Part shown: one piece after another, positions 1-64,000 of the stretch
Numbering within the stretch: position 1 is the first letter of the stretch
How the letters are laid out: each line of letters begins with the position of its first letter
DNA from: Typhlomys cinereus
Taxonomy: Eukaryota; Chordata; Mammalia; Rodentia; Platacanthomyidae
Reading direction: 5' to 3'
Assembly (NCBI GenBank): GCA_023101885.1
Contig: JALPQD010000089.1
Span: forward strand, 2,403,087 to 2,467,086
Length of the DNA stretch: 64,000 nt
Program-made: the position numbers and the translations under genes
The notes under the pieces: model-generated
What the model saw: the letters and a program-made list of their open reading frames with translations, nothing else
What the model was told of the DNA's origin: nothing
The model's database searches: none

Positions 1-231
1 GACAAATAAATGATTGCTATTCTTTAACTGCTGCTTTGCGAAATTCTAGAGTAAAACTGAGACATTTGTTAGAGTGACAGGATTTGGAATGATAAGTATT
101 CTAGAGAGATAAAGGGTTTTGTGACGTATTGTTTATGCTGTTTTGTCTGTGCTGACAATTTTTAAACTTAAGTTTATTTTTAATAAGTAGTTGGAAACAG
201 GAACCAAGTTACAGTTCATGTCCAGAACATA

Positions 232-246
232 AGGGATCTACTTTAA
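232..246. repeat. Target-site duplication, left copy
   Basis: 'agggatctactttaa' is repeated exactly at 513-527 and brackets the SINE at 247-512, the mark of L1-machinery integration. Confidence 0.9.
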
Positions 247-512
247 GATTTTAATATTTATTTCAGTGTGTGTGTGTGTGTGCATCAAAGGACATTGTAT
301 GTCCCTATGAAGGACTAAAGGTGATTTCGGGAATCATCCAGGATTGATTCTACCTCCTTTTTCTTCACTCTGGGATTTACCAGGCTCCACCTACCAGCCA
401 GAAGCACAAGCTGAAGTTTCTGCCTGGCAGTTTTATGTAGGATCTGGGATCTGAATTCAGGACCTTCTGCTTGTGGGGCAGAGTCTTAATCCCTGAGCCA
501 TCTCTCCAGCTC
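247..512 (-). mobile_element. B2-superfamily SINE (older subfamily)
   Basis: The complement starts at 512 with 'gctggagagatggctca', a tRNA-derived head. The body contains the reverse of 'gattctacctccttttt', then a (TG)n run and an A/T-rich tail with an AATAAA-like signal at 247-265. The exact 15-bp TSD (232-246 and 513-527) fixes both ends. The body differs from the young copies at 15374 and 22581, so this is a separate, older subfamily. Confidence 0.88.
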
Positions 513-527
513 AGGGATCTACTTTAA
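513..527. repeat. Target-site duplication, right copy
   Basis: Exact 15-base match to 232-246. Confidence 0.9.
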
Positions 528-989
528 ACCAATGCAGTCATACAAAGATTTACAACACATGAGCCCAACTCTATGTTCCCTGCATATCATGATATTCACG
601 ACAGCCGTAGACCAGCTTTAGTAAGTATATACTGTGAGGATCACATGGCAGTGTGCAAAGAGATTGCACATTGGGACAGTTTTATGGGCACCCCCCTCCT
701 GGTCCTGCAGCCCCTCTTGCAGGATATAGAACCACCTGGCTTAATGAAAGAGCAAATGGTTTAGCTAGAAGATATCTTGGTAAGATTAGAAGAAAGTGTA
801 TTTATTTTTGCCTAATACTTTATTACATATTAATGAACATTTGCTGCATTCTAAGAAATACGTTCATTCTAAAATGGTTAAATTTTTATATTGTATTTTT
901 CTAATTTAAAGATGAGGTAAAACCCAAAGATGATTGCTTTGTGATCTTTTTCAAAATTATAATTTTAATATCAAAATTAACCTGTTTCA

Positions 990-1253
990 CCCAAGAAGGG
1001 GCTCCGGGCTATGCCACTGAGTTCTGAACCCTATCTAGGGTGAAGGACTCAGAAAGAGGTTTGGTGTTCACACAGAAGGATGGGAGGGAGGCAGGGGGAG
1101 ACACCAGGAGAGGCGGAGAAAAGGAGGGAGGTGAAAGGAAGGGGGGAAGAGGGGAGAATGTAATAGGGGACTATTGGGGAGGGGAGGAGGGAGAGAAAGG
1201 ATGGGGTTATCTGTTGAGCTTGTATGATTAGGAAAAAAAAGTAAGAGAAAAAA
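990..1253 (+). mobile_element. 5'-truncated L1, 3' UTR and poly(A) only
   Basis: It carries the 'atgccactgagttct' motif, the G/A-rich polypurine tract (1079-1200) and an A-rich tail, collinear with the last ~260 bases of the L1s at 8029 and 14677. It is flanked by a 17-bp TSD with two mismatches (973-989 'aaaattaacctgtttca', 1254-1270 'aaaactaacctatttca'). The open frame across it is low-complexity and not a gene. Confidence 0.85.
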
Positions 1254-1720
1254 AAAACTAACCTATTTCAGTAATGGTCTTTTTAGTTTTCAAATCTAAG
1301 ATGTTTTTGTGAGATAAGACTGCCTGATGCTCTTCAGTGAACAAGTACAAGGGATTAAGGAGGAAGTTGAGTTAGAATTCTGGTTCTGCCACTATTTGTA
1401 TCTGAGTAGGGTACTACTAGTATAAATGCCCAGTGATACTTAGGAAGTTGTTCATTAATGTTGACCCCTGTCCTTATTATCTATATCATGATCTGTGTGA
1501 CCTGCTCCTAAATTACTGGCTACTACATTTCTCAGAAGGCAAAATCAGTACATCTTGTCAATCAATGTAATTTACTAATCTATTATTATAGTATGTAGCT
1601 CATTTTTCTTGGGGCATGATCCATGAGCAGTAGATGCAGGAGAATATTTTCAAAGAATTTAAGAGAGCATTAGTAGCCTGATCAAAGCCTGCAACTTTGG
1701 TGTCTTCATGCATAAAGAAT

Positions 1721-2105
1721 CTCTGTCTCTCTCTCTCTCCATCTCTCTCTCCCCCTCTCCTTCTCCCTCTACCTCTCTTTGTCTCTCCTCCCTCTCCCTC
1801 TACCCTCCTCTTTCTCCCTCTTCCTCTTCCTCTTCCTCTCCATCTCGCTTTCTCTCTTTCTCTCTCTCTCCATCTCTCTCTCCCTCTCTCTCCTTCTCCC
1901 TCTACCTCTTTGTCTCTCCTCCCTTCTCCCTCTACCCTCCTCTTTCTCCCTCTTCCTCTTCCTCTTCCTCTTCCTCTCTCTCTCCCTCTCTTTCCCTTTC
2001 TCTCAATTTCCCTCCCTCTCCTTTCTGTCTTCCTATCCTCCCTTTTTCTCTCCCTCTCCCTCTCCTTCTTTCTCTCCTTCTACCTTCCTCTCTCTGTGTC
2101 TTTCT
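1721..2105. repeat. Polypyrimidine (CT)-rich tract
   Basis: About 385 bases almost without purines, made of TCTC, CCCTCT and CTTCCT units. A block near 1761-1845 is repeated about 133 bases later (1894-1978), both containing 'ttctccctctacctct', so the tract grew partly by internal duplication. Three overlapping open frames of 124-147 codons here are Leu/Ser/Pro-only artefacts. It could form triplex (H-)DNA. Confidence 0.9.
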
Positions 2106-2666
2106 GGTATAAGAAAGGGCTTCTTGTCTTTGACTATTGATACTTTAAACTAGATGCTTATTTGTTGCATTGCCAAATGAAAGACAACATCCCTGCCCAC
2201 CATCCACTAAATACCCATTTCCTTTTTTCCTTAGTCATAATTAAAATATTTCAAGACATTGCCAATGTCTCGTGGAGAATACTGTATCTGCAGATTGCCA
2301 CAGATTAAAATTCACTGGCCTAAAACATGCAGGCCCAATCCTGAGAGCTTTCTGCCACACAGTGACACAAAAATCCTGGCTGTTTTCATCTTACAAGGTT
2401 GCCATTGCCCTTGTGCCAGCTGAGAGGAGGAAGAGATCACAGGAAAGGGACATTTCTTGAAAGCTTTTCCTCCAGGAAGTGAATAATGTATTTTCCCTTT
2501 AAGTTCCATTTCCACAAACACATTACACTTAGATGCTAGAAAAGCCAGGAGACACAACCTTCGCCAGGTGTCGTTCTCTCCCATGGGAGAAAAAAGCAGG
2601 GACTTGGTTGGTCACTGTCCATCTCTGTGCAAAGAGAGCTTTCTCTAGTCAAAGAAAATTTTTTGG

Positions 2667-2949
2667 TGCGTGTGTGCATGTGTGCATGCGTGCATGTGTG
2701 TGTGTGTGCGCGTGTGTCTAGAGAACTTGAGTTTGTGTGCCTGTGGAGGACCAGAGGTACATTGAATCATCCTGGATTGCTGTTTCCTTATTTGTTGCTC
2801 TGAGATTTCCCAGTCTTTGCTTTCAGGGCCTGAGTTTCAATCCCTGCCGTATCCCACTGACATTTTTACATAGGATCTGGAGATCCAAACTCAGGTTCTT
2901 TTGCTATTGAGGCAAAGGTTCTAAGCCCCTGAGCCATCTCCCCAACCCC
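2667..2949 (-). mobile_element. B2-superfamily SINE (older subfamily)
   Basis: Ends in 'gagccatctccccaacccct' (the reversed head). The body includes 'aatcatcctggatt' and an alternating GT/GCAT tract at 2676-2718. It is diverged, and no certain TSD is seen. Confidence 0.75.
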
Positions 2950-3194
2950 TTATTGAAATATTTTTAAAATGCTTCAGATTGTATCTTTCTCTTATGTGCT
3001 CATCAGCCACATGAGCACTTTTAATTTTCTGACAGTCTAGAATGTGCTAAATATGCTACACAGCATGTGTTAAACACGTCCGAAACTACGTATTTGACCG
3101 TAGAGTCTTTTCTGCTTATTCTTTGTGAGTTTGCTTTTCTACATTTCTTAGTCAGTCTTATTTCTGGTTCATTTCAGAAGTATTAGAACTTCGA

Positions 3195-3362
3195 TGACTG
3201 GCCAGACAAATAGAAAGGCCTGAGTCCCTATCACCACGTCAAAAGCTGGGCACAAGCATAGGGAGGCAGAGACAGGAGGCTTCTTGGGGCTTGCTGGCCA
3301 AGCCAGTAGAGAATGCAGTCATGCCATGACAGGCTCCTGAACTACCGAAATAAGAGAAAAAG
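3195..3362 (+). mobile_element. Partial B3/RSINE-type SINE
   Basis: 'aaaagctgggcacaagc', 'ggaggcagagacagg' and 'gcttgctggcca' follow the order of the B3 body. The head and tail are eroded. Confidence 0.6.
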
Positions 3363-3369
3363 TGACTAC

Positions 3370-6300
3370 AGTTTAAAGCAACTAAATTGTGATAAATTTT
3401 CATGACTCAATATAAAATTGAAAACATGAAATAGACTAATTCTTCCCTTTCTGAAACTGCTCTTTCTGGGATTATTTTAAGCCACAAGCAATCACAGTGC
3501 ATTCAGGTTATAAAATGACTCAAAATATTTCCCAATACTTCACATTTGAGATTATTTTTTCTTCTTGAAAACTGAAATAATCTTATGTGTGACCAGTGAT
3601 GGTATTTCCTGTCTTTTCAATGTGTCACTCCGCTTTTCTCCCTTCCTTAGAGAGGCTTTTTCTCTACTGATACTGGCTCCCTTCTGCTGACATCATCAAC
3701 TCTGTTCTCACTAGTGATGTCATTAGTGCACCCCAAAAATGGGTGTCTTCTTTCTGACACGGTTGCAATGAACACTACATTTCCTAGCTCCTTTGAAGGT
3801 GCTCAGGATCCTACCAAGAGCTCTAGTCAAAGCACTAAGGGCTGTGGTAACAGCGTCTTTTTTGTTGACTCCTAGCTCTTGGCTACGCCTGAAGAACTAC
3901 TGTTCAACCTGATTCCATAATCAAAACATATTGGCAACATAAGACACTGAAATGTAGGTACTTATAAAATATGATATAACCTACCTTGATCATTGGTTTA
4001 AAGAGACAAGCTCTGCTTGTCAGTAACATTTTCCTAAGGTTCCTGCATCATTCTTGATTATAAAGAAGTCAAACCAAGTCGCCATAACTATTTTCTAATT
4101 CATGTCATGGTGTGTTGCAAATCTAGAGCATTAATTTTAAAAAAGAATAAAAACCCGACATATTTGGGTCCTGTGTCACAACTACAGCAGGAACATGTTT
4201 CTTCTTCCAGCAACATCACTACTGTGATCCACACTCTTCCTTGTGATTTTCTTTGAAGCTGCTTTACTCTTTTGAAGTTCACCTTGAAAAACTGAGCAAC
4301 TGTAAGACAGTCATTATTTCTTCACCGTGACATGACTAATAGCTTCTGCCAGAGTTGACAGTTCTTTGAAATCTTTAATTTCTCTTTTTATTCTTCTTAA
4401 AGGCATGCATTGAAATGCATCTTCTTCAAATGGATATGTTTATACCTACCCAGAATTAATCACATTTATAATATATGACCACTCTTTCAATAGCCTCCTC
4501 AAGTGTCTAAAAGATAGTCACTCCTAAGATAAAACCAACTGACTTTCTCTCAACAAATTCAGGCAGCTGGTTGATCTGCTCTACAAGGAGGTAGGGAAAG
4601 GGGCAGTAAATTCAATGTGCCACTTATAGTTCTCTCATGAAATTAAAATTAGCTGAGTTTTTAATTTACAGTCTGAGATTTCACTGGTGTGTACTTTTAA
4701 AAAGCTGTGCTGGGATTATAGTCTGGCTAAATTTAATTTTATCTGATTGTCTGAGGTTATTTCCTCATATCAGGTTCCTCGGGTTAGGCCTATGTAATCT
4801 TCACTGAGGTGGAACTCCTGACCTTAGTTTTTGGTTCTGAATTGGTAATTCCACTCTTATATTAGTGTTTAGAATATTTTTTCAATGCCATCTTCCCACC
4901 AAATGTGTTAAGTAAGTACTTTTCAAACTAAGATTTCATTTTAAGCTATAGAACCAAATAAATATAATAGTAGTACAATGCAAAGATCATTTACTCTTAC
5001 AGACATTACCAAAACAAAGATATTAGGAGCATTTGTTTTGAAGTATAAAATTCGATGGTTTATTCTCATTTTAAGCTAGCTAAATAACCACAGTGTTTAG
5101 ACATTGATATCATTTGACATTTCATATAAATTTTACATTCTTAATTCTGGAGTAGGCCTAGAAATTACAAATAATTTAATTTCTCCTTAGGCAATGCCAA
5201 AGAAACTAGTCTATACTTCATCTCATGCCTTGAATAACTCACCTCTGAAGCATTCCTTCCTTCTCAACCATTCAGTGGACATTCACTGAGCCCCCAGCAT
5301 GGGTTAGCTCTTCAAAATTCAAAAATAGAACATTTCCCATATTTATATACATCCCATTTTTCTTATATACAGAGAAATGAAAAACAAGAGTGAGGCAATA
5401 AGATGACTAGAGAATCTATGGAAGGTGACGAAACTCTTGTGGTGTAGCAAAAAGTGGAAGACAAGAATGGAGGACTTCCTGTGTCCTAAGTTTTACAGAT
5501 TGAGGATTCTTCCCATGTTGAGGTATTGATGTTTGATGGGGCAGACCTTCTGCTTGGTAAACCCCTTGTGTAACTCTTGATGCTGGTAGAGAATAGTGAA
5601 AAAAACGTGGTTCATAGTACGGCAGCATTGATATGGCAACTATGCTCCCAGATTTTGTTCTTCCTAGTCTGTTTACAGTGACAGTAAGTACATTGTTAGA
5701 TGACCAGTTGGAAAATATTATGAACCATTTGTTTTCAAAGTAGTTAAGAAAACTCAAAAGTCTGTCATATCGTTTGTGATAGTCTGAGGTTGACAAATTA
5801 TTTGACTTATTGCAACCAGTTCCTAAGAGAATGCTGGCATAGATATACTTGTTTGTAAAATAATAATGTCTCTAGTTCACTCATTCATCCACCACTCTTC
5901 TAAAAGAGCAGAAAAAAGTTAGTTTTCATATTTTTATCATTTTTATTAGAGAAGAGCTCCCAAAGTCATACAAGATATAGGCCCCACAATTCCCAGATCT
6001 ACCTGGAAAAGCATACTTTCTGCTGTGAGAATGATTATGCTTTTAAATGTTTGCTTTGAGGAATGTGATGTGGTATCACTCTAATTGGTAAATGATATTT
6101 AATCAATTTTCATACAGTCGAGCTCTGCAGGTAATAAACAATCCAAAGAAAGAGACTCTCCGGGGATGATAAAAATTATCTTTTACCTCATGAATATTCC
6201 ATGCCCTCATTTTCTATGGATGGATGATTTCATCTGAAAGCAACAGAAGAATACAGAGCAGCCAGCCTACTGCACACAGCGTTCAGCACAGATGCCTCAG

Positions 6301-6745
6301 AAAGAAACCTGAGACTTTGCCTGTCTGTGCGCTGTGTACTGAGCCTCGCCAGCTTATGCTTGAGGGAGGATTCATGCGTATCTCTTTAATCCCTTTTATC
6401 AGAATGGAGATGTAGCTTATAGTCTAAGTTTGGAAATGTCAGACCCATCTCTTCCACCTAATTTTGATAAATTTATCTTATCTCCCCAGCAAACTAAAGT
6501 GGGAATATAATGAGTCCTTTCTGTTCCTTTTAACAAAGGGATCTTTCTACTGAGTTAGGCCTGATTCTCAAAGAATGATTTCCTTGTAGGTGATAAGCCT
6601 AAATATATATTTTAAACATACTCCTGTTGCAATTGTAAGGAAAATCTATTTCATCTTAATTGAACATTTTATCTTTTCTGTCTTTTGTTTAACTTTTAAA
6701 CAGTAGAGAAAATTTGGGGGTTTAGGATGGTCTAATATGTACTTG
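3370..6745. other. Intronic DNA without recognised elements
   Basis: AT-rich unique sequence. An open frame of 126 codons on the minus strand (5416-5796) has no recognisable domain and no gene-like context. No repeat family was confidently recognised. Confidence 0.5.
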
Positions 6746-6749
6746 TAGG

Positions 6750-7140
6750 TTTTCTTTCTTTTTTGCGGGTTCATTTCTTCCATTTTTATTTATTTTTCTA
6801 CTTTTATAAGTATATTGAGTATTCATCCCAGTTTCCCTCCCTCCCCCTTCCCTTCCATCCTCTCATTTCCCTTCACCTTACCCTCCCAGTCTGTCACAGC
6901 CTTCCACTTGTGTGCTTCTGTGAACTTCAGGGTTCACTCTGGCTCGTTTATTCCTGTGGGGATGCAGGCCTCCATGGTAACTTGTACCTCTTCAGGCCAC
7001 CCCACTGATACATGCATTTCCCTTCATTCATCCAGCTTTAGACCCAAAAGTTTCCACCATGAGTTCCCATTCAATGGGTATAATAACAGCTATTTATAGA
7101 ACACTTTGATGTACTGTATTACTACCTATAGGTTTATTGG
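6750..7140 (-). mobile_element. Old L1-type 3' end, antisense
   Basis: It begins with a T-rich run (the reversed poly(A)), then 'tataagtatattgagtatt', a pyrimidine tract (6830-6900) and unique 3' UTR-like sequence. The same order recurs at 11985-12625, including 'ataataacagctattta' and 'cctataggtttattgg' near the far ends. It is a different subfamily from the young L1s. Confidence 0.55.
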
Positions 7141-7689
7141 AATTAAAAATTAAGTGTTTTCAAAAGTAATTTCTTGCACTGCCTGTTCCACATAGACACC
7201 AGTCGTGGAGTAGACAAGAAGAGAGTATGTGAACACAGTAAGTTCCTCAGGGTAAAGAGACCTATAAGCATCCTTTTCTATGAAGTTATAAGCATACCAT
7301 CAGATGCAGCTGCAAAGGTGCAAATGAGACATCTGAGAAAACTCTGGTCACTTTCTTATATTCTGTTCTCCAAACGAGGATTAACAGGTGCCATTTCTAA
7401 AAGTGTTTCTGACCCTTTTGCATGCAAAGGTATCTTTTAACAGCTTCCTTTGGAAGTAAAGGTTGAGACTGTCTCTTCCTTACATAAATGTTCAAGGAAG
7501 GTATAACTATGTATATAGCAAAATGAGGAAGTCTGAGAAGTGCACTGTTTGTTGGGTTGGATAAATGCCATGCCTAGAATACAAGTACTCCAAAGACAAT
7601 GCAGTCTTCTGCTCTCTTGTGTTCTCAGTCTGGGTCTTCACACAGTCATCCATCCCTGATTTTCTGCACTAATTAGTTTTGCCTGCTTC

Positions 7690-8028
7690 TAAACTTGTAT
7701 AAAAAAACACTTGTGTGTTTTCCACTTCTCAACATAATGTTCTTAAAACTGTTCATACTTATTCCTTTATCACTCATTCCTTTATCCTTAAGTACTGTTT
7801 TCATATATGAATACAGTAGTATTTGCTTCTCATTTTCCTAATCATGTAACTTTCACTTATTTACCATTTTATTTTGTGAATAAGTTGTAATTAATTTTAT
7901 GTACTTATCTCTATGCTGAAAATGTATCTAAATTTGTTCGAAGTAAACAGAAATAAAATTTCTGTACCGTTACATAGACATGTGTTTGACTAAGGAAATA
8001 TTGATCTTTAGATTGAGAACCTGACAAA
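7690..8028 (-). mobile_element. Ancient L1 ORF2/3' fragment, left half
   Basis: Degenerate similarity to the antisense of the L1 ORF2 C-terminal region (an 'acataatgttcttaaaactgt'-like start, then 'tattcctttatcactcattc'). It appears to resume at 9712 after the young L1 insertion. Confidence 0.45.
8016..8028. repeat. Target-site duplication, left copy
   Basis: 'agaacctgacaaa' matches 9699-9711 exactly and brackets an L1 plus ID unit. Confidence 0.82.
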
Positions 8029-8550
8029 GGGAAATGCAAATCAAAACTTCCCTGAGATATCATCTAACCCCAGTCAGGATGGCAAAAATCCACAATACAA
8101 ACAACAATAAATGCTGGAGAGGATGTGGAGAGAGGGGAACTCTCCTGTATTGCTGGTGGGAATGCAGGCTCATACAGCTACTCTGGCGAGCCGTCTGGCG
8201 ATCCTTAAAGAAGTTAAAGATTGAAATGCCATATGACCCTGCTATTCCACTTTTGGGAATAACCCCCCATACAGCAGAGGTTCACCTTGATATCACAAGC
8301 ACGACCATGTTCATAGCAGCACTGTTTATAATAGCAAAGTCATGGAATCAACCCAAATGTCCAACAGTTGACGAGTGGATAAAGAAAAATGTGGTATATT
8401 TATACAATGGAATACTACTCAGCCATCAAAAATGGTGAATTAATGAAATTTGCCGGGAAATGGATGGAATTAGAAACGATTATATTGAGTGAAGTATCCC
8501 AGACACAGAAAATTAAGCACCGTATGTACTCCCTAATAGGTGGATCCTAG
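8029..8550 (+). pseudogene. L1 ORF2 C-terminal fragment, frameshifted
   Basis: Codes for the conserved ORF2p tail: [20 protein letters not shown], then LLYCWW and [12 protein letters not shown], then the CPTVDEW segment. A frameshift near 8390, after VDEWIKK, moves the rest (the [26 protein letters not shown] and SLIGGS segments) into another frame. That frame closes at the tag around 8549-8551. The endonuclease and reverse-transcriptase domains are absent through 5' truncation, so it cannot act. Confidence 0.88.
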
Positions 8551-9590
8551 TACCAAACCCACTTAGAGACACTCAAAGATAAATCTCTGTAATAATTGCA
8601 AAGATTATAAACAGGAGGGATGGGGAAGGAGGGCCCCACCAGAAACAAGGAGAGAGGGAATCATGTTATAGCAGAGAAAAGAGGCACCATCAAGGACTGC
8701 AAGTAAGCAATGAGACATCTGGTTAAGTTCACGGACTTTCCTTCCTGATCATTTGCAACTGAGGGGATATGATCTCACTAGAAGGGGAGGGCATATAGTG
8801 TGGCAGAGAGAAAGTAACCATTTTGCAGTGGGAGACTGACCCCCCAACCTCACCATGGTCTCCTACTTTTATTCCATCTACCTTTGAATATACTTTTATA
8901 ATAAGACTCTAATTTAACAGCTTTTTATCTCTGGTCAGGGGGTGACATCCAATACCCATCAGGATGGAACCAAGGGTATTGCAGGAGAAGCAAAACTAAA
9001 AAAAAAAAAAAAAATCAACAAACCATAATTCAGAATGTCAGAGACTTTATATCAAGCACCTGGAACTGGGCCAGCCTAATCTCTCCCCATCCTGAAGCTC
9101 AGGGAAATTTGCAGAAAAGGGGGGCGGTAAGATTGGAAGAGCCTAAAGATGGGGAGGAGCAACAATATGCAAGATACTCCATACAAGTTAGGGTCTAAGC
9201 AATTATAATAGGACTTTTCATGACCTGCGTAATGACCAACACGTTATTTACCCCTCAAAGTCTAGCATGGACTAAAGGCACTAAGATCCTTAGAAGCTAA
9301 GGATTAACAGCCACAATAGTGTTCCTATACTTAAGGGGAACACAAGAAAGAGTTCTAGGAAATGCCACTGAGTTCTTACACTTCATCAGGAGGAGGACCC
9401 AGAGGAAAGTTTGACATACACATTAAAGGATGCTTCAGGGATGGGGGAGAGGAGGCACTGGGAGATAGGGAGGGAGGGGGGAAAGGAAGGAGAAAAGGGA
9501 GGAAGGAACAAGGGAGTCCAGGAAGGGGTGGAGGGAGGAGGGGATGGGGTACCTATTAAGTTCATATGAGTGGAAAAAAAATAAAAAGAC
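8029..9590 (+). mobile_element. Young 5'-truncated L1 (ORF2 C-terminus, 3' UTR, poly(A))
   Basis: Starts inside ORF2 and runs through the ORF2 stop (near 8550), a ~1-kb 3' UTR with an internal A-run (8998-9014), the 'atgccactgagttctta' motif at 9362, a G-rich polypurine tract (9435-9545) and an A-rich end. The 13-bp TSDs at 8016 and 9699 enclose this element together with the ID sequence at 9591-9698. It lies in the same orientation as DLG2. Confidence 0.92.
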
Positions 9591-9698
9591 AGTTGGAATG
9601 TATTTCAGTAATAGACTGCTACCTTAATATGCATGAGACCCTGGATTTAATCTCTAGCACAGCAAAATAAATAAAATAAAAAGGAAAAAGAAAAAAGA
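9591..9698 (+). mobile_element. ID-type SINE remnant attached to the L1 3' end
   Basis: 'gcatgagaccctgg' and 'aatctctagcac' followed by an A-rich tail fit the ID (tRNA-Ala-derived) pattern 'gcatgcgcaaggccctgggttcaatccccagcac'. It sits between the L1 poly(A) and the right TSD, so it is inside the same insertion unit. Confidence 0.62.
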
Positions 9699-9711
9699 AG
9701 AACCTGACAAA
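9699..9711. repeat. Target-site duplication, right copy
   Basis: Exact 13-base match to 8016-8028. Confidence 0.82.
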
Positions 9712-9870
9712 TGCATGTGTCCATGGTGACATGTCCTGATTTACATTCACATCAGCATTCACTTTACCTAAGAGAAAGAGTTTTTTTGCATCCTCTTCAA
9801 CACTTGATACTGTTTGATTTTTAATTTTGGTTGTTTTGGGTGGCATCTCATGGAAATTTTTTTTAGTGAT
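9712..9870 (-). mobile_element. Ancient L1 ORF2 fragment, right half
   Basis: 'tttacattcacatcagcattcac', 'gcatcctcttcaacact' and 'ggtggcatctcatgg' follow the antisense order of the old mammalian L1 ORF2 3' region. It continues the fragment at 7690-8028. Weaker similarity may resume at 10155-10265. Confidence 0.55.
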
Positions 9871-10269
9871 TGGTATAGTAATTTATTTACTTACTAGAAC
9901 AATATTTGATTTTTGCACTTTCTATGTTGTTGTACTTATAAATAGAATCCAAGCCACCATCTTATCCCATCTGAAAGACTTTCTCTTTTGTTCCTCCTCA
10001 TTTATCCTTAAGTAACCAAACATAACAAGGATGCCTATAACTTCAATCCTTGGCTCGACTTGATTGATTGGGAATGGTTTTGAGATCAAAAGAGAATGAG
10101 ATGACAGCACCAATTCTCTTCCCTGAAACACACTGCGAAGGCATAGTCAACTTCTTATTGCAGTTCAACTTGTATTTTCATTAATGGTTTTATACTACTT
10201 CTCATGTACTTATTACTCATTAACATGTCTTCTTCAGCTAAGTACTAACCCAAGAATTTATCCATGTAA

Positions 10270-11980
10270 ATATAAACTCTTATTTATGGGACAATTTTAT
10301 ATCTCATAAAAGATAAAAGAGAATTTCTATATACCCTCTGCCTGTTTTTCTCATTGGCAGCCTATTAAATTACCTTAGCATATTTGTAAACATTAAGACA
10401 CCAACACTGGTATTAGCTAATCTTCAGACTTCATTTTCATGAATGTGTGTTGTCTATCTCAAGATTGACCCTTGTATTGACATTGTATTTTTTCATTTGA
10501 CTCTTCATCACTGATACTGATAATTTTTCAGTCTTTCTTTGCTTTTTCTATACTAGTGATTAAAAATAGAGTCCAAGACTCTCAGGTGCATTTATTTCAT
10601 GTTTGCCTTTCATAAAGGAAATAGATTTAGGAACTGTTTTGAAAATCCTTTCATCCCAGCCCACAAGGGAGCATGATGCTTGTCAGCTTTTATCATTTAA
10701 TCAGAGAGGCATTCTGGCCTTTCTCAGGAAAATATAAGTAGGTAATTTATACACTTATGTAATCATATGCATAAGTCCAAACCTATAATATTCCTATCTA
10801 TCAATTCCAACTAGTCTGTAAACATGAGCTCATAATGATATCATGCACCTGAATACAGTTCCCTTGGATTTATTCTCATCTTTTTTAAGTCTGTAATTTT
10901 TGTCTCCACTGGTGAAAAACCAGTCTATCATCTATTAATTCTTTAGCATCAGCAAAATCAGTCACATGTAAAGTAGTTTCAAAATTTAGCATAGATTTTC
11001 TTTTCCAATATTCTTTTGTCAATCCAGACTCTTTATATTTCTTTATGTATTTGGGAGGGTACCCTTTCAAACTATACACAAAAACTATTAGGATAGTGAT
11101 TAGAGTTTTATTGACTGCCCAAATCAACTTGAAAGGAATTGCTATCTTGACAATATTGCATCTTCAACTCCTACTTTCTAAAACTGTGGACTAGCATTGG
11201 CTTCCTTCCAATCTCTTGATGTCTGAGAGGAATTTTTTCTCTAATATTTGCATGAAAACTGAAATTTATCCCTAAAAACTTCAGTACCTCACTATTTACC
11301 TATAAAGAACTTCATCATTATGAAAATTAGTTGACTAAATCTTTGAGGTATTTCAGTAATCCAATGAGCTATACAATCTTAAGCCATCCAGATTTATTTG
11401 GTTTCATTATAGGCAACACATTTACCTCTCCCAAAAGTACAGAATTTTCTTATCTGGCTTTCTTGCCAGATGTCTTCATATATGTGCCATTTTCCCATGT
11501 ATAGTAGGAACTTAGCACTCCTTATTACAATTTTATCCCTAGTTCAGATATATCTAATTATTAGAATATTTGTAGATAATTGTCACAGTTTGACATGTAG
11601 TTTCAGAATATGAAGTATATATAAAAATCAATTTTAGCTTTCAATCTGGTAATTTTGAAGTCACTTTACCTAAAAATTACAATATCACAGCAGCATTTAT
11701 TGACTTGTACTTTCTCATAACTAAAGAAAAGTATCAGCTGGAGGTCATTCAGTAGGCTTCTATTTCCTTAAAAGTAAAATCAAGAAGAAATCTGGTTCAT
11801 TTTTATTAAATACATTTCCGTGAAGTTATTGCTTCTTCTGAGAATTATGAGGAGACAGACAATTCCAGTAAATTGAGGGCCTAACTTTGTTATTTCCTAC
11901 ATTTCGCAGTGTAAGCACATGGTATTTAGAGACAGCATTAAAGCCTTCTGTTTCTGAAATACAGGGATAATTATTCAAGA
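10270..11980. other. Intronic DNA without recognised elements
   Basis: AT-rich unique sequence. No exon-like, RNA-like or clear repeat signal seen. Confidence 0.5.
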
Positions 11981-11984
11981 TCTA

Positions 11985-12172
11985 CTTCCTTTTTTCTTTT
12001 TTCTTTTATTTTTGTAGTTTGACAAGCATATTGAATACTTATCCCTGTTTTCCTTCATCACCCTCTTACCCATCCTTTTCCCTTCCCTTCTTCAATTCAT
12101 CCCACTCCCTCTCATTCTCCTGCCTTTTTGCTTCTATGGACCCCAGGGTTCCTGGTTTGTCTACTGTTTTTT
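11985..12172 (-). mobile_element. Old L1-type 3' end, first of a tandem pair
   Basis: A T-rich run, then 'caagcatattgaatactta' and a pyrimidine tract, ending at 'gcttctatggaccccagg'. The next element restarts the same order with another T-run at 12166. Confidence 0.5.
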
Positions 12173-12625
12173 AAATTTTTCCACTTTTACAAGCATATTG
12201 AGTACTTATTCCTACTTCCTTCCATCATCTTTCCCTCTTATCCCTCTGTCATCCCATCCTCTTGCCTGTCTGCTTCTATGGATCCTAGTGTTGCCTCTGC
12301 TTATCTACTTTTGTGGGGGTTCAGAACTCTGTGGCATACCAAGTTGCTTCTCTTCAGGCCACCCCACAAATAGGGGCATTTTCCTTCACTCATACAGCTT
12401 TAGTACAAAAGGTTCCACTGTATGTTCTTGATAGTCTATGGGGTCATGTTAAGTCAGTCATTATGCAGGTCTGGTAATTTGTTCAGATCCTCTACCTCTG
12501 TTGTAGAAAAAGACTTCAAGGCTGAGTGTTGCACGTTCCCCCAATCTATAGCTATAATAACAGCTATTTAGAGAGCAGTTTGGTGTACTGTCTCCTTACC
12601 TATAGGTTTATTGGCTGTTTTTTTT
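12173..12625 (-). mobile_element. Old L1-type 3' end, second of a tandem pair
   Basis: Restarts with 'caagcatattgagtactta', a pyrimidine tract and 'gcttctatggatcctag', then continues through 'cttcaggccaccccac' to 'cctataggtttattgg', parallel to 6750-7140. The head-to-tail pair suggests one copy inserted at the poly(A) of another. Confidence 0.55.
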
Positions 12626-12629
12626 TCCT

Positions 12630-14655
12630 ATTGCTCTCCAAAAACTGTCAGTAAGACCCTGTTACTGAAGGTTCAACACATATGGATCATGAAATATGAG
12701 CAAAATTCATCAACTAGAACTGGTCTGAGAATTTCCTCCTTGTTAGATAGCTTACACCGTACCAAGGAATACTGCAGAAGTTATTGGGAGAGAGAAATAA
12801 TCACAGGCCCCATCAACACATGATATCTTAATGTTGCAAGAAAAATAACCATGGTAACAGGTGACCACCAGAGTAATAGTAGCAGGAGTATCAAGGAGAT
12901 AATCAATAGCTTTCTGATTGAACACAAGAACAGAATGGTACACATTCCTGTTACTGTTAACTAGAACAACAACTTTAAAAAGGGAAGGAAAAAGACATAC
13001 TTCTTTATAGTTGTACGACTCATGTTCTCATCCATAAAATAAATGCAACCACATCTAAAATCTACTTCATAGAGTGGGTGTATAACTTAAATTGTGTAAC
13101 AAGACATCTATCTATACATGTGGAAATATGGAAATGCCCATGGAAGTAGCTTAGAGTGAAGGGAAAAAAAAAAGGATGCTTTTATTAAGTACAAGAAATT
13201 TGAAGAAGAATTATATTCCTGTCTTATTTCTATGTAAAACTCATTTAAGGATGAATTATAAGGTAATAATTGCCTTTGAGTAGAAGGTAGGTTGCAATAT
13301 GTAAGTTACTTCTCCAAAATTTACATCCTCAATTGGATCATACTATAGCCACTAAAAAATATTATCATTAGAATATTGGGAAATTTTTAGGCTGATAATG
13401 AAGAGTTATAGAATTACTTCCATTTAAGTGGTACTAACTAACAATGGATGTAATCCTGGTTACTTAATTTAGTAGATATGTGAGATATGATTTTGTTTTA
13501 GAAAAGTCTTTAATCAGTGATGTGCCACGTTTCTGTAGTCAGCATTTGAGCTGTTTCACTTAACATTAAGAAAAAGACACTTTAATTGTAAACCATCTTT
13601 TCTGCTCACAACAGTACTGAAATACTTTTTAAAAAAAGAGGATAATTTTTTGACCATACACATTTCAGTGATTTAGCTTTTTTTTGCATTATGTTTAGCT
13701 TTTTTATACTTTATAGCTTTTTTAAACATGACATAAGGACCATGTTATTCTTTTCATTGTTCAATCCTGGGCTGTATAATAGATAACCTTAACTTGAGAA
13801 CAATTTGAAATGGCAATATGTAATTCATTTAATTTTAATTGTCCTATCATAATTTTATGCACGGTGGATTGTTTTATTATATTTTGATTATACATATAGA
13901 TCACCTCAGCCATCATGGATCCTTCCTTTTGAAAAATGACATAATATAAGTCATTAGGGACCCATTCAAAGGAAAATGAGGTAAGAGGCATGTACTAGGC
14001 ATAATTTCAAAATCAACCTTCATTGTCCCGCATATTTCATGTGTTGTAGGTTATTGACTAGTATATATTTTATATAATATTGTACAAATATATCCATTTT
14101 AATAAGATGTCAAATTTATCATTATTTTCATCTCTATCCTGATTTTTTAGAGAAACACTCAGTTCATAAAACAAGTTTAAATGAAAAAATCTTAATTCCT
14201 TTTAATATATATGCACTACACTAGCAAATATATTGGAAATCAACCTTCCTGAAGCATTGCTTAAATAAATTATTTAAAATTCTTTAGTAGCAAGAGAAAA
14301 AATTTTTTTCCCTAAACTTCGCTAAAATAATATTTTGCAACTTTGTCCCTTCAATATCCTAGATTTTTTTCCCTAAGAGTGGCTTTCTTTACACAGTCTA
14401 AGCTAGTTTTGTAATCGTCTCATTCCAACACCTGAGAACATTCTAGCCCAGTTACTCTCTTTGAATCCTCTGCTTTCAAGTTTCTTCAGTTAATGAAGAT
14501 TCGCTGATTTTTATTATTTGAAATCAGACATTTTGGTCAAGTGATATTATTTATATATTTTAGAGTTAATTCTGACTTAATATCAGGCTATTTATGTCTT
14601 TTCCTAAATGTTTTCTAAAGAGAAGACATGATCTGAATATCACGGTCCATGCAAT
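12630..14655. other. Intronic DNA without recognised elements
   Basis: AT-rich unique sequence with many short T-runs. Short open frames show no domain. Confidence 0.5.
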
Positions 14656-14660
14656 TGTGA

Positions 14661-14676
14661 AGATTAAGGTGTTTAT
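14661..14676. repeat. Target-site duplication, left copy
   Basis: 'agattaaggtgtttat' recurs with one mismatch at 15308-15323. Confidence 0.85.
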
Positions 14677-15307
14677 CAGGATGGAGCCAAGGGCGGTGCA
14701 GGAGCAGCAAAACTGAAAAAAAAAAGTCAACAAACCATAATTCAGAACATCAGAGACTCCACATCAACCACCTGCAACCAGGCTAGCTTAACCTCTCCAC
14801 ATCCTAAAGCTCAGGGAAATTTGTCGAAGAGGGGGCGGTAAGATTGTAAGAGCCTAAAAATGGGGAGGAGCAACGATATGCAAGATACTCCACACAAGTC
14901 AGGGCCAAAATAATCATAATAGGACTTTGCATGACCTGCACAATGACCGACATATCATTGACCCCCCAAAGTTTAGCATGGATCACAGGCACTAGGATAC
15001 TTCGAGGCAAGGGATTAACAGCCACAATAGTGTTCCTATACTAAAGGGGAACACACACAAAAAAAGAGCTCTAGGCAATGCCACTGTGTCGTTACACTTC
15101 ATCAGAGAGGAGGACCCAGAGGGAAGTTTGACATGCACACTAAAGGATGCTCCAGGAATGGGGGGAGGGGTGGTCCCCACTGGGAGAAAGGAGGGGAAGA
15201 AACGGGAAAAGGGGGAAGGGAGCAAGGGGATCCAGGAAGGGGTGGAGGAAGGGAGGGGAATGGGGTACTTATCAACTTTGTGTGAGTGGAAGAAATAAAA
15301 AAAAAAA
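14677..15307 (+). mobile_element. Young 5'-truncated L1, 3' UTR only
   Basis: Collinear with the last ~630 bases of the L1 at 8029: 'caggatgg' start, an A-run at 14716, 'gggggcggtaagattg', 'atgccactg' at 15078, a polypurine tract (15158-15265) and an A tail. A 16-bp TSD with one mismatch fixes the ends. Same orientation as DLG2. Confidence 0.92.
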
Positions 15308-15323
15308 AGATTAGGGTGTTTAT
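15308..15323. repeat. Target-site duplication, right copy
   Basis: 'agattagggtgtttat', one mismatch to 14661-14676. Confidence 0.85.
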
Positions 15324-15373
15324 ATTGTGGACACTTCTAGGCGGCTATCAGTACAGTTTCATCTATAATGCAT

Positions 15374-15663
15374 GTTTTTTTTAATTTTTTTATTTATTCA
15401 ATTGTGTGTGTGTGTGTGTCTGTGTGTGTGTGTGTGTCTGTGTGTGTGTGTAGAACTACAGGCGAATTCGGGAACCACCATGGACCGCCTCCACCTCCTC
15501 CTTGTTTACTCTGCCCCAGGATTCACAGGCTCCGCCCTACCAGGACCAGAAATGCAGGCCGCCCCCGCTTCCGCCTGGCGTCTATACGTGGGGTCTAGGA
15601 TCTCAACTCAGGACCTTCTGCCTGCAAGGCAGAGGCTTAACCCCTGAGCCACCTCTCCAGCCC
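15374..15663 (-). mobile_element. Young B2-superfamily SINE with CA tract
   Basis: The complement starts at 15663 with 'ggctggagaggtggctcagg' (tRNA-like head). A pol III B-box-like 'gagttgagatcc' and a GC-rich body follow, then a (CA)n run (15403-15451 as GT), then 'caattgaataaataa' and an A/T tail. An 11-bp TSD with one mismatch flanks it ('ctataatgcat' 15363-15373, 'ctataatacat' 15664-15674). An AATAAA motif in the tail is typical of the T+ class of SINEs. Confidence 0.92.
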
Positions 15664-15789
15664 CTATAATACATCTTCTTTCTTTTCTTTTCAGATAGTT
15701 AACTAGTCAGTAAGATTCAGGGATCTGTCTGTCTCCCTGTTACAGAATTATAAACACTCACTACTGCACCTAACATTTTTTTTTCCATT

Positions 15790-16147
15790 TTACATTTATA
15801 TGTGTATGGGAAGAGCATGAATGTATGCATGTTGGTGGGGGGGGGCATTGCCTGTGTGAATATGCAGGTGGAGGCCTAGAGTTGATATTGGGCATTACAC
15901 ACAATTACTCTTCCACTTCATTCTGTTGAGTCTGCGTCTGCAATTAAACCCAGAACTCCTATATAGCACTGAATAGCTTGCTCTGGGCAGTCCTGAGGCT
16001 CCACCTTCCAAGGCTGGAATTACAATCGCGCTGCCAGCCCAACTCCTGACTCCTTCCGTGCATTGTATATGGGATGTAGGAATGCAAACTCAAATCCTTT
16101 TGCTTTTGCAGCAAAAACTTTTGCTACTGAGCCCTCTCTCCAACACC
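15790..16147 (-). mobile_element. B3-type SINE, antisense
   Basis: In B3 order (reversed): 'gtggaggcctagagttgatat', 'ggctggaattacaatcgcg', 'gtaggaatgcaaactcaaat', and 'gagccctctctccaacacc' at the head. Moderately diverged. Confidence 0.75.
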
Positions 16148-16240
16148 ACACAGAACTTTTGCATGGATGCTGATGATCTAAAGTCAGGTACTTGTGTTTG
16201 CATGACACTACTTTCCTGACAGCTCTCTCTCTAACCATCA
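16148..16240 (-). mobile_element. Second SINE head, antisense
   Basis: 'gatgctgatgatctaaagtc' to 'gacagctctctctctaacc' repeats the end of the B3 element just before it, so a second truncated copy lies next to it. Confidence 0.6.
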
Positions 16241-16394
16241 GTAGTAGATTTAATATAATTTGTTCTTGAATCCGTTCCCAAAAAATTAAACTGAATTAAG
16301 TGTCCACAGTTCTTTACTTCTCCATTACTACTCTCCCCACCTGCTTGTAGACTCAAGTTACAGACTGTATTCAATTATTAATGATTCTTTATTA

Positions 16395-16522
16395 CTTAGG
16401 ATATTTTTAAGACAAGGTCTTTGGTAACCCAGGATATTGTGAACTTGCTATGTAGTTAAAGGTAACCTTAAAATCCTTATCTTCCTACTTGCACCTGGAA
16501 TTACTGGAATTACCACTGTTTA
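16395..16522 (-). mobile_element. B1 SINE, antisense, diverged
   Basis: 'agacaaggtctttggtaac', 'gaacttgctatgtag' and 'cacctggaattactgg' follow the antisense B1 (7SL-derived) order. Confidence 0.65.
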
Positions 16523-16529
16523 TTAGCTG

Positions 16530-19500
16530 ATCATTGCCATCTCTTCTAAGATCACAATTATTTAATGTGGGCTGTTTCTTAACCCAGTTAAAACTTAAGA
16601 AAGTGTTATGAATATATGATGCTATATATGAGAAAGTTCTAACTTAAGGTATTTGTAATGCCACACTGACATGCTGGGCTTTTCTAACTTTCCTTTCATT
16701 TGACAACCAGGAGAGTTTCATTAAGGAATTGGACGTATTCCACCTCAATTTCTACTGCTGTCATTGAACCAGTAGCATTATTGATCTTGTCCAAAGATCT
16801 GATGTATTTTCTTTTCTGAGTCAACACTAACATTTTTCCTACTATCACCAACTAGCCAACTAGCCCAGATAGTTGAGAATGAGAAAAAGAAGACTAAGAC
16901 AGTCCATCTGAAGATCTGTTCAGCATCCCATTTTTGAAAGCTCACATGAGCAATGATACTCCTTAGTGTTAAAATGATAATTTCTCATATTATTACTTTG
17001 AAAATAAAAAATCAATGCAGGGACTATAATTCAACCTAGAATATAGCTTCAAAAATAGATCTAAGTAAAAAGTCTGACTTCCCCTTGATCACATTATTTC
17101 ATTGCTATAAAAGACAAAATCAGGGTTCACATTGATTCTTGGACACAAACCAAGCCAATTTACATAAACAAAGTTTTCATTTGTACTCCTTTTGGTCTGA
17201 TACTTTTGATCCTCTTAAAATTATATCAAAGATTATTATACAAATATTTAATGAGCATATATTTATTTTAATATGCATAATGCTAACTCACCAATATTTA
17301 GTTTTGCTTTTCTTTAGATAAAAGAGTTTAACTACTATTTTTAGAATTGTTTAGCTCTAATTTGTGTAAAATCTTGTGAAAATTAATCAGTTTTCAAGGC
17401 AGTGAGGAAGATAGAGAAAAAGAATTATAATATGAAAAAATATTGCTCACAAGGTTATCTAACTTCTCTTCTGTCCTTGCAGCCCTATGTTGCAATCACT
17501 ATGACTTTGTCACAAAGAGGCCCCTGTGTGCAGTGGGATGAGTCGAGGCAGGTGCTATACCCAATGAATGTGTAGAGCAGCACTTTTATTTTCTAAATGA
17601 TGGATATCATGACAAAATAACCAAAGTGCTTGAAATTGACCATCCTGGAATTATCTTATCAAACTGATGTGCCTTATATGAACTGCCCAATGCAGAGTGT
17701 TTCTATGAGATGTTTCTTTGATTTGATTTCTTAAGATACTGATTTATTCTGAGGAAATTAAAGACATAGCAGTGAATGTTTGAAGTGGTTTCTTATTCTA
17801 AACCCAATTAAGTAAACTTTATGCTTTATTACTCTTTAATGATTTCAGACTAGCATTGACCTGTGCAAGAACTTCCTCTGGTATTTTCTTCATTACAGCA
17901 TGACTGCATGCATGTTTTAAGGACTTACAGGCTACCATTTTTATTCTTGTCCCATAAGCCTTTTCTTCCTTTGCTGTCCAGTTTTCACATTAATCTCCAG
18001 GCTTCTCAGAAGCTACATTCACAGTAGGATGTTAGAACTGACTATTTATTTGTCTCACCACAGCTAGTGAACATTTTGATGCGATGTCACTCGATATTTT
18101 CAGAATATACAAGGCACTCCAGAAATATTTGAATGAAGGAATGAATTTAATTAGCTGATAGACTTTACTGCACAACTTGCAATTCCTTGTTTCAAATTGC
18201 CATTTCACAGAAATTATTCACAGACACTTCCCAGGTCTTTACTCAAAGACTCTATGAGTGATTATTGCAGGCACACTTAACACTTGTTACACATTGATAC
18301 TCTTCTTTTTCGAATAATCACTTATTGACTTTTTGGCTTAGCATATTACTCCATCAAGAGTAGTCTTTGGCAAGAGAATAAACAAGTCCTTGCCAAAATT
18401 TTCTTGCTGAAAAAGCCAAAGGGAAAACTATGGCTTTAGGGTTGCAATTTTGAAGCCAATTTATTTTTTTTAAATGAGATTTAAATTTTACTCCAATATT
18501 AGCTTGATGGGAAAACAATTTTTGGCCAAGTCTGTGAGAAGTGATTCAAGTTCCCAGTTTTCAGAAAGTGTATGAAATCATAAATCAAGCATCAGCGCTG
18601 ACCCCAAAACCAAAACACCTTCAGAAAAACTCATCATAAGCTTTTTATAGCTCATGGTTTTTTGCATTTAAAGAAAAAAAAATATTGCACCATAATAAGA
18701 TAATGGGTGTGAGGATACCATGAGGTATATTATGAAAACTAAAGATTTATGATGTAAGTGAATTTTTAATTGATGAGTTGAAAATAAATTCTTCAATCTT
18801 ATATTTCTAAAATTAAGATTTTTTGATGTACAATCATTATTTTTTCAATACTTTTACCTGCATATACCCCATATAAATATGAGCATATAGATCATATAAC
18901 CATGCTTCACTTCTAAGTATAAGTGGCTCTCTTGTGGTCAAAACAGCTCTTTCCTGCTCTGGTAACTACATCTGTGGTTTAAAATGAAGATTTTTTTCCT
19001 CCTCATATGATACTTTGCATATTTGGATATTGGCAAGTTTATAAGAATGTGTATTTAAAATCATTTGAATGCTGACTGGAAACCAGCAGTGGTATCCTAT
19101 TTGCTACTGGGAAAAGCTGACTGTCCTGGGTATCCTCAAAGATTGCAGGCAACACTGGTTAAATTTGAGAGTCTTTCTAAAGAATACATACCATGTTGCC
19201 AAGGCAATCTCCCTATGTTGAGCATTCTCTCTTTTTTTAGTCTTGTTTTTAAAGCAATCAGACACATTACTCAGAGAACACTTCTGCCCTATTGATTAAT
19301 AGTTTTAAGCAGTCTGAAGGCCTTTACCATGAATCTTCTATCCAAATGCCTTTCATTAGCTCTAACAGACAAGGGTGTCAAGCAGTCAGCATCCTTGCTG
19401 TCTGGAATTAAGCCCAGTGGCAGGTTCTGATGATGAATACCGGGAACACTCAGCAACGCAGAGAGGAAAATTCCCCTAAAGCAAGACATGGAAAAAAATG

Positions 19501-20165
19501 GACTCCTGTGGGTTTAAAGTGCATTTTGTCATTTGATTTTAGGATATTTAAATTCCAATGCAATGGTAGACTAATGGTCCTTGGTAAAACTTGATTCATA
19601 GCTCATGCTAGAAGGATGCCACTTTCATTCCTTGTGATGACAAGGAAGGAAGAAATACATATGAGCACACTGCCTTGGAATCTTACAAACCCCTTGGTTT
19701 CAAAGAAAATTGACAAACCATCCTTAGAGGCCTTTTAAATTACATATGTGCTTTGAAAACAGAAACCAGATTTTGTCTATCATCTTTTGTAAGCCAAACT
19801 ATCTAGAGGAATATTACAAAAATGAAAAATAAATCTGAAGATATATCAGTTCTGTATTCATCAATTCTAATAAGAAACGTTAGCAGTCTGTCACTTTTAG
19901 GTGGAATCAAATATTATGCTAACTTTAATAGTTCTGATGAATATTACATATGTATCATATAAATATATAATTAATGCATTCTGTATCTTTATAACTTTTG
20001 CAAACCCCTTACATATCATTGTCAGATGAACCCAGTGTATGCCCATAGTACTAACCATTCTTTGTCTTCCTATATGGTTAATCCCAGGTAGCTAGCTACT
20101 ACTTAAACCATTTGAAAAAGAAATCTCTTAGTAATACTATACAAATCATGAAGTTTGTCTCTGTT
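16530..20165. other. Intronic DNA, mostly without recognised elements
   Basis: Unique AT-rich sequence. A possible L2 3' end lies at 17940-18150 ('aggcactccagaaatatttgaatgaagg' resembles the L2 terminus). Nothing else was recognised. Confidence 0.45.
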
Positions 20166-20169
20166 TAGG

Positions 20170-20440
20170 TTTTTTTCCCAGTGAATCTATGTAAGGATGA
20201 GATTGAAATCTTCTATAATTACTGGATTTGAGATAATCTGTGATATTACATCAGGTAGTATTTGATTCGTGAGATTGGGTGAACCTGTGTTTGGTAAGAG
20301 TATGATTAGCACTGCAATATCCTCTGTATGGATCATTCCCTTGATGAATATGTAATCACCTTCCTTATCTCTGCTCACCAGTTTCAGTACAAAGTCTATT
20401 TTGGTTGACAATAGAATAGCTGCAATTGCTTTTATATTAA
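20170..20440 (-). mobile_element. L1 fragment: ORF2 endonuclease start, antisense
   Basis: The complement codes, with stops and changes, for IFIKGMIHTEDIAVLIILLP, then PNTGSPNL and IIEDFNL, matching the APNTG and GDFN motifs of the L1 endonuclease domain. It is cut at 20441 by the younger L1 and continues at 20915. Similarity ends just after the DFN motif, so the L1's 3' part is missing. Confidence 0.75.
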
Positions 20441-20455
20441 TTCCATTATTTTTTT
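20441..20455. repeat. Target-site duplication, left copy
   Basis: 'ttccattattttttt' recurs at 20900-20914 and brackets the nested L1. Confidence 0.75.
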
Positions 20456-20899
20456 AATTTATTTCCGCTCATACAAACTTAATAGGTACACCGGTCCCCT
20501 CCCTCCCTCCACCCCTTCCTGGACCCCCTTCCTCTCTCCCCCTTTTCCCCTTCCTTTATCCCCTCCCTTCCTATCTCCCAGGATCTCCTCGCCCCATCCC
20601 TGGAGCATTCTTTAATATGTATGTCAAACTTTCCTCTGGGTCTTCCTCTCTGATGAGGTGTAAGGACTCGGTGGCATTTCCTAGAACTCTTTTTTGTGTT
20701 CCCCTTAAGTATAGGAACATTATTGTGGCCGTTAATCCCTAACTTCTAAGGATCCTAGTGCCTTTAGTCCATGCTAGACTTTGAGGGGTCAATAATGTGT
20801 TGGATATTGCGCAGGTCATGCAAAGTCCTATTATGATTGCTTCGGCCCTAACTTGTGTGGAGTATCTTGCATATCTCCCATCCTTGTGCTCTTACAATC
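20456..20899 (-). mobile_element. Young L1 3' end nested in an older L1
   Basis: Reversed A tail, 'ctcatacaaacttaataggt', a pyrimidine tract (20494-20580), 'ggtggcatttcctagaact' and further 3' UTR in antisense. Truncated after ~440 bases, and flanked by a 15-bp TSD made of the older L1's own sequence. Confidence 0.9.
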
Positions 20900-20914
20900 T
20901 TCCATTATTTTTTT

Positions 20915-22380
20915 TTTGAGGGGGGCTACAATTGTCCTTTCCTTTTACCCTGAAGTTATTTCTGTCTTTGATGGTAAGGCATTTTTTTTGAAATAGCAAA
21001 AGGTTGTATCCTGTTTTCTAATACAATATGTTAAAGTTTGTGTTTTTAATGGAAAATTGAGACTAGAAATATACCAGTAATTAATTGTGCTGGTTTTGTT
21101 ATTAACATCGTAGGTTTGTTTATTATTCTTTTCAGTCTGCAATAGTCCTTAAGTATCTTTTGCAGAGTTGCCTTATATATTTCTTTACCCTGTTTGATCA
21201 TGAAATGTTTTCATTCCTCCTCCAATTTTAATACATAGTTTTGCTGCATATAATATTCTGGGTTGGCAATTGTGACTTTCATAATTTGGAATACATTTTT
21301 ACCAGTCCTTTTGGCTTTCATAATTATTTCCCAGTCCTTTGGCTTTCAATTATTCCATTGAATAATCAGATGTCATTCTGATGAATTTGCTTTTATATGT
21401 GATTTGGCTGTTCTATATTGTAACTTACAATATCTTTTTGTTTAATCTGTATTTAAAATATTTAATATCTTTTTCTTTAGTCTGTGTTTTTAATGTTTAA
21501 TCTACAACGTGTCAAGGTTAGTTTCTTTTGTGTTCCTGTTTGCTGCTCTCTGGACTGCTGTGTCTGCATGGTCATCTCTTTCTCCTCATTTATTCTTTGA
21601 TTCTCTGGATAACATTTGCTTTGCCTTTAGCATGGAGTTATTCTCCTTCTTTTATCCCCATTATTCATAGATTTAGTCTTTTCATGCCTCCCTGCTTTTG
21701 GTGAAGTTTTCTACGAAGCTTTTTACTGCACTTACTGACTTTTTAATTTCCTATTAATTTTAGTTTAGATTTTCTTCAGTGTTTCTTTTTATTGAATTCA
21801 GTTTTAATATACTGAATTGTCCTCATCATTTCATTCAACAATTCCTGTTTCCTTGAGCATCAGCCATTTTATTTCTTTCTTCTTTAAGTTCATTCACGTG
21901 GTTTTATGTGTTGTTTAAATGCTTTGAACTCACTGAATGCCTTTGAAATTGTTCTTTTGAACTTTTGATTTTAAATTTAGTGTAAGTTGTTCTCCTTGGG
22001 ATTAGTGGTTGGGGGATGGGAGCATATTATCTTGGTCCTTCATATTGCTGTTGTTTTTTTCTATGGGAGCTGACCCCCAGAGTTAGGGTCGAGGGGTGTC
22101 TTTTGCTGAATTCCTATGTTGAATGGCAGTCTGGATGATTTGGTGGACTCTCCAGAAAACAGAGCCAAGGGAATAATATCTTTTGCTATGTTCTGTCTCA
22201 GAATGGAACAAATAAGTGTATCTGAGGCTCATAGGTTTGAACATATAGTCAGTAGGACCCAGGGTCACGTATCTGATCCATAGTAGTAGATTGTTGAGGG
22301 CCTGCGGTCTCTTGTTGTGTCCAGCCTTGGTCTCTAGGGTTTTTACTAGTGTCATGCGCCTGAGTCTGAGGGAATGTCGT
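20915..22380 (-). mobile_element. Older L1: inter-ORF region, ORF1 and 5' UTR-like part, antisense
   Basis: Continues from 20440 across the nested insertion. The complement contains a Lys/Glu-rich coiled-coil-like reading (ELKEERNKMADAQGN near 21890-21840), as in L1 ORF1, and GC-richer 5' UTR-like sequence at 22015-22380. Many stops. The right boundary is uncertain. Unusually for L1, the 5' part is kept and the 3' part is missing. Confidence 0.62.
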
Positions 22381-22458
22381 CAGGTAAATATGCTTTCACA
22401 GCAAGCACTTTAGTGACTGAGTAATCTACAAACCTTACTTCTTTGAACTAAAAATAGA

Positions 22459-22565
22459 GGGATGATAGATAATAGACATATTATAGATATATAATAGATA
22501 AATCAGATTAATAGGTAGATAATAATAAAAAGATGATAGGTAGAAAGATGATGGGTAAATGGACA
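22459..22565. repeat. Degenerate GATA/TAGA-rich simple repeat
   Basis: Repeated 'gatagat', 'tagataataa' and 'gatgataggtaga' units run up to the SINE's left TSD. Confidence 0.7.
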
Positions 22566-22580
22566 AGAATGTCCATTTGG

Positions 22581-22891
22581 CTGGGGCTGGAGAGGTGGCT
22601 CAGGGGTTAAGCCTTGGCCTTGCAGGTGGAAGGTCCTGAGTTTGGATCCTAGACCCACGTATAGACTCCGGGCGGAAGCGGGAGCGGCCTGCGTTTCTGG
22701 TCCTGGTAGGGCGGAGCCTGTGAATCCTGGGGCAGAGTAAACAAGGAAGAGGTGGAGGCATCCATGGTGGTTCCCAAATTGGTCCGTGGTTCTACACACA
22801 CACACACATACGTACACACACATACATGCACACACACGCATACACACACAATTGAATAAATAATAAATAATAATTTTTAAAAATTAAAAAA
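22581..22891 (+). mobile_element. Young B2-superfamily SINE, full length
   Basis: Head 'ggggctggagaggtggctca', B-box-like 'gagtttggatcct', the body shared with 15374, a (CA)n run with interruptions (22794-22850), 'caattgaataaataa', then a T-run and A tail. Flanked by a 15-bp TSD with two mismatches ('agaatgtccatttgg' 22566-22580, 'agaatttccattcgg' 22892-22906). Confidence 0.93.
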
Positions 22892-22906
22892 AGAATTTCC
22901 ATTCGG

Positions 22907-23995
22907 GGTATACCCAAAGACAAGATAAATAGATTATGTTATTTTCTCATTGAATCTTATACTTATTCTCATATGAGATACTATGTATTTGGTGATAATT
23001 ATGAGTTATTCTTTACCCTTTCCTCTTTCCCAAAGCTCAGCATGTTGTTGCTATGAAGTCTGCCTTACATGAAGTGTTTTATCCAGTTTCCTAATGTTTT
23101 TGTTCTATCAACATGGTTCTAGTTTCAGCCCACAATGCTAAGTTGCTATTATATTCTTAGGTGAGACCATAAGAAATTGTCATTGTATAAGTCGAAATGA
23201 TTAAAAATCAGTAATTTCTTATAATTCAAAGCTTATCTGGCATCTAAAAACTCAGTATATTGTGGTAGAAACAGTTTTACAATCATTGTTGTAAAGATCT
23301 AGACTTGTGATAATGTACTTGGGTTTACTAACTGAGAAGTTTTAAGCCAATCATTTGTAATCTCTGAAATTTTACCTCATCTAAAAAGTTGAGATAGTAG
23401 TGAAAGACTGATGTTAGAAACAAATGCTGTCATATGCAAATGTGGCATGCAAATGAGTGGTACAGTTGGTATCATTATCTAAAACATATTACATATGAAC
23501 AACTGGAGACCCTGAAGTTTCTGTATTTACCAACTACAAAACGGTAGAAATTGAACAGACAGAAACCTGTTAATAATCAGTCCTACTACCATCTTAATGT
23601 GCATTTAACAGGCTAGAACAGGCCATAAATTATTTCCCTTGCTTATGATTTGAACCAAAAATATGGCTGTAACTGCTTTTTTTTAAATAACAAGTATTTA
23701 CAAGCATTTTTTCCTAGAAAAGGAGAAATTCTCATGAATTAACAGGTAAATTAATCCCTGCAGTCTCTTTGGAAGCTTTCGAAAACAATTGAACTGTTTT
23801 CAAATAACTCTATGAGCTAGTGAAAGAAGTAGGAGTAGTCACTTGATAAAATATTTGCTGCTTGATGGTTGATCTTGAAAATTGTTGGTGACATATATTC
23901 AAATGAAAACAAGGTAGCAAGATTTGCAGGGAAATGATTACAGAGAAATTAAAGTATCAAGAGTGATAGTGGTTAGCTAGACTTTTTTTTTATTA
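22907..23995. other. Intronic DNA with faint MIR traces
   Basis: MIR-like stretch at 23320-23410 ('ccaatcatttgtaatctctgaaattttacctcatct' follows the MIR '3' half). The rest is unrecognised. Confidence 0.4.
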
Positions 23996-23999
23996 AAAA

Positions 24000-25172
24000 T
24001 TTAATTATACATTTTAAAATTTTTTTACCAGTTCCCTCCCTCTCCCCTCCTCCCCCTCCCCTTCCCCCAGTGCCTCCCCCCCAATTCCCAGAGAGTCCTT
24101 TATTGTGTACGCCTAACTCTCCTCTGGGTCCTCCTCTCCGATGACATATAAGGACCCAGTGGCATTTCCATAACCCCTTTCTCTTGTTCCCCTTAAGCAT
24201 AAGATCACTACTATGGCTGTCAATCCCTTGCCTCCAGGTGTCTCGGTGCCCTTAACAGATGCTAGACTTTATGAGGGCAACAGTGCGCTGGACATTGCGC
24301 AGGGCATGCAAAGTCCCATTATGATTGCTTTGGCCCCAACTATTATTGAGAATCTTGCAAATCGTTGCTCCTCCCATCCTTTTGCTCTTACAATCTTACC
24401 GCCCCCTCTTCCGCAAATGTCCCTGAGCTCCAGGATGGGGAGAGATTAGGCTGGCCTAGTTCTATGTGATTGATATAGAGTCTCTGAAGTTCTGGATTGT
24501 GATTTGTTGATTTTCTTTTGCAGTTTTGCTGCTCCTGCAATTCCCTTCACTCCATTCTGCTGGGCACTGTATGTCACCCCCTGGCCAGAGACAAAAAGCT
24601 GTTAAACTGGAGTCTTGTTGTAATAGCACATTCAAGGGTAGATGTAATAAGAGTAGGAAACCTCACTGAGGGAGGGGTCCATCACCCATTTGCAAAATGA
24701 TTACTTTTTATCTGCTAGACTATATGCCCTCCCCTTCTGGTGAGATCAGGAAAGAACGTCTGTGAACTTAACCAGGTTTCTCATTACTTACTTGCAGACC
24801 TTGATGGAGGCCTATTTTCTCTGCTGTAACATGGTCTCCTCTCTCCTTGTTTCTGGTGTGGCCCTCCTAACCCATCTCTCTTGTTCATAATCCTTGCAAT
24901 TACTGTGTTACATAGGTTTACTTTTGAGTGTCTCAATGTGGGCTGGGTGAGTTTGGTACTAGGAGCCACCTATTAGGGAGTACATATGGCGCTTAATTTT
25001 CTGGGTTTGGGATACTTCACTTAATATAATTCTTTCTAATGACATCCATTTCCCAGCAAATTCCAGTAATTCATCATTTTTGATGCCTGAGTAGTACTCC
25101 ATTGTATAGATGTACCACAGTTTCCTTATCCACTCGTCAACTGTTGGACATTTAGGTTGATTCCATGACTTG
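24000..25172 (-). mobile_element. Young L1, ORF2 C-terminus to poly(A), antisense
   Basis: Reversed order of the L1 at 8029: T-run, pyrimidine tract (24030-24085), 'ggtggcatttcc'-type motif at 24160, 'ccgccccctcttccgcaaat' at 24400, then the ORF2 end. Similarity stops at 'ccatgactt' (about 25172), where the sequence departs from ORF2. No convincing TSD. Confidence 0.88.
24959..25172 (-). pseudogene. L1 ORF2 C-terminal fragment
   Basis: The complement reads [20 protein letters not shown], then EYYSGIKNDELLEF and SQTQKIKRHMYSLIGGS and a stop. This frame is intact, unlike the copy at 8390, and shows the normal end of this L1's ORF2. Catalytic domains are absent. Confidence 0.88.
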
Positions 25173-25235
25173 AATATAAAGTTTTCTAAGATTATAGCAA
25201 GCAAAAATTCCATAACTTAAGAGTCAGTTGTTTCA

Positions 25236-25248
25236 AGCATTACCATTT
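25236..25248. repeat. Target-site duplication, left copy
   Basis: 'agcattaccattt' recurs with one mismatch at 25440-25452. Confidence 0.82.
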
Positions 25249-25439
25249 TTTTTATTTTCTTTTTTTATATATTTTTTTATTTCCACTCATACAAACTTAA
25301 CAGGTACACCGGACCCTTCCCTCCCTCCACCCCTCCCAACCCCTCTACTCCTCTCCCCTACCTATTCCCTCCCCATCCCCCAGTGCCTCCCCCTCCCATC
25401 CCCGGAGCATCCTTTAATGAGCATGCCAAACTCTCCTCC
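25249..25439 (-). mobile_element. Very short young L1 3' end, antisense
   Basis: Only ~190 bases: T-run, 'ctcatacaaacttaacaggt', pyrimidine tract and 'aaactctcctcc'. A 13-bp TSD flanks it. Confidence 0.9.
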
Positions 25440-25452
25440 AGCATTACCGTTT
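25440..25452. repeat. Target-site duplication, right copy
   Basis: 'agcattaccgttt', one mismatch to 25236-25248. Confidence 0.82.
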
Positions 25453-28435
25453 ATGAAGTAGATATTAATGGAGGCAAATTTTTCTAATAGGTGCCACAAA
25501 AAAAACCACAAGTTGAGCAGATTGTCCTGTGTGAGCAAGGAGACAAAGGATTAAGGAAGATAAAGTACAGTGCAAGGACCTGGACCACGAGGAAGACCAC
25601 AGTCTAGAGAGGTCTTGTGCTCCTATGTGACCAAGAGTATAAAGTGTTTTAGCATCATATAGTAGAGTGAAAAACTAAGTATTTCTATTCCTCCCTCTTC
25701 ATACATATTCATTTGTGAACTTTGTTCAGTAGCTTAAATTGAGCATGTGTCTCCCATCATTAAGTGTTAAGACGAATGAACATGATAGTCCCAATTCATG
25801 CTGCTCATGGCTATGCAATCTTGGAGAAGTCGCCTAACTAATACACTTGGCTTCTTGAACAGAAAAATTAGCTTTGGCATTTCATACTCTATGGACTTTT
25901 ATATTGATTAGACTAACTTAAGTTAGCACTTGGCATGAAGTGCAGACTTTATAAAAACACAGTGGCAGTGATCATAGTATTGATGGTAGCTGCAATGATC
26001 ATTACTATTAGTCATTTTCTTATATTATAAAGTAGATTTATTATTTGTGGTATTGATAGAAAAAAATATTTTTTTACTTTTAAAGAGGAGGCAATCTTCA
26101 TCTAATAGAAAAGGAAGTTAACCACAACTCTCAACATAATTTACATGCCAAAACCAAAGATCTTGTCTTGTTTATTACCATGTCACAAAGATTCTACCTA
26201 GTACATGGTAATTCTGGACATTCAAAAATATTCTTCTAAGATGTTTAACAGCATAAACTGAGTAAACATAATTACTTGTGGAGTTCTGAAAATATCAAAA
26301 GGACAAAATAATTGAAATATTGTTTGGCAGCAATATTTTTGGGAGAGAGGAAATAGAGGGATGGGTGAGATTGATCCTCTCTTCTCTCTTTCTCTCTCTC
26401 TCTCTCTTTCTCTCTCTCTCCCTCTCTCTCTCATACACATATAGACAAAAAAGCCAAAATGTTGTTAAATATAATACATACCTAAAAAGGTAGATCAGTT
26501 CTAGGACAGATGATAAATGTCTAAGATATTCTTCAGGGGTAAGGGATAAGAAAAATTTACTTAAAGCTATTTCAGAAGTCAATATGAAAACACTGCTTTT
26601 GTAGGATAAGCCTCAATACATATGAAAAGCCTATTTATATTGAAAACTATATATATGTATATGACCTTAAATGTAGTAATTTGTGTGTTAAATGGGATGT
26701 TAATGACTGATATCAAAAGTAAAAGATGTATTTCAAAGAAAGGGTTTCCTTAAAAGAGATCTAGATGAAACTGAAGGAAAATATGGTTCTATTTAGGATA
26801 GATAATCAACTTTGTTATGGATTTAATGTGAGTGGGGTGATATCAGGGCATTCACTTAAGTAAAACATAGGTGAGAAAAAAATTCAAGTTAAGATTCTAG
26901 ACTAGAGAACAGAGTTTGGTGCATGTTGACATCCAATAGGAAGAAAAGAAATGGATACAGACACTTCAAGGCAGACCAGTAAAAAGGCCAGCATGTATCA
27001 GCCATGAAATTCTTTAGTGAAAAGGAAGTACTGAATGTCGTCACTCTGGGGTAGCTAGTACTGCCTGAGAACCAAGGAGGATGAAAAGCGAAAACCTATT
27101 GCAACATTTTTCTTCCTGGAAGAAGTGTCTTGATCCTTGCAGACTGGTTTCCTTATGATGTTGAATCCCAAACCAAATTGTAGGGAAGTAATGAAAAAGG
27201 ATGTCATTACATATACATACTTTTCTTCATTAAAGGCTTATGCAATGAAGGGATAATATGTTACTTAGTATGTCCATAACTAGATTCGTCTCAGATTGGA
27301 AATGGCACATTTGTCCCCAGCTTTGCTTCTTGCTTTGCACAGTGTGCAGATGGAGGAAAAACAGGTGGTTTGAATGCATTCATTTGGCTCCAGCCTGGTG
27401 CAGGCTGTTTTGTTCTTTGGGTTTAAATATTTCATGAGTTTGCATATGCTCTTTGAGAGTGTTGTTAAGAACACAACTGATCGATGCTTGTAAAGGCATC
27501 ATGATGCAAAGAGTTTTGTCCCAGTAGACATTTTCTCCCTTCAACACCCCCTGTGTGAATCACATGGGCATTTAAATTTCTAAAACAACCAAGAACTCAA
27601 AACACATAGTCAAAAAATTAAATTAAATAAAAAAAATTAAACATAAAATAGAACAAAACAAAAATGCCAGAGTGCTGAATCAGAAGAGAAGTCACAGATA
27701 TGATGATGTGCACTAAGTCAGGAGTATTTCCTCGTTCATTTGAGTTTAATATTAATTCATATAGCAGAATGTTAATGTCTTCCTTTTCTCTGTCATCGTT
27801 TTCTCCCTTTTTCCCATCTCTCAATTCTTTTCAAAATCATTATTAGCATATATTAGCTGTAATAAGTGGCTTCATTATTTTTCATTAATGCACAATGTAC
27901 TTTATATATATTCTTCCCCATTACTCTTCCTTATCACCCTTCTCTGCTTTACCTTTCCTATCCCCAGTAGCAGGAACCCTAACCCTTTAAGCATAGTTTG
28001 TCACCAATTTATAGACAAAAATTTGCTCAATTTAAAAAAACATGCAGTTTTTGATTGAAAATTTAAAGCATGATAATTATTAAGCTATGGTTACTCCTCA
28101 AAATTCTATGTGCTGGAAAAATTAAATTCTTTGATACCCAAAGTTCTATGTGCTAAGAACAATTAAATTCAAAGGCAGAGAAAATTAAAAAGGAAAAGAC
28201 AAAAATTATTAAAGAATGAATGATAGGGAATACTGATTAATTTCATCTCTATTCAGCAAAACCTATAATTTGCTGGTTCATTGAGTTCAAAAATGTATTT
28301 AATTAAGATTAGAATTTTAACTTAGAGTCAGTTTGTTGATAGAACACATTGAAGTAAGTAATAGAAATAGTGCTCTTACCAATATTAGAATTTTACTAAG
28401 ATTATCAATAACAGAGGCAAGATCAATAGAGAGTT
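25453..28435. other. Intronic DNA with a MIR trace and a (TC)n tract
   Basis: A weak MIR-like stretch at 25800-25960 ('ggagaagtcgcctaacta', 'gttagcacttggcatgaa'). The rest, apart from the (TC)n tract at 26379, is unrecognised. Confidence 0.4.
26379..26431. repeat. (TC)n microsatellite
   Basis: TCTC repeats with CCC and TTT interruptions. The Arg/Glu-only minus-strand open frames here are artefacts. Confidence 0.92.
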
Positions 28436-28688
28436 CAAAATGCTTGTGTGTGAACATGACAACCTGTGTTTGATTCTCAGACCCATATTTAAAAAGCTAG
28501 ACATGATGGCATTTGATTTTACAATCCCTACACTGCAAAGGCAGAGACAGATTAACCTTAGGGGCTCACTGCCGGTAAACCAGGCCTACTTGGTAAGGAG
28601 GTCCAGAATACTGAGAAAAACTGTCTCAATAGAATTTAGTGTATTAAATAGTGTATTGTACTTCACCAGAGGTGTCAAACCCACATGT

Positions 28689-28724
<36 letters not shown>

Positions 28725-28745
28725 CATAAATATGCACAAAAGAAT
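28436..28745 (+). mobile_element. B3-type SINE with (CA)n tail
   Basis: 'aaaagctagacatgatggc', 'aaaggcagagacagatt' and 'aaaaactgtctcaatag', then a pure (CA)n run (28690-28721). The open frame of 105 codons across it is spurious. Confidence 0.72.
28690..28721. repeat. (CA)n microsatellite
   Basis: About 16 uninterrupted CA units in the tail of the B3 element. Confidence 0.95.
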
Positions 28746-31020
28746 ATTAGTCATTGATTTTTAGTCCGTATGTATCTATAAGGTTAAAAATATAAACCAG
28801 GATTCTTATAACACTCCAAAATTTGAACCAGTATCATTGAAACTGATGCACACTCATTCAGTAACTCACTAAACAGGTGCTCTGTAAAGCTCAAGGAGAA
28901 AATCTCTTACGTACAACTAAGGGTTTAAATACGTCAAGACAAAGTGGATTTCTAAGGGTTTGCAAGTAACAGGACTGGCATGGCATCCAGGCACTTAGAA
29001 ATCTGGGCTTTTAATTTCTACAGGACAATGTCTCTTAACTTGATAGAGAGCATGCTTGTAGACAGGGAAGATGACTGGGATAAGAGATACCGAGGATGGT
29101 GGCAGGCAGTTTAGGTGGATGCCTGCGCATCTCCTTCTTAACAGTGCTTATACATACACTAGAGTTTCTATGCTGTTACACTGCCTTTCACTTTTTCCGG
29201 ACTGTAGAGTTTTTGCATGTTTCACAACAATGTTTAAAGTAGCAATATGAGTTGAAGGTGGTATCAGTGAATATTGGATTTTTTGATAGTTCTTTCTTTC
29301 AGAGCAAACCATATACTTATTTAGCCTTGTTTGTCCCCATTATTCTAAAGGTGTCACCTTTAAAACCTTTGGTCCTTCTAGATGGCAGCTCTGCAATCTA
29401 TGAATACACTCTGCCATGTTCCTTGTTCCTACTCTCTAAGGTTTCACACTTGGGAGGAAACTAAAGGACAGTATTATTATGAACTCATTTTCTGAACTCC
29501 ACAGAAATAGATCAGCATCTCCCCTATTTCTGTATCCCAAAGCTATCATTTCTATGATAAATAAAAGGCACCTTTTATTTAAACATTTTGGATAAGGCCT
29601 GTTGTGAACAAGGCATGATGCCAAAAGCTACAAGTATGGAAAAGTGAATAGCATGAAGTCTGGGCTCTCATGAAGATGAGATAATAGGGATACCATGAGT
29701 AGAGACATAAACAAGTGAGCTCTCAGCAGAGCCAGAAAACTGTCAGTAACAAGCATATAATTGTTCAAAGAAAAAATGCAAGAGTGGGCAAACAAAAACT
29801 GGGAGGTTTGTTGAGATAACTTTTGTTCTGAATGTAGGACATGCTATATTGACTGGATTTGGGGAGAAAAGTTAAGATATTTGTTGTTTTACAAGGTGGT
29901 GCATCTTAGATGAACTCTGGAAAGAGCTGTTTTGGAAAAGAAAGACTTTGTGAACTTTGAAATAGCAATCTAGTTGCTTAATGAGTAATGAATTATATTA
30001 TAGGGAGAAATTAGCAAGCATTCAGTATTTGATCAAATAAAATTTGTGGCCTGTACAGACCTATTATCCACCACTAATGATAATAGTTGTCCTTATTGAA
30101 AATCTACTATGTACCAAGCAGTTAGCATGTGTAATTTTATTTATTCTTCCAAGGAATTTCCTGAAGTAGGATCTAAGGAACTAATTGTGTAGAATTTTAG
30201 CTAAAATCCTCCCAACTCTTAATAATATGTTTTGTACATCACAAAAGTTGTCTTCATTAAGAGACAGTACTGTTGTGTACTTCCATACATAAAAAAACTG
30301 AGATTTGAAAAGAAACTACATTAAGGAAGCTGCCTACATTTGCAAATCTCAAATTTTGTAAGGGAATTCAAGTATGTAATCTTTTTTCTTACCTTGACCC
30401 ACATTCTTATTTACTGAACATCTGAGATTTTTTTACACTGACTCAGGTATAAAAGCAGTAAAATGTTATGATACGTTTGCTTCAAAATCTTCCAGTAGAA
30501 GGATCAAGACTGACAAATGACCAAGAATAGAATGTAAATAAACAAAACTGTGGTATGAATATGTGTGTAGGTGTGTTCTTTCTGAAAAGTTTGATAGCAC
30601 TAGAACCTTCATCAGTCAGGGCTGAGAAAGAGTTGATCTCAGAAATGAGGCTACATAAGGTATGAATGATAAAATACCTAGACACAGGAGAAACCAATCC
30701 AGATCTTCTTTAAGGACGCCTGATTTTACCTATCTAGTAAATCTTATTTTAATATTATTTTATTGCTTTGGTATCGAGACATTCATTTATTCACTGTAGA
30801 GATGTATGTCAGGCCTGGTGCTATAGCTATATGACCTATACATCTTGCTTGGAAGTGCTAAAGAATGATGAAAAGTTTAGGTATTGATGATCTCCATGAG
30901 TGTGATATTCTAACCTAGTTCAATGCTGGTGGTGTGTTCTATAATAATTTTTGAAAAGGTATCTTAATTACTCTATAACAATCACATGTAATGCGCATCA
31001 GTATTGGTAGAATATCTGCT
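28746..31020. other. Intronic DNA with MIR/L2 traces
   Basis: MIR-like antisense stretch at 30095-30180 ('ctactatgtaccaagcagttagcatg', then 'gaatttcctgaagtagg') and a weak L2-like stretch at 30775-30860. Nothing else recognised. Confidence 0.4.
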
Positions 31021-31024
31021 ATTT

Positions 31025-31340
31025 TCTTTTGCATTAATGTGGTCAAAATACTTGTATAAACAACTTAAGGAGGAATATCTTTTGACTCATGATTTCAGAG
31101 GGTTCAGATCATACTTGCTTGTGTCTGTACACAGAAAATCATGATGGTGAGAGCATGTGGCAGAAGCTGTTCTTACCTTCTTGGTAGACAAGAAGCAGAA
31201 TATGGAAGGTAGAGGAAAGAGCCAGGATAAAAGACATACCCATTACTTAACTAGACCTAACTTTTTACTTATATCACTTCCCAGTAATACCAAGATATCA
31301 TGAATCTTCAAGGAATTAAACCAATGATCAGTCCAGTAAC
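31025..31340 (+). mobile_element. URR1-like hAT-Charlie DNA-transposon fossil
   Basis: 'tcatgatttcagaggg', 'gagcatgtggcagaag', 'gaggaaagagccaggataaaag' and 'aattaaaccaatgatca' follow the order of the rodent URR1 type as I remember it. The family name is from memory; the match to the copies at 45650 and 59950 is directly visible. Confidence 0.5.
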
Positions 31341-31404
31341 CACATTATTTAACTGTTTCTGGAGACAAGATATACGTGCCACTACACATGCTTCGCTCTT
31401 TCCC

Positions 31405-31716
31405 AATACATTTGTGGGGGGATATGAATGTATATGCACGTGAGTAATTGCGCTTCCTCATTTGGGCAGGTGTAGAGGCCAGAGGTTGATATTGGGATGT
31501 TTTCCTCAATCGCTTCATCTTTCTTTACTTTATTCTTTTTTTCTTTTCATTTTTTTCTTTCCTTTTATTTTTCCTTTCTCTCTTACTCTCCTTTCTTTTT
31601 CACCCACTACTCTTTCTTTTTCTTCTTGGGACAAGGTTTGTCACTGAAACTGACATCCACAATTTAGGAGGAGCTGAAGGGCCAGGAACTCCAGGATCTC
31701 CTATCCTCTCCCCCAC

Positions 31717-31758
<42 letters not shown>

Positions 31759-31960
31759 GCACGCACACGCATGCACACATGCATGCATGCACGTGAGCGC
31801 GGGCACACACACATTCACACACACTCCTATCCAATGCTGGAGTGCTGGTGTTACAGATGTGTCCATGCACATTTAGACTCTGTATGGGTGCTGATCTCAA
31901 CTCAGGCCTTCATGCTTACATAGCAATCATTTTACCCACTAAGTCATTTCCCCACCTATA
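31405..31960 (-). mobile_element. B3-type SINE expanded by simple repeats
   Basis: 'gtagaggccagaggttgatat' and 'gacaaggtttgtcactgaaac', ending 'acccactaagtcatttcccca' (reversed head). It is split by a pyrimidine-rich insert (31510-31625) and a CA/CG-rich tract (31718-31826), making it almost twice the usual length. Confidence 0.75.
31718..31826. repeat. (CA)n/(CGCA)n/(CATG)n compound microsatellite
   Basis: Pure CA units, then GCAC and GCATGC variants, then CA again; alternating purine/pyrimidine almost throughout, so Z-DNA-prone. Confidence 0.93.
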
Positions 31961-32044
31961 GGTGTTTTAGAATCCAACACATTGACAATCAATATTAACC
32001 ACTATATTACTTCTCATATTCTACATTTCTAAGGGACTGTTTAT

Positions 32045-32512
32045 AGGGAAAAAAGATACAAATTAGAATTAGCCACTTGATTCAAATTTAGGTGATCCCA
32101 ATCCAAAGTATAATAATCAGGAGCCAGATGAGCATAAGCTTTCTTTCTCCATCAGGCCTGACTGACATATTGACTTTGGTCACATCCATGTCATATAGCT
32201 TCTTTCTTTGTAGTTTGTTTGATCTGGTGTCTCTTAACCTTGACATCAACAAATGAACACAAGCACATTATTGTATTCTATCTTCTTATTGGCTGACTCA
32301 GTGGTCAAAAGAGCTTGATGATGCCATAGTGGTCAAGCTTGTTTCTCCTGGGGGGATCTTCCAAAGTGGGTGATGTGCGGATCTTCTAAATATGGTTGTG
32401 GATGCCTTCCAGCACTGCCTTCTTGCCTTTCAAAACCTTTGCTCTAACTTCAACTTTGGGAGGGACAGGAGCTTTCTTCTTTGCTTTCTGTACCATCTTT
32501 GCAAAAAAGCCT
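32045..32512 (-). pseudogene. RPL23A: RPL23A processed pseudogene
   Basis: Reading leftwards from the ATG at 32496-32494 gives [17 protein letters not shown], close to the N-terminus of large-subunit ribosomal protein uL23 (RPL23A). After it come recognisable KIRTSPT, RRNKLDHY, KRHQIKQ and a C-terminal LAPDY-like segment, with no introns. It is dead: there is an in-frame stop after the HNH segment, further stops and frameshifts, a deletion of roughly 17 codons between the TSPT and RRNKLD motifs (most of the RRPKTLRLRR...APR stretch), and a small deletion near the C-terminus just before the former stop. The 3' end carries a 3' UTR-like 'ctaattctaa' before about 32060. No clear poly(A) tract or TSD remains, so the copy is old. 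It lies antisense to DLG2 and is next to, but independent of, the L1 tail at 32595. Confidence 0.88.
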
Positions 32513-32579
32513 AAGAAACTTAATCTATGAATAGAGTAGATAGCAAAACACTTCCACAGACTTCATAAGTGGTTGTAGT

Positions 32580-32594
32580 GGGGCTATAGTTTTT
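32580..32594. repeat. Target-site duplication, left copy
   Basis: 'ggggctatagttttt' is repeated exactly at 32769-32783. Confidence 0.92.
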
Positions 32595-32768
32595 TTTCTT
32601 TTTTTTATTTAATACATTTTTATTATTATTTCAGCTCATACAAACTTAATAGGTACACCAGTTCCCTCCCTCCCTCCTCCTCCCCCTGAACCCCCTGCTC
32701 CCCCTCCCCTCACCCCTCCCTCCCCATCCTCCAGTACCTCCCGCCCCAATTCCCAGAGAGTCCTTTCT
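32595..32768 (-). mobile_element. Very short young L1 3' end, antisense
   Basis: 174 bases: T-run, 'ctcatacaaacttaataggt', pyrimidine tract, 'ccagagagtccttt'. The exact 15-bp TSD shows a recent insertion. Confidence 0.93.
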
Positions 32769-32783
32769 GGGGCTATAGTTTTT
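32769..32783. repeat. Target-site duplication, right copy
   Basis: Exact match to 32580-32594. Confidence 0.92.
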
Positions 32784-34398
32784 AATCCATCTGTATTTTA
32801 TATATTTACCATCATATTTATATAAGACCTTAAAATATTTGTATATGGGTATTTCATTAAGGAATGCATGTTTCTTATGGGTATACATACTTTAAAGTCT
32901 ATTTTCTCAATCCTATCACTATACTTGATACTAAGTACCAACACTCAATATTGTTATTCGAGTAAACATGTTGCATCTAAAGAAGCCCATGCTTCTCAAG
33001 TATGACATAAACATATGACAATTTCTTTGGTCTGGAAGCTTAGTATGTCCTTACTTTAAATAAATTACTTCAGAGAAGTCATTAAGATTCCAGTTTTTAA
33101 AGATTCAAGCACAGAATAGGTCACATGTGTTATTCATGACAAGCCTCTTTTCAGAAGTTAAAAATAAATCTCAAATTCAAATTATTTCATCACCCAGGCA
33201 GGTGGTTACTATAGCAGTGAAATGAAAAAAAGACCATAAAATTGATTAAACATTGCCAGAGGAAAAAATATGTAAAGCATTCAGAATTTATGACGTGAGG
33301 ACTTTAAATACCAAGTTTGAATTGAGTGGACCATTGGTCAGTTCTTCATTTAAATGGCATGCAATGCCAAGACCCATAAAAGTACAAGACAATGTGTGAC
33401 CTCAGTCTGATTTCTTGGCCAATATAGAAACTTACCAGCTGTCATCACAGAACCATCATTTATCTGAAGAAAAATCAATTATCTAAAGAAAAACATTTTT
33501 TTCAAAACTGAAATTTTCCACTCATTTTATTTACCTTCTAAGTCTGCCAGGAAAATATGCTATTCCTTTCGGTTTTTCTCTTTGTCAAGATGGAGAAGAG
33601 ACTGTGATAAACTGGAACAGAATTGGAATAGCAGGAACCCCAGTCAAACTACCTGATCCCAAACCACCAGCATCACAGAATAGTTTATCAAAGATGCTTA
33701 AATAATCACAGAAAATGTGACTGGCCAATGGGAAAAATATGTTGTCCACAAATCTGAGAAAGAGAATGTCACAACTTGAAATGTGCATATTGAGAAGCAG
33801 AGTAGGAATAGATTAAAGCCAGTAAAGAAGATCACACAACTGTAGATTGTCTGTAAATTCCACTGACAGAAGTCAATGGGAGCTTTCTCAGCACAATTCT
33901 GGTTTTCTGAATGAGGATACACAAGTTTATCATTAGGAGTGAATTATTATGTACTCTCATTGATTCTTCAAAAATCAGTAGCAACAGCATGGAAAAATGT
34001 TGAAGGAATAGCTTACTGGCCCAGTGATTTGAACACACAAAAAGCACCCATGAATATAGTATTTGAGACTTAGGTACTTCTAATTAAAATGGAGGCATTC
34101 TTAACTTGTTTCTGTTTCATTCTTTCTAATGATTGTAGTTTCTTATCTTAGTGCTCATCAACCAAACACAGTCTCCACTTTCCTATTAAAGAGAAAAATC
34201 AACATTATGGGCTCTCAAATACTTTTCCTGAATATTTTCATCCTGTCTTTTTCAATTTTATGTTTTAATTGTTCATCTATTAATGTTGAAATGCTATCTC
34301 AGCTAAGATAAACAAAAAGTTATTCATTCTTCTGTAGTTTCACTAGATCCTGTTATAGACATGGCATTCAGACTTTTTTTTTGAAATATTGGATTTAA

Positions 34399-34400
<2 letters not shown>
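32784..34400. other. Intronic DNA without recognised elements
   Basis: Unique sequence. Three overlapping short minus-strand open frames (33585-34047) have no recognisable domain. Confidence 0.45.
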
Positions 34401-34403
<3 letters not shown>

Positions 34404-34430
<27 letters not shown>

Positions 34431-34585
34431 ACAGGCACATGTGTCATAGTGTTCATGTGCAGATCAGAAGACAACTTATAGAAATCAGTTTACTCTTTCC
34501 ACCATCTTGGCTCTGAGAATTGAAGTCAGCTCAATACGTTTGCATGCAGATGCCTTCATTCACTGAGCATTCTCACCATTCTGTT
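34404..34585 (-). mobile_element. B2/B4-type SINE, antisense, with (GA)n
   Basis: A (GA)n run (34404-34430), then 'gcagatcagaagacaactta', 'ggctctgagaattgaagtc', and 'tcactgagcattctcaccattc' at the reversed head. Confidence 0.65.
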
Positions 34586-34589
34586 TTCC

Positions 34590-36135
34590 TTATTTTAAAA
34601 GGAAATTTACTTCCTAGGTACTACCATTTATTCTTATGAAGAGAGACTAGCTGCATTTAAACCATAGAAATGACTTTATCATTTGAGTAGAAAGCTGAGA
34701 ATGCATGGAGTACATATAAGCCTGCTGACAATGCTCAGAAGACCTGTTCAGTAGCTGACCAGGGAGCTCCGGAATCCTAATTGGCATATATGCATACATA
34801 ATGCTTCAAGTATCTAAGAGTCAGCATCTATGGAAATGTGAATCAACAATTTTACAGGCTACTGGTATGCAATGCATACCAGTAAGATATTCTTGCTCTC
34901 TAAACACTTCTTAAAAGCATTCCTTTCACTGTGAATCCTTAGATATTTGTTATCAGAGGCTTGTGTCTCTCTTTGAACTTTTTTTTCCTCCCCAGTTTGC
35001 AGTGTTGTAATAATGTGAAGGACTTCACTCTAGAGAAGCAATGAAGCAAAGCAAAGCTTCATGGAACCATACTGAGAGAATGAAAACATCTTACATTAAT
35101 TCAGCCCTCCCCTTGTATCGGCCATGGAAAGTTCCAACAATAAACAAAATTTCAGACAGAAGCATGAATATATAGGGAGTTTGGAAAGGTTTTTTTTTTT
35201 TTTCCCTTGCTTTTACATGGCCTGAACAAAACCTTTTATAAAGCTGATGAAGTTTTCTGACATCATCAAGTACTTGTCTGTGAGTCATTACATTGCTGAA
35301 GCCCAGAAAAATCAAATTTAGTTTAGGACTGTTTGATAATGTAATAACACAGTAAAATATGATTCACCAATTAGCTCATGTAATTGAATAATCAAAAACA
35401 TGCTCCGAGTGAATAGTAGAGACATATTAGTCTAGTATCATTCTGTATTTTTATGAAATACAACTACAAGTACGCCTTCCATTGATGATTTTGCTTCCAA
35501 ACATCTTATAAAAGAAAATTTACAAATATCTATCCTAAGTCCTAAGTCAGTAAAGGACTTAGTTTAGCTACTCTCTCAATACCCTTTTCTCCTTTATCAA
35601 TCCTTCTAACCAGATTCTGCATTAGACACACAGGATAGCTAACTGCTCCTTAATTCCACTGACTGAGATCTTAGTTTCTATAAAATGGAAAAAGAAACTG
35701 AAGTTAGAATCTTGCATAAACTTTAGTTTTTGTAATCGAAAATCTATATTTCTGGATGATTACTGAATTCTAATGATGCTGCCAAGATGTTTTAAAAATA
35801 AGAAATTAGTCAATTGAGAATTTTTTTATCACAAGTCTTAATTGATTAAGAAGAAGACAGACAAAAATAGGAATTGGATATTTATTAAATGACTTTAAAG
35901 AGTTTTCTCATAATTTTCTATGCACATCTGTTAAAATCTGAGGTGCTTAGCTGAATATGAAACATCCTTCTGTAAATTCTGATCAATTGAATGATTGTTA
36001 TATGATTAAATAATTTTAACTAGACATCAAGATTTTTCCTACTTTGCTTTTTATACATCTATTGAAGTGTGTGTGCACAGTCCAGAATTGCCAATAAATA
36101 TGAAGAGTAATGGAAATAGACTGAATTTAAGTCAG
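34590..36135. other. Intronic DNA without recognised repeats
   Basis: Unique sequence apart from the inverted repeat at 34860 and a T-run at 35191-35204. Confidence 0.45.
34860..34884. repeat. Near-perfect palindrome, 12-bp arms
   Basis: Arm 'tactggtatgca', one central a, arm 'tgcataccagta'. The arms pair perfectly and could form a cruciform or hairpin. Confidence 0.93.
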
Positions 36136-36139
36136 TAAA

Positions 36140-37040
36140 AAAGAAATTTCTTATTGACAGAATCATTCTTAATGCCTTTATACTACCAAAAAGAAAGAAA
36201 TTACAGAGCACCCCACCCCCTCCAAAAAATCCCGACTATTGCCACTGTTCTTGGTTGTCCACTAGAACTACAAGGTAAAAACCTATTGCTGAAGATATCT
36301 CATACTTTGGTTGCAGAAATGGAGAACTCAAACTGAACTAGCCCAAAGCTTCCTCCATGGTAGTTATCTTGCATGGTGCCTAAAGGTATTATGCACACTG
36401 CTGGGGGAAAAAAGTCTAACTCAACCATGGATGCTGCATGCTATACTACCAACTTTTCATGTATCCACTGGCATAACAATGGCATACTTTTTAGTAGTAA
36501 CTGATTACATTATTACTGGATTCGAAGCCTCTTACACAGAAGGGAATTCATTCCTACTATTATAAATGTGGTGACAAATCTGTGGTTGATGATGTCATAG
36601 GACATATTGAGGAATTTACTACCATCTTTATATTAAATGGATATATTGTGCCTATCAGATTGCCTTCTAAATACTATTGCAGAGATTCAAAACTGGTCAA
36701 AGTACTGAGAATAAATGATTCTTGAAACTCTATACCTACATGAGACATCTCTTATCACCATCTCTCAGGCTCAGAGAACATTCAGAAGGCAGAAAGAATG
36801 TACAAGATGGAGGAAAATAACAAATGCTGCTTTTGTGGCATGATATGGTCTTTCATTCATTAATACACAAGCAGTGATTACCTAGACAAGACCTGAACAA
36901 GATTGGGATCAGAAATACTTCATTATGATGAGGGAGAGGTCCACGAGGCACTACCTTTCTCTAAGGATTTGTAGATAATTAATAAGTGTTGGTGGAGGAG
37001 ACATTTTCTTCAGTAGTGTTGCCAATAGTAGGTGGCCAAT
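36140..37040 (+). mobile_element. Old rodent interspersed repeat, class uncertain
   Basis: Fragments such as 'gtactgagaataaatga', 'ctcaggctcagagaacatt' and 'cattttcttcagtagtgttg' resemble, from memory, a repeat common across rodent genomes. It carries no intact frame. A database search would settle the class. Confidence 0.35.
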
Positions 37041-37628
37041 GCTTATATAAATAGCCAATAAAACTCACTGTGTCACCAAATTAAGAAAATAAGATATGAA
37101 AGTACGTGGAAAGTGTAAATGAAGAGAAGGATCACTAGAAGGAAAACAAGAGACGTTAATAGATGTGAATCAGATTAATATACATATATGTGAATAGATA
37201 CATCATAATGAAGCCCATTATTTTACATAATGAACATAAGCTACTAGAAAAGTAAAAGTATAACTTATGTCTAGCCATTCTGCCATTTAAAGGTCATATT
37301 CTAGTATCTAATTGTAATATTTAAATGGATATTAATAAATTCTTTCCTTTGTAATTATAGCAATGCCTTCAGATGATGTGTTATTTTTAGACTCATAATA
37401 TTTATTTTGTAATATACATATAAACATCAAAAAGAAATTTTAGCATTCTAAGGGATGCAGTAATCTTTTTTAACTTTGTAGTATCTCATTCATTTATTTA
37501 TAGTAGTTTGGGTTAAATATCATATGAACAGAATACAGAATCGCCAATAAAATATTCTGGAATGACAGGTGTGTGCCTTCACCTAGTTGCTACAGCATCT
37601 TTTTAATATAGTTTCTCATTCTCGATAT

Positions 37629-37667
37629 GCACTAATACTTTGCTTCCTTTTTCCTCACTATTTACAG
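37629..37667 (+). other. DLG2: 3' splice site of the DLG2 exon
   Basis: A pyrimidine-rich stretch (37639-37663, 'cttcctttttcctcac' at its core) ends in 'tttacag' at 37661-37667. A possible branch point 'cactaat' sits at 37630-37636, about 30 bases upstream of the AG. This is a strong U2-type acceptor and fixes the exon start at 37668. Confidence 0.85.
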
Positions 37668-37718
37668 GTCAATGGAACAGAAATTGAATATGAATTTGAA
37701 GAAATTACATTGGAGAGG
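37668..37718 (+). CDS. DLG2: DLG2 (PSD-93) internal coding exon, 17 codons, start of PDZ1
   Basis: Seen: reading from 37668 gives VNGTEIEYEFEEITLER, 17 codons with no partial codon at either end, preceded by 'tttacag' and followed by 'gtaaga'. Known: this matches, residue for residue as I remember it, the stretch of DLG2 just before the GLGF loop of PDZ1; the DLG1, DLG3 and DLG4 paralogues differ here (DLG3 has VNGSDGMFKYEEIVLER). DLG2 is a membrane-associated guanylate kinase (three PDZ domains, SH3, guanylate-kinase-like) that anchors NMDA receptors and potassium channels at postsynaptic sites. This exon supplies the linker and first beta strand of PDZ1; the carboxylate-binding loop lies in the next exon, which is not in the window. 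Skipping it would keep the frame but remove the first PDZ1 strand. Inference: the gene runs on the + strand and the window is intronic on both sides. A retrocopy is excluded by intact splice sites and non-coding flanks. Confidence 0.93.
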
Positions 37719-37724
37719 GTAAGA
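37719..37724 (+). other. DLG2: 5' splice site of the DLG2 exon
   Basis: 'agg|gtaaga' agrees closely with the U1 consensus and fixes the exon end at 37718. Readthrough would continue as VRRIYNF and stop about 32 codons later. Confidence 0.88.
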
Positions 37725-38516
37725 AGAATTTATAATTTTAAATCCTTAATTTTGCATTCTATCTCTTTTAGGTCTTTTGTTGGTTGCTTTGTGAAATTAC
37801 ATGATTGCTTTTTATAACTTGTAAATTTCCCACAAGGTTTCCGGTGAGAATGTTATTGAAATGTTTGCCATAGAGAACATTGAGAAATAAGACCTGATAA
37901 CCAGAATGTTCAGAGTATCAATTGCATTTCCAGAAATTGGAGAAATGAATAAAAAACAGATAATTATCCAAGAGATTGCATAGTCCTTTATTCAACATAT
38001 TTATATTTTCCTAATACATATTATAAGATGATTTCTATCATCCAGACTATAGGTACCATTCATCTTTAATCCAAGTAGCAAAAAGAGTGATAAATTTAAT
38101 GCCACATCCACAGGGAAAAATAAAGGCACCCAACAGTGCTTTGAAAATATACACAAGGATCCCTGAAAATGTTTCTGATAAACTGTGTCATTCTAGTGTA
38201 ATATATTTAGATAACTTAAAAATAGCAAGAGAAAAAAGGCAAAGGCCATCTAGGAAAAAAAATGATCAAAATTAATTTGGAAAATATTCATCATTAACCA
38301 GGCAAACATGAAAACCAACTTACACTTATTAGGAAATAATGAAGGGTAATCAAGGTAACATTTTTGTCTCTAATTAGGAAATATTTTAAGGAAATGTTAG
38401 TATTTGGTGCTAATGAGTGGGCCTGGAAGTTAGTGTAATTCAGAAATATGGATCAAAAGCCATAAAATGTGCATGCTTTTAGATCCACAAAGTATATTAG
38501 TAAAAGCAGACAAATA

Positions 38517-38905
38517 AGTGCTGGGGAGACAGGATAGCTCAGAAAGTAAAGTGCTTGCCATGAAAACATGAGGGTCTGCATTCAACTCCCCAGTACCCAT
38601 ATCAAATATTGAGAACAACAGCATTCACCTGCCATCCCAACACTAGAAAGGTGGAGACAGGAGGATCTCAAGAATTTATCTGCCTGTCGATTTCGCTGAA
38701 TCAGCAATTCTCCAGATTCAGTGACTAACCCTGTCTCAAAAAATAAGATGGAGAACAATAGAGGAAGACATATAACATTTGGCATCAGCTTTGGCTCAAT
38801 AGGTACACCCATATTCTGCATATGTGTTCTCTCATATGTGTGTGTATATATATACGCATATATATATCACACAAATGCATACACAGTTCAAAAAAAATTA
38901 TAAAA
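38517..38905 (+). mobile_element. B3-type SINE
   Basis: 'agtgctggggagacaggatagc' is the head and 'aaagtgcttgcc' the A-box side. 'ggtggagacaggaggatc' and 'accctgtctcaaaaaataag' lie in the body, and a TG/TA-rich tail (38840-38876) follows. It begins 800 bases after the DLG2 exon. Confidence 0.8.
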
Positions 38906-39893
38906 ATGAACAAATGCATGAACACTGTCCAGATTACAACTGATTATGATACTGAAAGAAAATGTGTTTGTGCTTTACGATATACACATACCATATAACA
39001 TTACATTAAATTTGATGATCAAATTATGTTTGAACAGTATCTTTTTGTGAGTATTTTAAATAAGTATTAGTTACAAAGGTCCATATAGCTATTTTTAAAT
39101 TTTAAAATCAAGTTTTAGAACAATATTAAAAATATGAGTATATGTAGAAAGATAAGGATAATTACAGGAATGAGGAGAGAGAATAGAATCCTCCACTCCA
39201 GAATCTGGTTGAAGTCTCTTTCCTGAGAACCAAGGATCCCAAGTCAATTAAACATTTGCTGTGAAGAATGCCTGTGGACATAGAGATAGTATTCTTTTTA
39301 TATGCATGTGTATATGTTAAAATAGTGATGAATCAAGGTTAAGGCCTGAATGTATATGGCCTTTGGTAGGTTCTTATTCTTCTCTCAGACATTTTCTGAG
39401 AATCTCAAACTAATCTATGAACTCTTGTTTACGGTGACAATATTCTAACTTCCTGTATTTCTGAAAGGTAGAGTTTCGTGTTTATCTATTGTAATCCTAT
39501 TCCCTGAACCTTGGGATCTACCCAGATCAATAGCAACTCTTTGACATTTAAGATAAAACTTCACAAATCACTAAAACCCTATGTGACCATTTTGAAGTCA
39601 GTGAAGTATGAACCCCTCACACCAGCTCATGGAAGTACAAAGTACAAGTTTACACTTAGGTAAGTCTTGTTCTTTCAGTGATCATCTCTTTTCCTCTCAG
39701 TTTTGTGTTTAATATCTATGTTGAAATGCCTTTTAGTAAATTCTAACATTTTTTTACACATATTCTGATACATACACAGGTCTGGAAGTATGTTGTCCAG
39801 AATGTTAAAAGTATTTTTATTAAGAACTTGGGGGTAAATTTTAGTTGTTGCTTTTTGTATAGCTTTATCTTCTAAACCTTTTATAGTGAATGT

Positions 39894-40116
39894 GGACTGG
39901 GGAGATGACTCAGTGGTTGAAGTCTTTGCCTCCTAAATAAAAGGACCTGAGTTCTGATCCCCAGACTGGGTGGATATCGTAGTGGCCTATAGTTCTAGTC
40001 CTGGAAAATGAAGCCTGGGAAACTCAGAGTAAAGCAGTAAGGAGCTGGAACAATCCAGGATGATTCCTTATTTCACCTTTGGGCCTCTACAGGCACACAC
40101 ACACAAGTGCCCTCTT

Positions 40117-40181
<65 letters not shown>

Positions 40182-40205
40182 CATTCACCTACATAACATT
40201 AAAAA
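39894..40205 (+). mobile_element. B2-superfamily SINE (older subfamily)
   Basis: 'ggactggggagatgactcag' head, 'ctgagttctgatccccag' B-box region, 'caatccaggatgattcc', then a long (CA)n (40093-40188). Same subfamily as 247, 45972 and 53637. Confidence 0.85.
40093..40188. repeat. (CA)n microsatellite
   Basis: Two CA blocks separated by 'agtgccctcttgta', with one AA interruption. Confidence 0.93.
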
Positions 40206-40469
40206 ATTATATCTTTTTTGTGAGTTATCATAAAAGCATGAATTAAGGCTGGAAACCTGCGCTTTTAATTTATATCTCTTTATTGTTATTCATTTTTGTG
40301 CATCAAGGAATGTCCCAACTTTAACCTAATTTTTATTGAGTTTTAAAGAAATTTACATTGAAAGTTAAGTGTTTGCCAAATGGGTATCTTTAAAACATCC
40401 CTTATAGGTTTTGATTTAAAAATGCATACTAAATAGAGAAAATAAGATTTAAGGAAAATTAGCCCAGAT

Positions 40470-40630
40470 GTGAGTTCGGATCCTAGACCCCATGTATAGA
40501 CGCCAGGCGGAAGCGGGGGTGGCCTGCGTTTCTGGTCCTGGTAGGGCGGAGCCTGTGAATCCTGGGGCAGAGTAAACAAGGAGGAGATGGAGGCGGTCCA
40601 TGGTGGTTCCCAAATTCACCCGTGTTTCTA

Positions 40631-40680
<50 letters not shown>

Positions 40681-40721
40681 AACGCACACAGTTGAATAAA
40701 TAATAAAAAATTTTAAAAAAA
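40470..40721 (+). mobile_element. Young B2-superfamily SINE, 5'-truncated
   Basis: Starts in the B box ('gagttcggatcctagacc'); the body is nearly identical to 22581 and 59099. It ends with (CA)n (40629-40677), 'gttgaataaataataa' and an A tail. The tRNA-like head is missing. No certain TSD. Confidence 0.88.
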
Positions 40722-40754
40722 GAAAAGGGGACAGAAAAAAATCTTGCAAATCAC

Positions 40755-41002
40755 TAGTTTCGCAATCATCCTTGACCACTCTTCTACCTTCATCTTTGGG
40801 ACTAGGTTTCTGGTTAAACACAGAATTCCACTTTCAGGGTCCATCTGGCTCATCATCTTGTTCTAGGCATTCCCAGGTTCCACCTTCCGAGATTGGAATT
40901 ACAAGTGGACCACTACGTCCATCTAGAATTTTTACACGGGATCTGGAGATCCAAACTCTGGTTCCCTTGTGTTCTTAACCGCTGGACCATCTCCCCAATC
41001 TC
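40755..41002 (-). mobile_element. B3-type SINE, antisense
   Basis: 'gggactaggtttctggtta', 'gagattggaattacaagtgg', 'gggatctggagatccaaactc', and 'ggaccatctccccaatc' as reversed head. Confidence 0.72.
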
Positions 41003-41004
41003 TA

Positions 41005-42285
41005 TCATTCAATTTTTAATCTCATATGATCTTTACATATTTTTCTCCTCTACATATCCAGCAAAACCTCAAGAGAGGTATTGATAATGCTAAGTTGCTA
41101 TAGATAAGCCAACACCTTCTGAGTCTTCCCATAACACACCTGAGCTGCTGGGCAGGGCAAGATAAAAGGTCAGCTCACAGTAAGTCCATAGTCATTAATT
41201 AATTTCCTCAAAATTAAAAAATAGCTCTCACTTACCAATATTCTGCTACTATGGCTGCATTGTCCTATTTTGCTTCTCCTCTAATGTAATTAGATTTAAA
41301 TGTAAGTTTTGTTAAGTCCAATTTATGAACACTTTTTCTGAGTTGATACCTTGCCCTGGCTTGACTGGAGAACTGTTGAACAATCCTCCTGAAATTGTCT
41401 CTTGAGTGCTGGGAATAACAAGCATGTACCACACTCAACTATTATCTCTTTTTCCTATTTTAGCCATTTCCTATTGCACCCCAAATCTTAAAACTGTTTC
41501 TGTGCATGTCTCAGCAGTTTCCAGCTTGCCCTGTCTAAGCATCAGTTCTCAGCCCTAACTGATATCTCTGGAGCATTACCCCCAACTATCACTACTTCCT
41601 CAATCAGAGATGTTGATTTACTGTCAAGAACAGAAAGCTATTCTGTGCTGTTACTCTCCCACTAGCTATCACTTGCCAGTTTCCTTGCTGCTGTACCTCT
41701 AAATGTTGGATTATTCCAGACACTAAAAAAGAATACCTCTTGCCTATCCTCTCTTCTTCTCTAAGGTGTTGTGTCTGCTCTCAATTCACAACCATTCAGC
41801 TCATTTGTCCAAAATGTGAAGCTCTGACCTCCCCCCTCAAAGTGTGAACACTCTGGCCATGTGTCTAGCTCACTACCCATCTATCATCTTTGTTCACATA
41901 CCTGAAGACTTTTCCACAGGAATCCCTCCCACAAGCCCAAAGCTGCTTCTACTCTAAATAATCCCTGTTGGGAATATTTTTTCTATTATTTTTTCTAATT
42001 ATACAGCTAAAGAAAAATCTTAATAATATGACTTAATTATTCATTTGCCTTAATAAGGAAAAGCAACAATGTGAATACTTTTTATAATCAACCATCTGTT
42101 TTGCTGAGTCCTGGTCCTGGTCCCAATCCAAACAGGTATCAAATCATTCATGTCTAGATAACTCTAATAGCCCCCCATGAGTTTTGGTTTCAGTTTTCTT
42201 TTCTAAATCATATTTTCCAATATAACGCAGGATGTGCCATTTTTATTATTGAAATCCTCTAAATGGTGAGAATTATACCGCTGAT
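41005..42285. other. Intronic DNA with a B1 fragment
   Basis: A short antisense B1 piece at 41395-41440 ('gagtgctgggaataacaagc'). The rest is unrecognised. Confidence 0.4.
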
Positions 42286-42289
42286 CATT

Positions 42290-42690
42290 ACCCAGAAGGT
42301 CTTACTCAACATCTTTTCTCTTCTATTGATCAACTCTCTACACATTTCATTCTATCCGTACTTTTCATCAAACAAATCTAAATTTTTCCCACCTTTCTAA
42401 AGACTATTCCAGCTTCCTCAGAAACACTTACTTCAGATATTCTCATCCCTTGGTCTTCATGTCTTCTCAGAATCTTCTCCCAGTCACCTCTTCAGGGAAA
42501 ATCTTTGCTGGTACCACATTTAAGTTAGTTCCAACATCATCTCATTCTTCATCTATGACCATTAGTTTTTTATTGTTTAATTGTACTTAATTCATTTTTA
42601 TTTCACTTAATCTCCTCAACATAGGCTATCTGCGAGTATATGTGTTTCCACATCTAATATGTCTAGAATAATGGGTATATTCTACTGTAT
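42290..42690 (+). mobile_element. L2 fossil (3' region)
   Basis: Pyrimidine-rich sequence with 'cagtcacctcttcagggaaa', which fits the L2 'cacctcctcagagaggcc' landmark. Very diverged. Confidence 0.45.
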
Positions 42691-42744
42691 GCTCATGGCT
42701 CCATCACTGAAATAACAGGAAGTAGGTACAGGTGCTGTGTTTGA

Positions 42745-42960
42745 ATTCAGTTTTGAAATCCGGAATCTGCTACCTGTTGATTAAATGACCTTGAACTACA
42801 ACCCCATTGGATTGTGGTTTTCACATCTGAGAACTAGTCTAAAATGATTATATTTACCTCAGAGAGTCCTTGAAATAAATGAATAAGCTAGTGTAAAAAA
42901 AGATTACTTTAGCATCTGCAGATAGCCTTAGTATTTGCTTTGAACATGATGGTTCTCACA
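42745..42960 (+). mobile_element. MIR SINE fossil
   Basis: 'gtttgaattcagttttgaaatc', 'aatgaccttgaactac', 'ttcacatctgagaac' and 'atttacctcagagagtcc' follow MIR order. Confidence 0.62.
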
Positions 42961-43144
42961 AGTACCCATCAGTACTTGAGAAAATGATCAAAAACATCAC
43001 TTCTCTGTCTTCATGAACAACTTAAATTAATGAAAACTTCTCTTATAATTTATTTTCTTTACTGTTTTGTTACTTTGGTAGATGCCATTCATATAAAGAC
43101 AAGAAAATTATAGTGAATACATGACTTCTTATCCATTTCTTACA

Positions 43145-43325
43145 TTTAATCTCTGTAATATTTAAATTAACAACATCTCTGTGAAGTGGATATTGCTAAC
43201 TACATATTTAAGTACTGGAAAGTTAAGACCCAGAAATGAAGTCACCTATCAAAAATCAGAGAAGAAAGTCACATTGTTAGGAAAGGATAGGGTTAGGATT
43301 CAGCCTCATATCCACTGTTAGACTA
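43145..43325 (-). mobile_element. MIR SINE fossil, antisense
   Basis: 'acatttaatctctgtaatatt', 'ctctgtgaagtggatat', 'gttaagacccagaaatgaag' and 'gattcagcctcatatcc' follow antisense MIR. Confidence 0.62.
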
Positions 43326-44184
43326 CCGTCAAAAGGAAAATTAAATGTCTGCACTTCAAGAAATTTTTCTTGATTTTCCCTCTTGGGTAGTGTTCCCCTT
43401 CACAAACAAATGTGTGTCTTGAACTTGGACTGAAGAATGGAAGGGTGTCATACTTCATAGAGAGGGTTTTTATCACAATGTTTTTAATTTAACATGATAA
43501 TATGTATGAGAAAACATTGGACAATTTGAGGGCAAATAGGTAGCTCTTCTTCTATAGCACTGTTGTTCAAATCATCAATTATATGTCTTACATTCCCTAA
43601 AAGTATCATTTATGTATAAGGTATTTTAAGATATACTAAACATACTTCTTGATTCATACACTATTATATGTTGGTAAAGAAGCAAGTAGGAACCACAAAA
43701 AGCAAAGTGTTATGGATGTCTGGCTTAGAACGGAATATTTCTGTAAACATTGCAACTCAACTAGTTTATAGGAGAGGAGAGAAAACTAACACTGTAACAG
43801 GACATGGAAGAAATAAGTTTCTCAAACAAGGAAGAGCAGACACTGTACCAAAGCCCCTGGAAGTATAACATGCTCAATTATTTTAGGAGGAAGTTGTGAA
43901 GTTGAAAATTGTAAAGGAGGAAACACAGAGAGATGAAGGGATAGAGAGTGGAAGAGATGCCTTGGATAACATGCCAAGAGAGGAAAACTGAGTCCTAAAG
44001 GCAATGAAGAGACGTTGAAGAATTTTGTAATAATGAAGCACAATCATATTTGTGTTTTGAAAGATCACTGAGACAGCAATATTGCATACTGAGGATGGGA
44101 AGCAAGTGTGCCATTTAAGACATGTAATTCAGGGGTAAATTCTGCCAGTAGTGAGGGCAAAGGAAATGCCTTAAAATGGATTAG

Positions 44185-44585
44185 GGATTGTTATAGTTAG
44201 ATACAGATATCAAATTGATGGTTAATGGTTCAAGCTCTGGGCACATTTGTAGAGAATAGTTGAGTTAAGCCCAGAGTGAATCTGTAGGAAATTGTCTAGT
44301 TGATGAGGATGACCCAGGACTAGTCTATCAACTGAACTGGTTGATAAAGTTAACCTTCTCCTGTATACTTGGCCAGACACATTGGTTTAGCAAATGAGAA
44401 TTGTCCCTCTCTCAGCTGCTATGAGGATATGGTGTGGACAGTTCCATCAGCACCTTGCTATTAACATGGTCTCTTCTACCAGGCTGGATTAAGAACTATA
44501 GCCAGAAAATTGTAAGACAAAATAAAACCCCTTGTTCCCTTAGACTGTTTTGTCACAAATTTATCAGCAACCATGCAGGTTAACT
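44185..44585 (+). mobile_element. Old rodent interspersed repeat (RMER1-like?)
   Basis: 'gttgatgaggatgacccagg' and 'aaaataaaaccccttgttcc', then 'ttttgtcacaaatttatcagc', resemble a rodent repeat ending in 'aaataaaccctttcttcctt' and 'ttttgtcacagcaac'. The class name is from memory and uncertain. Confidence 0.42.
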
Positions 44586-44754
44586 GCAAAAGGGATTATA
44601 GAAAATAACCTCATGTTCTATGGAATGAAAATATGTCACAGAGAAGAAGGATTGAAGATGCCCAGGGTTCTTTCCACTAACACAATAAGACTCTCTTAGC
44701 CAGGGGCACCTGTGATGTCTCAAGTCTTTCTAACATCCGAGGCTGTGACTCATC

Positions 44755-45032
44755 CATCGCTGTCTCTAGCACCCATGTAAAAAACCCATTGTGCCATGCA
44801 CCTGTAACCTGGCACTGAGGTTATGAAAAGAGGGGAAACAGAGGCAGGTGGATCACTGAAAATCATTGTTCAGCAGCCAAACTGATGAGTTTACATTTGG
44901 TGAGATATCCAATCTCACAAAATAAAGGTGGAGAGCTAGTGAGAAAGGCCCCTGCATGTAAACGGATGATCTGGGATCAATCCCTACAGCTTTCCACTCC
45001 CATTTTCAAACTCTAAAAAAAAAAAAAAAGGT
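44755..45032 (+). mobile_element. B3-type SINE, diverged, with A tail
   Basis: 'agcacccatgtaaaaaaccc', 'ggaaacagaggcaggtggatc' and 'cacaaaataaaggtggagagc' in B3 order, then an A15 run at 45015-45029. Confidence 0.6.
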
Positions 45033-45649
45033 GACAGGTAAAAAGAACAACCAGTGACAGGTCTATGAATTTAAGTCTCCACTGTCCACAATGTCCAAAA
45101 ATGTTTTTTTTCTTTGTGAGCTAGCAGGCTTATGTATATGTAGAAAGCCTTTAACAGCATTAACAACTGGACTAGATATCAGAGGGAAAAAAATCTTTAG
45201 AAATGTAGTTTGCAGACATTCAAAGGGTCATTAATCTAACTGTCCTTTAGATGTTAGTAACATCTCAGAATTGAGGAGTGCCTAGTAAACATGTATTAAA
45301 GGGTTGAATTAGATGAGTAAGCAAAAAAATGCAGCTAAATGGAAATTCAGCTGCCGACCATTACCTTATCTGCTGTTTTCCTAGAAGCTTCTAGCTGAGT
45401 TATCTTTTGTGTCCTGATTCAAAACCTTCTGTCATTTGATAATTAACAAGTGCTCTTCCAGTTCATTAGTCTGAACCTTAGTATCTGTACCTCATCTAAA
45501 CTGGTCAATATATTGTCTGCTGCGAGTCACTTCTTGTGATATCTTTCTTTAGTGTGGTCCCTGATTTTCACCAACACATCTTATTTATCATAGTGTTAAA
45601 GCTAAAACTATGTCAATACAATATCTGCCTTGAAAGACATCCCATTCTT

Positions 45650-45960
45650 CCAATCGGTGTTCTGTTGCTGTAACAGAGATTAGGTAAACAATTTATTTAT
45701 CTCATGGGCTGAAAAGTCCAGGAACATAGAGTTAGCATCTGGTGAAAGCAGGTATGCTGCAAACATGCCAAAGGGACAAGTGAGTATGTAGGGGATAGAG
45801 AGATAAGGGACATTGGAAGTCAAAGTTCTAAAAAGCCTATTCCGGCAATAATGAACTCATTCCTATGACAGCAGCATTAATCCATTTTTAGGGTCAGTAA
45901 CTCCATGGTCTATCACTTCTGAAACATCTCACCCCTTAATACTGATACAGCTGCAATTAA
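45650..45960 (+). mobile_element. URR1-like hAT-Charlie DNA-transposon fossil
   Basis: 'cggtgttctgttgctgtaac' start, 'aatttatttatctcatggg', 'aatgaactcattcctatgac' and 'agcagcattaatccattttt', then 'catctcaccccttaatactg'. It shares layout with 31025 and 59950. Confidence 0.58.
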
Positions 45961-45971
45961 GTTTTTGCATG

Positions 45972-46181
45972 AGGGCTGGAGAGATGGCTCAGGGTTTAAA
46001 CTTCTGCCTCCTCAGCAGTTCAAATCCCTGATCCTATGTAACAATGCCAACTGGAGATGGTGGCGATCTGTACCTCTGGCTCTGGAAGGTGGAGCCTGGG
46101 AAACTCCAGAGCAGAGCAAAGAGGAGACAGAGCAATCCAAAGTGATACCCGATGTAACCCTTGGGGCTCTGCAAGCATACA

Positions 46182-46258
<77 letters not shown>

Positions 46259-46281
46259 ATATATACAATAGATAAAATAAA
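45972..46281 (+). mobile_element. B2-superfamily SINE (older subfamily)
   Basis: 'gggctggagagatggctcagg' head without its last base elsewhere altered, 'aaatccctgatcc' B-box region, 'ggaggtggagcctggg'-type body, (CA)n (46178-46220) then (GA)n (46221-46256). Open frames of 125 and 124 codons on the two strands are artefacts of the SINE plus microsatellite. Confidence 0.88.
46178..46256. repeat. Compound (CA)n(GA)n microsatellite
   Basis: About 20 CA units passing directly into about 17 GA units, at the SINE tail. Confidence 0.95.
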
Positions 46282-46284
46282 CTT

Positions 46285-47335
46285 TAGCATGAGTTTTAGT
46301 GATAGTATTGAAACCACAGCAAAAGACTTACATAGAAAATGAATTCTCTGTTGTAACCAAACTGATAAATAGGAATCTATTTCCATGACTTATATCAAAG
46401 AAATGCAGATGACTAGAGAAGTTGAAAAAAAGAACCAAATTGTTGTGCCCTGGAAACTCAGGATTCAAATAGTAAATCATAAGGCTATTAGAAATAGCAA
46501 AAGTACAAGGACGAGCACCCACCTAGGTTGCTTGATATTAGTTTTGAGAAATGATAAAAGCTTGGGATTCAGTTATTTCTAACTGAACAAGCATAATTCA
46601 TATGGCTACATTTTTCAGTAGCTCAACTATCAGACTAATAGAAATGATAACCTGCCCTTTTTAGTACTTTCCTCAACTGCTAGACCTATGGAAATGCGAC
46701 TTGTCATTCTTAATATTTTTCTTCCCAAACACTTGTATCATATCCATAACTATCCAAGCATTCTATGTTGTCACTGAGACCAAGAAATAACCAAGAAACT
46801 CACAATTCTTTGGCCATATTTTCTCACGGTAACTGCTGTGGGATCCCTGAGTTGTCCCTTCTAGTTCAATAGTCTTCTAGTTGGCCACTATCTCTCTCAT
46901 GGTTTCCATCTGGTGAACATTCGTTATGCATCTCCCCATTTATTCCTTCCCAACATGTTTGTAACTTTCCCTAGGATTTGGTTCAGATGGCTCCCTTCCC
47001 CCTGTGCAACTTACTTGATTTGCTGGGAGGTAAGACTTTGAATTCCGGGGGTGGATCCTTGTTAATTTGGGCCCAAAGCCTATCTGACTCAATAGGACTA
47101 CATCCTTGGGTATTCACCCTTTTGCAGTGTCATGATGGCAAAGACTATGACTTCTGCAAAGAATTCTGAGCCAGAAGATCATCTTCTTCCATGGGCACCA
47201 AGCAAGCTAGTTCCTAGGAGAACAGCTTGGTACCACTCTATGACTGTAGATGTTATTTCTGTTAGCATGCATGCAGCAGAGTTGTTTCATTTGCTTGACA
47301 TATAGACATACTTTATGTAACATCTCACATTTTAA
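46285..47335. other. Intronic DNA without recognised elements
   Basis: Unique sequence; no repeat or exon signal recognised. Confidence 0.45.
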
Positions 47336-47344
47336 TATTACTTC

Positions 47345-47500
47345 ATTATTCTCTGATATTTCATTTCATCCTCCTAAGTACCCTGTGTAACAGGGGAATA
47401 AACCATTATGCTGCTCATTTTGCAAATGAGGGAGGAAATTTCAAGAAGTATTTACTTAGATTCCAAGAGATCACCTAGTACACAACAAAGATCAGTCTAA
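47345..47500 (-). mobile_element. MIR SINE fossil, antisense
   Basis: 'tttcatcctcctaagtaccctgtg', 'cattttgcaaatgaggg' and 'agagatcacctagtacac' follow antisense MIR order. Confidence 0.65.
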
Positions 47501-47999
47501 AGTTCAATTTTTAACTTCTAGCCTTATTCCTTTTTCATGATCTCTTGCTGATCTGCCTTTGACAGATCTTTTAACACTAAAAGCATCCAAATTATCAGTC
47601 TTTTCAAGCGAAACTAAACCAAACATATCAAAATGTAGTCATTCATTCGAACTAAGCTGAAATCAGAGGCAAACATGCTCTCCTAACAAGTTACATCTTT
47701 CAACTCTACACAAGTGATTTAAACCTCCTTTTTGAAAAGCAACTTTTGAAAATCATAAATGTTAAAGGCCAGGAGATATTTTTACTTAGCAAGCTTTCAT
47801 CTTGTTCCTTCTATCTTCCAAAAAAGGCAAAACCTTGTAGAATTCACATATCTCTAAAAGACTTTATTCATGTCAACTTGAATTTTCTTCTAGTAGTTTC
47901 TAACAAAGTGCAATGTCGCAAAGACATTTTGAGGGTAGTCATTATAGTCATTTAGTGTGAAGTCAAATGATAACTAGCATCTACCAGATCTGTGAGTGT

Positions 48000-48150
48000 G
48001 AGGGAGTTGCTCTCTGCCCCAGTATTCCCATTGAGTGAGTGGGATGATAATGTCACCTATGTCAGAGAATGCTTGTGGACATCAGATGAATACATACGTA
48101 TAAAGCTAAGTGCTTGAGGGCAGTGCTTGACCCCAGTGAGCGTTCTATAG
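48000..48150 (+). mobile_element. MIR SINE fossil
   Basis: 'gtgggatgataatgtcacctatg' and 'aaagctaagtgcttgaggg', then 'cagtgagcgttctatag', follow the MIR 3' half. Confidence 0.55.
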
Positions 48151-48339
48151 AGTTGATTTCATGTCATCGTCATGACTAGTTTGACTGCTGTGCACACGTC
48201 AGGCACTGGGAATCCAAAGTCCACATTCTTCCTAAATCATCTCTCCTGAAGAATCACCCCTCATCCCATAATTATTCCTCATGTAGCCTCCTTCCTTAAC
48301 AGTGTTCTTGATTATGAATCCCCTTCCTAATAGTTCCTC

Positions 48340-48432
48340 TCACTGGGAGCTGAAAGTATTGCTCAACAATAGAGCTCGTGCCTCACATTTGTGTGACCAT
48401 GAGCTTGATCCCCACAGATAAAAAGGTAAGAA
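48340..48432 (+). mobile_element. ID-type SINE (tRNA-Ala-derived)
   Basis: 'gtattgctcaacaatagagc', 'gtgcctcacatttgtgtgac' and 'gcttgatccccacagataaa' align in order with ID 'tagctcagtggtagagc', the anticodon-arm side and 'gttcgatccccagcac'. Confidence 0.65.
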
Positions 48433-49071
48433 AATAATTCATTGTCTGAGACAAGCGTAAGATGCTGTGACTGGGTTGTGAATGAGACAGTCTTTCCTCC
48501 AAGAACTGAGAGTCGGCGACAATAAACATAAGAAGGATCTATCCCTCCAGTGCTGAGGAGTTTTGCCACTTCTTGATTCTCAAATTAGTCATGTGGCATG
48601 TGTCTGAGAAAAAGAGAAAATTCATCATTTATTACTCATTTTGCTATGGTAGATGAAAACACTGATTTTTCTGTATTTTGTAGTTGTTAAAATGAGTTAT
48701 TTGTTAGTCCATGGTATATTTCTCTGTGCTTGCATTCAGTGATAAAATACACCAGAGACAAAATATTTTGTGAGGAATGTTATCACTACTTTGAGACTAA
48801 ATCCATGCTTGTGTTTTCAACCACTTCTTGAAGAGTGTTACTTTAGGGACAGCTGTCTACATCCTGGGCTGCTTTGAGATTGTGACAGATGCTTTGCAGT
48901 GTAGTCTACTGTATTTGGCGCTGCTTCAAGAATGCTCTGCAATGAGGTTGTTGAATGCTCTGCCAACATTCACCTGCAGTGGAATGGCAGCATCCTGTTC
49001 TGCCTCGCAAACCTCTTCTTCACTGACTTGGCTGTTCTAAATAAAATGGAATTTTTTCAGATTCGTAGAAA

Positions 49072-49158
49072 ACGCAGCTGTCCTTTGGTATGCGTAAAGA
49101 ATTGGTTCCAGGAGACCTGCATGAATCAAAATTCTAGGAAGCTTATTATATTTCAGGA
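49072..49158 (+). mobile_element. MER2-like Tigger DNA-transposon, 5' end
   Basis: 'cctttggtatgcgtaaag', 'aattggttccaggagac' and 'gaatcaaaattctaggaag' match the MER2 start ('tatccgtgggggattggttccaggacccccgcgg' type) in order. It continues at about 49540 and 50283. Confidence 0.62.
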
Positions 49159-49164
49159 GCCATA

Positions 49165-49380
49165 GTAACAAAGACATCGTGGTAGTGGTACAAAAACAGT
49201 CATGTAGACCCATAGAATAGAATAGAAGACCCAGAAATAAATCTACACAGCTGTAGTCACCGAGCTTTCACAGAAGTGTCAAAAACACATCAGAGAACAG
49301 ACATCCTCTTGAAGAAAAGGTGTTAGAAAAAGTGAACATTCACATTTAGAAAAAAAATTAAAATAGTTCCATATCTCTCA
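49165..49380 (+). mobile_element. L1 ORF2 fragment inside the Tigger fossil
   Basis: 'ggtacaaaaacagtcatgta', 'agaagacccagaaataaatc' and 'tccatatctctcacc' follow L1 ORF2 (the 'agacccagaaataaatccacacac' region). Stops are present, and a (CA)n run follows at 49385. Confidence 0.65.
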
Positions 49381-49382
49381 CC

Positions 49383-49384
<2 letters not shown>

Positions 49385-49428
<44 letters not shown>
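49385..49428. repeat. (CA)n microsatellite
   Basis: About 22 uninterrupted CA units. Confidence 0.95.
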
Positions 49429-49429
<1 letters not shown>

Positions 49430-49539
49430 ATGTTGAATCCATCATGTGATGTGGAACTAATTTTCAAATTTTCACTGCAAATAAACACTAATAATTTTCA
49501 AGTTATAAAAGGGTACTTTGCACTTTGTACAAAGGGTAC

Positions 49540-49600
49540 AAAGGTAAATTTGTGGGACATTTGTATATAACCTATGCACATCGTTCCAAGTATTTTTTAA
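49540..49600 (+). mobile_element. MER2-like Tigger, middle piece
   Basis: 'catttgtatataacctatgc' and 'acatcgttccaagtattttt' match the MER2 segment 'atataacctacgcacatcc'. Separated from the 5' end by the L1 and CA tract. Confidence 0.6.
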
Positions 49601-50282
49601 TGTCTAATGTGAAATTTTTCAAAATCCACAGAAGCAGACACTGTAACAGGTTTTCACATTTTCACCTAAGAGCATTGTTCTTCATTCAACATTTCACCAA
49701 TAAGGAACCACAGTGCCCACTTACATCTAATAAATCAACAGCAGTTCCTCCAAATGATCTAATACACAATATGTGTGCAATTTTCCCTTCCTGCCTAAAT
49801 GTTCCCTTTAAAAAAAAGGAAAATACCACTCACATACCAGTTTATCAAGGCAAAACCAGAGGTGTTCCTCTGAAAGTTCTCTAGGCTTTTCTCTCTAGTC
49901 CAGTGGCTTTTGTTGTTGTTATTACTGTTTTGATGCAGTTTTCTTATTCTTTTATTTTGTTTGGTTTCTTCCGAGTAAGCTTAAGAAGCTGGCCTAAAGG
50001 GCTAAGCAAACAGGCTGCAGACAGGTCTGTCTACTGGGTGGGGCAAGCAAGTCCTTTTGACTCCTCCCATCTAAGGGAGCATACTCTCCTTGCTGCTGCC
50101 TCCTGGTAAGCCCTGCGATTAACAAACAAACAATCAAAAACCAGTTCCTATGTGTATATGCACATATATAAAAGATGTATATACATATGGAACTTAGAAA
50201 ATTTTTTGTTTCTTTTTAGCCCCTCTCTTCTGGACTCTGTTCAGCCACTGAAATTCCTTTTCTGCCACGTCTACAAAGGAGA

Positions 50283-50445
50283 ACTTCATTGATCAGTTAT
50301 AATGTCTAGCACGTTGTCAATATCATGTAAATAGTTGCATTGCATTGTTTCAGAAATAAGGAAAACTATAAATTCTGTTCAGTACAGACACTTTTTTAAT
50401 GTCTTTGACCAGCAGTTCAGTGAATCTGTGGATGGTGAAAAATGA
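50283..50445 (+). mobile_element. MER2-like Tigger, 3' end
   Basis: 'atcatgtaaatagttgcatt', 'gcattgtttcagaaataagg', 'ctgttcagtacagacac' and 'gtgaatctgtggatgg' match the last third of MER2 in order. Confidence 0.65.
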
Positions 50446-50539
50446 CTAGGTTCTTGAAATATGAAACTTGTTGTATGTAATCCTCCTTGTAGCAACTTTC
50501 TGAAATCATTATGATCATATTATAATCATATAAAATAAG

Positions 50540-50640
50540 GCACTGAGTAGTCAACTTCCATGAGAATGCATAGCTAGGAAGCAATAGAGCAGAAATGTGA
50601 ACAGAGGTAGGCTCAAATGCAAAACTCCATAAAGAATATC
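50540..50640 (-). mobile_element. MIR SINE fossil, antisense
   Basis: 'atgcatagctaggaagcaata' and 'gaacagaggtaggctcaaatgc' fit antisense MIR ('cacagctagtaagtggcagagc'). Confidence 0.5.
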
Positions 50641-51070
50641 TCATTTTAAAGTGTTCCTGTGTGCAGGCATTTTCAATGCCCAAGGTCATTTCATATAGGG
50701 CTATGACTTTCCCTTTGGAAAGCTTGGATAAGAGGAATCTTCACTATGGAACCTATGTAAATGTTTCTCAGCTTAAAAACTTTGCATTTGCACTCTATAG
50801 GGAAAGAATTTAATGCTGTCCAACGAAGGCAGTGCTTATGTGAAAACAGTGGTTCTTAAAAATCTCAGGGTTCTGACTTAGTAAACTATTTTTACAAGGC
50901 TCTGTGTCACAAAGGAAACTAAATATTAACACGGGTCACATTCATCATGCAAAATTTATAGCTTCATACAGACTGAGCCATATGGAAGAAATATAATTTA
51001 TTTAATTCTTTCAGAATATTTTATGTTAAGTGCCTCATATACAGTAAGCATTCTGAACTGACATGTTTTG

Positions 51071-51133
51071 TGCGCACACACACACACACACGCACACGCG
51101 CGCGTGCACACACACACACACACACACACACAC
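51071..51133. repeat. (CA)n/(CG)n tract, Z-DNA-prone
   Basis: Sixty-odd bases of strict purine/pyrimidine alternation including a 'cacgcgcgcgtgca' core between two CA runs. Not attached to a recognised SINE. Confidence 0.95.
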
Positions 51134-51959
51134 TTGGTCTGGTTCGCCGATTCCCTACAACATGGCTGAAACCACATTCACCGAAAACACAGCTTTTTAG
51201 TGAATATATAGGCTTACTTTTTCCACTAAAAATCCAGGAGGAGATTAAATAATGATACTTAGGCAATTTCATATGAAGCGAGTCAAAGTTTCAAGTTTCA
51301 AAACCTCAAGAGAAAGTTAAACCTCTGAAATATTTATAAGCCATGATGGACTTGCCAGGCCCCAAGCTACCCCAGAATTTTCTGGCCATCTGGGCAGTTG
51401 CCACAACCTACACAATCTCCTCCAGAGAAACATTCCACACCAGAAAACCAGTGACTCTCACCGCCAGCCCCTTCTTGCCTGGCCTGTGACCTCGGCACGG
51501 TTGGAATGAGTCTGTGGAACACTTGGTAGTGTTTTTATTTCACTCAGCTCAGGTCTGCATTCATCATGAGGTTTCCTCAGACAGTCCAGAATGCTTAGTA
51601 GAAATTCCGCAGAACAAACACATTGAGATATTTCCACCTCCTGTTTTGAGTCAGTGGAGTCAGTGTATCAGATGTCCAACTCCCAGCCATTATAAATCTG
51701 TTTTCTCAAGCCTGCTTGGAAGTGCACTAAAGTTTAACAAGCACTGTTAACCACTGAGATGCTACGTAGAGGATTCCAGAGACGTGGCAGTGACTGTACA
51801 CACAAATTAACTTTCAGTCAGCTGCAAAGCTCCTTGTCCAGGATTGCCTATCAATTCTTGGTTAAAAGTCTTCGTTGCTGACCATTGTCTCTTCTGCATT
51901 ATTTTGTTTTAGATACCTATTAAAAAGTCTTTCTCATTGTACAGTTCCCAAGTCTCAAT

Positions 51960-52130
51960 ATTACACCTTCACTTCCTTTTATTATGCATCATTGACAATT
52001 TCATACATAAATACAATGCATTGTGATCCTGTTCACCCCCACTTCTTTCTCTTCCCTGCCTCCCACTCTTTCTGTCCCCCTCTCCATAAAGTCTCCCTCC
52101 TACTTCCATGTCTTTTTCTGAGGGAGGCAG
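51960..52130 (-). mobile_element. L1 3' end, Lx-like, antisense
   Basis: 'gacaatttcatacataaatac', 'aatgcattgtgatcctgttc' and a following C/T-rich run are the landmarks of old rodent L1 3' ends. Confidence 0.55.
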
Positions 52131-52329
52131 TGCAGGTCTTTCGCAGATAGCCAGAGCTGTTTTGTGTTCATGATGGAAACAGTCATGGCATATCCAGAAA
52201 GACAGTGACCCTGAAATTCTTTAGAAGATCAAGAGCTGGACCAAGCAGCTTTGAATACATCATTTTCTTATAATAAAGATACAATGATCACAATAATAGT
52301 GGCTCCTAGTATTAGAGGTATGCTATAGG

Positions 52330-52425
52330 GTATTTTTAAGCTCTATAATAAGCAGCTATTTACATCAAGTTTTATTTTCCCAAATTTTATAAATGGGAAA
52401 ACTGAAGAATATAATAAGTAACTTA
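52330..52425 (-). mobile_element. MIR SINE fossil, antisense
   Basis: 'ttttattttcccaaattttat' and 'aaatgggaaaactgaag' match antisense MIR 'ccattttacagatgaggaaactgagg'. Confidence 0.5.
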
Positions 52426-52449
52426 TATTTTATTTGCTTATTTATGTAT

Positions 52450-52578
52450 TTATTGAGAGAAGATCTTACTCAGTAGCTCAGGCTGGTCTGGAACTCCCTA
52501 TGTAATGCAGGGAAATTTCCTACCTTGGCCTTCTGGGTATGGGGATTACAGACATGAGTAACTATATGCAACAGTAAT
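52450..52578 (-). mobile_element. B1 SINE, antisense
   Basis: 'agctcaggctggtctggaac', 'tcctaccttggccttctggg' and 'ggggattacagacatgagta' follow antisense B1. Confidence 0.75.
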
Positions 52579-53039
52579 CTAGACTTCAAATGGTAGAGCA
52601 TTTGTCAAAAATAATTTTGATTGTATCTATCCGAGTTCTGTTACCTACCATAACTCTGCTTTGATAAAAGTATTAAAAACTTAATATACACATGAGGAAA
52701 ATGGGACCTATTATCTTAAGAAAGCCAGTGTACATAGTTTATACAAAAAAGTCTGAGACAGGAAAAAAAATCATGAAATGCTGTACAACTGGTTCAAACT
52801 TTCTCCTTTTCTATGGGCACCTTGGAATCACCATCTGTGTAGTCAGAAAATAACCCTTACCTTACCTTATGAGCATACCTAGTCACCTGCTGAGATCTGT
52901 CAATTCCATCACCTATCTGTCCAGACAGACTTCAAGCTAGCATCTTGTCCCACAAGGATGAGAGCAACACACTAACCAGAAGTGCTCCCCAGTGAAGTAC
53001 CAACATTGCAGCTAGTGTGGTTTTTCTAAAAATATATCA

Positions 53040-53470
53040 TAAGTGATCATCATTTCTTCCCACTGACTTTTCAGAAAAATAGCCCAGCCTTCTTAGCATA
53101 ATACCAAATCATTCTGTGGTAACCACTGAAGCTTCTAGCTCATCCCTTACCACTTCCTTGCATCTCTACTCCAAGAACATGATATTGGTTGGAATTTACC
53201 AAGGGCCTGGGCTGCTTTTCTCACTCCTCTTCCCTGTGAGTGTTCTTCCTAGTGCCTGTTGCCCTCTGCTTGACTGATGCATGTAATCATACATGAGCTG
53301 AGTCATTACCTTCCTCTTGGAGGTCTTTATAAATTACCCTTAACTTTCAGGTCTTAGCCTCCTCTAATGGCCATTTAAAAGCCCTCTGTCAGCTCTTATT
53401 GGTCCCTGTCCAAGTCTTAGAATGAATCTTCTTTCAAAATTATACGAACAGACCTAATTTTCTTATCCAT
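53040..53470 (+). mobile_element. L2 fossil (3' region)
   Basis: 'ctgtgagtgttcttcctag', 'aactttcaggtcttagcctcc' and 'agccctctgtcagctc' follow the L2 landmarks 'tggaatgttcttcc' and 'cttcaggtctcagctc'. Confidence 0.6.
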
Positions 53471-53479
53471 TAAAAAAAG

Positions 53480-53635
53480 AAGGCAGTTGACCTTGGTGGC
53501 ATGATCTATAATCCTGCCACTTGGTAAGTAGAGTTAGGAGGATCGGGAGCTCAAAAACCAGCCTTGTCTCATGCAGCAAGCTTCAGATCAGCCTGAACTA
53601 CTTCAGACACTTTTTCGAAGCAAAAAAAAAAAAAA
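53480..53635 (+). mobile_element. B1 SINE
   Basis: 'tggtggcatgatctataatcc', 'gagttaggaggatcgggagc', 'agatcagcctgaac', then an A13 run. Confidence 0.7.
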
Positions 53636-53636
53636 T

Positions 53637-53960
53637 GATTTGGGAGATTGCTCAGTGGTTAAAGCCTTTGCTCCACAAGCAAATGGATATCAGTTCAGAT
53701 CTCCATCTCCCATATAAAAAGTACCAGGCAGTTATGGTAGTGGCCTGTAATTCTGGTCCTGGAAAGTAGAGCCTAGGAAACCCCAGAACAAAGCTATATA
53801 TAGATAGGATATAGAACAATCCAGGATGATTCCTGATGTCACCGTTGACCTCCACAGGCACACACACTCAAGTACATTCTTTTACACACCCACACACAGA
53901 TGTCTACCTACCCACATACAAAACACACACGCATAAATGTAGAACAAAAAAATGAAAGAA
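53637..53960 (+). mobile_element. B2-superfamily SINE (older subfamily)
   Basis: Head 'gggagattgctcagtggtta' directly after the B1 poly(A). Then 'tggtagtggcctgtaattc', 'acaatccaggatgattcc' and a CA-rich tail. It appears to have used the B1 A-run as a landing site. Confidence 0.78.
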
Positions 53961-54089
53961 AAAGAAAAACCTTATAATTGATCAAACTGGAAAAAAATAA
54001 AATGTCCTAATTATTTTCTCTGCCACATTTGTCCAGCTATTCAGGGGACAAGTTTCCTCTTGCCAGCACTGACTAGTTGAGAAACATTT

Positions 54090-54210
54090 GTTAATTCAGC
54101 TGGTAAGTACTTATTATCACCTACCATGGATTCTGTTCTATTCTATGGTTAATGCATATGTCAATAAACAAAAAATATCCTCGCCTCATATTCTAGTGTA
54201 GAAGATATCA
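54090..54210 (-). mobile_element. L2 3' end fossil, antisense
   Basis: 'ggattctgttctattctatgg', 'aataaacaaaaaatatcc' and 'cctcatattctagtgtagaag' follow the antisense L2 terminus. Confidence 0.5.
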
Positions 54211-54989
54211 AATGAACTGAATATATGAGAGAAAAAGATAATCTCTATGAAGAAAGTTACATTTATGCTAACTTTAGCACTCAAATGGATTTTGAAATTA
54301 TATTTCCTTTTGAAATCTCATTCAAATGACCATTGTCTTTCACAGCCTGTCTGACATAGGAGTTGCTGTAATAACTACTCCTGATTAGCCTCACTTGCAG
54401 AACCATCTGAAAAGAGGGAAGCATGGAATCATTTATCTTTGGAGAACCATCACATTCCCCAAATATGGCAGTGATAAGAACTTATGGCTGTCCCAGCCAT
54501 CTCAAGTTACTTGAATTATGAGAGGGAGCTATAAAGGGAGAGAGAAAAGAGAAGCAGAAACCATCTTCACATATTTGGTGTGAGAAATGAGATATATTTC
54601 CCTATAGTTAAGTGACTGTGAATTTTCAATGTCAAAAAGCAAGAATGTGAGCCTCGATGGATATTAGGAAAACACTGAACTTTAAGCATGAATATGCTTC
54701 TGAGCTCTATCAAGGCTTGATTTAACATACCGGCATGCTGCACCTGCCCTCGTCTTGAGTTTCCATATTTTTTTTCCTTTTTTTAGGTTATCGAAAAATA
54801 GCACATTACAAATCACATTGAAATGATCTTTTTCCCTTTCTTTAAAACTGAGAGTAAGGAAGTAAGTGGCCTTGAAGAAGTGATTGCTAGAAGTTTCTGT
54901 TCCCCCTTAGGAAAATTCTGCCTGTTTCCTTAGTCACATCAGGAGCCCTTCCTGGATGTTACCATGACTCCCATACACATGCAGTGCTA

Positions 54990-55115
54990 TATCATCACAG
55001 CCTGTGTGTCCGTCAATCACCCTGTTCATCTCTCCACTAAATTAGGGCTCTTTCAGTAAAATACCTTTCAAGCTGGATTCCTGGCACCTAGCCAAGTACA
55101 GGGACATAGTTGGAA
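54990..55115 (+). mobile_element. L2 3' end fossil
   Basis: 'attcctggcacctagccaag' then 'acagggacatag' resembles the L2 terminus 'cccagcacctagcacagtgcctggcacatag'. Confidence 0.42.
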
Positions 55116-56139
55116 ATACATGATGTAAGGAGGAAAACTGGTTTCCCATAAAAGGAGTCCACATCATAAAAATCAAAAAGAATGAAACTAGAGAAAATTG
55201 GCAGATAGTTCAGAATCTTAATTTTTGCAGATTTTGACAGATGAGGGAAATAGTGCTTCATAGAGTTATAAGACACATAGTGGGTCAACACATTCACCTA
55301 CTCAGGATTAAACAATACAGTTGTATTATCCCTTCTACTAGATGAAAATTTCAGATTAGAATTGCATTAAGATATCATCTTTGGAGGATATCTTATTTTA
55401 TCATAGATAGAATGCTCAATAATACCATAAAGCATTTTAATGTAAAAAAGCTATTCTATTCATCTTGCAGCCTACTATTTTTCATCAATAATTTGGGAAC
55501 TACTCCATCCTAGTATGAAATTGTCCAAACAAGATGAAAGCATAAATATTTAACAGGAACAATCTACTACAGCCCAAACTTGTCATTTTAAGATGATCTT
55601 CAACCTGTTTCTTTCTCCCTAGCCTAGAAAGTGTGTACACTTTCAGGTATACCTCCTGAAATAAAAGTATCAGAAATAGAAGAGAATATATTCTTTCTTC
55701 TAGTTTCACAGGAAGGTTCATTCCTATGCCCCTGAAGATATTAGACTTTCAAATTTCTCATTTTTTAAAAACACTCTGATTTTCCTTTTTAAAATCTATC
55801 TTGATTCTTAGGACTGCATAGGATCACTGCGTTGGAGGAAAAACATTGGAGATGAAAATATCCTTTCAAGATTCCTGTGTGGTAGCCCATGCCATGGTTG
55901 AACAAACAAAATTTGGTTATATTTTACTTATTCAATTTTTTTCTTGCTGATTCTCACTATGTTAATGGCAATCATATTCTCATCAATTTCCTTAAACATA
56001 GCCCTCCTTTAAAGATATCTTGGTCATACTAATTTTTATTTCTTTTCCTTGCTTCCTCTTTAAGGCTTATCCAACACTTTTATGTCTTGAAAATATAAGA
56101 TTTAAGATATAAGATCACTATTAAGTCTTCTGCTGAAAT

Positions 56140-56475
56140 TCATTTTCATCTGCTATTTTCCTCCCAACCATCCTTCAAATCTGAATTTATCCATTACTTT
56201 GTTAGACTACCAGTGGCCTTGCAATCTAAATCAAGTCACCCTTGTTTTTGTTCACCCTACTTTTTTATTCATAGTACTTTCAATTTTATTTGCTTATTTC
56301 TACTTTTTAGTGTATATCTCTACCATTAAAATCTATACTCTATGAGATCAGAAAACCAACCTTATTTTACATAATAGAAATACACGGCACTTAGCACAGT
56401 GCTTGGCACATGCTTAATAGTAAGTATTAGTAATGGTATTAGTAATAGTAAGTATTAGTAATAGTAAGTATTACG
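56140..56475 (+). mobile_element. L2 3' end fossil
   Basis: 'cactctatgagatcagaaaac'-like segment near 56336 followed by 'ggcacttagcacagtgcttgg' and 'cacatgcttaatagtaag' matches the L2/MIR-type terminus. Confidence 0.58.
56416..56475. repeat. 16-bp tandem repeat, about 3.5 copies
   Basis: 'aatagtaagtattagt' at 56416 and 56444, a last variant copy at 56460, and a 12-base partial copy at 56432. It arose inside the L2-like terminus. Confidence 0.88.
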
Positions 56476-56569
56476 TGATGGACTTTTGTTTAGATAATCA
56501 AATTTGTTTTAGTAATCAAGTTTATAAACAGTGTACATGTTCAGGAATCAATGCCAATGTCATGCAGTG

Positions 56570-56645
56570 GAAAGAGAATATTTTCCTGGGGAGCCAGACA
56601 GTTTGATCATGCTTACTGCTGGTTTCTAAGCACTTCCCTACCACC
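56570..56645 (+). mobile_element. MIR-type SINE 5' part
   Basis: 'gtcatgcagtggaaagaga' and 'ggagccagacagtttgatc' fit the MIR/MIR3 5' half. Confidence 0.45.
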
Positions 56646-57599
56646 ATCCCATCACGTCATACAATGTTGCACCTGCAAAGTCAAAGCATAGAAACAACAG
56701 ACAGTTTGATATTAATTTAGCAAATCGGTTCTATTCCTTTAGCAATGAAAAGTCCAACACTTGTGATATACACACTTGTGATATGCTGTGTGTACATTAA
56801 ACTCTTTAGAAATTGTCTCCAAACATTTAATTGACAGCTTTCACCACAGTGAAGGCTAGGGTAAGACATGCTTCGTGTCCTTTTGATACAGACACAGTAA
56901 TCTAGAATACAGGTAGGACTGAAAATTTTCCATCAGAGGTACTGTAATTAAATAGAGGCAATCTTGATGCATGTCACATTTGTCATCTCTCCTCTGTACT
57001 TTGGTCTCCTGGCACTGTGCTCTTCAAATCTCTCCTGTTTTTGCATATACGATTCACTGTGGCTAAGCTTGGGTCATATGAATTCTTGATGATTCCTAAT
57101 TTTACCTACAGTATGGTGCCATTGAAAGCAATTCAAATCCCCTAGTGCCCTATGGCTTAACTGAGTAGAGTTTTGACATAATGAGTAAATGAAAGTTTTC
57201 AGGTTCCAAGAAAAGACACACATGCAAAATTCAAATAGTTCAGGTATTGAATGATATTAAGAAATATTCAAAACTGCATCATAACCCTCAATAAGGTAGA
57301 CGTGTTCATCTCCCTTCAGCCAGAGCCAGCTGTGAATAGCTGTTTCTCCATCCTTCAGTATGACTATGTTCTGAAGTTTGCCCTTCATAGCATTGAATGC
57401 TTTATCAATATATTTTATTAGTGTTTGCAAACATTAAATATTTATTATTATTGAGCAATATAATATTATTATATGTTAATTCTAAGTGTAAATGGGGACA
57501 AACAGAAAATATAATCACCCATCTTAGTGGAATATTATTGACAGTTCATTACTCACTTTGAAAAGGAATTTTTTAGGAGGAAAATGCAGTTACATTCAC

Positions 57600-58190
57600 C
57601 TATGACTCTATCAACAGGACAGTGTAGACCTTGTCTACTGTACACTTTGGGATTGAGGTCAGGATAATCCTCTTGGCTTTCCTCCAGCATAATGAATACT
57701 TTAAAATACTAGAAATATTCTCAGGAGGGAAACCAGCTATGAAGTCATTTCCACATATCTTTGTGCTTATCAAGTTGGCAGGTTGTCTCAAAGCACTCTC
57801 ATGTGTCATTTGACAGGGACATTGTAATTGAGAAGGGCCATGAGGGACATCATGAAACTTTGGAGACATTTGGACAGTTTTGTGGATGCTATGATTGTAT
57901 AATTAAACCTGGGATCATCTTGGAACTTCAGATCACAAGCTTAGCTCTCTCACAATGCATCCTGGGTACACAGTGTTGCTGTCATCTGCTCAGAACTTTT
58001 GCCCAAGGAATTCACAAAAACCCGCTCATTAATTGGGTCTGTGTTGTCCACCTTGACTGTAAATACATAGTGGGCCAGTGGATGATTTCTTGGTCTCCCC
58101 ATATTCAAATTGTTTTCCATAGGCTTAAAGCACTTGTACTTTTTTTTCCATCTAAAGCATGTATCTTCAGTCTTCTACAGGGGGAATAAA
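57600..58190 (-). pseudogene. Possible processed pseudogene, gene not identified
   Basis: The complement has a 60-odd-codon reading ending near 57960 that contains MGRPRNHPLAHYVFTVKVDN and NSLGKSSEQMTATLCTQDAL, then a stop, followed by further short readings with stops. The sequence is less AT-rich than its surroundings and looks protein-derived, but I do not recognise the family. A random run of open sequence is the alternative; the opposite strand also has a 142-codon open frame. Confidence 0.25.
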
Positions 58191-59098
58191 AAAAACTTCA
58201 TGTAAGGAAATCAGGCTGTTAAAACTTTTCCTGACTTTTTCATTGCACCGTTTCCCTTCATTTCCTCTGCCACAGATTACACAGCTTTTGTTGGAATCAT
58301 GATCCTTAAACCAAAATAAAAACATAGCTCTGAAAGAGCATGCAATTGACAACACACTGTAGGAGATGTCCCAGAAGGGTGATACATTTTATGAACTGTA
58401 TGTTGGACTCTGATATTAGGAGCAGCTCCTTTGTAACCTGCACATATTTGTTCTACTTGAGCTGCTGCTGCTTCTGTTTTGCCGTTATGATTCCTCATCA
58501 ACTAGCTGTACAACCCTAGCAGATTACGTCAATAAAGTGATGTAAATCACATCCCTAAGTGCCCACTCAATCCAGGTCAGTCCAAGGTGGAAACTTTTTG
58601 CAGCACAGTGTAACTAAATTTATTTTTGATATTCAACTAATTATCAGTGCAGACTGACAACCATTAAGAAGCCATTTGAGGGAAACAAAGAAAATAAGAA
58701 GCTGTACTTACCAGTCAAGCTTATATTACGCAGCAATACAGTTGAAAGAACTGTTTTTGTAATGTGTAAGATCCTAAATGTTAAAGAGCTATTATAAAAA
58801 TAAGTAGGTCAAACTAAATGTATAGGTAGATACTAAAATACAGCACTGCTTAAAATTAATAATATAAAATCTTGCCACTTTAAAACACTACAAAACAAAG
58901 AATTAATAAGAGAAATGTTTCAGTAAACTTTATACTAACATTTAGCACAAAATGGCTTGTATTTCATTTCCTTCCACATGTGCCAATTATGTATTGACAC
59001 AGCTTTATAGTCTGGGAGCCTAATACTGAATAAGCAAAATATTCATGCTACCTGGGCAGATATTCTAAAGCCAAAAGAACCTAAATAAACAAACACGT

Positions 59099-59295
59099 GG
59101 GGGCTGGAGAGGTGGTTCAGGGGTTGCAGGCGGAAGGTCCTGAGTTCGGATCCCAGACCCCATGTATAGACACCGGATGGAAGCGGGGCAGCCTGCGTTT
59201 CTGGTCCTGTTAGGGCGGAGCCTATGAATCCTGGGGTAGAGTACACAAGGAGGAGGTGGAAGCAGTCCATGGTGGTTCCCGAATTCACTCGTAAT

Positions 59296-59332
<37 letters not shown>

Positions 59333-59371
59333 GCACACACACACAATTGAATAAATAAAAATTAAAAAAAT
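59099..59371 (+). mobile_element. Young B2-superfamily SINE
   Basis: 'gggggctggagaggtggttcagg' begins it; about 15 bases after the A box are missing compared with 22581. Then 'gagttcggatcccagacc', the shared body, (CA)n (59301-59344), 'caattgaataaataaa' and an A tail. Short TSD 'aaacacgt' at 59091-59098 and 59372-59379. Open frames of 93 and 166 codons on the minus strand are SINE artefacts. Confidence 0.9.
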
Positions 59372-59594
59372 AAACACGTAAGGGTTTTAGAAAAGTACAC
59401 TGGAAGATGCCAGTGGTTGCTAAAGTTCTAAGTACATTTCTGTCAAAAGATAGAAGTCCTAATTTATATTCTGTTTGTATATATTTGTGACATACTAAAA
59501 ATACATATAATATACAATACAATACATATAATAATGTGCACATGAAAATAAGTCTTACTGTTAAGACAAAGTCATTAGTGTTAACTCATCAAGT

Positions 59595-59870
59595 ATGACT
59601 TGTGTCTCTTCAAAAGGTGCAAAGTTAGAGACACAGGTACACAGAGAAGGACAACATTACATGGAGGCAAGACAGAGAATCAGGGAAACAACTGCCAATC
59701 ATCTATCAACCCCAAATTGCTACCACCACAGAATCCAGAAGAGGAACATGGAGCAGCTTGTTCTCACAGCCCTTTTAAAGAACTCTGCCACCACCTTGGG
59801 ATCAGACTTCTGGCCTTGGAAACTGTGAGACGGAAAAATGATTTGCAGTGCTTAAAAAAAAGGCATAGAA
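59595..59870 (+). mobile_element. Ancient mammalian repeat, class uncertain
   Basis: 'cttctggccttggaaactgtg' with an upstream 'agacacaggta' and 'ggaggcaagacagag' resembles a known mammalian repeat ending 'cttctggcctccagaactgtgag'. The open frame of 103 codons has no recognised domain. Confidence 0.35.
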
Positions 59871-59934
59871 CGTTAGCGAAAGAAAAACTGAAAAGCCAAA
59901 TTCCAAATTAAATATGAATGATATAACAGTCAAA

Positions 59935-60420
59935 TTTTTGTTACTGTAACAAAACACCTGACACAGGCTAGCTATATAAAGAGGTTTATTTAGGTCAGTT
60001 TTTGAATCTGATAGTGCAATTATCATGACATAGGATCTCCTAAAGGATGCAGGCACAGATGAGAGGAAGTGAGCATTTCCAAATAGAATAGAGAGAGAAA
60101 AAGAGAGAGATAGAGACAGAGAGAGATAGAGACAGAGACATGGAGAGACAGGTAAACAGAGAGAGAGAGATAGACAGACAGACAGAGAAAGAGAAGGGCC
60201 CACACTTTTTATCTAAATCATCAAAATTACCCAAAGTTCACATGAGAACTACCCAAATACCTTTTAGGTGTATGGTCCCAGTGACTAAAGATACCTCACT
60301 TGGCCCTAGCCCTTACACATGCTGCCAGCTCCCAATAATGCTGGTATCCCAATAAGTTAGGGACCAAGCCTTCAATACATGGACTATGAAAAGCACTTTC
60401 ACCAGCCCTAAACCATATAA
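59935..60420 (+). mobile_element. URR1-like hAT-Charlie fossil with (GA)n insert
   Basis: 'ttgttactgtaacaaaacacc', 'agaggtttatttaggtcag', then after the GA tract 'agggaccaagccttcaatac', the order known for the rodent URR1 type. Confidence 0.58.
60086..60196. repeat. (GAGA)n/(GACA)n tract
   Basis: GA, GATA and GACA units in mixed order. Ser/Leu open frames of 60-133 codons on the minus strand are artefacts. Confidence 0.92.
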
Positions 60421-60544
60421 ATGGGAAGTCTATGATAACTGAGGAATATCCGAATATACGTCAGAACTGGGCAGTCTGCTGAACTCACTCCCTGTCTTTA
60501 AAAACAGACTTCATCATTTGGAATTGCTCTGAAAACCGGCAGTG

Positions 60545-60685
60545 TAATGGTGTGGAATGTTCTCTGGCGTCAAATAGTCTAGGTTCAAATTCCACTGCAT
60601 GCACACTCATCCTCAGTTTTGTGCCTTAGGCCACTTCATAGAGCAGTTCTGTAAAGCAAATGAAGTCTAAAGTATTCTCTTATGG
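60545..60685 (+). mobile_element. MIR SINE fossil
   Basis: 'ctggcgtcaaatagtctagg' and 'ttcaaattccactgcatgc' fit the MIR tRNA-like 5' half, followed by 'tcagttttgtgcc'. Confidence 0.52.
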
Positions 60686-60934
60686 ACCTGGTATAACCCG
60701 TTAGAGTCTCAGGGAAAATAGGAATCTTTTCACAACTCTTTAGGCCTTTCCATTACTTTTTTTCCTCCATGCTCCATCATCCTTGATCTCCACAAACATT
60801 ACTGTTGTCCATATTTGGACTGTGTATTTCTAGGCACCTAAACTGGAGTTCCTTCAGGAGATCTATAATTGCAGTCTTTCAGAAATTTTCCAAATAAGAG
60901 AGTCTACATGTATTGATGTTAAATACAGTATACA

Positions 60935-61135
60935 CATTTTTTCATGTTTTTCTTCTTTTAGAGTTTCATGCAAGAATACAGAATACAGTGAATTTATATT
61001 TTCACACTTTAAACCCCAATCCCATCCCCCCTCCTTTTCCCATTAAACCTGTCTTCCTTCCCAATCTCTCTCCTGTTTTCATATCTTTTCACATGGGTGG
61101 CCCACTGCCTTCTAGAATCTTTTATACACTTTGAC
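60935..61135 (-). mobile_element. L1 3' end, Lx-like, antisense
   Basis: 'tttcatgcaagaatacagaat' then a C/T-rich run (61014-61080), parallel in layout to 51960. Confidence 0.5.
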
Positions 61136-61751
61136 TTTCCCATTTCCACAGCTCTCTCTAGGCCAAGGATGAGAGAATCAGCTGACCTGATTCCAACTGC
61201 ACTAAGTATACCTGGGGTAAAGTCAGGCTTTTGTGAAAGAAAAGTCCCGCTGGGATGAAATGAACAATTAGAAAGTTTAGTCATATGCTTTTCTGTGGGA
61301 AATCGACAGTCAGTAAATAGAATTTCCAAGCCTGTTTGTGAAATACAATGCCACTGATGTAGCACTGGCAATGCTGGGCCCGGACACACATAAATACTAC
61401 CTGTGCATAAACATTAGTGTTCTTGTTCTTCAGGGGACCAAATACAGAAGGAAAAAAAGATGCATTACAAAACAAGTGACAGTGGTGCACTTCTCCTTTT
61501 CATCTATTGGAGAATGGAAACCGATAGCAAGAGAAAGCTTTATTTTAATGAACAAAGCACAAATGAGTTGCTGCAAGATCTAAATTGCTCTGTTAACCAC
61601 TAAAGGCCACACAGTCACAGAGAAATATGTAATTCTATTTTAAGGCTGCAATTAAATTCTATAATTAATATGGATTCATCAATATTTTATATCTGCCTTA
61701 ATTTCTTTACATGGAGATTATATTCTATTTTAAGTATGGCTTTAAATATGC

Positions 61752-61990
61752 TGTTAGGGGCTGAGGGATGGCTTAGCTTGTAAGTTGCTTGCATCCAAGC
61801 CTGATGATCTTAGTTCTAATCTCCAGATCCCACCTGAAAGCAAGAAGCAATGGCCTAAAGTGTCTGTAATACCTGTGGATAATGAGAAATGGGAAGCAGA
61901 GAAATGAGAATCTTCAGGATTTAGCAGATCGACCAGCCTGGCCTGAACAGTTGCAGGGAAGACATCAAATCTCAAACACACAAATATACT
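61752..61990 (+). mobile_element. B4/B3-type SINE, diverged
   Basis: 'ggggctgagggatggcttagc' head, 'agttctaatctccagatccc' B-box region, 'agaccagcctggcctgaac'-type end. Confidence 0.6.
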
Positions 61991-62002
61991 CATCAATCAC
62001 AA

Positions 62003-62196
62003 ATGTCCGTGCCTATGGAAGCCCAAGGGTGACTTCGGGAATCATCCTGGATTATTCTACCTCCTTTTTGTTTTACTTTGGGTTTCCCAGGCTTTGTCTT
62101 CCAGAGCTGAAATACAGGCCAGCACTATTTCAACTGGACATTTTCTTCATGGGATCTGGAATCCAAACTCTCTAACTCACAAGGCAATCTTTTCTC
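62003..62196 (-). mobile_element. B2-superfamily SINE (older subfamily), head missing
   Basis: 'gtgacttcgggaatcatcc', 'ggattattctacctcctttt' and 'gggatctggaatccaaactc' match the element at 247-512, which is in the same orientation. Confidence 0.78.
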
Positions 62197-62199
62197 AGG

Positions 62200-63800
62200 T
62201 ATACTGGATTCTATTTCATAATTACACTGGATTACTACTTAACAATACCATTGAGCAAATCATCAATTTCTTTTTCTAAGCATCTTTGTAAAGCCTTTTT
62301 AAACAACAAGGTATGTTTAACACTCCCCTGATCAGATAACTTGGAAGCAATGGAATCGTACAAGTTGTAGTAACAGGAGTTTGTAGCTGATTAGCATGTG
62401 GGAAATTCTACTGATTTCTTACCATCTGTGGTAGTTTCCTGATCTCCACCCACCTAATGCTGATACCTGAAGCTGAAGAGTCCAGGGTCTAAGCTTTAGG
62501 TACTTGGAGAGTCGCCATACCTTCTGAAGTAGCCTGTTTACGTAGAAATTTGGCTTTGGATTTCCTCATTAGATAATTCTATAGAAGATCCACTGATTCT
62601 TTTCCTTTAGTTTGACTAGACGCATATGGGGACGCAAAGAACCAAGAAATTGGGATTTCTAGATTATATAATTGAATTATAGTCTGCTAAATATTGTCTC
62701 AAAACTCCTTCCCCTTTACCTCCATGAAAGTACCTCCAACTCTGCTGCTACGAGGTCCTCTTTTCCTGAGATTACCATGAAATTACGAAAAACGTAAAAA
62801 GAACATATGATCCTCTGTCTTCAGGTTGCCCTTCAAAACCAGTGAGACTGTTTCCAACATGTCTACACTCACTTCCATCCAAATTTTGGAATTTGGATTC
62901 AGGGCAAGGATCAAAATAACACCCACCTGACCCTTTGTCCTTTACTCTGCCCTTTCCTATTTCTTGAAAGGGTGTTTGTGCTCCTCTTTATATTTTGTAA
63001 CATCTTTCCTTTGATCAAATTTTGAGCTTTTCCTTTTATTAAAATCATGACTTTTCTCTGAACAATTAACTCAGTGGATAAGATGCCTTAGATCAGCATT
63101 CTTGTGTAAAGTTTTAAAATCTGGTTATTTTTAGCAGCTTACTCATCTCACAGATTCTTCTCCCTGTTGGGCCTCTCAGTCGTAGTGACCATTATTGGTC
63201 ATCCATCATCTTGAAATAATAGCTTCTGACCTACTGGGGAGTGCTTCTTCTGCATTTGTCTACTTTTATCACTCTTGTTAATGTTTAGTCTTTTGCAATT
63301 TTAGCTATTTTTCTAACTAATCTTTAATGGCCAAGATGTTCCAGCCTCAGTACTAGTCTGTTTTCATTCTCTTTCAACCTCTCTGGAATATCTCACAATC
63401 CCTGTTTACATGCAATTAATTATATATGTATATTAAGGTGCATATATTAACTCTAAACTAGATATCTCCTCTGTACCCCCGAATACCAAATGTGAGTAGT
63501 CTGTATTCCCACCAGTCTTGCTTACAGGTGTACAGGTACATGTTCCATAGTCTAGCCTTCCAGTCTGACCTCTTGCAGAATTCTCCATCATGACATGGAT
63601 TACCAATTTTACAACCCAGAGACCTAAAAGTTAGGTCTTATTGTATCTAAACAATTATCAAGCCCGATTTTTCTTCTTTCTGTTCACTTACTCAGTAATC
63701 ATTGGGAGAAAACTGATTGAAGCTGTCCCATTTCATTGAATTTTAGCATAATGCTTCTGAATCAGTCTTGCCACCTTCTTTTCCCATCCCTGTCATTCTT
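62200..63800. other. Intronic DNA without recognised elements
   Basis: Unique sequence; no exon, RNA gene or clear repeat seen. Confidence 0.45.
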
Positions 63801-63814
63801 TATTTCATATTATA

Positions 63815-63935
63815 GCCAGAGTTTATGTAATCTCTCAAATCATGCAACCTTTCTGTATATCAGCTTTCTTATCTGTAACATAGTGATACTAATATTTCCT
63901 GCTGGCTATACACAGCAATACAAGAATTAGATGAA
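63815..63935 (+). mobile_element. MIR SINE fossil
   Basis: 'atgcaacctttctgtatatc', 'agctttcttatctgtaacat' and 'gtgatactaatatttcctg' follow the MIR middle section. Confidence 0.6.
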
Positions 63936-64000
63936 TTATCATTTTTACATAATGGAATGTTTTCTGGCAATAATAAAATTTTGGAGTGTCATCATCTTGA

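Follow-up and report, generated by a model that had tools for sequence, protein, structure and literature searches.

A 17-codon internal exon of DLG2 in a 64-kb stretch of the Typhlomys cinereus genome

The stretch of DNA analyzed here (64,000 nucleotides from the rodent Typhlomys cinereus, called the window below) carries a short coding segment of DLG2, the gene for PSD-93. We put the probability at about 0.96 that positions 37668-37718 are a standard internal exon of this gene, transcribed from the + strand and spliced in phase 0 between the exons that end in DTIPY and begin with GNSGLGF. The segment is 51 nt long (17 x 3), runs from GTC to AGG, translates as VNGTEIEYEFEEITLER, and is in phase 0 at both ends. 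Its borders read ACAG/GTC upstream and AGG/GTAAGA downstream, with the AG at 37666-37667 and the GT at 37719-37720. Sequence and translation thus reproduce the coordinates, length, strand, reading frame, and divisibility by three given in the preliminary description, which had been made from the letters alone. That description also named the gene correctly, but this is an ordinary coding exon with deep conservation that is already known, and its identification is nothing new. The features of the exon and its surroundings are as follows.

1-37667, + strand: part of the upstream DLG2 intron (presumed; at least 37.7 kb), with the DTIPY exon not found by tblastn with 120 or 240 relatives and with the upstream peptide
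37632-37636, + strand: branch-point-like CTAAT with its A at 37635, 33 nt 5' of the exon (motif scan; putative, a consensus match only)
37641-37667, + strand: 3' splice site, a pyrimidine-rich tract ending in TTTACAG (sequence and acceptor score)
37668-37718, + strand: internal coding exon of DLG2 (PSD-93), 17 codons (translation, relatives, and tblastn)
37716-37724, + strand: 5' splice site AGG/GTAAGA (sequence and donor score)
37719-64000, + strand: part of the downstream DLG2 intron (presumed; at least 26.3 kb), with the GNSGLGF exon not found by tblastn with 120 or 240 relatives and with the peptide

Relatives were collected with the human DLG2 protein as the query, and the best 120 of 7999 scored were used; as the query contains the exon, this set is no test of skipping. 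All 120 are mammalian by name, with 117 named DLG2 and three listed as hypothetical or unnamed products. The 17 residues are unchanged in 120/120 of these best of 7999 relatives and lie between NTDTLDTIPY and GNSGLGF in them. In the comparison with DLG2 (PSD-93, chapsyn-110) at this place, all 17 residues agree, the ends of the match coincide with the AG and GT, and no difference was found. When the 120 relatives were searched against the window using tblastn, the exon scored 37.7 bits (E 8.5e-5); the second-ranked place had an E value of 0.81 (24.6 bits). When the set was enlarged to 240 proteins, the second-ranked place reached an E value of 0.17 (26.6 bits). Fifty dinucleotide-shuffled windows searched with one DLG2 protein gave a top score of 28.1 bits, against 37.7 bits for the real window.

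The paralogues share the VNGT...EEITLER pattern, which speaks in favor of an exon from DLG1, DLG3, DLG4, or another MAGUK gene. Against PDB chains, the 17-residue segment matches DLG4 (PSD-95) at 14/17 and DLG1 (SAP97) at 13/17, each in the same place before PDZ1. DLG4 differs at positions 6, 8, and 10 and has LQ directly before VNGT, while DLG1 differs at positions 5, 6, 7, and 10. The DLG3 segment presumably matches at 9/17 and differs at eight; a PDB search with a 35-residue DLG3 peptide found the DLG3 chain 2i1n over residues 13-35. The identity of 17/17 in every one of the best 120 of 7999 relatives argues against a paralogue, as does the peptide-to-window match, which was 59.6 bits for DLG2 but 46.0 for DLG1, 39.7 for DLG4, and 24.0 for the presumed DLG3 peptide. 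We consider a paralogous origin next to negligible, and the earlier assignment of these residues to DLG2 and not to its paralogues holds. The segment could also be a dead or duplicated copy of the DLG2 exon, such as a pseudogene or part of a segmental duplication, in keeping with the failure to detect the remainder of DLG2 within the 64-kb window. However, its 17 codons are without change, its splice sites are strong, and it lacks the adjoining exons that a processed copy would carry. Since the AG and GT sit flush with the matched residues, an intact exon is likelier than a processed pseudogene, and we regard a copy of either kind as very improbable.

Splice sites were scored with frequency matrices and ranked against all AG or GT sites on the + strand of the window. 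The acceptor of the DLG2 exon scores 12.2 bits, which places it 11th among the 4123 AG sites of that strand; its donor, at 9.04 bits, is 19th among the 3125 GT sites. Each is therefore in the top 1%, in line with the preliminary claim that both sites are strong. Site pairs 20-300 nt apart with a joint score at least that of the exon pair number four on the + strand, including the exon's own, and one on the - strand; two of the four + strand pairs use the same acceptor. Splice strength alone is therefore insufficient to single out the exon, and it is the protein match that does so. A donor-like site at 37844-37845 scores higher than the exon's own donor (9.95 against 9.04 bits), possibly by chance; if used, it would lengthen the exon by 125 nt and run into an in-frame stop. 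No RBFOX motif (TGCATG or GCATG) was found within 250 nt on either side of the exon.

We detected no further DLG2 exons in the 64 kb, either using tblastn with the 240 relatives or with the neighboring-exon peptides alone under PAM30; among DLG2 first exons, this search covers those present in the 240 relatives. As no second DLG2 exon was detected, the introns within the window would exceed 37 kb and 26 kb. Several weak matches from these searches were taken as background. The upstream-exon peptide matched 6/18 residues at 15654-15671, inside the edge of a SINE (E 0.029). At 23112-23177, an insertion from a ruff protein aligned with gaps and through a stop codon (E 0.015). The background also includes short matches to a parrot insertion (E 0.15) and, weaker still, to the downstream exon (E 1.5). 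DLG2 and recursive splicing are both mentioned in PMC5518101. A scan of the long introns for recursive splice sites found the motif twice, counting both strands, where 2.6 occurrences were expected, and therefore no signal. A recursive-splice-like TCTTAGGTGAG lies in the upstream intron at 23155-23165 (+), where the pattern is no commoner than chance.

The exon had been described earlier as the only coding signal in the 64 kb. This holds for host genes as far as they were tested, but the window also contains a LINE-1-like open reading frame at 8025-8438 (+). Of the 7998 candidates scored for this 137-codon frame, 7992 had E <= 0.001, and the best identities were about 73% among the 120 matches listed. 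Six of those 120 are named: one as a LINE-1 ORF2 protein, two as reverse transcriptase zinc-binding proteins, one as a DUF1725 protein, and two as hypothetical proteins. Pfam found no family in the frame. The DNA at 8337-9490 aligns with 24035-25171 at 80% identity. We also ran Pfam on nine of the 89 stop-to-stop open reading frames; eight had no family at E 0.01, and one had a sub-threshold match at 47656-47952. A CT-rich repeat of about 360 bases (1720-2081) produces long spurious open reading frames on both strands. The interspersed repeats are as follows.

8025-9587, + strand, and 24035-25171, - strand: LINE-1-like 3' ends, the first including the open ORF2-like piece at 8025-8438
15384-15664 (-), 22583-22867 (+), 40471-40727 (+), and 59100-59370 (+): young SINE family of about 290 bp with a tRNA-like head and an AC repeat tail, copies 82-89% alike
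About 248-510, 2698-2944, 39898-40165, 45973-46217, 53639-53898, and 62009-62134: older related SINE family

ARAGORN called a tRNA-Ala in the SINE head at 15587-15657. We take the head of the young family to resemble rodent B2, with the caveat that B2 and ID consensus heads match the window copies only at 70-81%. An Alu consensus has a sole match of one 127-base stretch at 65% identity, which speaks against a primate genome, and a MIR consensus was matched in the window. Rfam gave no family at the gathering score. Tandem repeats account for 47 rows in the window.

In the human DLG2 protein (P0001, 975 aa), the exon encodes residues 192-208. Pfam places the end of the MAGUK_N_PEST stretch at 202 and the start of the best PDZ stretch at 203, and the matched part of P0001 in the DLG2 PDZ1 chains 4h11 and 2wl7 starts at 198, inside the exon. 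By these limits, the exon straddles the border between the linker and PDZ1. The earlier view that it carries the first strand of PDZ1 is right in that it overlaps the start of the domain by both Pfam and PDB, but the exon is not that strand alone, as it also includes the end of the N-terminal linker. We take the ITLER stretch to be the first beta strand, as in known PDZ domains. The 17 residues would complete the N-terminal linker, and PDZ1 would begin with the last of them, ITLER among these. AlphaFold models of a protein with the exon (P0345) and one without it (P0241) had very low mean pLDDT (32.6 and 39.5, respectively), so low that they carry no information on the damage to the PDZ fold that the preliminary description predicts for skipping. 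Both were built on one shared set of 23 further alignment rows, among them P0242, another protein that lacks the exon.

Isoforms with PDZ1 most likely include the exon almost constitutively. For skipping, we searched with P0001 minus the 17 residues, scored the junction region, admitted candidates of 0.55-1.75 times the query length, and kept the best 120 of 7998. Among these best 120 of 7998, 96 have the exon where it normally lies, 19 are bird proteins with extra residues before the exon, and five are without it. In favor of near-constitutive use, 115/120 of them have the exon even though the query did not; against fully constitutive use stand the five without it, namely a rat protein, P0241 ("isoform CRA_d," 835 aa), and P0242-P0245, all models from the fish Mastacembelus armatus. 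In each, DTIPY (DSVPY in the fish) is joined directly to GNSGLGF, and they hold ranks 1-5 in the junction search. This is as expected if sequences that span the junction score best, and near-identical mammalian records of skipping are therefore apparently few among the protein records (best 120 of 7998). Skipping is on record among proteins through these five entries, but with weak support.

The bird models show a separate feature. In DLG2 of gulls, ruff, and parrots (19 of the best 120, within P0246-P0274), 18-20 extra residues ending in Q lie just before VNGTEIEYEFEEITLER, and those of gulls and parrots are alike.

The exon had also been called a micro-exon. This applies under the limit of 51 nt set by Li et al. 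2015 (PMC4317164), but not under the stricter limit of at most 27 nt quoted from PMC8378409. According to PMC4317164, about 81% of micro-exons are constitutive, and the constitutive ones have stronger splice sites and shorter introns. The long introns flanking the DLG2 exon are unlike those of typical constitutive micro-exons so described, which argues against the near-constitutive reading. The exon resembles the brain micro-exons of that paper in being exactly 51 nt, a multiple of three, and bounded by strong splice sites, in a gene described as brain-active in PMC5518101. It differs from them in lying at the upper size limit, in having no RBFOX motif within 250 nt, and in its flanking introns of more than 37 kb and more than 26 kb. 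The literature passages retrieved for DLG2 and microexon do not concern the 51-nt exon, and two other passages mention DLG2 among spliced or expressed genes and give no detail on exons.

A regulated cassette exon, skipped in frame in some cells or species to give PSD-93 without the start of PDZ1, would fit the direct joining of the flanking residues in the rat record and the four Mastacembelus armatus models. The exon's 51 nt in phase are also consistent with this, given that skipping is more frequent for short exons according to PMC4317164. However, the exon is present in 115 of the 120 records although the query lacked it, and both of its splice sites are strong. All four fish records belong to a single species, whose gene models may have missed the exon, and "CRA" in the name of the rat isoform is a mark of computed annotation. 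Excerpts of PMC6389146 on mouse Dlg2 describe alternative first exons, an exon 6 used alternatively after the gamma first exon, and linker exons 20-23; the alternative exons listed in that gene map are other ones, with the limit that its numbering could not be matched with certainty to the 51-nt exon. Taking these points together, we think regulated skipping unlikely. A broader form of the idea, a rare in-frame cassette in use from fish to mammals, is harder still to credit. In that case, skipping would cut away the last part of the PEST-like linker together with the beginning of PDZ1 and could yield a PSD-93 whose PDZ1 no longer works and whose half-life is altered, leaving PDZ2, PDZ3, SH3, and GK intact.

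By itself, the standard DLG2 exon brings no new biology. DLG2 deletions have been linked to developmental disorders, as stated in PMC5518101. A single 17-codon exon proved recognizable from sequence alone, and through it 64 kb of DNA that would otherwise be anonymous can be assigned to the synaptic scaffold gene DLG2.
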